Source of the DNA: Stercorarius parasiticus
Taxonomy: Eukaryota; Chordata; Aves; Charadriiformes; Stercorariidae
Reading direction: 5' to 3'
Assembly: GCA_013396915.1 (NCBI GenBank)
Contig: VWZL01000728.1
Location: 496,001-560,000 of the forward strand
DNA length: 64,000 bases
Below, in pieces: positions 1 to 64,000 of this stretch (position 1 is its first letter; every line of letters starts with the position of its first letter). Under the pieces are notes generated by a model. That model was given only the letters and a program-made list of their open reading frames with translations. It did no database searches and had not been told where the DNA came from. Both the position numbers and the translations under genes were made by a program.

Positions 1-2346
1 ACTGACAGTCAATCTTATTCAAAATCTGTCAGCTAAGATCACAATACCATGGTAGTTACTTTACAACCCTTTACTCAGCAAGTGTCTATTTTAAAGCTTT
101 TGCACTCCTAGAGTTAATAGATAACTTAGATTATATGAACTTCAGCTCACGGCACTGGTCTGCAAAACAGAAGAGTGCAAGTATATTTATACAGCAAAGC
201 TGAAGAAACCAAACCAGTCTGCATAAAAGCATATTAATAGGCTAACACTGTGCATCTGGGTATTCTAGGATGTGTATTGTTTCTTCAAGGAGGATCTTTT
301 GTGATTTGTTAAATCACTGATAGCTATTTCATTGTGTTTTCTGAAAAGGCAGGTGTCTGTTCCTCCATGGCAGAGGAAGACCTATATGGAGAACTGAGAA
401 GTGGTGAAGGAGCTACAATGAAACTTTTAGTGTCGGGGCTCCACTGGTTAATTTAACCTGTGATGAAACCTTCCTTAATATACAAACATGACAATGTCTA
501 TAGATTTTTTAGAATACACAGCACTGAGGTGGGTTAGGAGAGCAGCTCAGTAAAATTTTCTTAACAGCATGTAGTCATCCTGCCTACTGTGTGTAACAAT
601 GTACCTTTTTTTGTACCTGGTTGTGTCATTCTGACATTGTATTCCCAGCACAGGGTCTTAGTTCACCCAAGTGGTGATATTGCGATGTTTGTCTCATGAG
701 AATTATGTATACAAAGCAGATAAGTACCTTTGGTGTTACCTCCCCCCCACATCACGCGAGGACACTGAGAAAGTAGCAGTGGTAGGAAAGAAACTATAAG
801 CCATTTTCCTTTTCTGCCTCATTTCTTATAATCTCACAAGTCTACATCCTAGCAAGTATATAATAATATATAACTTGCCATATGTGAACCTAAAAAACTT
901 CCAGTAATTACAGATAAACCAAAGAGAAATTACTGAGGGTCTCCTCAGGTCTACTTTCATAGAAAATGAAAATGTGACCTTTGCTGGAAGATATAATAAA
1001 GGTTTAGGAAATCAAAGTGTCAAATCAAGCGCCTTTGAGCAAGAACTGGGGGAGCCAGGGTTACTGTGCTGAGCTTATACCAGTCTGCTTCCAGGAGAAC
1101 TATAACTCCTCATTTATCACCTATTAGTCACATACTAAAACTAAAGATGCTTCTCTTTGTTTGGGACAGCACAGAGGAATGATTATCTGCATGTCCTTGT
1201 GAAAAAATAAAGCCATTTGAAGTGCAGGGTATATCAGCTTGCTTTGTGTTTCAAAAGAACCTTTCAAATTAAGATCCTTCTTAATAGATTGAATGATGGG
1301 TACAGGGATGGCAAAGCAGCTGGCAGTGGCATATCACCTCTAACAAATTCAAGACAATATCTAGATGACATTTCTGTGTGACGGATGCATAAGGATTGGT
1401 TTCAATCCTGTACCTAGTAAAACTTTCCAGATGTTCTAGAATCTCTGCTTTTTAAAACAGTTAATGGAATTGTGGAGAAAGCGTAAGAAATAATTTCAGA
1501 GATAAATCGGAAATCTTGTGGGCAGTCAATGGGAATAGTCTATTTAGTTTGTGAAATGTACAATGGAGAGGTACCTTGTTTACAATAAATGAAGAATTTT
1601 GTGAGAAGAAAATGCCAGATAATAAAAAGCTCTTTGTTCTGATGGAGAAAATGAATAGCTGAAAACACATTCATTGAGAATCAAGGTCTAAATGTCTTAC
1701 ACTGATGGTGGTAAAATACTAGAATAACTATAAAAGAACCAGGAGGTTTTCCATTTCTAGATGACTCCAGTAGTGTGGTTGCTGCTGCCAAAGAGGGGTT
1801 TTAACAGCCTACCATGAGTTCTGGTACCATGGGTGGAAAGTGTTAAGACTGCTGTGGTCATACTAGATGAGCTAATGGTCCCTCCTGGTTTCAGAGTCTA
1901 TCAACCTATTAATTAGCAGCTAATTAGCAGCTGGTAGCAATAATAGGCTATTATCTTGTAGCAAGTCAGCCAGTAGAAGAACAAGTAATACACACATTGG
2001 CACATTATATGACTGAGTAATACTAATTTTTAATAGCCTTACTTCTGCTATTTAGAATTAAGTGACATAGATCCTCTGAGATAATAAACAGACTTAGCCA
2101 TATAGTAGAGTTAGTCTAACCTTAGGGGACCTCCCCAGCTCCCACTTTGTCCTCAAGTTACAACACAGACTTGAAGGAAAAAAGCCCCACAAGGTCTTTC
2201 CATTAGAAAGTTTTCAGGTTCTATTTTGAAAGAGAAATGCAAAGTCCACTTTAGTACTTAAAAATTACTAATAATCATAAGAGGACATGAACCATGCAAA
2301 ATCTACATTTAAGCAAACATTTTAATGTTGCTATGTTATTTTTCAT
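1..2346. other. AT-rich non-coding stretch, nothing recognised
   Basis: No coding exon, RNA gene or interspersed repeat is recognisable. Open frames are short and have no family resemblance. The only local structure seen is a perfect 11-bp direct duplication (TAATTAGCAGC at 1910-1920 and 1921-1931), which looks like replication slippage. A short C run occurs at about 742-748. Confidence 0.6.
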
Positions 2347-2393
2347 AACCTAAAAAAAACATTAGGTTTTTTATCACCTAAAAAAAAATAGGT
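2347..2393. repeat. Pair of adjacent small inverted repeats around A tracts
   Basis: AACCTAA at 2347-2353 pairs with TTAGGTT at 2362-2368, and ACCTA at 2376-2380 pairs with TAGGT at 2389-2393. Both loops are A-rich. The two hairpins share the same CCTA/TAGG stem, so one may be a slipped copy of the other. No function is implied. Confidence 0.5.
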
Positions 2394-2764
2394 TGAAGTT
2401 TTGACTTTCCAAGTTTTCCTTGGAAACATTAGCAAAAAACATTTTTTTCAGTTTTCTCAAAATTCTTTGGGGGAGAACACCATATTGTTCACACACACCT
2501 GATAACACTTCCTTTCTGTTTGCTTTCCTTAATTACAGTTAGCTTCTGGATACACGCTGTCAATTGTCATCCTGGAAATCTAGGAACAGAGCGAGGAAAA
2601 GAAATCTTACCTTAGGTTACTCCCAAATACTCTTTCCTTTGTCAAAAGAAAGACAGAAACTCCCCAAAAGAGTCACGTTGAAAACCCATGCTAAGTTATA
2701 CTCTAGACAATAAAACAGATTAATATTATCCTTGTGAGAGTAGCCTTTGTGAATGCCTACATAA

Positions 2765-2835
2765 ACAGTCAATTTTCTCATCTATAGAAAGCAGCACTAA
2801 TACTTTCCTTACTGGCAGGACTAACGCCTCACTCA
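2765..2835 (+). repeat. Possible MIR-like SINE relic
   Basis: The stretch from the TCAATTTTCTCATCTATAG block through CACTAATACTTTCCTTACTGG resembles the MIR core (CAGTTTTCTCATCTGTAAAATGGGGATAATAAT-type region and what follows). It is short and diverged, and the flanks are not recognisable, so this is a weak call that needs a profile search. Confidence 0.35.
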
Positions 2836-3198
2836 TTAGCAGACTTTAAGGCAGGTATCTTCCAGAAGCATCAAACTAAATCCACAATACTAATGTATGT
2901 TCATTAGCCTCCAGATTTCTTTCTGATTCTGCATTTGTAGTCTAAATATTCCTACCACAAAAGCTGGGATTTGTACGCACAATAGCTCTGAATTTTGTGT
3001 GTGGACCAAGCCAGACAGACTGATGCAGCTTCCTCAGCTATTCTATACCCTAACCTTTTTCTGCATGAAAACGGAAAGAAACAATGAAGACATAAGAAAC
3101 AGAAGTCACTTGTGCTGCGTCCTGGCCCTATTGCTTTCTTATAGATATTACAGATAATATACCTTTGCAATCGTCCTGTTAGTATGGAAGGGAAAAGT

Positions 3199-3255
3199 AA
3201 AAAAAAAAAAACCAAAACCACAAAAAAAAACCCAAAACCAAACCAAACCAAAAAC
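3199..3255. repeat. A-rich / CCAAA low-complexity tract
   Basis: A 12-A run is followed by imperfect CCAAAA and CCAAA units. The same composition (T runs with GGTT units) occurs at 10195-10224 and near 51670, a low-complexity style that recurs in this window. Confidence 0.85.
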
Positions 3256-5960
3256 ATCCATTACAGATGCCAGAGAGAAACTTATAAAGGGATTAAAACA
3301 CAACAGGAAAAGTCCTTGGCAAAAGGAAGGTTGCTTCAGGTCATACAAGGCCTTTGACCTAGAGCAATAGTAAAGTAGGAAGAAAAACTCTTTGGTGTGA
3401 AGTGTTCCTGATCTCTCATATTACTTACCTGGAAGATGTGGTAGTAGTCTATTATTTTGTCCCATGTAGTTTTAAATACTTCTGACCATACAAAAGAACC
3501 TGTAGAGAGTTATTCTTCGTTGAGTGAATATTCTGCATCATTAATGTGCTTTTCCTCAGAATATTTTGTCTCTCCTCTGGCTTCAAACTTGCAAGTTCAA
3601 GGAGGATCCATTATCTCTGTGGTTAGACAAAATGGGTTTAGACATTCTGGTAATTTCTTGGCTGCTTGCACAGGTTCCTTAAGTCCTTCCAGGTTCATTA
3701 GACAGCAAAGAGAGTAGGTAGTTGCTTTAGTCGTGTGATCTGTCGGTCAGGTGTTTTACTGGATTTGTGAAATAGACATATCTGTAACGAAGACTTTGAT
3801 TCTTCTTTGTTTCCTGTAAAGAAAAAAAACAAAACCCCAGAATGCATAGTCTTTCATTAATCCACATTCTGCTCAGATGTGGAAGTAAGATTCTAATTAA
3901 AGGCTCTGGGCAGTCCTGTATGTCTCTGTATTAAGGCTCCTGCCAAGTCTGATGCTTTGTATTTTATTGTTAGAGAGTAAAGATGAGATGTGGGAGGAAA
4001 AAAAGGGAGGGTAGAATGAGGTGTTTTATTAGGTAAGGACTGAATAAAGGAAAAGAGAATATTTCAAAAACAAAAGAGATGGAAGAAATGGAGAGAGAGA
4101 TGAAAAAGTAAACATGAAGTGACGGGAAAGAAGCAAGAGTATTATTATTGCACGTCCATTTTTAGTATGCATAGCTACCATCATCTGTGTGATTTAAGGA
4201 AAATGAAAGCCAGATTTCTAACTTTGGCTAAGAAAGATTGTCTTGCACTATTTTTAATACCAAGAGAGTTCACTTTCAATTGTGCTGAAAAATTATATGA
4301 AGGGAATATAAAGAATGAAATTCTGGAAAAACAACACACATTACAGCCTCACAAAATTAATTGCTGCACAGCATGAAAATATTAGGCTAGACTACCCAGT
4401 AGATAGACTGGAAAGATACCAAATTTGTGAACGCAATTACTCCAGGGTGAAAATGTCAAAGCCTATTGTACTAAAATAAAAATTCCATTGGTTATGGCAA
4501 ATAATCACCAATTGAATCAGAAATATTCTGTCTATTATCCTACTGTATAAACATCACATTCGTTCCGTCATTCGAATGTATAATCACTGCCCTTGTTTAC
4601 ATAGCTTGCATTGGGCAGAATGTGATTTTTTTTGCCAAAATATAAAGCACTACAGGCTTATTAAATCCTAGCTATAAACTCTTTCTTGAGGAATAAAACC
4701 AAGCTGTTTTGAAAGGCTGAAATGGCTGTTGGCTCACCCAAAGTGATTTGTAGGGAACAAGGGAACATGCACAGAATGTGGTATTGCAAGGAGAGCAGCA
4801 CCTGCTTCCGCAGCTGAGCCAAGGTTGGGTGGATGGGAGCTGTAGATCACACTGTAGTGAGGACTGGGCAGGACCAGGCAGACTCTCCTGGTTCCTCAGA
4901 AAATACCAGGGTAGATCCAGTGGTGAGCTTTACCTGAGGAATGGCCTTGCTACCTGTTCTTGAGTCACTATTTCCCTGAAAGTCTGAATAGCCATTTCTA
5001 TTTGTGCAAGACTTCACTCATCCTAGCAAATGCATCATTTTGATTATTTATTGTTATAGCAATGCCTCGTGGCTAAAACCGAGGCGGCTGCTATTTCAAA
5101 CCAGGCAACATAAACTTATACAATGAGAGAGGTCTGTATTATTTCTGCCTCTTTCCCACTAGCCAAGACAGCATACGCTTTGGGTGGCATGACAGGGAAC
5201 AGGCCATTTTCTGGCTTTCAAACATATTATGATTTCATCTGGCTCTGAATCACTCCCCTTCTTGTAACTCAAAAGGTAAGAAAGGAAAGAGAAGTGCCAT
5301 TCCCAAGGTCAAACTATGAATCTGTGGTAGACTGGAATAGCAAATAGGCTCCAGCCTGTTGGTCTGTGCTCACAAAGCAAGACTGTGCAGGACATTTATA
5401 TTTCCCTTTTATCACGAGCTTCCTAGAATATTCACTTTCCTACCCATATAGTATTGTCTATCATAATGAAGAGACCTTCTGTGGTTACTGTCAATTTTGT
5501 CAAGCATCAACAGCTGTCTAAGCACACATGGATTACCATGATTGAGTAATCCCTGTCAGGAGTGTGGTGGATGCTATGCCTCTGGCACTGAGCTACAAGC
5601 ATGCTTTTTCCCCACCACTTTTTGTTCTTTCTGTAGATTTTGAAATTGAAAACTTGAAATATAGAGCATGGAAAAGGAGATCATTTATCCAATTATCTTT
5701 CATTCTAAAGTCTCTTCATTATGTATAACATAAGTAGAAATTGTTAATATCATTTAATATTCAATTGGTTTGGCCTTAAGAATATCATCTATTTCCTTTG
5801 ATCATGGAAAGCTATGCACCTTTCGCATGAACATTTACATTAAAATAAATCACGTAGTGCTATGCAAATGCTATGTAAAATACAGATCACCACATCAAGG
5901 GGCTTTGGCAATGCCATGTTTCCTTGTGGTTACTACTGGAGAATGAGAGGTGAGACACCC
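3256..5960. other. Non-coding stretch; possible conserved block at 4440-4640
   Basis: No gene or classified repeat is recognised. Open frames of up to 86 codons (for example 3457-3717 on the plus strand) have no recognisable domain and are within chance expectation. 4440-4640 has a low-repeat, motif-dense texture (CCATTGG, AATTGAATCAG, ATTCGAATGTATAATCA) that could be a conserved non-coding element, but this cannot be judged without alignment. Confidence 0.5.
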
Positions 5961-6052
5961 CAATTCTCAGTCTTGATCTGTCATTTATCTGCACTACTTG
6001 CTCTAAGACTCAGTGCTCTTATCTTCAAGAAGGGATAATAATGCTAGTGGAT
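5961..6052 (+). repeat. MIR-like SINE relic
   Basis: The order CTTGATCTGTCATTTATCTGC, then ACTACTTGCTCTAAGACTCAG, then CTTATCTTCAAGAAGGGATAATAATG follows the MIR core: the 'ctctgccacttactagctgtgtgacc' region, the 'cctctgtgcctcag' region and the 'tcatctgtaaaatggggataataat' region. Divergence is high, as expected for an old amniote relic. There is no target-site duplication or A-tail to confirm it. Confidence 0.45.
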
Positions 6053-7785
6053 CAGGAAGCTTAATGAATCTAAAAGTCCTTTGGAGCTTCTTGGATGAGA
6101 GACCACAGAAATTCAAAGTATCATTACAAAATCCCCTAGTGCCTGCCCCACTGAGGAGATCATCTGAAAAGCCTTTTACCCCCTCCCAATCCGCTGTAGA
6201 GTGACTGAGCAAGAGCCTTCAAAGGTTGGAGTCAGCAGGTGAAAGAACTAGAGAAGGCCTTTGCAGTCAGTATGAAGAAAGGAAAGGGCCCTACTAGCTC
6301 AGCAGCTTTTGCAGCCTCTTCAAAGAAGGGCAGGAGTCATCTCAGGCACATGGATAGGTCTCCCATCTGCCTGACTGGTGCAGTATCAGGACAGTAGCAC
6401 AGAACAATCAGACAGGGCCTTTGGAAAAGGTAAATAACAGGGATGAGTCAGGACTAGAGACTAGTAAGGAAGGCAGAGATGTTATGAATGGGTTTGTAAC
6501 GCTGTCAGCCACAGATCCTTTTTCTCCCCTGATGGGGTATCAGAGACAATAAAGAGGCAAACTCCTCTCCCAAAATTCACAGACACTCTGCCTTGAGCCT
6601 TTCAGTCAGACTGAGATCACCTGGCTCACTGTTTTCTTCCAGTAGGCTGATCGCACTGAATTAATTGGTTGTGCACTTTTTCCTGAACAGAGAACACCAT
6701 TAACCTCATGAGGAAATGTTTCCCTAGGAGGGCATAGGCATTTCCCTTTCCCCTCCAGAAACAGTGGGCGAAATGAGTCTTCTGCCCTGCATACAATAAG
6801 CAACTCGTTTCCCATTGAGTGATGAAGGCAGTCAGGTCACTGGTCTAGGGAATCTCTCTGTTTTAAAGCTTCAAAACGTGTTTTAGGCTTAAGAGTTGGT
6901 TTTTGCTGTATTATGCCCTGATCATTTACTACACTGTAGTATGCTCTTCTCAGAGTTATTAAACAGCTTTATTAATAGATTCCTTGGGTCAGATATCACT
7001 TAAATATGTGTAAAATTTGACTAATTCACATGAAAGCAATGACAATAAAGCATTCATTTTATAGCAAATTAGCTACAATTAGAATCAGGGCTTGTCTGTC
7101 TGTCTGTTCTCTGAAGGATAGTTAAAACTTTGTGATTAGAGATAAACATTTATAATGTACCAATAATGTTTTCCTTCTTCCCCCCTCTATCAGAAGGCTA
7201 ATACTTTGAAGGTCATGGGAGTCTAACAACCTCCAACAGAGCGCAGTATTGCAGAGTCTGAAAGTAGACAGATCTTTAGGTGAAACTGCAGGGGACATTT
7301 TAGACCAACAAAGGACTTGTACTCAAATGTGCCTAGGGCCCCGGGAATAGCATAGGATCTTTACCGATCATTAAGGCAAAGGGACTTTGATTTTGCTCCC
7401 CTCACCTCCACCAGCAGAGCTTTTTGTAATTATAAGCTACAGACCTTTCAGATAGGGCTTTCACAAGTCTTTTTGGCTCAGATTCACAAAGGAGTTTAGA
7501 TTTCACAGTCCTGGGCTACTTTTAGTCACTTACTGTGAATTGCTCCTGACTGTCTGTCATATAAACAATGGCCTGATTAAACCCTTCACACGTGGAGGTT
7601 GTCACATCTTCAGCAAAAGGCTATGGGTTTCTTTTGATAACCTAGAAAACAGAATCCAGAGTTGCTTTGTGTGTATAAATCCTCCTAACAGAAAGTATTC
7701 CTCAGACCCTTCTCATCCACACCCAGACGATGCAAAATCATGTATGACAAGGTGACAGACTCTGTAGACAGGTGGGACCAGTAGG
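6053..7785. other. Non-coding stretch, nothing recognised
   Basis: Overlapping short frames occur on both strands at 6003-6212, but neither resembles a known family. A three-unit TGTC run lies near 7096-7109. No other structure seen. Confidence 0.5.
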
Positions 7786-8710
7786 TGTAGTTCACCTGAA
7801 CTTGCTTCCTTGTAGTCACACTGGGGAGATAGGGACTGGGTGGGTGGACTACAAAGTGGGTGGAAAACTGGCTGGACTGTCCAAACAATGCAACAATTTG
7901 AAGTCTAATTGATGTCCAGCTAAGAGTGGTGGTGTTCCTCAGGTGTCACAAGCCAATACCATTTAGCATCTTCATTGATGACCTGCTTGATGGGAGAGAA
8001 TGCATCCTCAGCAAACTCACAGGTGATATCTTACAAGGGGAGGAGAGGAAGCTGTTGGTAGCCTGGAGGGTAGGGCTGCTATTCAGAGGGATGTTGGCAA
8101 GCTGGAAAAATAGGCCAATGGGAACTTCAGTAAGTTAAAAAATTTAAAATACAAAGTCCTGCACCCCACAGAGAATATCTCCATGCAACATAGTAAGCAG
8201 GGCACTGACTGCACAGGGAACAGTTCTGCAGAAAAGGGCACACAGATCCTGGTGGACAAAGTGAACATATTTCAGGAAGGCATCCTTATAACAATGAAGG
8301 CTGAGTATTGGTCTGTGATAATAAGAGCATAAATAGATCCAGGGAATTAGGTATTCTTACTACTTGGCACTTGTTAAGTTGGCCTCTGGAGTAGTATCTA
8401 GTTTTGGGCCACCCATGCCAGTGAGACATTGACAAACTGATGCAAGTCCAGGAAAGAGAGATGGATCTGTCAAACCTATGCAAGGAAATGCTAAGAAGAG
8501 AACTAACTTGCTTTCAACAAGAGTTGGACAGTCATTGCTTTCAAGAGGAGCAGCAGCCAGACTTCAGACTGCAGGGAAAGAACAAGAGACAGCAGCCACA
8601 AGCTGCAGCAAAGGGAATTTCCCTGATTGAGAGGGGAAAAGAAAATCCACTGTGGCAGTAGCCCTGGAACAGACTGCCTGAGAAGTTCTGGATTATCCTT
8701 CTATAGGGAT
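7786..8710 (+). mobile_element. Degraded CR1 LINE fragment, ORF2 (pol) reverse-transcriptase 3' part
   Basis: The plus strand carries the end of a CR1 reverse-transcriptase reading frame. At about 7855-7890 a GTGGAAAACTGGCTGGACTG block matches the CR1 fingers/palm region. At 7950-8000 the frame reads PFSIFIDDLLDG followed by ECILSKLTGD, which aligns with the CR1 segment leading into the catalytic A-D-D box. Here the box has decayed to T-G-D, so the enzyme is dead. Further blocks follow in order: the CAAAGTCCTGCACC region (about 8152), the CTCTGCAGAAAAGG region, the CCTGGTGGACAAA region, the paired Arg-rich region near 8440-8480, and a CTGGAACAGACTGCCTGAGAAGTTCTGGAT block near 8662. Many indels and stops are present. 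The terminal octamer tail is missing, so the fragment ends by truncation near 8710. This is an old, inactive insertion; boundaries are approximate. Confidence 0.8.
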
Positions 8711-10194
8711 TTTTTGAATTTAGCTCAATAACACCTGGAGTAAGCTTTTCTAACTTTGGGCCCTGCTTTGACCTCCAAAGGTCTCTTCCACGCTGAATTA
8801 TTCAGTGATGCTGAAAACACCATTGACTTCTTTCTGTCCTTTTCATCCTGTTTTTTAGCTCAACCAATTCAAAGCTTGCAAGGCAAAATGCTATTATTAA
8901 TGGAGACAACTTTAAGCACTAACTGGATAACGAGAACACAAGTTCAATTTCTAAATCAAAAGATCATTAAAGCAGTTAACTACTTACCTGTATGATTGCT
9001 AGAGGAAGGACATGGAATGGGAAGTTACTTGCTCATGTGATAATGCTCAATCCAGCATGGAGACTTTTTTCTTATGTATAGAACATTAGAAGTTATGTGT
9101 AAATATACATGAGTTCCTGATAAGCTTTCCACTTGCTACTTCACACAAGTTGGTACAAAATCCCCACTGAAACAAGCCACTGGCAGGGCTTCTGAAATTT
9201 GAGAATAATGTTGCCTTTCTCTGATTTAAGCAACATTGATTTTGAACACGACTCATATTCTACTCTAAAGTAGCTCCATTATTTAAGTATTATTGTACTA
9301 GTAGGAAAAATCTTTTCTTCTCAGAAGAAATAGTTTGACAACGTGGACTTACCACAAGACACAAAGTCTTAAACCATTAAAAGCAGACATCTATTGTAAA
9401 GCAATTGTAAGGTCAAGAACCACTGTAGGCTGATCCATCCTATCCTCAAATAAACGTTTAAGTGAGAGGAACATACCTCCATTCACTGAAAAGGAAAGCC
9501 TGACAGCTAGCCCATATTTTATACTTTAGATTTAGGTAGCTATGCAGAAGTGTTACAAAGATAAATTTCACTGTAGTAGTAAAGTGGTTGATGAAAAAGT
9601 GAGTAAACCTACCAACCTGTTGTTCCAAAACAAGCAGTAAGAAGCTCTGTCTCCTCTATACATTGCTAAAATTAAACATAGGTGAGCTGCATTCTTCTGC
9701 ATTTACCCTTGATTACACCATTGATTTGATGTTGGTTGCCAGTGAAGCTTAATAACGAACTTGAGTATTTATCACCAGAGTTGAGTGAAATGAGTTCACT
9801 AGCTTTGTTCCAAACCTGGTTCATAACATACAGGTTCTCCTCATTGTAATTTACATTATTTGCATTATTGGCAGTTCTCCAAACAACACTGTATTAGGCT
9901 GAGAATTGCAAGTCAAGCATATATTTGTTTTAGTATCACTTCGGCAATTATTCATTGCAAGGAAGGATTTGCTTTCTCAGTTTAGATATGACTGTGGCTT
10001 AAAGACCCTTAAAAAAAAAAAAATCTATTTCAAATCGAACTGCTAAATTTACTACTAGGCAGAAGTTCAGAGCCAGAAGCTAAGGGGTTGATTCATGAAT
10101 GTAAGCCAAAAATGGATGCCCTTACATTGAGCCTGTCAAATGTATTGATGCTTGTTAACGCCATATAAATCTTAGTTAATAGCTTTTCTAATTC
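8711..10194. other. Non-coding stretch, nothing recognised
   Basis: No exon, RNA or interspersed repeat is recognisable. A 13-A run lies near 10011. The 79-codon frame at 8756-8995 has no family resemblance. Confidence 0.5.
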
Positions 10195-10224
10195 TTTTTT
10201 TTTTTTTTGGTTGGTTGGTTGGTT
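10195..10224 (+). repeat. T14 followed by (GGTT)4 simple repeat
   Basis: A T run (10195-10208) passes directly into four GGTT units (10209-10224). The complement is (AACC)n next to an A tract. This is a microsatellite likely to vary in length. Confidence 0.9.
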
Positions 10225-12107
10225 GCGTTTTTGTAATCCTCCATTGTAATCTGAAGTCACCACCTGGAAGGAGACAGCAAAGAAAAGTAAATCCAGGAGT
10301 TGAGAAATGACCATAAACAAAACTGTTTCTTCACTCACTTTACACAGCCTCAGCATTCAAGATGGGTTTGGATCGACGGTTTTTCATTTGGAGTCAAAAA
10401 GCAAGTTCCCAGGTCCAGACAAGCATCTTCTGGTGAAATTCTAACAAGTCCATTCATCTTTGCTACAGCAGAGGAAGAAAGTGTTTCCCCACTGCTATAA
10501 GTTTTAAAGACCTCATTATCTTCTATGATTCAAGATTTGAAGAACATATTCTGAAGGATGTGGGAGGACTAAGGGATTCTGTGTCACCTTCTCCCACATT
10601 ATGCCTAACTGTAGCTTCCAGTTGTCTTAGGACCTCTAGAATGACTGCTAAGAGTTTTGACCCACATCCAGGACTTAATTTGGAAAGCCGCCTGAAGCTG
10701 TGCACTGACAATTAAAGATTATAAATAACTAAATCAGTAATCCTAACATCCCTGTTTGTTGATTTCCCTTTTATTCCCTCCTGCACCCTCCCTTTTGTGT
10801 AAATACAATATTACTTAATCAGGAACTGGTTTACCTTGATTTTCTTTTTATAATAAATCAGCATTACTGAACAAAGCAGAGGTAACAGATGAGTATACTA
10901 ATTGGAGATGTCAGGTCATTGGGAATTTCATTAATGACTGAGAAATGGACCTAGAAACATCAAACGCTTCCTCTCGCATCATCGTGCTCCTTATCTGTAG
11001 AAAATTAAAAGACAGTTAAGCCCTTTTGTATTTTAGTAGAGCTTAAAAGTTGGTACCAAAGGAGGCATCTTCTCAGATAAGTAATATAGCAACTGAGTTT
11101 ATTTTGTCAAACAAAATATTAGAACAGAACCAAAAACAATCTGCGAGAGTGCTTTATTCTAAGACTGACTTTTACTCAGCCAAAAATAACAAAAATATCT
11201 CCAGAGATTAAATTGGCAGATAAGGTATCTGCACGAGAATATATTTTAATGCTTTACAAACCTTTCAAAAGTCTCTCGGCCACTCACATAATGGAGGAAT
11301 AAAGAGAGCAATGAAAGATTTCATACAACCCTGCTGAAGCAATGAACTGGGAGGAGGGACTCCTAGGTTGGTCTGTGAGCTCCACTGCTGCCTGACTGTC
11401 AGAAAAAACACCATTCTGTTCCTAAACCATCACTCTTCCCTTTCTAATAATAAAACATTGATTCCCCACTCTCCTTTTTATAAAATGTTTTGATATTTGA
11501 AGAGAAAAAGCATTGCACAGGCTGGATTCTGCAAATCTTCAGTGTATAAATCAGATTGTCTACAATGTGTGCTTTATTGGAAAAAAAAGTGATTCACTGA
11601 AACAGATTGCTTTTGTTGAAATATATCAATTGGACAAAAGTTCCCTCAAATCAGATGGAATTGCAGACAAGTGAGCAAGAAAGAGATCTCATTCACTGGT
11701 TTTCATTACCAGAGCTGTTCCCCTTCATCTGAATAATGGATTGCAGGAGGATGACTTGACAATCAGCTGGCTGAGACACTCAGGTGTCCCAGAATAAAGT
11801 TCTCCTTTGAGTAAGGACAGAAAGAGATTAGGCCCTGCCTCTCCCCATTGCCAGCTGTGCACATGAACTTGAGTGTCTTGGCACAGTTTGCTCTCATAGT
11901 GTTCCCAGCATCAGGCAGATGAGCTCTCGCCGAACTTTATTGCGCTGTTCATCATGCTAATTTACTGTTGCTATCCTTATTAATAGACTATGTATTTTTA
12001 CTCTGCTATGTCTAGGAGGTTATAAGAAGAAACAATACCCTTTTCTAGTCAGCAGAAATACTGAATGAATGCCTGTAAAGATAGAACTTTATTGTGAAAT
12101 TTTGTTC
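10225..12107. other. Non-coding stretch, nothing recognised
   Basis: Unique sequence with no classified repeat. 11880-11960 is unusually CpG- and motif-bearing for its surroundings (CTCTCGCCGAACTTTATTGCGC), but nothing can be assigned. Confidence 0.45.
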
Positions 12108-12127
12108 TGGAATGGAGCTCCATTCCA
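12108..12127. repeat. 20-bp perfect palindrome
   Basis: TGGAATGGAGCTCCATTCCA is identical to its reverse complement over all 20 bases, with no spacer. A diverged half-copy (ATGGAGCTGGAATTGGAG) follows at once. It could extrude as a cruciform, but by itself this is a minor sequence curiosity. Confidence 0.9.
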
Positions 12128-12526
12128 ATGGAGCTGGAATTGGAGAGTTTAGCTTAGACAGCCCTGGATAGTGTTTCATTTTCTTTGACATTTCTGTGGT
12201 ATCAGTATGAGACAAGACCATTAATTCACTATAAAATTCATTGAAAAATAAGAAAATTTTTTTCATAAATGTCTGTCAAGTTCAGAGGAAGTTTAACGCT
12301 CAGATTTCAATCTTCTGATGTTCTGTTTTGTTAATCTCTAGCTGAAGTTACTTGTTGGATGCTCTTTTAACACAGGGTGATGTCACAAAGAACTCGGTTA
12401 CAATGACTCAACCAGCAGATAAATTTGCTTCCAACTGTAGGATAAAATTAGATCTGTTCTCAGAAACTGACCATTCAAAAAGTCCTGATCCCTGCTAACA
12501 GTAAGTATGGTTCACATTTTAAGTAT

Positions 12527-12548
12527 CAGTGTTCTCTCCAGAACACTG
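12527..12548. repeat. 9-bp stem / 4-base loop inverted repeat
   Basis: CAGTGTTCT and AGAACACTG are perfect reverse complements separated by CTCC. The half-sites TGTTCT and AGAACA are those of steroid-receptor elements, but the order is everted and the spacing is 4, so it is not a canonical hormone response element. Confidence 0.7.
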
Positions 12549-14360
12549 TTAAATCTCTACCTCAGTTACAAACTTTTTTCCTTTCCAAGGCAACATAACA
12601 GATTTTATCCCAGAATTTTGCAAATATTATCCTCACAGCACCTCATTTTTCCAAGGCAAAAAGCTCGGAGATGAACTGATCAATTATTTTCTGCCATGAA
12701 ATAATAAGCAATTTTAAAAGGAAATGCTTTGCAACTGAAAGGAAATTTCTTTGGGGAAAAATGTTAATTTCTACTTGAGATTTTCCGTGAAAGAAGGAAA
12801 TTATAATATATTTTTTCCTTCCAAAAATTCAAGAAAAAACACCTATCCCTTAAAAAAATAAATCACACTTTTTCATGTAATAATTTAAAAACACACCTGT
12901 TTGCTGGCTGGTTTAATGAGAAAAATAATATTTTTCCATTGAGGTTTTGTTACAGAACTAATTAAACCATATTATTGAAAATTAGTTAAAATTGCCGTGG
13001 ACCTAAACTGGTACTGTGGAATCTTGTCCTGTGACCAGTGAATAATATTGTTGGTTATAGTGATTTTTTTTTTTTTTGCTAGCCTTTTTTTTTTTTAACT
13101 TACAGTTCCAACTTTTACAGGTAGTTAACAATGACTATGTTAAGATTTATTGTAAGTATTAATAGTTATTTTGATGAGTTTCCCTCTATGAATATATTTT
13201 TTTCCTCATAATAATAACTGAAATGTTTAAAATATCCAACAGAGATAAAAAGAAAAAGAGGACACACATCATTGAACGGTTTACCACCATGGAAAATACC
13301 ACAAAATAGCCCATAATTATGGAAAATCAAATATAAGTGAGCCCATAAAGCCAACTTCTTTCTTTTAACATGCAGTCAGGGGAAGGAGAAAAGAAACAAC
13401 CCAAAACCACATGAACTGAAAAATACATTAACGTTGTAATTCAAAGCAGCTAAACTTTGTAAGGCACACGATTAAAACTTTTTGGGAGTCTAAACAAAGC
13501 TATAATTTTTTCCATGCTGAATAAAAGTATGCCATAAAAACTACATAAAATAGGAAAACCCTAGTTTTGATACACTGGGGAGCCCACGAGTGTATCTATA
13601 TTTGTTTCTTTATTAACAATTCAGGCTTCTTTTAGTACTTGAATAATACATTATGGTTTCATATGAAAATCATGATGCAAAGGAAAAACATCACTGTAAG
13701 CCACAAAATCAACAATTTCTACCACACAAGGGAATCGTTTTGACTTGCAGCCCTCTATACCTATCATTGTCAAGGTTAACCTTTCTAGGGACCATCTTTC
13801 CAGTACGCAAATTCAGTCAGGCCAAATATGGGATTTTGATACAAAAATGCAGCCCTCCACAGTGTAGGATTTATCTGTATAGTATAAAGCATTAAAGCAC
13901 TGGGTTCTTCTAATCTTTGTGTTTTATGAACCACAGAAAAGGAGAAAAAGCTCTCTACTCCTCACTTCAGAAATAACTTCATCTTAACTGTGAACTTTTA
14001 TTGTCTTCCTGTGAAAAGGGGCTTTCTTCAAAGAAGGTGTTCCCAGCCATCTGTTCACAAGGGACATTATCAGCTGGCAAATTTGGTTGGGTTTTGTTGC
14101 TTTAATTCAGTTTCAAAAACTTCAGACTTTCCAAATCTGGCAGCAGATGCAGAGTAAAAAATTTGTGTCTGTCAGCCCACTATTCCCTGACGAGATGCCT
14201 GGGAGCATGCTGATTATACATATGCAACTAATTAGGACCACAGTTAGGATAAATTAATGGATTGATTTACCTCCAGATCCAGTTAAGTGGCAACCTCATG
14301 CGCACACAGAGTAGCAGTCACTGCCCCATGATTTCTCGCTGTCTGAGTCTTGCCAGCCAA
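12549..14360. other. AT-rich non-coding stretch with T tracts; possible conserved block at its end
   Basis: T tracts occur at about 13066-13096. No gene is recognised. 14205-14290 contains a perfect CTAATTAG palindrome (14228-14235) and further ATTA cores, the kind of clustering seen in homeodomain-bound enhancers, but this is only suggestive. The stretch ends exactly where the first copy of the duplicated segment begins. Confidence 0.45.
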
Positions 14361-14816
14361 CCTGGAGTGGCCAGACTTCCCACCTCAGTCACAGATTGCC
14401 TCCTACAAGCTGTGAAAGGAGGAAGATACTTCAACGAGGGGGGTGGGGGGTAAATAGCACTCTCTTTTGACAGGAAGAGATGGCTGTTTCTGAGTGTAAA
14501 ACCCATTTTGCTGGTTCTGTTTCCCTTTCATGAAGTGCTAAAGGCCTCTGGCACTGTTTTAATGGCCCGTCTGGCTGAACATAAGCAGCAAACTTTTGGC
14601 AGAGCGTAGAAGCCAACTCGTCATTTATAAAGCCCCTTGTCTCTATGGTGCCAAATATCCCTCACACATAGTCCTACTTACTTCAGCCTGGTGATGAGCG
14701 AGGTCCCTGCAGTGGCTTTGGCTAGAGAGGCTTCATCGAATCCAAGTGCAGCAGCCACCCTTTTGTGAGGCAGCAAGGTTAAGACAGAAGAAACATGATC
14801 AGCAAGAACAACGTGT

Positions 14817-15255
14817 CTAGTGTTCCTGGCATTTATTGTTAAAGTCCAAAGTGGTACTTGCCAGACTGGGACATGAGAAACGTTCCCTGTGTAGGACAGT
14901 AGGGTACATAAAAAGCACTTCCCCTATCTTGCTTCTGTGTACTCTTCCCAGGGTCAAAATGCAGCTTTCTGCATTCTTCCCGGAAGAAGAGAAGATAATC
15001 TGCACCCCAGATTCCCTTGTTAACCTTCCCAAGGCCCTAAAGTCTCTTTTAATTACCCTTGGGCTATATGTTGCCACCTCATCACCACTCACATGGAAGA
15101 GAAACAGCGGGTAACAGTCCGAGGGCCATACCAGGCTAGGAAGTTTCCTAGTGATGTCTGTGACCCAGGCCCCAAGGAGGCAGCAGACTTCCCTAAGAAG
15201 AGGGTCTGCCTGGGATATTGGACCCTGTTCCCCTCAGAAGGGAGTCACCCACAAC
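14817..15255 (-). pseudogene. CR1 ORF1 esterase-domain remnant, copy 1
   Basis: Read on the minus strand, 15223-15255 encodes VVGDSLLRGTG, the block I motif (Gly-Asp-Ser with the serine nucleophile) of the SGNH-type esterase domain found in CR1 ORF1 proteins. A frameshift near 15205 moves the frame. It then continues as DPLLREVCCLLGAW, later SGDEVATYSPRVIKRDFRALG, and GVQIIFSS at about 14985-15010, all in the order expected of the CR1 ORF1 esterase. Beyond the GKNAES residues the protein no longer resembles the family, and the C-terminal Asp/His catalytic block is not found. The gene is therefore broken by frameshift and loss of its 3' part. The sequence is identical to the copy at 16667-17105. 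Confidence 0.75.
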
Positions 15256-15489
15256 TCCTACCTACCTCTTCTTCCTCGTGGAGGTGGTCATTAAACAGAG
15301 GGTAGGCATTTCCAGTCCTGGCAACACTTCTGGTGTAGTCAGACTGTCTTCCACATCATCCATGGGCTGGCCTGCCTACCTCCCTCATCAACAGCCTCAT
15401 ACCTATTGTTCGCTTGCCACCCCTAGCACGGACTTCCTTCCATTCACGGCTCTCCTGTTGGCTGCTACCTTCAGTCTGGCAGAGGGAGG

Positions 15490-15831
15490 CTACTGGATCT
15501 CCTTTAGCTTGGGTTTTTTTTGATGGCTGTTCAGTTTCTCTCTCAGGGAAGTCAGAGCCTGATTCCACCAATCTATTTCTTTCCCACACTCCCTGGTGCT
15601 GTGTAGCCTTTCCACTTCCTCTTTTAGCTCTGCCACCAGGCTGAGTAGACTAGCCACCTGATTGCACCTCACACAGCTGTCTGCCCTATTACCACCCATT
15701 AGCCGTGAGAGGATGCAGCACTCCCTGCAGCCTGAGGCCTGGATCGCTACATGCTTCCACGGGAGCTCTGTGTGGATACATCTGCTCTGACATAGTGCAG
15801 AAGATGCTGCTTTCTGCCGGGTAGAGACCAC
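15490..15831 (-). pseudogene. CR1 ORF1 N-terminal part (Cys-x2-Cys and coiled coil), copy 1
   Basis: A 113-codon minus-strand frame. It contains CREC at residues 35-38 and CVRC at 53-56, giving a C-x2-C-x14-C-x2-C arrangement that could bind zinc. A leucine/valine heptad stretch follows at about 57-82 (SLVAELKEEVERL) and then EIDWWNQAL. This is the N-terminal layout of avian CR1 ORF1, an RNA-binding partner of the element's reverse transcriptase. The frame stops after LKEIQ, while the conserved linker (QQESREWKEVRARGGKR) continues in another frame at 15356-15589, so there is a frameshift near 15530. This copy has Ile at residue 19 and Cys at residue 82, where copy 2 has Ser and Arg. Confidence 0.75.
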
Positions 15832-15839
15832 GGCTGAGC

Positions 15840-16041
15840 TCCCACTCCCCAGCCGAACGCCCCTCTCGAGCCGCCCTCGCGCGAGCTGCCGCTCCCTGCG
15901 CCACCCTGGTCTTTCCCCGCCTCAGAAAAGATCGGGAAATGCCCCTTTTCGGGCTTTTCGACGAGTGACGGTGGCGGTTACGCCTCGTTTAAACCTGCCG
16001 CCGCCGCTGCTGGCCCCGGCCCCGGCCCCGGCCCCGGGCCC
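15840..16041 (-). promoter_or_regulatory. CR1 5' UTR / CpG island, truncated copy 1
   Basis: A CpG-dense, GC-rich leader lies just upstream (minus strand) of the ORF1 remnant. It is cut off by the assembly gap inside the GGCCCC array at 16012-16041. The complete version is at 17690-18015 and is described there. Confidence 0.7.
16012..16041 (-). repeat. GGGGCC-type hexanucleotide array at the gap edge, copy 1
   Basis: Four GGCCCC units followed by GGGCCC. On the minus strand this is a GGGGCC repeat, a well-known G-quadruplex former and a frequent cause of polymerase and sequencing failure. The assembly stops exactly here. Confidence 0.9.
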
Positions 16042-16210
16042 NNNNNNNNNNNNNNNNNNNNNNNNNNNNNNNNNNNNNNNNNNNNNNNNNNNNNNNNNNN
16101 NNNNNNNNNNNNNNNNNNNNNNNNNNNNNNNNNNNNNNNNNNNNNNNNNNNNNNNNNNNNNNNNNNNNNNNNNNNNNNNNNNNNNNNNNNNNNNNNNNNN
16201 NNNNNNNNNN
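16042..16210. other. Assembly gap (169 N)
   Basis: 169 unknown bases. The left flank ends in the GGCCCC array and the right flank restarts 1,681 bp back in the same sequence, at the first base of the duplicated segment. Open frames reported across this gap (15922-16356 minus, 15965-16303 plus) are artefacts. Confidence 1.
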
Positions 16211-16666
16211 CCTGGAGTGGCCAGACTTCCCACCTCAGTCACAGATTGCCTCCTACAAGCTGTGAAAGGAGGAAGATACTTCAACGAGGGGGGTGGGGGG
16301 TAAATAGCACTCTCTTTTGACAGGAAGAGATGGCTGTTTCTGAGTGTAAAACCCATTTTGCTGGTTCTGTTTCCCTTTCATGAAGTGCTAAAGGCCTCTG
16401 GCACTGTTTTAATGGCCCGTCTGGCTGAACATAAGCAGCAAACTTTTGGCAGAGCGTAGAAGCCAACTCGTCATTTATAAAGCCCCTTGTCTCTATGGTG
16501 CCAAATATCCCTCACACATAGTCCTACTTACTTCAGCCTGGTGATGAGCGAGGTCCCTGCAGTGGCTTTGGCTAGAGAGGCTTCATCGAATCCAAGTGCA
16601 GCAGCCACCCTTTTGTGAGGCAGCAAGGTTAAGACAGAAGAAACATGATCAGCAAGAACAACGTGT

Positions 16667-17105
16667 CTAGTGTTCCTGGCATTTATTGTTAAAGTCCAAA
16701 GTGGTACTTGCCAGACTGGGACATGAGAAACGTTCCCTGTGTAGGACAGTAGGGTACATAAAAAGCACTTCCCCTATCTTGCTTCTGTGTACTCTTCCCA
16801 GGGTCAAAATGCAGCTTTCTGCATTCTTCCCGGAAGAAGAGAAGATAATCTGCACCCCAGATTCCCTTGTTAACCTTCCCAAGGCCCTAAAGTCTCTTTT
16901 AATTACCCTTGGGCTATATGTTGCCACCTCATCACCACTCACATGGAAGAGAAACAGCGGGTAACAGTCCGAGGGCCATACCAGGCTAGGAAGTTTCCTA
17001 GTGATGTCTGTGACCCAGGCCCCAAGGAGGCAGCAGACTTCCCTAAGAAGAGGGTCTGCCTGGGATATTGGACCCTGTTCCCCTCAGAAGGGAGTCACCC
17101 ACAAC
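16667..17105 (-). pseudogene. CR1 ORF1 esterase-domain remnant, copy 2
   Basis: Identical to the copy 1 remnant. VVGDSLLRGTG (block I with the Ser nucleophile) lies at 17073-17105 and the region REVCCLLGAW to GVQIIFSS at about 16830-17045, in a shifted frame. In the CR1 family this domain is thought to act as a lipolytic or acetyl esterase fused to the RNA-binding part of ORF1. Here the frameshift between the blocks and the loss of the C-terminal catalytic block make it non-functional. Sequence below about 16815 does not look like CR1, so a deletion or recombination junction is inferred there. Confidence 0.75.
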
Positions 17106-17339
17106 TCCTACCTACCTCTTCTTCCTCGTGGAGGTGGTCATTAAACAGAGGGTAGGCATTTCCAGTCCTGGCAACACTTCTGGTGTAGTCAGACTGTCTT
17201 CCACATCATCCATGGGCTGGCCTGCCTACCTCCCTCATCAACAGCCTCATACCTATTGTTCGCTTGCCACCCCTAGCACGGACTTCCTTCCATTCACGGC
17301 TCTCCTGTTGGCTGCTACCTTCAGTCTGGCAGAGGGAGG

Positions 17340-17681
17340 CTACTGGATCTCCTTTAGCTTGGGTTTTTTTTGATGGCTGTTCAGTTTCTCTCTCAGGGAA
17401 GTCAGAGCCTGATTCCACCAATCTATTTCTTTCCCACGCTCCCTGGTGCTGTGTAGCCTTTCCACTTCCTCTTTTAGCTCTGCCACCAGGCTGAGTAGAC
17501 TAGCCACCTGATTGCACCTCACACAGCTGTCTGCCCTATTACCACCCATTAGCCGTGAGAGGATGCAGCACTCCCTGCAGCCTGAGGCCTGGATCGCTAC
17601 ATGCTTCCACGGGAGCTCTGTGTGGCTACATCTGCTCTGACATAGTGCAGAAGATGCTGCTTTCTGCCGGGTAGAGACCAC
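17340..17681 (-). pseudogene. CR1 ORF1 N-terminal part (Cys-x2-Cys and coiled coil), copy 2
   Basis: A 113-codon frame with CREC (35-38), CVRC (53-56), a coiled coil at about 57-82 and EIDWWNQAL, as in copy 1 but with Ser19 and Arg82. At position 82 the charged residue fits the surrounding E-R-x-K run better than Cys does. The frame leaves the conserved linker at about 17380; the linker continues in the frame 17206-17421 (QQESREWKEVRARGGKR). The first ATG of this frame follows a GC-rich leader and may not be the original start. Confidence 0.75.
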
Positions 17682-17740
17682 GGCTGAGCTCCCACTCCCC
17701 AGCCGAACGCCCCTCTCGAGCCGCCCTCGCGCGAGCTGCC

Positions 17741-17965
17741 GCTCCCTGCGCCACCCTGGTCTTTCCCCGCCTCAGAAAAGATCGGGAAATGCCCCTTTTC
17801 GGGCTTTTCGACGAGTGACGGTGGCGGTTACGCCTCGTTTAAACCTGCCGCCGCCGCTGCTGGCCCCGGCCCCGGCCCCGGCCCCGGGCCCGCCTCCTCA
17901 GCCTCCCCGCGGCTCCCGGCACCTCCCCGGCCTGTCCCCGCCTCAGAACGGCTCGGGGAAAAAAG
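17741..17965 (-). repeat. Direct repeat, about 50 bp, 171 bp apart, in the CpG island
   Basis: 17741-17777 aligns without gaps to 17912-17948 with 30 of 37 bases identical by hand count, including a 14-base identical block TCCCCGCCTCAGAA. The similarity continues weakly through TCGGG, an A run and CCCTTT. This looks like two repeated promoter units in a retrotransposon leader. Confidence 0.65.
17862..17891 (-). repeat. GGGGCC-type hexanucleotide array, copy 2
   Basis: Four GGCCCC units plus GGGCCC, identical to 16012-16041 but read through in this contig. It is GGGGCC on the minus strand, with G-quadruplex potential. Confidence 0.9.
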
Positions 17966-18015
17966 ACCCTTTCCGCCGCCATCGCCCGGCTCCGCTGCGG
18001 AGCTGCTGCCACCGG

Positions 18016-18430
18016 AGATGTTCGTCTCTGAGGAAATATGTCAGCAAGTGAAGTGTTACAAATTCATGGATGACCCAGTCTTTGTTCTGCTCGCCACAGA
18101 AGTGTTTTGTTTCTGGTGATCTGGCATTGCTCACTGTTAGAGAGCAGGTTCAATGAGCAGCGCGCCAATGGCTTTGTCGAATTCCTTGTGCTTTGGGTGG
18201 GGAAGAGCGGCGTTTGCAAATGGCCCGTGGTCTTGTGGTTTCACGAATGGTGTTTGGTCTCTAATGAGCGAACTCTTTCTGCAAATGAATGAAACCATTG
18301 ATCATACTGCACAGGCCGTGGAGCCGCATCTGCCTTTTTGCCCCAGACCTTGGCAGTTTCCGGTCAGTGTTTCACCTGAGCGGCAAAGCCTGACAAGGAG
18401 CCCCACTCTGGGTCCTTCGAAGCTGAGTGC
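18016..18430. other. CpG-enriched shoulder of the CpG island
   Basis: CpG dinucleotides stay frequent to about 18430 (for example GCAGCGCGCC, GAGCGGCG, GAGCCGCATC), then drop to background. Overlapping plus-strand frames 18107-18292 and 18153-18452 (99 codons, rich in Ser/Pro/Trp) have no recognisable domain. The shoulder may be host sequence next to the CR1 5' end or the first exon of an unrecognised transcript; I cannot tell which. Confidence 0.5.
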
Positions 18431-20408
18431 TTCTGAGGGAAGCATTTTCTAAAGCTAAGGCGCAAGAATACACAGTAAAAACACAATCTCAGAAGATGTG
18501 GTGTTCATTAAAGGCTTCACTAAACGTCTGCTGGAAGAATAAACTTACTATTTCCGTCTTCACTATAGAACAGTGCTTACATGTATATTTAGTGGACACA
18601 TTGACCTGCACCATCTTACATGTTCTATTTATTGGGGATGGAGTTGTACATGTGCTAAATATGATGTCAAATTTAAGTATTGCACTGAAATGCGATATAT
18701 TAGCAACATATTTTAAAGGATTTAAAGCACTACAAGGACTACAGGATGATTTAGGAAAATACCTTTATCAAAAAAATTCTTAACTGCAGGCCTAAGATAC
18801 ATCCTTAACTGCTTTATTCAGCCAGGTCTTCTACAGAATTACCTGCCTATCTCAAAGTGTATTAGGCACAACCCAGAGTTAATGGAATTATTTGTAGGCT
18901 TCACATTAAATTTGTGCTAAAGGACATTGCTGAATCAGGGATTTAATGGGCAAACAGTTAAACAAAGGAATCATGTGCATGGCTTGAGCCAGGAAGGAGG
19001 AGGCAGGAATCCAGAGCTTTTTTCACAGCTCTGCCTCTCGGAAAGTGAGATTAATCTTTATACTTGTAACAGATTTTGAGCTTTCCTTATACGCTGTTGT
19101 ACCTCAGGCAACCCCGATATAATTAGAAATAGTAATCAAATGTCAGCCTCATTCTTATTGTACTTAGCAATTGTGAGATTTAGTTAATTAGTACGTTTCA
19201 TGTGCTTTGGGGTCCTTTGACAATGAAGGTCATGTATCTACTTAGATAGATGTTTAGAAAAATGTAGGCCATTATTATTCAAATGTACTTGAAGTCCCAA
19301 GTATTATCAGTCGGTTATAGAGATACGAGGATGACTGAGGCTGTGATAACCACTCCAGCTGTTAGCGTGGCCACCAGTTCTTAGAAAAGATGGATTCAAC
19401 CTTTCCACTATCAAAATGACAATAAATTAAAAAAAAAAAAAAAAGAGGCAAAACAATGACAAATTTAAAAGTTCCATTTAAAAGTTAGGACAAGCTGTGC
19501 TGAAGACAGTGGAGGGAACACAGCAAGGTCACTTGCAACAGGTCCTGGACATGTATTCTTTGGTGCCTTGAGAGCACAGCCAAAGCTCTTCCTACCATTT
19601 GGGACATACATAAGGCTTATCTTTTCTGTTATCTCTCTAGCTTCTAAAACATGCAGGCCTACGTTCCCACTTTGAGCACAGTGGGGTACTGTGGAAGAAT
19701 CTCTGTCTCATATTTATATGGCCACTTATCTTGAGATTTCTCCTTGAGACTTTTCAGTCAAATGTGGTTAATATTAACCAACGTATTCAGTAATGTCAGT
19801 GAGGGGAGAGATGGGAACGGGCGGACAGACACACTGGGGAGACCTCCTTTCCCTTAAAGAAAGCAATGCAAGAAATTTATTAACCTTTCTCTTCTTTATC
19901 CACCAGTGTCTCAAATCTCTTTGTCCTTTGAGTGACTATTTAGCTTTATAAAAAAAATGTCATATGCACTTGGTTTAGTTCCAAAATTCAGATTTTATGT
20001 TAAAACCAACAGCAAAAATGACCAAAAAGCTAGGGAGGGACTTGCAGGGGAACAGAAACATTTTTAACATTTGATTTCTCAGCTAGTAAATAACACTGGT
20101 TGCAAAGTCAAATAGTGGAACAGCTCAGCAGAAAAAAATGTAACCAGTCAGCACCATTTTCTCCTCCAGGACTAATATCTATAATGATAATCAAATGTGT
20201 GCAGGAGTTCATATGGGTCCAATCTTAATTTTGGTGAAAAAGGCAAGGATTGCAAGATGCAAAATAGATGAAGGAATCAAATATCGATGGGCAGGCAGCA
20301 GCAAATTAAATTATTTGAATTTTTCTGTTTTTTGCTTCTTTGAGCCTTCGTCCGGAAAAGGTTTATGCATATTAGTAGTCTACTTAAGCTCATCAATTTC
20401 TAGATTTT
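18431..20408. other. Non-coding stretch; A16 run at 19429
   Basis: A 118-codon plus-strand frame (18427-18783) is AT-rich in composition and resembles no family. A 16-A run at 19429-19444 directly follows AATAAA (19421). No processed gene copy is recognisable before it. Nothing else seen. Confidence 0.5.
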
Positions 20409-20530
20409 AGGATTGGAACAGCCCATTATCATCATCCAGTGTGACCTGAAGAACACGAGCCAGAGAATTCCAGCCGATAATTTCTGCAGTTCAATAAGCT
20501 GCTTATTGACTTGATCCTTCAAAATGCTGA
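20409..20530 (-). mobile_element. Old CR1 LINE 3'-end fragment
   Basis: CATCATCCAGTGTGACCTGA, then GAACACGAGCCAGAGAATTCC, then GATAATTTCTGCA follow the antisense CR1 3' region in order (the 'atctagtctgacctc ... aacacaggccatagaattt ... aattcctgca' type). Divergence is high and the octamer tail is not identifiable. Weak similarity may extend to about 20650. An ancient insertion. Confidence 0.6.
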
Positions 20531-23500
20531 GCTTTCTGGCCTCAGTTGAGCCAAGCGTTTGAAAGTGATCCACTTTAAGAGAGAGACTAGATGACTACCC
20601 ACAGCTTAAAATTGCCCACAAACATGCCTTACTTGAATGGAGTCCAAAGTAGTTTCCTAATAAAGGACTTAATCCTTCATGGCAGTTAGAAGGTGATTTA
20701 GGCCTGCAGTGCTGGACCCATAACCAAGGCAGTTGAGAGTGCACACATATTAACTCAGCTTACACAGAGAAGATCACTTACAGGGCTGTTCAGAACATAA
20801 CTCAAAATTAGTCATTCCTCAAGTGTTATTTCTTTGGAATCAAACCAGGTTTTGAAAATGTGTCAATCAATGCCACTGTTGACAGAAATATTCCTAAGAC
20901 CTGGAGAAGACATCTTGGATGGTTCCAAGGACCTTGAAGCTCACACAAATCCCAATCTTCTAACTATGGAAAGGAGCATTTTAACAAAATTCCATTTCAT
21001 TAAAGCTTTGAATTTAATTCTAATGCAGAAATAGAACAATGGTGAAATCTCTTAAGTCATTTTAGAAGGGAATCACTAGACTCTTGAGAAAGCAGATTCC
21101 TTGTTTTCTTTCTTCTCTGCCCTTTTAAATGGGTTGTTTTTGAGCACTTGTACAAAAACAAGAAAGGAAAAAATACTTGTTGTTCTTTAATCCTTGAGTT
21201 CAACAGACAATCTGGGATTCCAGTCTGAAATGTCAAACTGCTTATGTCCACCTGCAGAACAAAGTTGAATTTTAAAATCTTTTCTTTATTTATCTATTAG
21301 GCTGGGTTAAAAGTTATCCTAGTACCTGTCATATTCCTTGTTAAAGCCCTTTGGTGAAAGGACTTTGAAGCACTATTCATAAACCTTATTCTTAAATAGC
21401 ATTCCTTTGAGGTTAAAAAAAAAAAAAACCAACAAAGCTCTTTATTTTTCACTGCTCATTAGATTTTCATATCTGGAATGAGCATGGGGCTTTAAAAGGA
21501 ACAAAAGGAAAGCAGCAACTCCATTTGCCTGCAATATCTCAAGCACTGTCCCTATGTATGCATTCAGTTCCCATCCTAAAATACCACACTGTTGTTCAGT
21601 GCAAAAAAACATGGGTAATCTCTATGAATCAGTTGTGAGATTTATCCATCAGATGTGTCGTGGTGTACATATGTAACGGCCTGAATTCAGGTTTTTCACA
21701 TGTTATTGTCCAAAGGTCTGTAACCTCTCCCAGAAAGTCCCTGTATAACTTACACAGGGTCCCTGTAAAACTGAGGGTTTCCAATTTGTTTGTCTTATAA
21801 AATGGGACATAACACCTCTTGAAGATCTGATCTGTCTTTGGACTCCAGAGGAAAGTCAAAGCCACACTCAAGACATAGGTGCTCCAGAGAACTGAAGCTA
21901 CTGAGTTTATTCCTGCTTCCTTTGAAAAACCTTACAATGTCTTCAGTTTCAGTTGAAGAAAAACAACAACAAGAAAAAAAAAAATAAAAACCCTGCAATG
22001 AACCGTTTTCTTTTTTCTCTGCTATTTTTAAAGACAGATGCTCACTTGATGTGACGTTTAGATGCAGTTTACGTTCTGAACATGAAACATCTCCTATGAT
22101 AAAAGTTGAAGAAATAAAAAGTTATTTCAACACTCCTATTTTAAACAATTTTAAGAAGTTTCATTTTAAAAAGGTAAAAACATTTTATGTAATCTTGATA
22201 CTGTAGTCACAAATTCATTTTACCAGAATATGTAAATATTATTTAATTCTTAAGTAATTATACATTAACACCTCATTTCAAAATTCAAAAGTTCAACATT
22301 TTAAAAAGTGCTTAGAAAAAATAATTGTTGAGAAATACCCACATTTCAGTTTTTCTTTTTGAACAGAATAGCAGAAATTGCTGAATGAAAGAAATATGGT
22401 TTTCAGACCAGACTTGTGGGTAGCACTGCTTAGATTTCAGAGACCAGCATGAAAATTGATTCTTGTCATGTTAGCATCTGTGCGTTTAGCAATCATCTCT
22501 TTATTTAGCCTCATAACAAGTCAGGGACGGGCTTACTTCCACAGTGGTCTGAGAGTACAACTACATTAACAGAAGCAGTGAGTTAACAGTGCCACACATT
22601 AACAAGTTATGGCTCATCAGTGAGCGTCAATAACTGTGTGTAGTCTGTGTGACTGTATGTGTTCATAGCTCTTTGCAATCTGGATGAAAGGCCTGCTTAG
22701 CAGATGCAAACCTGTCAGTTCCTTTTTACTTAACTGCGTTCTCGTGTCATTGATCGTTCAAGGCATTCCTTAAAAATCCAACCACTTCAATAAAATCACA
22801 GGGTGAGTCAGATAGGAACCATTTTTCAAAGTATTTGTTGACTTCTACTGTAAATGTCAGTTGTTCCTGAGAGGATGGTCTCCTCGTCAGGAGCCCGGCG
22901 TCTCCCAATATCCTGCTTAACTTGAATGCCAAAACCGGAGAGGAAAAAGTAAAAAGTCCGACCATTGACACTCCAGACCAGTGTGAGTTTAACATCATGA
23001 GTTTTATAGCATATTTATTTTCCCTGTCACTGTAATGGTCAGTGGGCTTGTACAACTGTGCAAGCAAGCAAAAAAAATCCCAGAAGAAAAGGTCCCTCAG
23101 TTCTCCTTAGTTTTCAGGGCTGGTTCAGCTCTCCTCAGTCAGAGCAGGCTCTGTATTTACTGGTGTGCAGCTGAGCCAAGGAAGGCAAAGATGGAGGTGG
23201 CAAGAAGCTGGAGGGAAGCAACCAGTAAAGTTGTTTTGGGTGTGTTTTTTGCATTAGCTAAAGTATACAGTAACATTTTCCACATGTCGGCATTGCAGAG
23301 GGAAGACACATCCAAGATGATTTTAAAGCGAAACTGACAGCAAAACTAAGACCACCTGAATGCTTCCGAAGTACCAATGTGAATGCTACGGCAATTGCTG
23401 GGCTCTGTCCTTTTGCAGCTATGCTGCTAACACTGCCATCAGCTAGATAAGTTAAAATTAGTTGAAATACTTCTGACTTAAAGCAGCAATTTCAAGAACA

Positions 23501-26500
23501 ACTGGTTATTTGCAATTTATCGCAATAGCTGCACTGTAGCTGGACCCAGCTGTTTCTCTGTCACTCCAGCCTGCCTCCTCACTGAAGCTGGTCACCGCTC
23601 GTTTTCCTGTAACTGCTCCCTTCCACCTCAGTGTTGCTCTGACAGATTCCCCAACTTAATTTCTTGATGAGACAGAGAAGGCAGCTCTAGTGTCAGGCTC
23701 TCTGTAGAGCCTGGCAGACCTCTGTATATTTTATATTTGTGAATTACATTTCAAGTTTTTCTTTGCTTTTATAAAGAAGTTGTATGTATTTCTGTTTATC
23801 AGCAAGTCTCACAGCATTTTACTGAAAAAAAAAAACCCTTAGTGTTAGGAATGTAGAAAGCGAGTTACAAGAGATGTCCCACATCAGTGGACCGGCAATC
23901 AGAAGAGAAAAAGTCGCATTCCTCCTCTGCCTAGTGTTTGTCCTGTGCAGGTGCCTGACCAAACCTGGGATTTTGTCATGTAATCAATCCTCTGACTCCA
24001 GGAAATAAATTATGAATGTATAATGCCTATGGTTTTATGGAGCTTTGCTACCAAAGTGCAATTTCGTCTCACGGTACATTTCCAGAACTTCTTCAAACCC
24101 AGCATGGTGCTGGCTGCCATCAGAAGAGGTGGTTTCCCACCACAGCTGCTTGTTCTCTCCTTGTGTTGGCTACACATGGTACATACCACACCAGCTCAGG
24201 CTGCTGCCATAGCACAGGTGGGAGGTGGAAAAGCCATTTCTTGGACAGTAGCTCCGACAGCAACTGCTTTTGGTCTCAAGGTGAACTTCATCCAAAACCA
24301 CGCGTTGGGACTTTACCACATGTTTAAACCCTTTGCTCCAAAAACAGTAAACAAACCAAGCGGCACAGACACCTGGTTCAAATGAAGCTTTGTTAGTGAC
24401 AATGTCTTACAGGCATCCCCTATAACCACGTAAGTCAGTGAATTGGTCACAGAAAAAATACTTTTCCATGCTCAGTGAGACCCGATAAAGCTGACTGACT
24501 GTTCCCTTCTGGGAGAGTGAGTGTGCTCGTCTTCAGCTTGCAAAAAAAAAAGTATCTCATGCCACTAACTTGCATGGGTAATAAATCCTGGGTTCAACAG
24601 TCTTGTCATCTGGTGGTGAGTCACCACCTACCTTATAATGAGTGGCATTAATTTGGTTTTGGAGGAACAGCGTTTGCATGTTATATCTCACGGGGTTATA
24701 AACAAAGAATGAATCTGATACGTGCTGTACAGATAGCTCACATGGGCAAATAAAGCAGATTTTATTCATGGAGGAAATCCCAGTGGGAGCTGGGAATTTG
24801 TGCTAATGCCAGTTAATCTCAGGGTTTAGGAGCTGGAAAAGAACAAGGGGGAATAGTTTAAGAACCTGTCCCAGCTGGTGCTTTGGGAGGATATGTACAC
24901 ACACACTCATCTACCCCCTGCCCACACACACACAAACCCCAAGAGCTTCAGAAATGCTGTACAACAGCAATTCCTATGAAGTCAGGGGGAACATCTGTTC
25001 ACTTGACTTTTTATCAGTCAAGCCCACTGTTGGACATAGCATGTATACATGTGACACTTTGTCCTCTTCTGCCCTCATTGTGTTCTCCATCTGGGAGCCA
25101 TCTCTCCTTCTTGCTTCTCCCGGATTGCAGGTGTTATTGCAGAGAAGTGGTTTGCCCCAGTCGCCACCTTGCATGGCAGCAGGAAAAGGGCAAGGAGAGC
25201 AGCTAAGGCATCTTTGGCTCCCTGTTGACTTTCCTGTTCTGACTTTGCTAAGATTGTGAGTATGGGGGTTCGGTGCACATGTGTATCCATATAAGTTATG
25301 TGATGTGGTGAAAAAACATGTTACGATACTGCTCTTTCATGAGACCCCCACCATCTAGGTCTGTTCCTCTTGTAAATGCAAAATCAGGATGGAAAACTTT
25401 GCATCCATGGAGCTGAGTGTGGAAAAGGACAGGTAGCTGAGGTCTCTCAAAAAAACCCCAAGTTATTTGTGTGTCACTGTAAAGTAGGCATCGGCATACA
25501 GACATATACAGCAGTTATGCACACACATATACAGAGAGCAAGCATTTCTTTTTTGTCTTCCTGTTTTAAAAAAAAGGATCTTGCACTATGAGGTAAAATC
25601 AAACAGGGAAATGAACACAAAGACAGTCATTTAAAATTGAAATTATTTTTTTACTGCCTCTCCATCACTTCTGTTCCAAGTAGCTGTTGAACATTACCCT
25701 GTCAACTCTTCAAGTATTTAACTACAAAATACTCTTCATAAATAATGTAGGCAGATTAACTAAATGGTACATAATTACTGCAAATTTAGAGTCCCGTTGC
25801 AGAATATATTTTATCCATGATTACAGTGCTTACAGACTTTCCAAACACTCTCTTGTATATTTGACAGTAAGCCATGGGAAAATTTCAGCTGTCTATAACT
25901 GCTTTTCAGAAGCTATAATAACTTAGATTAACATGTTATTAAAGACTTTGATTTAGGAAACACCTAATATATTCTTCTATTTTTTTTCCTTCCACTTAAA
26001 GTTCCAAAAAAAATGCACAAGATTGGACTTGTAAAGTGGAAGTTTTCAAAGTTGATTGCAGGTTCACAACTCTGTAACAAGGTACTTTCACTCTGGCAGT
26101 GACTCAAACGAGACAATTAACAGGAGCAACGAAGCAAATCAAAGAGAAAGTTGTGGGGCTTTTTAATTGGTGCTTCAGAAAGCCAAAGTTCCCTCTATAC
26201 AGAAAAGACAGGAGCCAGGGAGTAATTGCCTAGCCATTTCTGTAAAAAGAGCTTGAAATCTCAGTTAAATAAGATCTTGATCTTAGCACAGGAAGGTCAT
26301 GATTCTCTGGAATTGTAAAGATGTTTGTCCCCTGCAGTGGTCCATTAGTGATTTGAAAGATTTTACACTGGTCATTACAAGGTACTGAATGAATGCCAAA
26401 ATAAAAGCTAAAATGTAGACTTACTACAGTTCCTGTTGTGTAATAAGGGAAAATCTCCACTGACTTCAACAACAGCTCGGCCTGTCTCTGTTGGTAATGA

Positions 26501-27907
26501 AATAGCCATCTTATATCTGAGCACTTACAGTCTTCACTGTATTAATGCTGACAGTACAAATGTGACGTGGGTAAGGACAATGTACTTGTTTCTGACAGTC
26601 TGAATAGAGGTTGAGTTAGTGGTCCCAGAGCAGCAGATGCTTTTCAGACTAAGAAGCTGAGATTAAGTTTCCAGACTCCTGGGCAGGCAACAAAAGCACC
26701 ATTATTTGACCAGTGTCCAATGTTGTATTCTGTCCTCAAAAGTTTACCAAAGCAAAAGTTTCAGCAATGTAGGCATAATTTATTTTTGTTCTCATTCCCA
26801 GGCCAGCTCACTTCAGCGTTCACTCTGTGTGTCTTCTCCATTCACCCCATGAAGCTTGGGAAAGCAAAGGCAGCAGCAGGCAGATTGCCTTTAAAATCAG
26901 CAAAGCCTTGAACCCCTGTTGCTATTTGGTGCCTTTAGTGTCCAAGTTAGGATGGTACCATGCAGAACTGTCTTGTTTCCATCCCAGTTTTGTTGCTCAT
27001 TAACAGCTGCGTACTCTGCATATGCCTCAAGTTGTCCAACCTTATTCAGAAAGAAATCCGTGCTTGAGTGAAGTGTAGGCCTGCGAGTGACTTATGGAAC
27101 ATTTCCATTTCCTCCTGTATTCAGTGGGAACTTGGGGTTCAAACTTCCCTTCTCAACAGTCCATTGACCTCAGTGTTGTGTTTCACTGCCTTGGGTGTAT
27201 GAACACTCTCATGAACTCATGAGCTCTTCCCTTGGCACTGAAGGTTGCAGGAGTGAAGGAGCTCAGTGTCTTACAATATTAGTCAGCATGTCATCGAGTC
27301 AATGGAGGTGGGTTCGGTCCTTATGAGAACAAAACCCCATCTCCTGTTTGCTGTTAACCTTGAGATTCTTTTAGCTATAACAACGGTAATGGAAAGACAA
27401 ACTTCTGAGTATATTAAATGGACATACGGAAAGAAACTGGACCACTTCTGCCAAACAAATGATTTCTAGGCAACACACCTCTTAGGAAACATCAGGTTCT
27501 CGAAGAGATTCATTTGCATTGTGTTGGAAAAAACACTCACACTGTTCCCAGGGCAACCTCTCTGATTTATTGCAGGGTAAGGACTTCAGAGGTGCACTGG
27601 GAAAAAAGCAAGTCTGAAATGGTTTTTCACCCTCACTCACTGCAACAGATAATGATAAATTTGGGGCTGTCTTATTCACAGGTACTTGCCCTAGTTACCA
27701 AATGTGGAGACTTGAGATGTGGAACCCACACCTTGAAAAGCTGTGCAAATAAATTCTAGGCAAGCAAATCTTATTTTACACAAAGAAGGAATTTATTGCT
27801 ATATGGTAATTTAAAAGCCCACTTGCTGTTCTCCATGCAATACCCATAAAGTAAGGTTGTTGTTTAAGATGGTGTTTAGGTAACCTTCCTTCTATGGGCT
27901 ACTTTTC
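20531..27907. other. Long non-coding stretch, no recognised gene
   Basis: Mostly AT-rich (especially 22080-22340). CA-rich tracts lie at about 24897-24945. The longest frame is 24023-24385 on the plus strand (120 codons), overlapped by 24016-24327 in another frame. Neither has a domain or signal that I recognise, and lengths like this arise by chance in 64 kb. The minus frame 22747-23067 (106 codons) is similar. No classified repeat seen. Confidence 0.5.
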
Positions 27908-27990
27908 ATATATGATCTTGGAAAGTCATCTATACTCTCTGTGCTTTCATTTTTGATCTGTAAGATAAAGACACTATGATTGTCTTTATG
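27908..27990 (+). repeat. MIR-like SINE relic
   Basis: TATGATCTTGGAAAGTCATC, ACTCTCTGTGCTTTCATTTTTGATCTGTAAGATAAAGACACTATGATT follows the MIR core segment by segment: 'tgaccttgggcaagtcac', 'ctctctgtgcctcagtttcctcatctgtaaaatggggataataat'. This is the best of the MIR-like matches in the window. No tail or target-site duplication is visible, as expected at this age. Confidence 0.65.
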
Positions 27991-30100
27991 TAGCCCTGTT
28001 TAGATCACAACTAGATCAGAAAGAAGAGCAGTTCTTTTATTCAGTGGCTGACTTGAAAAATCAGAAAAAAATTGCTGTAGATTAAATAAAAATGGAGATA
28101 CCTTCTTTGTCTTTTTTATTTTTCATTAAATCTATCCATAGTTATTGTGTTCAGTCCCAAGCAAAGTGATTCATTTTGTTTGGGATTTCGACAATTCTTT
28201 TTTTCTTTTTTTAAAAATACATTTTAATACATTTCATGTTACCAAGTTTTCATTTAGCCCCCCCCAACAGTTTCTTTTAAAAATCTCAAAATGTGATAGT
28301 TTTAGCATCCAGAATACTATTTTTCATTTTAACACTAGTGAAGTGATACAGTTTTAATTTATAAAAATAAATTATCCACAAACCTTTTAACCTTTTTTTC
28401 AGTGCAGAGAAGAGCTGCTGATACTATCTGCCAAATTTGAAACAATTTCACAAATAATTCTGGTCCTTCCAGTTTGCATCTTCTATTTTTTGCCTGTTTT
28501 TTTCTTTTACCCAGCTCACTATACAGTCCCTGGTACAATGAGTACCCAGCCTCAATGGAATCACTTTTAACTTGGCTAGTTGCTTATATTTTCTAGGGAA
28601 GGAAGGAATGACACCAGTAACATAAAGTAGTCAGACCTGCTTCAAACGGGCAATATCATGTACAGCAGTGAATTTTGTATTTCTGTCAATTAATCCTCAT
28701 GTTTAGTAGCTGAAAAAAATGATAGGGTTAGGACAGAGGAGACAGTTTATCACTCATGCCAGTCTGGTTTGTCTTTTATCATCTTTGCTTTATGTTCTGC
28801 AAAACCCCAGACTTTACCTGGAATAGGTCTCACCTCAGTGTCTTCCACTTTCATCTCAGTCATGGCAGGAGATTTTCTATGATTTGAGCATTTCACCTCA
28901 TTTGTTTCAGTTTTGGATCTGGTTCTGTCAAAGAAAAAACCCATGACAACAACTATTTCTCTTCTTGACATTCGGACTGTGGCATAATGCTACACTGGCT
29001 TATATCTTCTCTCTCACACCTTTTTCCCTGCTCCCGTATTGTTCTGGGCCAGCAATTTCTGATCTGACCATCTGCTTCTGTTGCCTGTCCACTCTCTTCT
29101 TCCACACTTCTACCATGCACATGAGATTTTTGCTGCTTGCAGCAGCATTAAACAATACCTACCACCAGTGAAAACAGAAAATTCTAATTGATTGTTCTTC
29201 ACTACCATCACTGAAGACCTACTTCCAAATTTGGTAAATAAACAATAGTGTCAAGGTTTACTTTTAACATACTGTTTCATTATCCTGTGTGGGGTAGGAA
29301 TGAAGCAAGCAAAAACCTTCACCTCTGATTCTGACTTACCTGCACGCGTTTATTGCAGAGGTTTTCAAATTTTAGATTAGCACACCCTCATAAATGGCAA
29401 ACACTAATAGTAGGTGTCTAATCTTAATCTAGAGGGACCACATGAAGGGGAGTCCAGACTCCAGCAAATCGCAAAGCAATGCTTCACTGGATTCCAGAAC
29501 TGGGCTACTGTTGAAAGAGAGTGAAACACCTGCTGCCCTCATCAAACATTGAAAAGAATTTGTGTGTGCAGATGGTGGTGGTCATCTCTGTACACAGATT
29601 AGCCTCTTGCTTGCACTTCTTGGGCCATATAAAATTTATCTAACAATTGCAGCTTCTGTTGTAGGATTGAAGAGTGTGAGTAAAAGATGAAGAAGAAACA
29701 TTTCCAATGACACTGTTTCTTATATCTAGAATGACTTTGAAGGATTGATGTTCTTGCGTTTTGATGTTTAGCTGAATGCTGGAAGATGTTGTTCAAAGAC
29801 AGGTTGAATAGATATATACATGTCTTCTATGATACTCCATATCATACTCCATATCATTGTGCTACCTTCATTAAGGGAGGCAAAATGAGAACTTAAGCTT
29901 AGCGGTTCAGAGTTCACACAGTGTTGCCTTACAGATCTACAGCTAAAGAGTTTTTCTTGTTCTGTAAAGTCAGTTACTCATTTTTGTTTTCATGGATGCT
30001 TAAAAGCAAGCACATCACTTCTCTATAAATCTCCCTGTGCTACACCCTCTTTCTGAGCATCTCTGAGTAAGTATTTCTCATTGCCACATACATTTGAAAC
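27991..30100. other. Non-coding stretch; short tandem duplication
   Basis: T-rich around 28190-28400 and a C8 run at about 28259. A perfect 12-bp tandem duplication ATACTCCATATC lies at 29832-29843 and 29844-29855. No gene or classified repeat otherwise. Confidence 0.5.
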
Positions 30101-30165
30101 AAGACATTATTGCCCTTTGTGGAAGCTGGGGAAACCAGGCACAGAAATTATAATTTCCTCAGTCC
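30101..30165 (-). repeat. MIR-like SINE relic, antisense
   Basis: AAGACATTATTGCCC followed by GAAGCTGGGGAAACCAGGCACAGAAATTATAATTTCC resembles the antisense MIR core ('attatccccattttacagatgaggaaactgaggcacagagaggttaa'). Short and diverged, but the order of blocks is right. Confidence 0.5.
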
Positions 30166-33100
30166 CTTTCCTGGGAGAAGAAAGAATCAAGATTTCTGCT
30201 ATTTGGGAGAAAACACTAACTACTGGTCCCTATTTCTAACATTTGCATGTACATCTGCCACAAAAATGGCACAAATTGGTATTTCTTGTTGGAAAGAGAA
30301 GCCATGGAAGAAAGAGACAGAGTTTGAGCTTATCCTTGTATGGAATTGAATTGTCTCCTTTGTGCCAGAGAGAAGCCAGCTGGGTTTGAAACTTGCGCTG
30401 CTGTTGCCACTATATAGTCAGTCATCATACACAAGTATCATAATGTATGAATAGCTGGAGTTAAACCTTCTGGCACGAGGCCTGATGGGTACTTACTTCT
30501 GTCTCCACAAAAGAAACAATTTGAAATGTGAGTTATAAATAGGCTGTATGTTCTGCACCTCCTGCTGCTTAATTAATATTTTGCATTGGCAACGAGGAGT
30601 TGGTATACTCTCCACCCTCATCAAATCAGGTACCACTACAAACTCTTGTAAAAGAAGGAGTTTTGCTCATGTTCACAGTACTTTTTACAGCTTGTCAGGA
30701 ACTGGAATTTCTGCTTTGCAAGATCTGCTGCTATTTCCGTTTGTTTTCTGCTCATGCTAAATCAAAAATACCCCCTTTTTTTATGTTTTTCAGAGAAACA
30801 GGAAAATCTGGTGTCTCTGTTCTGTTTGATTTTTCTGAGACATTGCAGCTTGCTTTGACACTGGGCAACAGCTGCCTGCAGTGCTGCAGTGCCTGTTAGG
30901 ATTGTCATCCAGATGCCCCATGTCTTCCAGGACCTGGGCTGGACTAGCCTACGTTTCCCAGGATCTCTGTGGCATTTGATGCTGAGAAAGGAACCGTGTA
31001 CTCTATGAGGAAAGTGGTTCAACAGTGGTGGTCAACTCAAAAGAGACTGAGAGTAGAAGGCATGCACTTTCTGTAGGGGAATGTACTGATCCAAATAGTT
31101 GCTAATTGAGGCAAAGCTGAACTGAAAGAAAAAGAGGAAACCAAAATATTTTATTTTTGTTTTGGCCCAGCCAACCATATCAACTCAGAAATCTTGTATT
31201 CTCCACAAAGGAATTTTTCTTTTTGAAAATATCAACTTTAAGTCCCTTCCCCACTGAGTACTTTGACTGGTTTTCAGGAGAAGAACTACAGCTACATGCA
31301 CCTCCATCAAGACATCACGATTTTCCTTTCTGATCCACAGTCTCAGTAGCTCAGCTTTCCCCAGGATTCAGTGAGTCCCTCCAGCAAATGAGAGAATCAC
31401 AGAGGTACCTTATTCCATTACCTGTAATATTCCTGTTCCTTCTCTAGAGCTTGTCCAGCTAAACCCCATTGCTATCCTTAGTGGAAAAAAACTTATTATT
31501 TTTAACAATATTGGCAGTAATGCAGGCTGGCACTAGGACCTCCTTTTCTTCAAAAGCTTTGAACATCATGGAATGTCAGTCAAACAGATAGTACAACAGC
31601 TCAATGGTCATTCATTCACTCGCCTATGACACTGGCAGCAAGTGGCTCCTAATTCCCCATCTGATACAGGCACACCAAGGAAAGAGGCTGCCTGTGGGGA
31701 AAATGAAAAGAACAGCAGCAGCTAATAGTGATTAAGTCACTTAGTGCTGTGGCTATTAAACTGGAATGAAAAAAGGACAAATGCTCTTTTCCTTTCCTGT
31801 CTTTACTCCTGCACATTTTCTTTCAAAGCATCAAGCAACATAATCTTTCTATTAAGGATCACTTCAACAAAAATCTAGCTTTTGTTTCTCATAGGGCCCA
31901 TTGCTATTATTGCTAAACTCTTTTGAAACTGTTTTACCAAGGCTATTGCTTTTAAAAAAAAGAAAACCATCCCAGAAACACAACAAACCCCTTTGTGTTA
32001 CTCACAGGCACAAGCCATCTGCGGACATACAGCCTTGGGCTAGGATCTCATGCTGCCCATTAAATAGCTCTGATTCTCTCTGTAAATGCAAAACCTACTA
32101 AGTCAGGCATCCTCCTCAAATTCTCATCTGTATATTTGCATTAGGACTAGCTAGTGCTTCCCTTCCTGGTGTGATCAGATATTGCTTGGGAAACTTGCCA
32201 CATACTTTACCAGGATCTATCTGTTTTTAGGAAATCTCAGCTTTTCTACCTGTGACAGCTACTGGAATGTCTTTGTGAGCTGATTTTTCAAAAATCTCAA
32301 ATAGCCACATTTTTCCTGAAAAGCCAAGGCAAGAAATTTGTGGGCTTGACATTAAACTTCCCTGTTGCTTGCTTCATGCCTGCACGTCAGTCTAGTTTAT
32401 TAACCTGCTGCTGTCATTCAGTGACCCTAACTCGGTACCTAGTCTGTAAGGAAACCAGGTGTGTTTCATCACAAAGGGAACAAATAAAGGAAGTGTCTCA
32501 CTTCTGGTATCTGTCCACCCAAGGAATCTCAGCTTTTCTGAGAAAAAAAAAAGGTTGGAAATCAAGAGAACAGGTTAATAAAGCTGACAGGCAGAGTGAG
32601 AGAAATAATGAAAGCTCAAGTCAGGTACTCCTTTCAAAACGTGGCCTTCTATCTACTAACAGCCACTTTCTGAATAACCCCTCACTCTCAGAGTATAAGC
32701 TATAATGCCTTCTACTTACCAACATCTAGCCCCTTCCACTTTTGTGTTATCTATGCAAAAATCAGAGCAACGTGAAGCCTCTCCCCAAAACGAAAAGAGG
32801 CTATGAATACTGAAATCAATAGGAGAGCCCTCATCTCAGCCATTAGAGTTCTAGCAGGTAATGCTTTAGCAATTAAAAATGAACTATCCCTACTCCTTGC
32901 TTATCTCCCTACTGTCATCTTCGAGTTCTTGAGGGCCTAATGGGCATGTTTTTATTTCTAAAGATAAAATGTAATGGTACCAGAGAGTTTCACTCTGCCC
33001 AGCACTACAATTGCATTGGCTGTAGCTCTCCTTATAAGTGAATGAACAGCAATGGCTGAGATTATTTTCCCCACTGAGCTGCCACTGCTGACATTTATGA

Positions 33101-35198
33101 TTCCAATGGGTAGCACTAACTTTTCTTTCAGTGTTGTTAGGTAAACTAAAACTTCAGTGTTCATGAGACAGCAACAATTTTTGTCAGAAGAAATGATATT
33201 CCACTGTCACATCCTACCATGTTCAGTCAACACCAACCAGGATTAAGAGTTGGCTTGAAGGCAGAAGCGTGGATGAATGATAATCACTGGAAAATGTATG
33301 TGAACATTAGTTTGCCTGTGCTCTGCCATGACTAATAATGGATAATTCTGGTTCTATCTAGACAGGCTATTTAAAATCTTGGTGATTGCCTTGGGATGTA
33401 GACCTTTGGAAGGGGAAAATCCTTCCTTGTCGGAAGTCAGAATTGCTGGTTGGATTGATGTTTCTGAGGCACTCCTGTATCTCCCACTAATAGTAGAGCT
33501 GAGTATCATACAATTTTTTAAGTATTTATCTTCACAATACACCTGTAAGGTAATTCTCCTTGTTTTAAAAGAGGAGGGGAAGAAAGGATTCAGGCTTCTG
33601 GTAAAACTTGCAGGTATTTTGCATGTTATCTTTTCCAGCAGTCCTCCCTGTCCTACCTGGAGGTTTCTATATCACTAACAGTTTACTACAATTTCCCCTC
33701 CTCTTTTGCTGCAGCTCACAGGCTGATGTATGTGCTAAGATACCAAACAGTCAACAAAAGCAGACATGCATTTCTTTCTGCAGATGCTATGACCATAACT
33801 CCTGGCATAGATCTGATAATGCCCTGATTCATTTAAATGGAGGAAGAATCTGTGGAAAAAGAAACAATGACTGGCCTTAGTAACTCGCCTGAAAGTATAT
33901 GCTGGAGCAAAATGAGACACTGCAGGAGAGTGTCTTAAATTCCATGTAAGTCCACAGGGCATGGGTGTAGTTAGTGGATGATGGAGACAGGAAAACTACA
34001 CGTCACTGAAGTGATGGCAGGGGCAGCCCTGACCCTTTCAGTTCCCCTTTAACTCCATGCTGCTCACCTGTAAGATGACATTTCTTTACCTTCAGGAGTA
34101 TATCTGAATTTAAATATCATATCTGTATCTGAATATCGTAACTGTATCTCTCTTGCCAAACCTCTTCTCCCATCCATGTTTACAGAAACACCTGTGTGTG
34201 TGTGCATATATATGTATTTTAGCTTCACATTAAATCTATACTTTTCTGTTTTTTTTCAGTAAGTAGACAAGCAGATTCAGTATTAAAGTGTGTATTGTGT
34301 TGTTGTTGGCTTTTTGGATTTTTTTAAGCAAAACTTCGCTCTATATTTGTGAGTGAGAGAGAATGCTTGTGTCTGGAGGGGTTTAAGCAGTTTAGGATTT
34401 ATATACTTCAAGAAGCAGAGAGAAAAAAAGAGCAGGACTGGATTTAACTGGAATCATTGTTGATTTGCATCCTAAAAGGTATCTGACAAGTGTAGTATTG
34501 ATTTGAACGCAGCCAAATCTCACTAAAGGGTTCCTCCTTTCTTTGCCCACTCGAAATGACAAAATCATCACAAAGAGAGGCCTTCAGGAACATCACAGCT
34601 GAAGCTGTTACCAAAGGCACAAAAATCTTTAGAAGGACAAGTATTCTTTCTCCTGTCACCTTTAACACTCAGAATACCAGCCTAGTGTCACAAGCCATAT
34701 ATAAGGTCGGTGCACAGGACTTTCCTCAAGAAAAAAAGGCTTGAAAAGATACCTGCCATGAAGGTCACTGTTCTTTTTTTGATTGTGTCATGCTGATTTT
34801 CTGTGCAGATTCCCCATCTGCAGAACAAGTCCTGTTCTCACAAATCCCTTGGCTGCAAGTTTTCACTCCCCTTTGAAAATCTGCAATATCTCTAGTCCTG
34901 GAATAGTTAGCATAAGGACAGAGGGAGCAAGAGAGTCCACTCTCAATCAATTTTGATCACATTGAAAAATTTATGTATGATGTTTGATCAGAAACATCAT
35001 ATTTCAGTGAAAGGTGCATGAATCAGGTGAAAATAAATCAAATATATCTCCATAAACCAGGCACAGTTACCTGTGCAGAGCAGCTGGGAGTTCCAGGGAC
35101 AAGTAGGAAGACCATCACTCTATCTTGAAAGCTCTGTAGTGCTGGTCACAGGCTGGATTATGCAATATATGTATACATATGTATGGAGATGCATACAT
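30166..35198. other. Long non-coding stretch, no recognised gene
   Basis: The longest frames (32340-32705 plus, 121 codons; 30600-30899 plus, 99 codons) have no recognisable domain. A GT/AT dinucleotide run is at about 34195-34217. 33530-33600 has a faint antisense MIR flavour that I do not consider adequate to call. Confidence 0.5.
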
Positions 35199-35258
35199 GA
35201 ATAGAACAGAATAGAATAGAATAGAATAGAATAGAATAGAATAGAATAGAGTAGAATA
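35199..35258. repeat. (AATAG)n microsatellite at a CR1 tail
   Basis: About eleven AATAG units with a few interruptions (AACAG near the start, AGTAG near the end). It lies exactly where the 3' tail of the adjoining minus-strand CR1 should be. On the minus strand it reads ATTCT repeats, the first five bases of the CR1 terminal octamer ATTCTRTG. Confidence 0.95.
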
Positions 35259-35637
35259 TTTCAGTTGAAAGGATCTAGAACGAACATCTAGTCCAGCTGC
35301 CTGACCAACTCAGGGCTGACCAAAAGTTAAAGCACGTTATTAAGGGCATTGTCCAAATGCCTCTTAAACACTGACAGGCATGGGACATCGACCACCTCTC
35401 TAGGAAGCCTGTTAACAGTGTTTTACTATCTTCTCAGTAAAGAAAAGTTTCCAAATGTCAAGTCTGAACCTCCCCTGGTGCAGCTTTGAATCACTGCCAC
35501 ACATCCTGTCACAGGATACTAGGGAGAAGAGATCAGTACCTCCCTCTCCACTTGCCTTCCTCAGGGAGCTGTAGAGAGCAATGAGAGCGCCTCTCGGCTT
35601 TCTTTTCTCCAAACTAGACAAACACAGTGTCTTCAGC
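35259..35637 (-). mobile_element. CR1 LINE 3'-end insertion
   Basis: On the plus strand the order TTTCAGTTGAAAGGATCTAG, ATCTAGTCCAGCTGCCTGACCA, GACCAAAAGTTAAAGC, TTGTCCAAATGCCTCTTAAACACTGACAGGC, GACCACCTCTCTAGGAAGCCTGTT, TCTGAACCTCCCCTGGTGCAGC, AGGGAGAAGAGATCAG, GAGCTGTAGAGAGCAATGAGA, CTCCAAACTAGACAAAC is the antisense of the CR1 3' region (end of ORF2 plus 3' UTR). About 380 bp, 5'-truncated as usual for CR1, moderately diverged. The 3' tail has turned into the AATAG array next to it. Confidence 0.9.
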
Positions 35638-38600
35638 ATGTATATACAAGCAATATAAGGGAAAAAAAAAAGGGAAGATGCAGCAATATGATTCACTTAT
35701 GAAAATTGTACTTAATGCCCAGGAGACTGTTGAGTATGTTCACCTTACACTCCTTGTAGAGGTAATGAAGAGAGATAGGTACAGAGGCTCCAGAGGCTAA
35801 TTTAGTCCATTGCTCTGTTATAAAGTAATAAGGCTTCATCAGGTAAGGAGAATTCTGGGCCCTCAAGTTGCCAATAATCTTTAAATGAGCACCTGAACTC
35901 CCTCTGCAGCTTGAGATACACAAAATTTTTCTTCAGCTCCTATCCAAAATGTTTGCATGTTGTGTTACACAACTTCCTGGAGGAATATTCCTGCCACTGT
36001 TTCTGCCAAAAAGAATCAGGCAAAAATAGCCTTCAGACTGTTAACTTGCTTCGGGATTTTTTTATGTTTTCAGGGGAAAAAAATTCATGGCAGTTCCTAC
36101 ATTCAGAATTCTGGTGAGCTTTGAAATATACTTAGATTCTATTTTAAAATGTATTTAATCCACCAGAACTCAAACTGAAACACAGTGGGCTGCTCTGCGT
36201 AGAAAGATTTTGTTTTGCATTCCTGACTTAAAACTAAAACAAATATCATTTTAGATTAACCTCAGATTCAATAGATTCAATTCTGACCCATGAAGAAAGC
36301 AAAATACAGCTATTTAAAGAAAAGCAACCAAAAAATCCTTCTCCCCAGTTTTTTATATAGTTTAAATGCCACATGTTCTTTTACCTGCTAAATCCCTTTC
36401 TTCCACCTGAAAAAGGCTGCCTGGGTAAGCTGTGGTGTTCATAACCTACACTGCAGCAGAAGGAAATGCCTATGCTCCCAAACCAGCACAGTACGCATGG
36501 GAAGTTGGAAACGGCTTGGCAATGACATTCAAAGTACAACATTTCTATTTTGAAAAGTCCCTCATTCCCACATCTGGCATAGTTTCACCTGGAAGATGTT
36601 GAGTGAAATCCTGGACCCGCTGCAGCAGCCAGGCGTTAAGGACCTAATTTGCGTAGGTGTTTTAGAAAATCTCTAAGCATCTACCTGCAGCATTACATAG
36701 CTAAATAGCTTTAAAAATCTGGGCTGTGGAGACTACTGAAGCAACTATGCAAGGTCCAGTGGTATTAGTTGTTCTTTGATCAGTGAGGACTGCAGGACTC
36801 AGCTTGCGCAGAACAAGCAATTGCCCATGATGTGCATCATTGCAGAAGAGGATCCCAAAAGCAGAGAAATGCTGCTTCTCTTCTGGCCACCATGACCTTC
36901 TTTTGCCAGTTTGACTGTGAAATATATACGGAAAATATTGTTTCACACAAAACATATGTCTTAAGTACCTATGAAGAGTAAATCATCTCTTTTAACTGAA
37001 AAGTTTTAAGGACTAGCACTAGGAGAAGAAACCGTGGGACCGTGACATTACAGCCATGGTTCCATTAAAAGAGAGGGAAACGCATTACATTTTATAGACT
37101 TACAAGTGTTTGGACATTCATTGATTAACAAATGAACTGGAGCTGCACTTAGATGCCCATGGAGATAAGTGCCGCATAAATGGGAAAGAAAAGAGAGCTC
37201 TAAGCTGTATGAAGTCAGGCTTTTGCCTTGCTTCTTGCTTCTCGCTTCTCGCTGCTGGTCCATGCATATGGATGTATGTCTGAAGGTACTGCTGGACATT
37301 GCTGAGAGCAAGTAAATGTTAAAGGAACAGAAACAATTTCCTAAGCGAGCCTAGGACAGGGGTAGTGAGTCACCTGCTTTTGCAGCTTTTGCTCAAAAAA
37401 CAAGGGAGAACCTTTTAGAATTAAAGTGCATGTGGGAGACGTTCCTAGGACTAGTAACGTTAAGGTAGTCTAAGTGGATGCCATTTGTAGAATAATTCTA
37501 TTTTTTACCTGAAAATTCAAATTAAAGTAAAAATTAGAGGTTACCAGATTCATATTAATTACAGTGAATTGCTTTGTTAAGAAAGTAAATACTTTAAAAG
37601 GGACATTTAAAGAAGTCAAAACATCTCAGTGATCATTTAACAGCATTTTCTTCTATTTTTTCTGTTTAGACTGTAATTTTTTAACATTATACTTTCATTT
37701 TGTTTCCTTTGATTTTAATATCAAAAAAAGAAAAAGAGCTGAAAACCTTATCTCTGGTCTAAGAAAGCACTTAGCCCAACTCCGTATGAAAGTATGCGTG
37801 TATACGTATAACCTTTTAATTCAAGGTAAATTTAAAAACTCCCACAGAAATAGTGTTTCTAGTTGGCCAGCAAAAATAAATCTTTCTTTTCTTCAATTTT
37901 ATTCATCTTCTCAATCTGAAAGTCAGTTATTTGTACAGGTATCATTTTCACTGAGAAGATGGGAAACTGTTCTCTAAAACCTTAGTCCATTGTTAGAAAA
38001 TAAGGCCAAGAGATATGTGAATTTATTTAGCTGGAAACTAAATTAAACACTTTTCCTGCAACAATAATGGCTATGAAATTTATCCATCCCATTGTTACAT
38101 CTGCTTTCCCTCTTTAAACTACTGACAATGACCTTTGGAATCAAATTTCTGCTTGATTTAGGAGGGCTGAATTGAACCGAATGGCAATTTTCCTCTACTC
38201 CCAAGCACGTTGATCATACCCAGTGTAATGTTCCGAGCGGCAACTTGTTCTTGTTGTCAGGGTGAGATCCCCTGTAATTCAGTACCATAGCAGTATTTCA
38301 GGTACATGGTGAGCTCATTCCAGCTCTTCGTCCATTAAAGTCAATAGATATACTTAATACTGAGGTCAGATCCGGGATCTCAGTCCCTATATTATCTGTC
38401 TTTCTGCTAGTGAAAGGACTGGATATTACTTTCTATATCCTGAGTATACCAGCTCTAGTCCTGTAAATAGGAATACATTTGACTGTATCCCCTCTGGTAT
38501 AAAGCACACACCATCATTACCCTGCAGTAGGCACAATGAAGCCTAATTTGAAAGTTATGGTCAAAAGTAACAAACGGCCATCGAAACACAGAACTGCATG

Positions 38601-41474
38601 CTGCTTCCTAAGTAGCACAATCCTCTAAAATGAACAAAAGATCAGCAAAAATGGCCATAATAGTTGAAATTCAACTGATAATTGAAGGTTTATATTTTCT
38701 ATTTATTTATTTGTTTTTAAAAATAAGCAGCTCTGTCATAATTCATTAGTACCATAATCTAGATTGTGCTAGTTTTCACATGAGAAATACCAGGATGAGA
38801 AATCATAAATGGACGTGATTTTTCTTCCTGTGGAGTTCAGAATGTTAATTTATATCCAAAGAAGATGACTTAGGAACAGATATCCCCTCTTTCAGTTTTT
38901 CTACAGGTATATTAATAAAAAGAGAGTAACTTCCTTGCTTAGTTGATTCAGAGCGAGTGCACTTCTGTGGCAGAAGCAAATACCTAGGACACTTGGGGGT
39001 GTTTGGGGCCTTTCTGGAGGCACATTCACATCCTGAATAAGGCACACAATAGTTACATCCTTCAGTTGCCATATATAGTGATGAAATAATCACGCCTACT
39101 CCAAAAAGGAGCACACAGATGTGCTGTACTTTATAAAGTCAGAGGAAGAAAATATGTTACAGCATACAAGCAAGAGACTGAATATCAAAACCAGGTTACA
39201 ACGCCTTTTGCTGGTTAGGCTTTGATCAGACATGGAGGATGGGGAGAAGCTAACCTATGAAATGACACATTTCCTGTCAAGCCAAGTTTTTCCACAGTGT
39301 AGACGCTTCAAACAGATCATCTGTCCAGGGTGGAGATCTTGGTGGCAGGCTCTAAAATCTTCCTCTCTTTTTTTCATATCTATGAACAGTTATACTCAGA
39401 AGAGAAAAAGTATCACCACCCATGACATGCCATCTTATGCTATGCAGGATCTAAGTTGAGCTGTCTGATGCTCGACCTACCATGTCAGTTCAAGCCAGGA
39501 GAAGGCAGCACTTCCACTGGAAAAGGCAGTTCCCACCTTTCTCCCAACTCTGGCTTCTCACTCCTGCTCCACGCATGGTCCTTGTCTCTACAGCTCTACA
39601 AGGATTTGGGTGACTGTGCTGTGAATCAGTGAGGCACTGAACAGGTGAAAAATGATTTTAGAAAAATCTTATTTCCCTGTCCCCAGCTTAGTTTTCTGCC
39701 AATTTCTTAAGCTGAATTTATTCACAAGGAGTTAGAGTTTGTGTAATCATACAGTAGGAAATTTGGTGAAAGAAAGAGAGAAAAAATGGGAGAAGCATCA
39801 CATCTTAAGAAAGTTAAGATCCCTCTTGATATTCCTACCTTTCAGATTTGTAATTCAGCCCTCCCAGTTTGGTGTGATGAATCTGAACTTCAATATCCAT
39901 ACAAAGACATTTTCTTCTCCTTGAACATTTGTAAAGGCTACAAAAGCTATTGTCCATGCCTATGGATGGGCAGTGTGTACAGATGGAACATAGTTTATGA
40001 GACGCACACAGAGACATAAATGTTACGCGAGGAACAACACTGAACATGTTGTTCTCTTCAGCTCCCAATTTGGCCCAAGAAACAATTTTTTTTTTCACCA
40101 GATGCACCTTGCAAAACACTGCAACTGGCAGTTCATCCTTATGAACCGCTACCAGAAGCTGAGACAGACACAATGTGAATGACACAAACGCACTATGTGA
40201 CTTATACATAGCCATCAGATTGCAGAATGCTGATGGGAAGGAGGGGCTGCCATCTCCATACTTCCCTAATTAAATTAATTAAATTTGTTGGCCTACCTGG
40301 AGCCTAAAATGGGTCAGACTTACAAGTTTTATTCTCTGAAGATTTATTGAAGAGGGTACAAATACTAATAGGCAACCCTTCCCACTGAGCACTTCATATA
40401 TTGTCTGTATATGCAGGAGTTGGAGAAGCAAGCGGAAAAAAAATTCTCACTGCTTCCTAGGAAACATTTGTGTTCTTTGACTTTGCTTTTACTTCATGTC
40501 TTTCTTTCTTTTTCTTTTTTCTTGAACATCTAAAAATGTTTCACACATCCATTTTGCACATTTGCATGTTAGAGGGGCATGGAACACAATGTAAAGTAAA
40601 ACCTTACCTTTGTTTTTGAGAGAGGTGATCTGTGGGTGATACACTTAAGCATGTAAAAGCACCTATCATGTTACGTATTTATGATTTTAGCGCACGCATG
40701 CCATTAATGCAATATCAGCTTTGTATTCCTTCAGGAATACAGGATATGCTATGCATCCTGCTTCCATCACTTTCCCAATCAAAGGAAAATGACTTATACT
40801 TTCATACCCACATTTCTACCCAATTAGTGAATGAACAGTGAGATTCTTTCCTTTCTGATTTATGCATTAATCATCTAATACTCTGAAGCATGAGATTTGA
40901 TTCACCAGGCGAAGACCTGTCTGCACTATACAAGTCTATTTAAGTAAAATCCCCTACTCTCTCCAAGCTCATAACTTCATTGCTGAAGTCTTTTCCCAGC
41001 AAGAAATCTCTTGTTCACACCCTGTGTAAACAAACATTTCTAAGAAGACTCAATATACCTTTTCCATTCTCTGAGAAGTGTCCATGTGGCTTATCAACAC
41101 ACGTCCTTTTCACTGTTAGGTTGGAAAGTGTGCTGGAAACATGACACCATAGAACAGGGATACAGAATACTCCTGACCATGGAAGAGGGTCAGGTTCTTT
41201 GAAGGAATGAGATACCACACTGGGAGGAAGCTAGAACTTTTTCTAGTCTTCTATAAAAACATTGATTAATACTGGAATCCAGTTATATAGCTTACACATG
41301 CAGCAAAAATTGTTACTTCTCCAATCATGGACCCTTCATTCTTCTGTTAACATCTTCTGTGTTCAGGATCCTGTGCTATAATGTGAATTTGTCCATTCAC
41401 ATCATAATTGCATCCAGACCTATCCTTACCTTGAAGCTTTTACAGTTAAAAGAAATGATAATGAAAGGCTGGGG
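35638..41474. other. Long non-coding stretch, no recognised gene
   Basis: The minus frame 39835-40215 (126 codons) and two overlapping plus frames there show no family resemblance. A heptamer run CTTCTTG-CTTCTCG-CTTCTCG-CTGCTGG is at 37231-37258. AATTAAATTAATTAAATT lies near 40268. Nothing else recognised. Confidence 0.5.
37231..37258. repeat. Short heptanucleotide repeat (CTTCTYG)n
   Basis: Four consecutive 7-base units, each one or two substitutions from the next. Too short to be a minisatellite; included as a visible local duplication. Confidence 0.6.
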
Positions 41475-41675
41475 AAAGGAAGTGCCTTTGTCCCCATTTT
41501 ACAGACAGAGAACTGAAAGAAAGTAAACCTACCTCATCCGCATCTAACTGAAGTCAGTCTTGCAGTCAATATGTGGTTAGGTTGCAGTCCTGAAATATAT
41601 TAAAAGACTTTACTAAGGTCGTACAGACAGTCTCTGGAAGACCCCTAGTCTTCTACATCCTCTTATAATGGTCCA
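41475..41675 (-). repeat. MIR-like SINE relic, antisense, interrupted
   Basis: TGTCCCCATTTTACAGACAG and AGAACTGAAAGAAAGTAAACC (41489-41528) match the antisense MIR core ('tatccccattttacagatgaggaaactgaggcacagagaggttaa'). A second matching piece, TTACTAAGGTCGTACAGACAGTCTCTGGAAGACC (about 41611-41644), resembles the following 'ttgcccaaggtcacacagctagtaagtggcagagcc'. About 80 unrelated bases separate them, so the relic has an insertion or rapid divergence in the middle. Confidence 0.55.
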
Positions 41676-43364
41676 GTGGAAGAACACCCTTCCTTTCCCC
41701 TGCTTATATTGTTCAGTGGGGTAAACCATCTTCAGACAAGTCACTGTGTCCTCTGGGCATCACTAAGACTTGTAAGTGTATGCTGACCTAGACCTATCTC
41801 ACAACAGCACAAAAAGAACACTTAGTAGTTTTATCAACTTCCTCATTGTTGATATGTCAGGGCAGTGATACAGATTCATTGCTGCTTGTCAGCTGTCTGG
41901 CATCTGCTGACAATGTCTGCGGGAAAAATGAGTGCTTATATTTAAATATCTGTCAGCAAATATGACAAAAGACATGAATACTTCTCTGGGATTTGCAATG
42001 ACCTTTTCATTTGCCTTGAAGAGTTGGCTTCCTCTGATCAAGAAACTAATTAGATTGCTGAAACTTGATGTACATCTCTATCACCGCACTGTGGAAATCC
42101 ATTTCTCCATTTGACAGTGACTCTGCAGGGTACCTCCATTCTTCCTAGAAGCCTGTGGCTACAAATAGTTACACTTTCTCCATAGCCGAGGCCTGGGCTT
42201 CATACCTGTGAAGGTGATGGCAGACTGACAAACCTTGGTTCTAAGCAATTGCAATGTTTGGCAAAGCTGAATTAGCTTGGAAGCTCATCACCTCAAGTTT
42301 CCACAGTCCACTGGTACAGTCCTGTGATGGACCCCAAGCTGACAGCTATTTAAAGTGGGCTGAAGGAGTTAAAAGCAGTCACAGCTTTCCATATACGAAG
42401 AAGATGATGTTTTCTGACACTGACACAGAGCACACGTGCAACTGAATTTTCATAAGATGGGAAGGGTGCATCTAGAAACAAGCTGGTAAAATGGATCTTT
42501 CAGTGACCCCAGCAACCAGCAGTGGTGGTGAGGATGAAGCTACTGTCTTTGCAGTGTCACATAAACGAGCAATAGGACAATGGCATGGCCTATTGTCTCA
42601 GTGGATTATTTGCTATTCAAGTTCATGATTTGCTGAAGACAATTGGTAAACTAAGGGGGTGCCAGGAGCGCACACACAGAAGCTTCAGGTGGAGTTATCT
42701 CACTTTGTAGATTAAAGCTGTATCTGTTCACCACAGCATGTGCCTGGGAGGAGCTCTTTCTTCTGGAATAATCTGTCTCTAGTAATAGTCAGACATCTCA
42801 CAACAGACACACTAGATAAATACGCCTCTAGATCAAGAGTAGGTTCTTTCTGGAAGTTCTTTGTTTGCTGCAGATCTCACAGTCAAGGGGATCACTAAGG
42901 TCTTCAGTTTGGGCTTCTCCATAACACAGGCAAGCTTCAAACATATGCACCTTGTTTATTAACAGTTAAAATTCTTTACTTTCTTTAAGACACTTTTCTC
43001 CCTTTTTGCAGGCTTCACACTTCTAAAAGACAAATACACAAATGAGTAGGTCATACTGTCCTGAACCCTGCTGCTATTCCAGGGAGGGAATAATTCAGAA
43101 AACCATGTCTGAATGCAGCTTAGATTGTTTTAACTTTAAATTCTTAAATTAAACCCTGTGCCTGAATGCTACTTTGTTAGCAGTATCACTCTGTTCCCAG
43201 TGATAATGGACTTCCATTCACCCCATCAGGCCATATGACCTCTTCTTATGACTGGGGTTTTGCTGAGAGAACGAAGGTGTCTCCCCCCACTGCGTGCTCA
43301 GTGTCTGTATGCGAGCCCCCCTCCCCTTGCTTCACACCCAAGTGTGAGCATGATGGAGACTTAC
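41676..43364. other. Non-coding stretch, nothing recognised
   Basis: Unique sequence without classified repeats or plausible exons. Short frames only. Confidence 0.5.
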
Positions 43365-43375
43365 ATGGATGGATG

Positions 43376-43409
<34 letters not shown>
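43365..43409 (+). repeat. Compound microsatellite (GGAT)n(GATA)n(GACA)n
   Basis: Three GGAT-type units, four GATA units and five GACA units follow one another with no spacer, and each motif differs from the next by one base. Diverged GATA-like units trail on to about 43428. Probably polymorphic. Confidence 0.95.
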
Positions 43410-46289
43410 ATGACTGATACATAGATACTCTCTCTCATGCTTCAAAAACCTTCATCTTCTCAGATGAGAAAGTATTCCTCACTGTCTAGGAGGAGGAGAA
43501 AAAGTACTTTGTGAAAGACTTCAAAAGGAGATCTCTGTTTCGAGAATGACTTAGTCTAATCTTTCAGTGTTTTATAACTTATCTGTAGATTTAAAGGACT
43601 AAAAATTATTATTCCATGGGAAATTAGACCTAAATTACATGCCAGTGGAAATCAGTATGCAACCAGCCTTAACTATAATGCTTCTTACATGCTCCAATAT
43701 TGTTTATACTCCATATAGGTACTTAATTTCATCCTTATCCTCTTTTAACAGAGACATTGTCCCCACTGTTAGCTGATACTGTAAATAGAAAAAAAATTGG
43801 AACTTCTCATTAAAATGTTTTCGGTTTGGCTTAGTTCAATTTTGTATGTTTTCTTGTTTTATTTCTTTTTTCTCCTTTCTCTGTAAAGTGTGTTCTGGTT
43901 TATGGAGAAAAAAGTTAACTTTCTGAAGTTGAGATACTCTTTATATGCCTGAATTTTAATATTACTCTAAACTTCTTTTACTTCTGCATTTCCCTTTACT
44001 TGGTAGATGGAAGGGAGGGAAGTGAAGGGGGAGGAGAAGTAAAAATACTCCAAAATATCCCCAGGAAACAAACATGTCTGTTCTCTGAAACTTTAAATCC
44101 TTTAAAAATATTTTTGGTAATAGTTTCTAATGTACAAAAGCTATTTTCATTATCACCTATCAAACCACCTCATCAGTTGCAGAAGCTATTGACTATTTTC
44201 CAGGGCAGCTCTGATTCAGAAGTCCCCAAGCCATCAATTCTAAGGCCTGCGGGATGTTTTCATGCCAGTATATACCACAGAGCCCTCAAATTTTCTGAGG
44301 TCATTACACTAGTTTTGTAAATACAAAAACACCGCCATACTGGCATTCCTAATCTGGATGTGCCGAATAGCCCAGTCCTCTCTCACGAACCATGAACAGA
44401 ACCAGCTGCTCCCAATAGCAAAAGCAAAAACTCAGCTTCTGAAATAACCTACCCAGGATGAATGCTCCTGCCTAGCCACCATTAATTAGTTAATCTACTG
44501 TAACAATTTTAAAAAGCACATGATGAAGAACGGTCCAAACGACTTTAAGAATGCTGCATCACTGAAAGGTCTCATTTAGTCAGCTGCTGAGCAACAGAGG
44601 TGATCAGCGAAAGCACCACAAATGCATGAATTCACAGTGCAATACAATACTGCAGTTAATTTTCTTTCCTATAAAGTCTTGCTGGATCACCTTGACAAGC
44701 AAGATGTGTCAGACCAGAAAATGGCCATGGTATCATTGCCCAAAGGAATAGACACGTCTATTTTGTTATGATCATATTCTAATAATTTCACAATAGTCAT
44801 AAAGCTGAGCATAGGGATCTTTGATAGATGGGTTTAATGGACTGACACTGATCAAAGAAAGAATGGCAGTTACGTATCATGAGCGTGGGTCTAACTAAAT
44901 TCATTACATGATGCAATAGTCTCACAAGTCAGACATTCCATCAAACAAGTGACTTAAAACCAGGCTGGAGAGAAGCATTGAACTATTCAAATGCTCTACT
45001 GATGAGTGAATAGATGCACAGGAATGGAAGGAAATACCCAGGTTATTCAGTGCATCCAGCACTTCATTTGTGGGCAACAGGCATTTTGGGTGGGAATCAA
45101 CTCCAGATGAAGGCGTTTAAATAGAGATATCTACATCTAGGTGCCTACACTGAGGCCAGGTGTTTAAATAGCTGCTGCAGTCAGTGGAGCTTCGGGTTTC
45201 CCTAAAGCAGACAGTGGCTGATGAGCTGAATGAACAGCTCTCCAGCCTCCATGAAAAGTTCTTTATTGACTATCCGGGCAGGTAAGACATCAGCTCACAC
45301 TTAACATGTAGGATAAAGTTCTTAATCCTCAACTGAATTCCAGCTCTTTCCTAAGAGGAACTGTCACTCTGTGAAGATCATTGAACAACCAGTAAAACAA
45401 ACACCATATGCTCCTGTAAATCTGTAAAAGACATGTGCTTTACAAGGAGAGTAATGCTTCAGTTTAGTGTCCTAAATTGAATGCATGTAGAGCCATTTGA
45501 GATGTCCTGGGCTATCCAATGCACACACACAGGTTTGGCAGATGTGACACGGGACTCACAGAAGAGCAGTGACAATTAGCTGGGGAACAGGCATGATACC
45601 CAAGGGCACCAGATTCCTATGCTTAGACAACAAAATTGATCTCTCAGTGACCACCTGAGCAAGAACTGAGCTCCAAATTTCTTTATATGGTGTCTAGAAC
45701 AGCAGGGTTCTCTGAGCATTGTAACCTGCAACAGTTATTGGCAGAAGTGCCTCTTCTGGTTTCCGTACTGTCAGAGCACAGTCCTTCCCATGGTACATCA
45801 TGTCCAAGCTGGTAAGGATGAGGATCCTTGATTTCCACAAGTAATCTCAGTTTAACATCTAGGAAGTGTGGATATGGAATCTCTTCGATGCTGCTTTTTG
45901 GTCTTTTAAAATATGGTTTAGGTCAACTTATACCAGCCCTTTCTCAGGTGAAAATCAAAAAGGCAAAGAGGAAAATCAAAAGGGAAACAAAAGTACGCAT
46001 GGCTGAATTACCGTGTTCCACTTTCAGATTTCTTGATCAAAGGTTTGTTACCTAGTTTCATTCCAGATCTCAGCAGACACATGTTTGATTAAAATCATTA
46101 CTGATAGATGAAAAAAAACCCCATCTTTTCAAATCCAGAAAGAAAAGCAGGAGTCCATTTGTAAAGTCCAGTAAGCCAGAAGAAAGTATGGTGCAGAATT
46201 GGAAAGGCAGATCTCCACCTGATCTTTTAGTTTCATTTCCCAGTATGGGATACTGCTGTCTTTTATTAATGCTTAATTCATGTGTTGGT
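43410..46289. other. Non-coding stretch, no recognised gene
   Basis: The 106-codon plus frame at 44000-44320 has no recognisable domain. 45090-45190 contains GTTTAAATAG twice, about 42 bases apart, with TAGAGATATCTACATCTAGGTGCC between them; this has the texture of an old unclassified repeat but I cannot name it. Confidence 0.45.
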
Positions 46290-46960
46290 AAGGAATTATT
46301 CTTTGTATTTCAGGTAAGGGAAACACAGTAAGTTTAATCTATTCAGACTTCAGAACTGTGTTTGATATGGTGCAGCATGGGAATATAGTAGTTACATTGC
46401 AGAAAATCTTTATTAGTAGAATAACTACAAGGCAAGTCATGATTAGAGAAGAGATTACAACAGCATGTGCTAAAATGAGAAATATTTAGCTGAAGGGAAG
46501 TTATTTGCAGAATTCCCAGAACTGGCATCAGGATGGTATTTCTTCAGAAATTTAACATAAAAAGACTGTGATAATGAAATTTGCTATGACACAGAGTTAG
46601 AGGCACTAGACAAAATTAAATAAAATCTGTATATTACATAGTATGAATGAGATGACATTAAAGTCTGCGTTAATTGAAATCAGATGACTCAAGTTCAAGT
46701 ATGTGTTCCCAGAAACTATACTCAATGTACATTATAGAATATGTCATATTTATTCTCAAATCCTCATTAAGAAATGACAGAGGAAAAGTACTATTTAGGC
46801 AAATGAGTCAACAATAGGATGATCAAGAGCCACTGAGCTGATGTGACCAAGAAAAAGATAAATATTAATTTGGGTATATAAAGTGAGATTTGTCCAGGAG
46901 AAACACAGGGAAGTATTTAATATCTATCTTAGGAAAAGACAGTGGACAAACCACATGGGC
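46290..46960 (+). mobile_element. Ancient CR1 LINE fragment, ORF2 reverse-transcriptase region
   Basis: At 46332-46379 the plus strand reads SLIYSDFRTVFDMVQH, which fits reverse-transcriptase motif A of the CR1 group (D-F-x-x-A-F-D-x-V-x-H) with both key aspartates present. Near 46576-46612 ATGAAATTTGCTATGACACAGAGTTAG matches the catalytic-box region, with one base lost so that the second key block is out of frame. Around 46850-46920 TGACCAAGAAAAAGATAAATATTA and GAGATTTGTCCAGGAGAAACACAGGGAAGTATTTAATA match the downstream CR1 region. It is heavily decayed with stops throughout. The 3' boundary is uncertain and might reach about 47140. Confidence 0.75.
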
Positions 46961-47165
46961 TAATGTCAGCTGTATCCCAGAAACCTCATTCGCGCTCGAC
47001 TACAGATACGGAAGGGAGATGGGAATGAGCAGATGAAGGCAGAAGCAGTTATAAGAGAGGAGGTTATAAAGGCAGTGGAGAGACTAAGTTCGCTTTGCTT
47101 CATCTGGTGGAACAAAGTCCAAGAGGAAGTAGAATAATTCCTCTGAGATGAACACCTGGGAACAA

Positions 47166-47450
47166 TCATAGACTCATTTGTTGGAAGGCATCGCTGGGGG
47201 TCCTCTTGTCCAGCCCCAGCTTACATCAGTAGTGTCACCATCAGCAGCTCAGGTCAACCATGGCTCTGTACAAACAAGTCTTAAAAAACTTCTAGGATGG
47301 GGATGCCACACCTCTGGTGGTCATTGCCAATACACTCAGGGAAGTACTTTCCTAATGTCCAACCTGAACCTCTCCAGATGCAGTTTGTGACCATTTCCCA
47401 TTGTTATGTTCTCTGGCAGTACCAAGAGCATTTACAGATCACCTCTTTCT
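47166..47450 (-). mobile_element. CR1 LINE 3'-end fragment
   Basis: ATCATAGACTCATTTGTTGGAAGGC, CTTGTCCAGCCCCAGC, CCATGGCTCTGTACAAACAAGTCTT, GGATGGGGATGCCACACCTC, TTCCTAATGTCCAACCTGAACCTCTCCAGATGCAGTTTG, CCATTTCCCATTGTTATG follow the antisense CR1 3' region in order. One degenerate CATAGACT copy of the terminal octamer remains at 47168. It is about 285 bp and lies in the opposite orientation directly beside the older CR1 fragment. Confidence 0.85.
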
Positions 47451-47855
47451 CAGAAAAAGAATAAATATTTCCACTAAAGATGTGGTCCTCAACAGTTACT
47501 GGACAGAACTCAAAATTAGAGGAACCTTTTCTGTGTTACTGGACAGTACAGTGTTACTGCTCTGGAGCAGATTTTGGTGATGGAGACTGAGAATCAGAGG
47601 AAGGTAATACAGCCAGTCAACTTTAAGGTGAAGCTTTAATAAATTTCTGAATGGGAATCAGTTACCTCTTAGTTAAGATGTGGAAGAGTCTTGGGTTCTG
47701 TGATGTCTTTCCAGCTCTCTGTTCTGCAGTCACAAGTTTCTTCTCTAATTTTCTGCATCTAATAGAGTAAGGACTTTGCAAATGTTTGCACCTTTCCCAT
47801 TAGGTGCAACAGGAAATGGTTATATTGCCAATTATTGTTAGTAATTTTACACAGT
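47451..47855. other. Non-coding stretch, nothing recognised
   Basis: Unique sequence. The short block around 47520-47560 contains GTGTTACTGGACAGTACAGTGTTACTG, a local duplication of GTGTTACTG. Confidence 0.5.
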
Positions 47856-47915
47856 CCAAGTACTGTTTGCTAGAAACCGCACCGACCAAGTACTGTTTGC
47901 TAGAAGTCCCACCAA
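47856..47915 (+). repeat. 30-bp tandem duplication
   Basis: Unit 1 at 47856-47885 and unit 2 at 47886-47915 share the first 20 bases exactly (CCAAGTACTGTTTGCTAGAA) and most of the last 10. Being a multiple of three, it repeats KYCLLE in a 63-codon frame, but that frame is not a credible gene. Confidence 0.9.
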
Positions 47916-50900
47916 CCAACTTGACCATGAGTCTGCCAGGGTTACAGAGGAGTATAGAAGTAAATCAGTGTCAGATGGTTGGACTGGATTGGTAACTCAC
48001 AGTAAATAGTCCCCTGGAATTCCTCCCAAATCCTTTGTGGAGATAAACACTCATTGTGATAATAGATTATTTTGCAGGGATATTTTCTACAAAGCTGAGA
48101 AGTTTCTTAATATCAGTCATAAAATGCACACAGAATTCCTTTTGCAGACAGGGATACAATTGTTTCTAGGGACTATTTTTTTTCATGGGTGACCTTTTAC
48201 AGTATTATTCAAGACAAGTTTTTTCAGCACTGAAAGAGAGTTATAAGGTTCATAAATGTATAGGTATTACAAAAAAAAAAAATTTCTGATGATGGCTTTG
48301 AATGGAAAGAAAATCAACTTTGATTACTTGCCAAATGTTGCTGAAGTATTATAAGCCATGGAAGTTATTTCTTCATACCAAATTTCCTCATTTTATTGGC
48401 TCTCAGGAAAGAAATTCATGTCTTTAGGCACTTTCCTTTTCCTACTTCTCTTTCTTTTCAGTCTTCTCTTTATCTCTGGCACTAAAATGTTCTCTTTTCA
48501 CAGCCATTATTTTATTAATGCATGATTATGCATTTGCAACACTACTTTCCTCAGCTTCTGTCTGAATACCTTTATTCAAGTCTCTTTCTCACATTTTGAA
48601 ATTACAATATAGAACTGAAGAAGAACGGTTCTTGCATTTTTTCCCCTTCAAGAAATAAAATAAATAAATAAAGAGGTTAGACAACACAGTGTGCAGGTGT
48701 TCCTGTATGAAACAATTGATATTGTTATATAAAAGGAAATGGAATGAGATGAGTTCTACTGAATCCCTTTGGGAAATCATTCAATATGCACTCTTATCAA
48801 AGTCTAATAATGGCCCGGCTGCTGCTTGTTTGCTTTGATGAAGCTGATAATAACAGAAATCTACATTTATTTGCATTTTTTCTGCTAGAATTCAGTGAGG
48901 CATCTCCAAATGTAATTTTAAAGTATTAATCTAACACATGTAGATTTTCAAGTTGCATTAAGTAGAAAGAGATCAGACACAAACTCATGAGACAGAGTTC
49001 TTCTGCGGACTGCACTTGGCCACCATGACCATTAGTGGACATTCTTTCTGAGAGTTACCAAACATGAGTGTTGCCTCACTTTTAAAGTATCTAGTCAGAG
49101 AGAGTCAATGCACTAAGGGTGAACCAAGTGTAGGATCAAAGAGTGAAGCTACTGAGCGTAATGCTTTCGCAGCTTTATGGAGGCAAGCCATGAAGATGTG
49201 GTAAGGATGTACAGAGACCTGGGAGCTAACTAGGAATCTGTCATAGCTCCCTTCTCCAGGATCATGTCTCTGTCTAGAGATATAGTTACTTCACTAATGC
49301 CTAAACTTCAGAATCCAGGTATGTCCCCAGAACTTAAGTTTCCAAAGGTCTGATGTAAGAGGCAGAAGACTGTATTAGACACCAAGTTCTGGTTCCCCAT
49401 CATCAATTAACAACTGATGTAACTACTGCCAAAATCTGAAAGAATCAGAAGCAAACGTTTATGTCCTAATTTTCTGTACTTTGCATATCCTCGTTCTCTG
49501 AAAAATATAACTTTCTGAACAATGAAGGAAGCTGATTTCTTTGTTGCAGTGGATGTGAAAAAAATTATGGAAATTTTCTGGTTTGGAAAACCCCTGTTCT
49601 CACCAGAAAGCCAAGGGGTTTGGAGCCCCTTTAAAGTCTGCTCAGACTTTAAGATGGCTTCAAAGACAGAGTCAAAAAGAAACTAGGCCTCACCACTCTG
49701 CAACTGGCACAGTCACATCCTTACCAAGAATTCAGCATATTTTTGATAATCTGCATCATCAGTTCTTTTTTTTTTACTATAAATCTTTCCTTGTCACGCA
49801 GTTAGTTACTGGCTGCAACAAGGCAACAGCTATTCAGGCTAATTCAACGTGCTTTACTCCATTACTGCAGCGAGGACCCTGTATTGACTCAGTTCTCTTC
49901 CTCTCAAGAGCCCCAAACAAACTTAGTGGCTTCCAAAAACTTCCACAATCAATACCTCCTAAGGTCCCTGAAGTGCTATAATCTGAACCAAGGTCTGTGA
50001 AGCAAAACTGAAAATGAGCTTAGCAGGGTTTAGCTGCAGCCTGTTATCTGTCACAGGAGGGTTTGTTTTTTTCTGCATGTATTTTTTTTTGTTGTTGTTG
50101 CTCTTTGCTTGTTTGGTTTTTACCAACTTTCACTGCCCAAAAGTCAGGTCCTGTTTCTGTGAGCTGTAGCTGTGCACCAGGTAGGCACCACTCAAACTTT
50201 GAGATGAATAATCAAATAGTTCTGATTTCTTCACTTCTCCCAGAAACAAAAGATGCATCTAGGCTGAAAGGATCTCATTTTATATGTTTAAATTTATTCT
50301 TCTCCTTTGTTGCAATTTGAAGTAATTGTTGGAACTGAGACATAGTTGCTGCTAGAGTGACGCAGCTTTCCAGGAGAAAGGCAAATTTCAAGTGATTTTT
50401 TCCTGCATCCCTCAAGGAATGACTCATTTGTTTTAAGGCCTGATCAAGGAGCTTCCCTGTAGCATTAGATTATTTGCATCCAATCTACTAGCCACAGCTG
50501 ACAAAATCAATTAGATACTAGTAAAGGCAAAAAATTTTCCAGTTAAAAGCCACTCTGCTAGTATATGTTTTTATTAACACAAGTACAAATTGAGAATATA
50601 CTCTCAGTGGAATTATTTTTTTATTTTTGCACACATAGTTAAGAGAGGACCACTGGGCTCATGAACATTCATGCTCAATATTATTATTTGGTGAGATCAT
50701 TATATTTATATTTTGACATTGCTTTGATCCCTGGGAAATGCATTATGGGTATTGCTGAATTGTCTCTGGAGCACACAAAGAACCACTGGGAGATTCTCCT
50801 ATATCATCTCTAAAATTTGCCTTTTTTCCCTGGGTACGTGTAAGTCACCTTGCATTATCAGATGGGAGACAGCAGTATTCTTTTTCCTCTCTGTCTGCTG

Positions 50901-53900
50901 CAGATTGTTTTGCATAAGTTAAATTATGTGTTCCATACGTGTCATTGTTCACAGACACGAAGTAAACCAAGGAATGATGCTTTCTGCCCTATGTATATTA
51001 TAGACAATTAGAGCAGAATAATAGGAGATCCTCACACCCCTTACTCTGAAATGTGGGTTCTGTGGCTTTAATAGGAAGAGTCATGGACATTCATCCAGGG
51101 CTCAACACATACATTGCCATCTCTTTTGAGAGCTGGGAAAGAATAATACGCACAATATTTTCTTTTCTTGAAAAATCTCCATTCAGTGAAAACCAAATTT
51201 TTCAAAGCAAAAAGCCATTTGACACCAGGCTTTCAAGGAAGGTTATGAAGTTACAATTTGCTGTTTTTACATTTCATAAATGAGAATTTCTAGGGATTCT
51301 TCTGTCCGAAGCTATTTTGATTTTGTAATTACTTTTGCATTTTTGTAATGCAATAAGTTGGAAAAATAATTTCACACTGAAATAATTAGAACAAAAATTT
51401 TTATTGAGCTGAAATATTTGTTTTAAATAGATTTATAAAAAAAATATGAACATGCCACTTTTGTGGTCCAGTCCAGTACCAGGTCAGGATATAACCATTG
51501 TCATAAGCGAAAAGATGAATTGTCACCTGGCTTACATGAATTAGAAAGCCTTTTCTCTCTTCTACCCTTGTCCTTCAGAATAAAATTAAACATGATGGAA
51601 AAAAAAGAAAGAATCTTGCAAATTATTGATGGGTACTGGCTATAATAAAATCTACAACTTGACTATCACTTCGGTTTGTTTGGTCGGTTTTTTTTTTTTT
51701 AAATTGAACAGTTTCTAAAGTCAGACTGTTTCTGGAAACTTTCTTTTCTGAATCAGGGTTCAAAAATAAAAAACAACTTGGAGCAAATTCATCAACAGCA
51801 ATAAGGAGTGTTTATAATAAGTGATACTAGTGCAGTAAGTAGGGCTTAAACAAAGCTGAGTGAAGGTGGTGCTATTTCAGTACTGGAGTCTACCCATCTT
51901 CCTCTCCTATGAATAGTTTTAATGGGAAAAAAAATCATGTTTAGATTTGTATCTGTTTCTTTCTGTGTGGTGTCTGTATTTTGTACCTCTGTATGTATCA
52001 CTGGAAGCAGCTAATTCATGTGCTGTCTGCCTGAAACCTACTGTAACAAATGTAAGTGTACTGAAACAAATGTTATGGCTGTAATATAAATCCTGGTTGA
52101 TGGGTTTTAGTAATAGAAACACAGAACAGGGAGGGTGTTACCAGCTGCAAGCCCAGCTTCTGATAAAAACTTCGATGTCTTGACTTTATTCATGTTCAAA
52201 GTGAAGAGATTTAACAACAGCCGGAATGAGCCACATGGAACTCATCTTTAGGTTCAGTCTAGGTGAAATATTAAGGAAGATGCACACTGAGTCTAGTTTT
52301 AGCGATATGGAACAGCAGGAACTGATGTGTTACCTAAGGTGTTACCCTAGGCAGAAGATAAGGGAATGGTAAGAGTGGATCTCACCACCAGCTCATCTTC
52401 CAATTGCCCTCCCAGGTGCCCCATCTCCTTTTTCCCCTTTTCTTTTTCCTTTCCCCATGCAGACATCTCAGGAAAGCTTTAACAGGGATTTATAAACACT
52501 TGGCTTGTTAGAGGCACAATTGTGAACCTAATGACACCATTTCTTTACAACATCAGCTAATATATCTGCATGGACTTAACAGAGGAAGTCTGTGAAAGGG
52601 AATATTGTTCTTTTTTGTAAATGCACAGTGAGGACAACACTTCTTCAGCACGGAAATCTAGGGAGACGGATGTGGAAGGAGCCACAGCAATCAAATAGGC
52701 TCTGACTTCTATTCAAGTCTGTAACTCCCAATAGGCTGGACCCATCCTTGCTACTAAAGCAGGTAATATTTTGTTGCCTTTGTTATGGATTACAAAAGCT
52801 GAGCTGAGGATTCCTATTCTCACCCCAGACGCTTAAAATCAAAGCTGCCTATTTCTCACTAAAATCAGCCTGTACCAAAGGACTGCCGGGTAATGTTTTT
52901 CCTTGCTTGCCTGTGTGCTGAGGCACCAAACAGTCTCAAGTTGAGAATTCATATCCCAAGTCCCAAGTTGCCTTCACTGGCCATAACATGGGAGTATGTG
53001 TAAGTGGAGTAGCAATGCTAGGGTGGACTACAAAAGATTTTCAACTGAGGAAAACAGCCTGCCCCAGTACCTAGTGAGAGGAAGGAGAAGAGCACTGATC
53101 CGCCAACTGCCAGTGCTTACCTTTTATCTCTCCCATTTTGGGGCCGAGTCCCATAGCTCCCTCACCTTAGAGGCTCTCATTTCCCATGGATATTTGATAA
53201 CCATCCCTTGGCTGCAATGAATAATGAAATTGTGGATTGTAGGCATATACAGGGAATTTTTTAACGCTGGTTTCTACACAGTATGTGTGAGTTTCATTTC
53301 ACTTAGCTAAAAGTTGCTGAGGGTGCACTGTTATCCACAGCAAAACACAGGTACCTCCAGAAGGCCATTTCTCCCATTTGTTTTAAGTATCTATTGTAGG
53401 GTAGAATCAATCTCTTGCTGGTGGTGCTAGTCACTCTACTGACTCTGTATGATGGTACATACAAGACTTCCTTAAACTAGATGCATAACCTTTATGCAGA
53501 TAGCTCCAACTCAGTGTCATTGTTACTTTTCTAAATGCTCCAATAGAGATTGTAAAGCAGTTTCATATATCTGTCATCACCCACCACATTTGTAGAAAAG
53601 GTTAGTCCTGCATTTTGAAGATGATTCCTTCCTCATTTCCCAAGAATGGCAAAAGTCCCCTAAGGTAGCCAATAAAAAAGTACAGATAAAGGAGAATGAC
53701 AGCGTGTGGGTTGATTCAGTGGGAAATAGAAACATATTTTATTCATTTCTTCTAGTGTTTCCAAGCTCCCCATAGGAATTTCTGTTCATACTGTCTTTGG
53801 TGAAGGCTTAGAAATCTATTTAGCCACTGTCAGATACCATGGACTAAAAAAGATACATACTTGTGGTATGATTAATTCCTGCCATATAATCAACCATCTT

Positions 53901-56807
53901 CCCCTGTTTGCTGAGAGGAATGGACTATTGTATGTTGACTGAAAAAGCACATTGTAATTGTTTTGTAGTTGCTGCTTTGATTTGTGTTGATTTCTGTTCT
54001 CTAAGCCCGACATATATATTGTATATGAGTGCACATAACTTGACAGCCTTTGTCTGACTTGGAAACAAATGTTTGATTGTTGCTTGAACAGTTTGTGGGA
54101 CAGAAATTCAAGTGGCATAAATCAGTTTAGCCTAACAGACTGCAAAAAAACCCCAGTTTTGTTATATAGAATTAAAATACATAAAGTTATACATCTTGGA
54201 CCTTGATCCCTTCTCTCTTTTTTTGGTCTTTTTTAAGAAAAGCAACACAATTCAGCACAGACAGAGTTACTTTTCTGAATACCTGTTTACAAGGACACAC
54301 TCGACAGTAGCAACTGACTTGTTCCAACTGAATCACTGGCTGGAGCAGATAAGATATATTGAATTTTTAATTGTATTTCATCATGAATACAGCTGTTTTG
54401 CATCAGTCACTATAGAAGCCCCATTTAACTATTCTCTGCTGGTTTCTGGACAAGAGGAACCTCAAATTTAATTACAAGTGTGAGATGCAGCCAAGAATTT
54501 GTTAACTAACAGCCATTCTGATGGAACTAAAAACCCAGAAAGGATGAACAGTGAGAGATAAGATTACTTTTAAATAGAGGTAGTAAATCCATTTTTGCTT
54601 TTGGGACTGAGAGATGCAAAGGTAAACGCTGTCTCCACATACAATTCCCAAGGTAGTCTGCATGGTGGCTACATAATTTCAGTCATCTTGAGGCACTTTC
54701 TTTTCAAATTCCTGCCACATCATGAAACAAAATACAAGTTTCTTTGGATAGCTGATAAAATATTAGGGATCTGATCTCACTTGATATGGTGACTCAGTGA
54801 TCATGGCATTCAAATCTTAAATTTCTGACATGCTACAGAGGTGTGCACAAGGAAGATTTTAATTATTTAGCAGTTGTTAAATTTAGGTAGAGACTGGCAG
54901 AGTAGAAGGTGAAGATCTTCTGGGAAAGCAAGACTGTCAAAACTTGAGGAAGAACTGACTTTTCCAGGAAAAATAAACTTTATAAATAAATAAAAAAAAG
55001 TAATTCTGGCAAGCATCATAAAGATCAGTGATAATAGCTAGCTGAAATAGCAATCTTGATCTTAGAGACAATTTTGCTTCACACACAGGTGTACCTGAAC
55101 TTGTTGTATACCATCTGGCTTGGGAGTTGATGGACATCGAGTCACACCACCAGCACACAAGCAGACACCCTACAAACCCTTTGGGGCTCCTTGATGTGGA
55201 GTCAGAAATCTGGTCCACCGTGCAGCCCGTGTTGTCATGCCTACTGGTACCTTGGTAGTCATATTAACTTGGGCATGAAAAGGTCTAAAATGCTGTAAAA
55301 TTAAGGTTTTCACAGTAGGCACGGTCTTCAAACTCCATGAAATAAAACCTCCCTCTTTCCTGGAAACTAGCTTTTTTTTGGTGACGTCCGAATTCATGGG
55401 AGTGTCTAGAATCCAGTCATCCTCCCTTTGAAAAAGGCTTCACGCTGTTGATGAAATTAGCAGTGCTCTCCCTGCTGCTGGAGGGAGGGGAACAAAAAGG
55501 AAAGATTGCCTGTGATTCAAGATGTGGTTTCTAAATAAACACTAACACCATTGGCACTAGGGAACCCATCTGTTTCTTTATTTCTTTACCACTACAAAAT
55601 CTATGATATGTGATTGTAACAGATGTTTCATGTCTACAAATGATGATATGCTACATTATTAAACCAAGGGGGTCATTAAACTGAATTGTATGCATTTTTT
55701 TCAGTCTATAACTGCAAGATCATCAACATATAACCTTAGGGTTATAGAAACCCCTCTCATCCCTCTCCTGACTCAGTGTGTAACTTACACAGTAAACTCT
55801 CAGCAAATATCATGAACATTTCCATTAAAGCTTGGTTATGCAGAAGTGCCTGTAGGCATCTGTACAACTGTCGGAGTTAACATGTCTTAATGGTTTTTTT
55901 GCCAGAAGCACTTCTTACGTTTAGCTTCAACTTGAACTAGTCAAATGCCAGTTGCCTGCCTAGATAAGAATGTGAATTCTTGTTTTAGGTAATAATACTG
56001 GATTGGTCTATTCTGTGGCATCTGAGAAATAAATAGGAGCCTCCATTTGAGCAAGGTGTCTTCATTTTTAATGATTATTAATATTTTTATTTTCTTTTTC
56101 TCTTTACCTTTAGTCAACACCTCAGGACAAAGGCCTTTTCACATGTAGCGCCCTTCATTGCACTTCTGTTCTTTCAAACTGGAACTGCATACACACTATA
56201 GTAACATAGATTTCCACATTTACATATATTTTTGCCTCCCTTTGAGTTGAAAGATGCCTATTTTCCATTTCCAAATGTCATGTAAGAAGCTGAACATTTT
56301 GCTTTGTCTCTGAAGAATGACTGACAGAGTAATGTGAGCCCCAGAGCGAAGCAGTTTTTATTGAAGGATAATAATTCTTTATTGAAAATCTAACACAGAA
56401 GAAAAGAAAAAAAAGAATGGCTTAAGTATTTCAGAGATCAATTTAAAGTCTTTAATTAAAATGTATGTCCTTATTTAGCAGGATCCTGGGGATTCCTACC
56501 CATAAATTTTCCTTGTAAATTTTCATAAATGCAACAATATTATGGGCAAAGTTGTTGGGAAGTCTAAGGAGAATGGAAAAATAATATTTAAGGACACTAT
56601 ATTTAGTCCAAGCAAGTGGTGTTGAATTCATGTGGAAAGCATGAACGCTCTGTGAGTTAAAGATATGTCCCAGTTAAATAAGTGAATGAAACATTCACTT
56701 GTACGTATATTAGTAGGTCTGTGGGTATGGATGTACTGGACATGGCAGTGTTGTTAAAAAGGACAATAAAGAAATAATTGTCCTTTTGTCCTTAACTGCT
56801 CAAAGCT
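47916..56807. other. Long non-coding stretch; possible conserved block at 48791-48960
   Basis: No gene is recognised. The 132-codon plus frame at 49583-49981 resembles nothing known. T/G-rich low-complexity tracts lie at about 50062-50125 and 51672-51710, and an A11 run at 48271. 48791-48960 is dense in transcription-factor-like motifs (see findings). The rest is AT-rich unique sequence. Confidence 0.5.
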
Positions 56808-57148
56808 ATCACAGAATCACAGAATGGTAGGGGTTGGAAGGGACCTCTGGATATCATCTAGTCTGACCCCCCTGCCGAAGCAGGTTTACCTTGAGCAGGT
56901 TGCACAGGATCATGTCCAGACAGGTTTTGAATATCTCCAGGGAAAGAGACTCCGCAGCCTCTGAGGGCAGCCTGATCCAATGCTCTGCCACCTTCAAAGT
57001 AAAGAAGTTTTTCCTAATGTTCAGGTGGAACTTCCTGTGTTCCAGCTTGTGCCTGTTGCCCCTTATCCTGTCACTGGGCACCGCTGAAAAGAGTCTGCCC
57101 CATCCTCTGGATGCCCACCCTTTAGATATTTATAAGCATTGATGAGAT
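56808..57148 (-). mobile_element. CR1 LINE 3'-end insertion, best preserved in the window
   Basis: The minus strand holds the C-terminal end of CR1 ORF2 and its short 3' UTR. A frame at 56854-57081 stays open for 75 codons and reads NRHKLEHRKFHLNIRKNFFT, then WIRLPSEAAESLSLEIFKTC, the usual C-terminus of the CR1 pol protein. The element ends in two tandem copies of the family's terminal octamer ATTCTGTG (56810-56825, seen as CACAGAAT on the plus strand). Length is about 341 bp, 5'-truncated at about 57148. The open frame and intact tail make it younger than the other CR1 pieces here. Confidence 0.95.
56810..56825 (-). repeat. Two CR1 terminal octamers (ATTCTGTG)2
   Basis: CACAGAAT at 56810-56817 and again at 56818-56825 on the plus strand. 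CR1 elements end in short runs of this octamer in place of poly(A), and it marks the exact 3' end and the strand of the insertion. Confidence 0.95.
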
Positions 57149-60100
57149 TTATAAGCATAGATGTATGCACATACCATACAGAGGCAGTTAGACACTTTTC
57201 CCATTTCCTCTGCTGTAACTGTAGCTGTTCATTTATTATTCTGATGCTCTGCCTTCTGGTTGCAAAACAATCATCTGTTAATTCAAAAACACTTGGCTGC
57301 AAAACTTCGCAGGCTTTTGTTTGAAAGTTTTTTTCATGTGTGTTTTGTATGTACAGATCATTTGAGGTTTAACTGTGAATGCTGGGGTTTTTCCTCTGGA
57401 AATCGGAAAGACATTCAAAAAATGAATCATTTCTAATCCTGAAATGTGGCTCTTTCTATTCCACCAGGGTTGCCCAAACAGTTTAAATCTCTTTGCTTAA
57501 GTGGACTTGCAGTGATTCAGCTGAGTGGGACTCAGAAAATAGGTGTTACATGCAAGGTCAACTTTTGGCCCTCAGCGACTCGACTACTCCTAACACAACC
57601 GCTTGGGGTTCCTCTAAACTTGCTCAAGAGCAACATCTATGCTACTGATAACATATAGTATCGAAGGATCACATTCAGCTTTGATGCCATTGGTGCCCCA
57701 CTTCATTGAAGCAGGACTTTACTTCAGCCTTTAACATCAAGGAAGTGAATTCAAATTTGTCTCCAGCTGATACTGATTCAAAAAAATACATATTTTCAAT
57801 TCAATAGAGCATTCAGTCCTGTACTTAAGTATTTTCTTGACTCAGAGCACACAAAATTTGCTATGTACAATATAAGTTGCTGTTTTCTAGCCAAAAATAG
57901 CCTGGGTCACAACGTCTTCTCCTCCTCCACTGGTACATCTTTTTGCATGCATTTCTTTTCCAAATGTCTGGATAATTCATTCTAGGTGGCAGTCTGTTTT
58001 GTCAGAATGGCCAGAGCAAGCAAGGATTGAATGTAACTGGTCTTCTTTGCTTTATAGTAGCTCATCCTTCAGAAGAGAGGAAAAGATAGATTATTGAAAA
58101 AGTGTGAGGAAAGCACAACTTGTCTCGATTGTGTTGTTCTGAAGTGGCTTCTACATGGTTGTGAAAAAGGATTTCTAACTAGCAGATCTCAAAGCTGTTT
58201 CTCAAAATAGCCAGTACCCTGGGGGGAAATTAAGACACTGAAAAAAAAAAAAAAGGATGCCAAGATGGAAGAGCAGGGAGATCTCCAAAATCCCCACCTA
58301 GTGTATTGTCTTCTAGATTATACTGTGCCCACAAAGAACATCAAGCAGATGAATCTGTCATCATGGATGATAGGCAGAGATCAAAGAAGCAGTGCTATTG
58401 TTTCACTGTAAAATATTTTTGAATAATTATTTCCATTTCCCCATCTGCGGTCCTTTGTTATACACAGAAGCAAATGTTTCTTTAGTGGGCTTATTCCTGG
58501 ATGACTCCTTGGTCTCTACTATCTCTCTTGATATCTCCTCCTACTTCTAGCTGGCCTCTTCGGAAGGGTCCCATCCCTGTTGCAGGCAGCACTTTCAGGT
58601 GGCGTAAACACATGTATGATTTCCTCATCCTCACGCACACATTTCTCCATATTTGTGTGTGCTGTAGCTGTACAGTCACTTTTCATGGGAAAATAAAGAA
58701 AGCAGCAATAATGGCCATTGCCTAGTCAATATATAACATTGGAGCCCTACTGGAAACATTTTACCTACCAGTACCAAGTATGTTATTCTGGACTAGTACA
58801 AATGGATCTTGTGTCTTTCCCACCTTCCTCCATAAGGAAAAATACTAATATCTCTGACCATGAAAACATGGCCAAGACATTGCCTATGAATACATTCAAA
58901 AAGCATGCGAGTTCAAAGTTACACGGGCCTAGTGTTCAAAAGACTGTTCTACGGAGGATGAATTTGTAAAGAAAAGTTTCTCATGGCCTTGGAAATTCGG
59001 CCAGCATGTGGGCAGTAAGCCTCCAGCTTCAAAGTCTCGGTTTCATCTTTACTCGATCTCAGTAAAAGGAAAATCAAATCCATTTTACTGAGAATTTTCT
59101 AGATCTATAGAGTTAAGGTAGATGCATTTTTCAAATATTCCATCCAGTAAATATTGCTATTATGTGAACCACTGGGTGTTAATATAGCTGACCAGATTGG
59201 AGGTGTTTCTATTTATCTGGACTTTTACAAAGATGCTTGTTTGGCTGGCTGATGAAAAACTTTGATTCAAAATGCATTCAAAGATGTAAAATCATGGGCA
59301 GCGTTTCTCCCGTGTCTCTTGGTCTTTACAATTGTCATGTTGTGATTTGCTTTTGAGTGAGGTTTTTTCTCCTTTTTATTGTTATTTTTCTTTTTGAAGT
59401 TGCTGTCTGTCTAAGCAGAGATTGTATTTAAGATCAATAGCATTGGACTAAATGAGCCCCTCTGCTTTGATATTGAAGCTAATCGTCTCTTGTTTGGCTT
59501 TTGAAACCTTTCAGGAGTCTTCTCTGCAGCATTATAGTGACAGACTCCTTAATATGAAACGTCTAATCTGTTAGAAAGCGTATTTCCTAGGCTTTTTGTG
59601 ACTGACTGGAAAGTTTGTTTGTATATTGCACCAAACTGAGGTACTATCTATCCTTTCTCTACATATTCTTGTTGAAGAAAACAATTCCATTTCAATTTTC
59701 AGACATCTCTACAAACATTGCAAATTCACCAGGACAGAGGTGCCCAGTTGATGCGTCTCCCTTGTTGTTCCAAGAACTTTCTTTTTCTGCTCAGGTGCCG
59801 TAGCTTCTCAAATAGTGCCACAACCCCATAATCAAGCCTGCCTGTGTGTCCTCTAACCCGGACTGCAGAAAACTATAGCACTGCATATCGCTGCAGTTTT
59901 CAAACAGGAAGATGGTTATATCCTGAGCACTTCACGCTTGGCACCATTTTTTCTCAGTCAGACTTGTCCAATATCATGCTGTGAGTCTATAGCAGAGCAA
60001 GGCATGGGCCCCAAGAGACCTGACTTATGTTCTGCCCCGTCTTAACACATCTCATGTCTTTCCAGCCAGACTTCTCTTCAGGAGCTCAAAAAGTACTGGT

Positions 60101-63100
60101 GTATTTACAACGGCGACTGCTTTTCTGTTTTTTTATCAGCTTCCTTTCCTTAGATAGAAGCTTTTACAGGCCCTAGGATTTCCTAGGTTCCTCTCCAAAG
60201 TGTTTCCTGTTATCAGGAGTTTTTCGTTGGTTACCAGGGTAAACCCTTTCATTTTTCAGTGCTACATATAGCTTCCCTCTGCAGAGATGTCTCTGGACTT
60301 GCAGGTCGAAAGGAGCAACCAGAATCCCTCAGTGGGTATTCTCACCATCCCATGCCCAAAATTGGAGGGAATTTGGGGTCAGTTTTCAGGTGGTGGAGGT
60401 GTACCAAATCTGATTTATACCCCATAAACACGATTTGCAATTCAGGTCTTGTTTTTCAGTAGAAAAAGGAAATAAGACCGGGCTGACTTTTTTGTTAGGA
60501 GAGAGCAACACAGTGGTAACGTGGCCTTTCAAGGACTGTGAAGTTTGCTTCTTCATCAGTTTTACCTTTGCTCTCCACCCTCTGTGCTGACAAAAGTTTT
60601 GCCCTTTGCCAGCCAAGGCAAAAAACAAGAGAAAGATATTTGAAGCAAAATTGATTCTGAAGGCAAGAGTTAAATTATGGTGCCTGGGATTTATTCAAAC
60701 ATCAGTGTCATAGATTCCTTGGAGTCCCATGTCTAAATTTGCAGAGGAAATCACTGAGCTGATGCAAGGTCAGACCTGTGCTTTCCATGTCTACTTTTGG
60801 AGAGGAAAGTCCTACTTTTTGTGGGTGAGAGCACAGTGTGGTGTTTCATTAGAGACCCCTGAAATTTCAACCTGTCTCCTTGTCTCCACCAGTCGGGTGC
60901 AAACAGGAGTTGCAGGTGAATTTAAGTCCCCTTTCCAAAAGGATATGGGCTTCCAATCAAACTTACAGGAGAGTTTCCAATTGACCTGAGAAATCTCATT
61001 ATCCAGTGAAAATTAAAATTGTGAATGCTCAAGGCTAATGACTGGAGAGTGATGACTGTCCTTTCTCTCTTTTAGCTCAAATATAACTGGATCTGCTTCA
61101 AACTGATGTAAGCTTGGACCTTGAGACTTCCAAGGCTGTAAGACTGAAACACGGTGATGTTGCTGGATCTAAAGGCCTGGAAGCTTCATTTGACTCCTCA
61201 TTTTCACGTATGGAGGTATAGGCATTCCTAGCATGGGTTTTGCAAAGATTTATTAAAGACAACACCACTATTGTGTGTATTGTTTATCAAGTTGGCATGC
61301 AGCCATGAACAGATTTTATTATATATGTATACACATATTTGTGTAATAACCTGTTGTGAGAGAATTACTGCCTTTACAACAGAATGCTTAGCTCTGGAAC
61401 AATGCAGTCATGCATCCTAAAGTAGTATTGCATCAGAAGTCAGATTCTTATCCAATTGAAACAAAAAGAGACTGCTTTGTGTCTGGTTATCTGATGGGGT
61501 TTGTCCAGTGCACCTTAAGGTTCAAAAATGAGGGTTTTTTAAAGAGGAAAAAGAGAAATAAAATTGTAATAGTTTCTAAGCTGTCGCAGTTTCCTGACAC
61601 ACCATATAAGCCAGCTGCTTGGAGGTAATCCCTGAGAAAATCTGAACTATCTTTGACAAACACCATTTAATTCTTTCAAGGGTCATTCCTGTGGCTCTCT
61701 ACTGCAGGATTTGTCTTTGCTTCTGAAATGTGGATGCCAGAATTCTCCAATTGATCTGTCACTCCAAAACAGTGCTGTGCTATTGATCTGACACCAGAGG
61801 GCCACTGACAGCAGTGACCATGTGCTGGGTGATTCTGCCTGATGTGAGAAGCAGTTGATGACTCCAGAATGAGGGGCAAACAAACTGCCACAAGCCCCTT
61901 TGGCTGCCAGGGTCGGCTGCTTCACTGTGACTTTGGTGCCAAGAAGAAGCAGAAGATAGAAGAGGTTGGGGTCTCTCTCCTGCTTCATCTTTGGGCACTG
62001 CTTTACGTTAAAAAAGTCACACAACTTCCCTGTGCTTTCACTGTCAAATTTCATGGACAATTTCTGTCTGTACAGTCACAAAACATTTTTGTCCCAAAGG
62101 ACACTGAACATCTCGTCAAGTGAAGTTACCCCAATGATGACAGCAAAGATCACTGTAGTATCTAACATTGTCTGTCCTCACTCCCTTCTTCATTTTGGGA
62201 TGTCAGGGCTGGCCCTTAACTACAGGTGTGATGCCACTTCAGTGAATACTTTGGAGATCATTTTAATTTCTTAGGTAGTTGAACTCTTTGTAGTTCTTGA
62301 GGGTCAATCCTGAAGAATTAAGTCACTTCAGGAAGCCATTCTGTCATCTTAGGAAGGCTTTTTTAATGCTGGATTTTATTTTACTTAGAGTTTTGGATGA
62401 ATCCTACCTTCCTCTTGAAATACCTATGGAGGTCCTTGCACAAGGATTTCCTTTGGAAGTCTTTTTTCTGCCTGCCATTCTCCATTGCTTACATGTGGTT
62501 ATTCTGTGTCTTTTGCAAAGAATGCGTTGTTGTTGCTGCTGTTTTCTTTTTTTTTTTTTACCTGAGAGTCTTTTTAGGAAAAAATGTAACTTAATATTTC
62601 CCATAACATGTATTTCCTATTTTCCATTGTATTTCCTATTTTCCACTTAGAAGCAAGGGAATAACTCTAGATAATTTGGTTCTTCCTGATTTGTGATAAT
62701 TCTTGAGAACAGGCTCAGGCCAAGTTTTTTGACAACTGTAACAACTAATCAGACAGAACAAAGCTGTAACACATGTGGTAACGTCTTAATAATAAGATAA
62801 GTCTCTTCCTTTCTGAGTTGTGTTTTGTCCTGTTGCTTTGTATTTCGCATGAATCATAAAATCACTAATGAAAAGGATGTTAATAGGCACATGCATTTCC
62901 TTGCAGGGTGGTAGAGTAACCTAGACAATTAATGGAATGAGTTTGGTTAGTGTCACTGAGAATTAGTCTAACCAACATCAGCAGTGACTATTAATATTGA
63001 AGCCATGACATTTACAGATACTTTCAATCAAAGCTTCTGGGAAAGGTGTTTATTGCATTTAAAAAGACCTTGCTTCATCTGTATATGGGTGATGATTTCT

Positions 63101-64000
63101 TAAACCAGAGGCTAATGGACATCTGAAGCCTGCGACAACTGTTAAATTATTTACTATAACTCTCTGTTAGCTAGGCAGACTTCCTAAATGGACTTTTTTG
63201 CTATAGGCTTGAGACAAATCCTTATTGCAGAATATCAGATAAGAGCACACTAAATGTTGGAATAGGGTGCTATGACTCTGATACCCTGTATTGTTAGCCA
63301 ACATATCGTAGCCTTCAGAAATCTTCACAGACTCACTCTCTCCATAGCCAGGGCTGGCAATGCTGAATTTATCATGCAGTCGGAGCTGTTATGCTCACTG
63401 AAGCACCAGGAATATAAGATATCACTGAATAGAAGGAGGAGCAGGCATCTCTTCTTATGCTCCCCTTTACCATGCTCCATGCTCCTGGCCAGAATGTCAA
63501 TGTGTAAAACATCTCACAAAAATGCAGAGGTATTAGGTGATATTATGTCTACACTCTAATTAACATCAACGCTTTCTCTTTTTGCTAGCTAACTGTCCAA
63601 GAAATTGATTTCATTGCTTTCAAAACTTTCAACAAACTCAGATGATGTGTCAGAGATTTATGAGCCATTAAAATCCACAATTATATTACTTCAAGCCATA
63701 ATTAAAAAGTTGGGTTCCTACTCCAGTCCTCAGCCATTGATTTCTAAGGGAGGAACACTTCAGTGGTGATGTAAACCCCAATGAATCACCAGACTTCAAG
63801 CAGAAAAAAAAAAATTAGCTCCTCCCAAACAATCTATATAATGAGCTTTGCTGAGAAAAAAGGGGAGTGTGGGGGGGGAAGAACGGCTAAATGATTGTAA
63901 ATTTGGATTGCATTTTTATAACCATTTAGGACTGAAATAAAGTATAATTTCACATTTTATTGACACTTCCAGTATTTAAAGTCCTACATTAAATTTTACC
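57149..64000. other. Long non-coding stretch, no recognised gene
   Basis: Small frames only (up to 125 codons at 61683-62060 minus, overlapped by several others on both strands, with no recognisable domain). An A-rich run lies at about 58239-58254. A 19-bp tandem duplication is at 62610-62628 and 62629-62647 (GTATTTCCTATTTTCCA core). A G-rich run (GGGGAGTGTGGGGGGGG) is near 63861-63878. No classified repeat seen. Confidence 0.5.

Follow-up and report, generated by a model that had tools for sequence, protein, structure and literature searches.

We report that a near-identical pair of 1,681-bp sequences flanking an assembly gap is most likely an assembly artefact and not a real feature. The pair lies in the 64-kb stretch of DNA analysed here (the window, C353:496001-560000, part of a 2.31-Mb scaffold in a genome of 1.138 Gb and 3,254 scaffolds), and it is very probably a false tandem duplication in which overlapping contig ends were left unmerged, such that one single-copy locus was written twice. 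The size of the genome and its many CR1 elements point to a bird or something closely related. The artefact reading rests on the overlap itself, the direct abutment of both copies on the gap, a peak in GC content, single-copy flanks and the same signature in six other scaffolds.

The block comprises 14361-16041 and 16211-17891, and direct comparison of the two copies gave a constant offset of 1,850, no indels and two substitutions (99.88% identity). Copy 1 (14361-16041, plus strand), the end of the left contig, is joined to the unique left flank and its last base directly precedes a gap of 169 N (16042-16210), the sole N-run of the window; the first base of copy 2 (16211-17891, plus strand), the start of the right contig, directly follows the gap, and this copy runs on into the right flank. 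The coordinates, length, offset, gap size, lack of indels and two substitutions given in the earlier note were all exact, and its statement that copy 1 stops and copy 2 starts at the gap was confirmed, with 0 bp to the N-run on either side. Chance is excluded as a source of the pair since the expected number, assuming independent bases, is approximately 10^-967.

Full-length genome matches to the block were restricted to its own two places, among the 40 of 294 first-look candidates that were scored in a search that skips common words. For the left flank (13001-14360) this type of search, which skips common words, gave no other genome match, and for the right flank up to 19800, with the same skipping, the matches were confined to its CR1 part and a single piece of 38 bases. 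An allelic contig placed elsewhere was considered and rejected, as no further full-length match to the block or its flanks was obtained, an absence that a search skipping common words does not prove. We also surveyed 264 kb of the scaffold, i.e., the window plus 100 kb on each side, using megablast (word size 28, E 1e-20), and the block pair was the one self-match of at least 100 bp. The same 264 kb contain two N-runs, of 169 and 133, of which one is doubled; around the 133-N gap, no overlap was found in the 4 kb to its left and right.

The final 1,060 bases of each copy, starting at block base 622, form a minus-strand CR1 LINE fragment with approximately 70-88% identity to other copies of the family. 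In copy 1 the fragment (14982-16041, minus strand) consists of an ORF1 remnant and the GC-rich 5' region and is truncated by the gap, while in copy 2 (16832-18028, minus strand) it continues to approximately 18028 and reaches about its 5' end. The 5' region is at the right and the ORF2 side is missing. We assign the repeat to CR1 on the basis of homology, because the homologous element in scaffold C3044 continues into a piece matching RVT_1 (E 1.1e-5, 25.7 bits, under the Pfam cut-off of 29.6) and ends in TTCTGTGATTCTATGA at C3044:41480. The reported CR1 layout is a 5'UTR, two ORFs and a 3'UTR (PMC2734521) with TTCTGTGA as the 3' octamer (PMC2612034), and an esterase-type ORF1 is described as a trait of CR1 (type IV; PMC4120745). 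The block repeat is like a CR1 LINE in being homologous to this C3044 element, with its sub-threshold reverse transcriptase match and TTCTGTGA-type 3' end; it differs in that what is left at this locus is limited to the 5' region and a portion of ORF1, the 3' end being absent and no reverse transcriptase having been found. None of the ORF1 pieces tried gave a Pfam hit, nor did three block ORFs that were compared with Pfam. The ORF1 of the window's element may resemble the esterase type.

The GC maximum of the window, 87% per 100 bp, has the (GGCCCC)5 tract of copy 2 (17862-17892, plus strand) at its middle, and all 100-bp stretches of at least 70% GC fall inside this CR1 region. The counterpart of the tract in copy 1 (16012-16041) is where copy 1 stops. 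Read on the minus strand the tract is (GGGGCC)n, a known G-quadruplex former. The CR1 5' region also carries two related sub-repeats (17738-17801 and 17909-17975, 76% over 67 bp); similar doublings, 85-89% alike, are present in contigs C1228, C1203 and C959, as in a repeated 5' unit.

Among 22 N-free stop-to-stop ORFs of at least 110 aa in the window, 17 were compared with Pfam and none scored above the cut-off. A weak UCMA match at 32256-32702 (E 0.0043, 17.5 bits compared to a cut-off of 27.6) is probably due to chance, and a (GAATA)12 microsatellite with 92% matches is present at 35199-35258.

Duplicated overlapping contigs (DOC) were defined by Kelley and Salzberg in 2010 as adjacent contigs placed in series around a gap, with an end overlap of more than 300 bp and more than 95% identity and an alignment reaching both contig ends (PMC2864568). 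The block resembles DOC in all these respects: the contigs are adjacent with a single 169-N gap between them, and the end overlap, 1,681 bp at 99.88% identity, reaches to 0 bp from the gap on either side. A DOC is called misassembled if its mate pairs are more consistent after merging, and in the figures given in that study this applied to 5,698 of 5,947 chicken cases, 13,159 of 13,571 chimpanzee cases and 1,094 of 1,366 cow cases, but to only eight of 22 dog cases (PMC2864568). The block differs from DOC in that it is known here from assembly sequence alone and in that its identity tops that of most DOC, for which the study gives a median of 98.1% with few above 99.5% (PMC2864568); this high identity counts against a false duplication. 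In another account a gap between the members of a pair is described as a mark of false duplication, which is divided into heterotype (haplotypes) and homotype (errors, or no heterozygous k-mers) forms (PMC9516828). The block is similar to these, as its two near-identical members lie on a single scaffold and are separated by a gap; the type is set there by read depth and k-mer class, with half depth and haplotype-specific k-mers on both copies marking the heterotype (PMC9516828), whereas it was judged here from allele polarity.

The same signature was found in six more scaffolds, where overlaps between contig ends, 142-1,320 bp long and free of indels, abut an N-run on both sides. In C3044 (35195-36514 and 36950-38269; loci L008 and L004) the overlap measures 1,320 bp, has two substitutions, surrounds 435 N and lies within or beside a CR1 element. 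The others are C1089 (98079-98957; 439 bp, one difference, one N), C942 (184033-184738; 311 bp, two differences, 84 N), C651 (156306-156848; 271 bp, no differences, one N), C16 (168686-169216; 265 bp, 14 differences, one N) and C829 (14982-15266; 142 bp, no differences, one N). Hence, a single N is the whole N-run in four of these six, two of the overlaps (C651 and C829) are identical, and among the seven overlaps those of C353, C3044, C1089 and C942 pass the 300-bp minimum of Kelley and Salzberg. The recurrence of the signature in seven scaffolds indicates that overlapping contig ends were left unmerged repeatedly in this assembly.

These scaffolds emerged from searches with CR1 sequences. 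A doubled neighbour was seen for C353, C3044, C651, C16 and C1089 among the 40 scored of 294 first-look candidates, and for C942 and C829 among the 40 scored of 2,041 candidates with a CR1 ORF2 query; all five partial doublings picked from these lists and examined touch an N-run. The rest of both lists showed no near doubling in their coordinates, save CR1 5' sub-repeats (C1228 and C86). Tandem doublings without an N-run were present in three of nine other CR1 contigs compared (C1228, C1203 and C959; 11 stretches), where the copies, in the CR1 5' region, are merely 85-89% alike. In the sequence examined, near-identical doubling was therefore met exclusively astride N-runs. In total we saw 11 distinct N-runs in the genome, seven doubled and four without end overlap, and the latter count against a false duplication; since the overlaps surfaced through CR1 searches or the original finding, six of the seven on account of their doubling, seven of 11 is not a rate. 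The four comprise the 133 N of C353 and single N's at L003:175, L005:192 and L007:227, each less than 230 bases from its scaffold start, and many gaps of 1-5 N have been reported for an ALLPATHS-LG bird assembly (PMC7757076; cf. the single N's in L003, L005 and L007).

Taken together, the geometry, the six other scaffolds, the uniqueness in 264 kb and the published outcomes uphold the proposal in the earlier note of a false duplication from overlapping contigs placed in series, and the five further scaffolds (C651, C16, C1089, C942 and C829) moved our already high confidence in an artefact slightly upward. Assembly of the left contig would have proceeded to the right and broken down within the (GGCCCC)n tract and CR1 5' region. 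The right contig would span the tract and extend leftwards by a further 1,681 bp; both contigs would then have been ordered by the scaffolder, with the overlap left unmerged and 169 N inserted, and no chromosome would bear two units. The simplest cause may be scaffolding software that places overlapping contigs one after the other across a minimum or estimated gap, to which allelic SNPs may contribute. SOAPdenovo2 is described as often inserting gaps between overlapping contigs (PMC5368935); that case differs in that one contig is split, and is not identical to the one in the window.

With respect to why the contigs broke, short-read assemblies are reported to contain too little GC-rich sequence, and fragmentation of the Illumina and 10X assemblies of one bird was traced mainly to simple repeats, then to LTR and LINE elements (PMC7757076). 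CR1 as a sufficient cause was rejected, as most of the 40 + 40 scored CR1 candidates lack a doubling. The GC-rich tract was likewise rejected as a general cause: at C3044 the break does not coincide with a GC peak, and six contigs taken for the CR1 5' region (L032-L038) are free of N over the stretch examined, so the tract explains the C353 locus at best.

Within the artefact, we lean towards one sequence having been assembled twice at unmerged contig ends, with the differences being errors or reads from other CR1 copies. The very high identity, the lack of indels and the break at the 87% GC tract point in this direction, as do the two wholly identical overlaps (C651 and C829), which show that a haplotype difference is not required for merging to fail. 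The position of the differences also bears on this: they lie at most 454 (C353) and 361 (C3044) bases from the gap end of copy 1 (post hoc p approximately 0.005 for this clustering, or 0.02 with the close pair counted as a single event), all 14 in C16 fall inside the last 76 of 265 bases, and that of C1089 and one of the two in C942 are at base 9 and base 4 of copy 2, respectively. Such crowding at contig ends suits errors or foreign CR1 reads there. Against it, the other C942 difference falls in the middle of the overlap, and at 15588/17438 the base unseen in other CR1 loci sits in copy 2, in its interior.

The alternative, advanced in the earlier note, is that the contigs represent two haplotypes; each parental chromosome would have supplied one contig, and both substitutions would be heterozygous sites. 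It is possible and in our view the lesser of the two forms. At 15588/17438 the copies read A (copy 1) and G (copy 2), where nine other CR1 loci have A (five) or T (four) and none G, and at 15776/17626 they read A (copy 1) and C (copy 2), the latter being the base of all nine other loci compared; L006 and L038 are one locus and were counted once. Relative to the other CR1 loci each copy thus has one private base, G in copy 2 at 17438 and A in copy 1 at 15776, a pattern that, judged from the sequence, would fit two alleles and also errors or young paralogs. A derived base in each copy is what two haplotypes would give, one of the two C353 differences is a CA/CG transition, and the 0.13% obtained for C353 and C3044 combined (four differences in 3,001 bp) is a plausible heterozygosity. 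Yet, three of these four differences are transversions, and the first 1,227 bases of the copies are identical, such that two SNPs would hardly enforce separate contigs. In C3044 the copies have G and T at the first site, where seven other loci have C and the window's own element is gapped, and at the second G is shared by copy 2 and seven other loci, the base in copy 1 being T. The haplotype origin did not hold up as well as the rest of the earlier note, given the 1,227 identical bases, a difference of 0.12% (95% CI 0.014-0.43%), the few published false duplications above 99.5% and the identical overlaps in C651 and C829; the five further scaffolds led us to rank it under the form without haplotypes.

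That the block is a real, recent tandem duplication of approximately 1.85 kb, with the middle junction inside the gap and the GC-rich end of unit 1 unassembled, is very unlikely. Its main support is the positive gap size: a single unit implies negative values, whereas the gaps are +169 N here, 435 in C3044 and 84 in C942, and accurate mate-pair spacing would favour two units. For comparison, negative gap sizes are given for overlapping contigs in ALLPATHS-LG summaries (PMC5368935). The 169 N just fit the remainder of an 1,850-bp unit, and real tandem repeats too can break an assembly and leave one copy on each side of a gap. Graph assemblers tend to begin contigs at repeat boundaries, which we counted in favour of a real duplication. 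However, the same coincidence would be needed at seven scaffolds, megablast found no other duplication in the 264 kb, and microhomology at the candidate unit ends is not notable, reaching 5 bp at best (at 18168) over 509 positions.

Anyone using this assembly should treat repeat counts, copy number and SNP calls across 14361-17891 as unreliable. The inflation of feature counts foreseen in the earlier note is real and small here, amounting to one CR1 fragment and one (GGCCCC)n tract. A single N is the sole sign in four of at least six further scaffolds, so masking long gaps would overlook the signature, and tandem duplications astride an N in this assembly need checking before use. The relevance is limited to assembly users and the locus is biologically ordinary. 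Only in the improbable event that the block is a very young tandem duplication of approximately 1.85 kb that doubled the CR1 5' region and (GGGGCC)n, one among at least seven near-identical doublings within CR1 elements (with C3044, C651, C16, C1089, C942 and C829), would it mean that the CR1 elements of this genome keep generating fresh local duplications.
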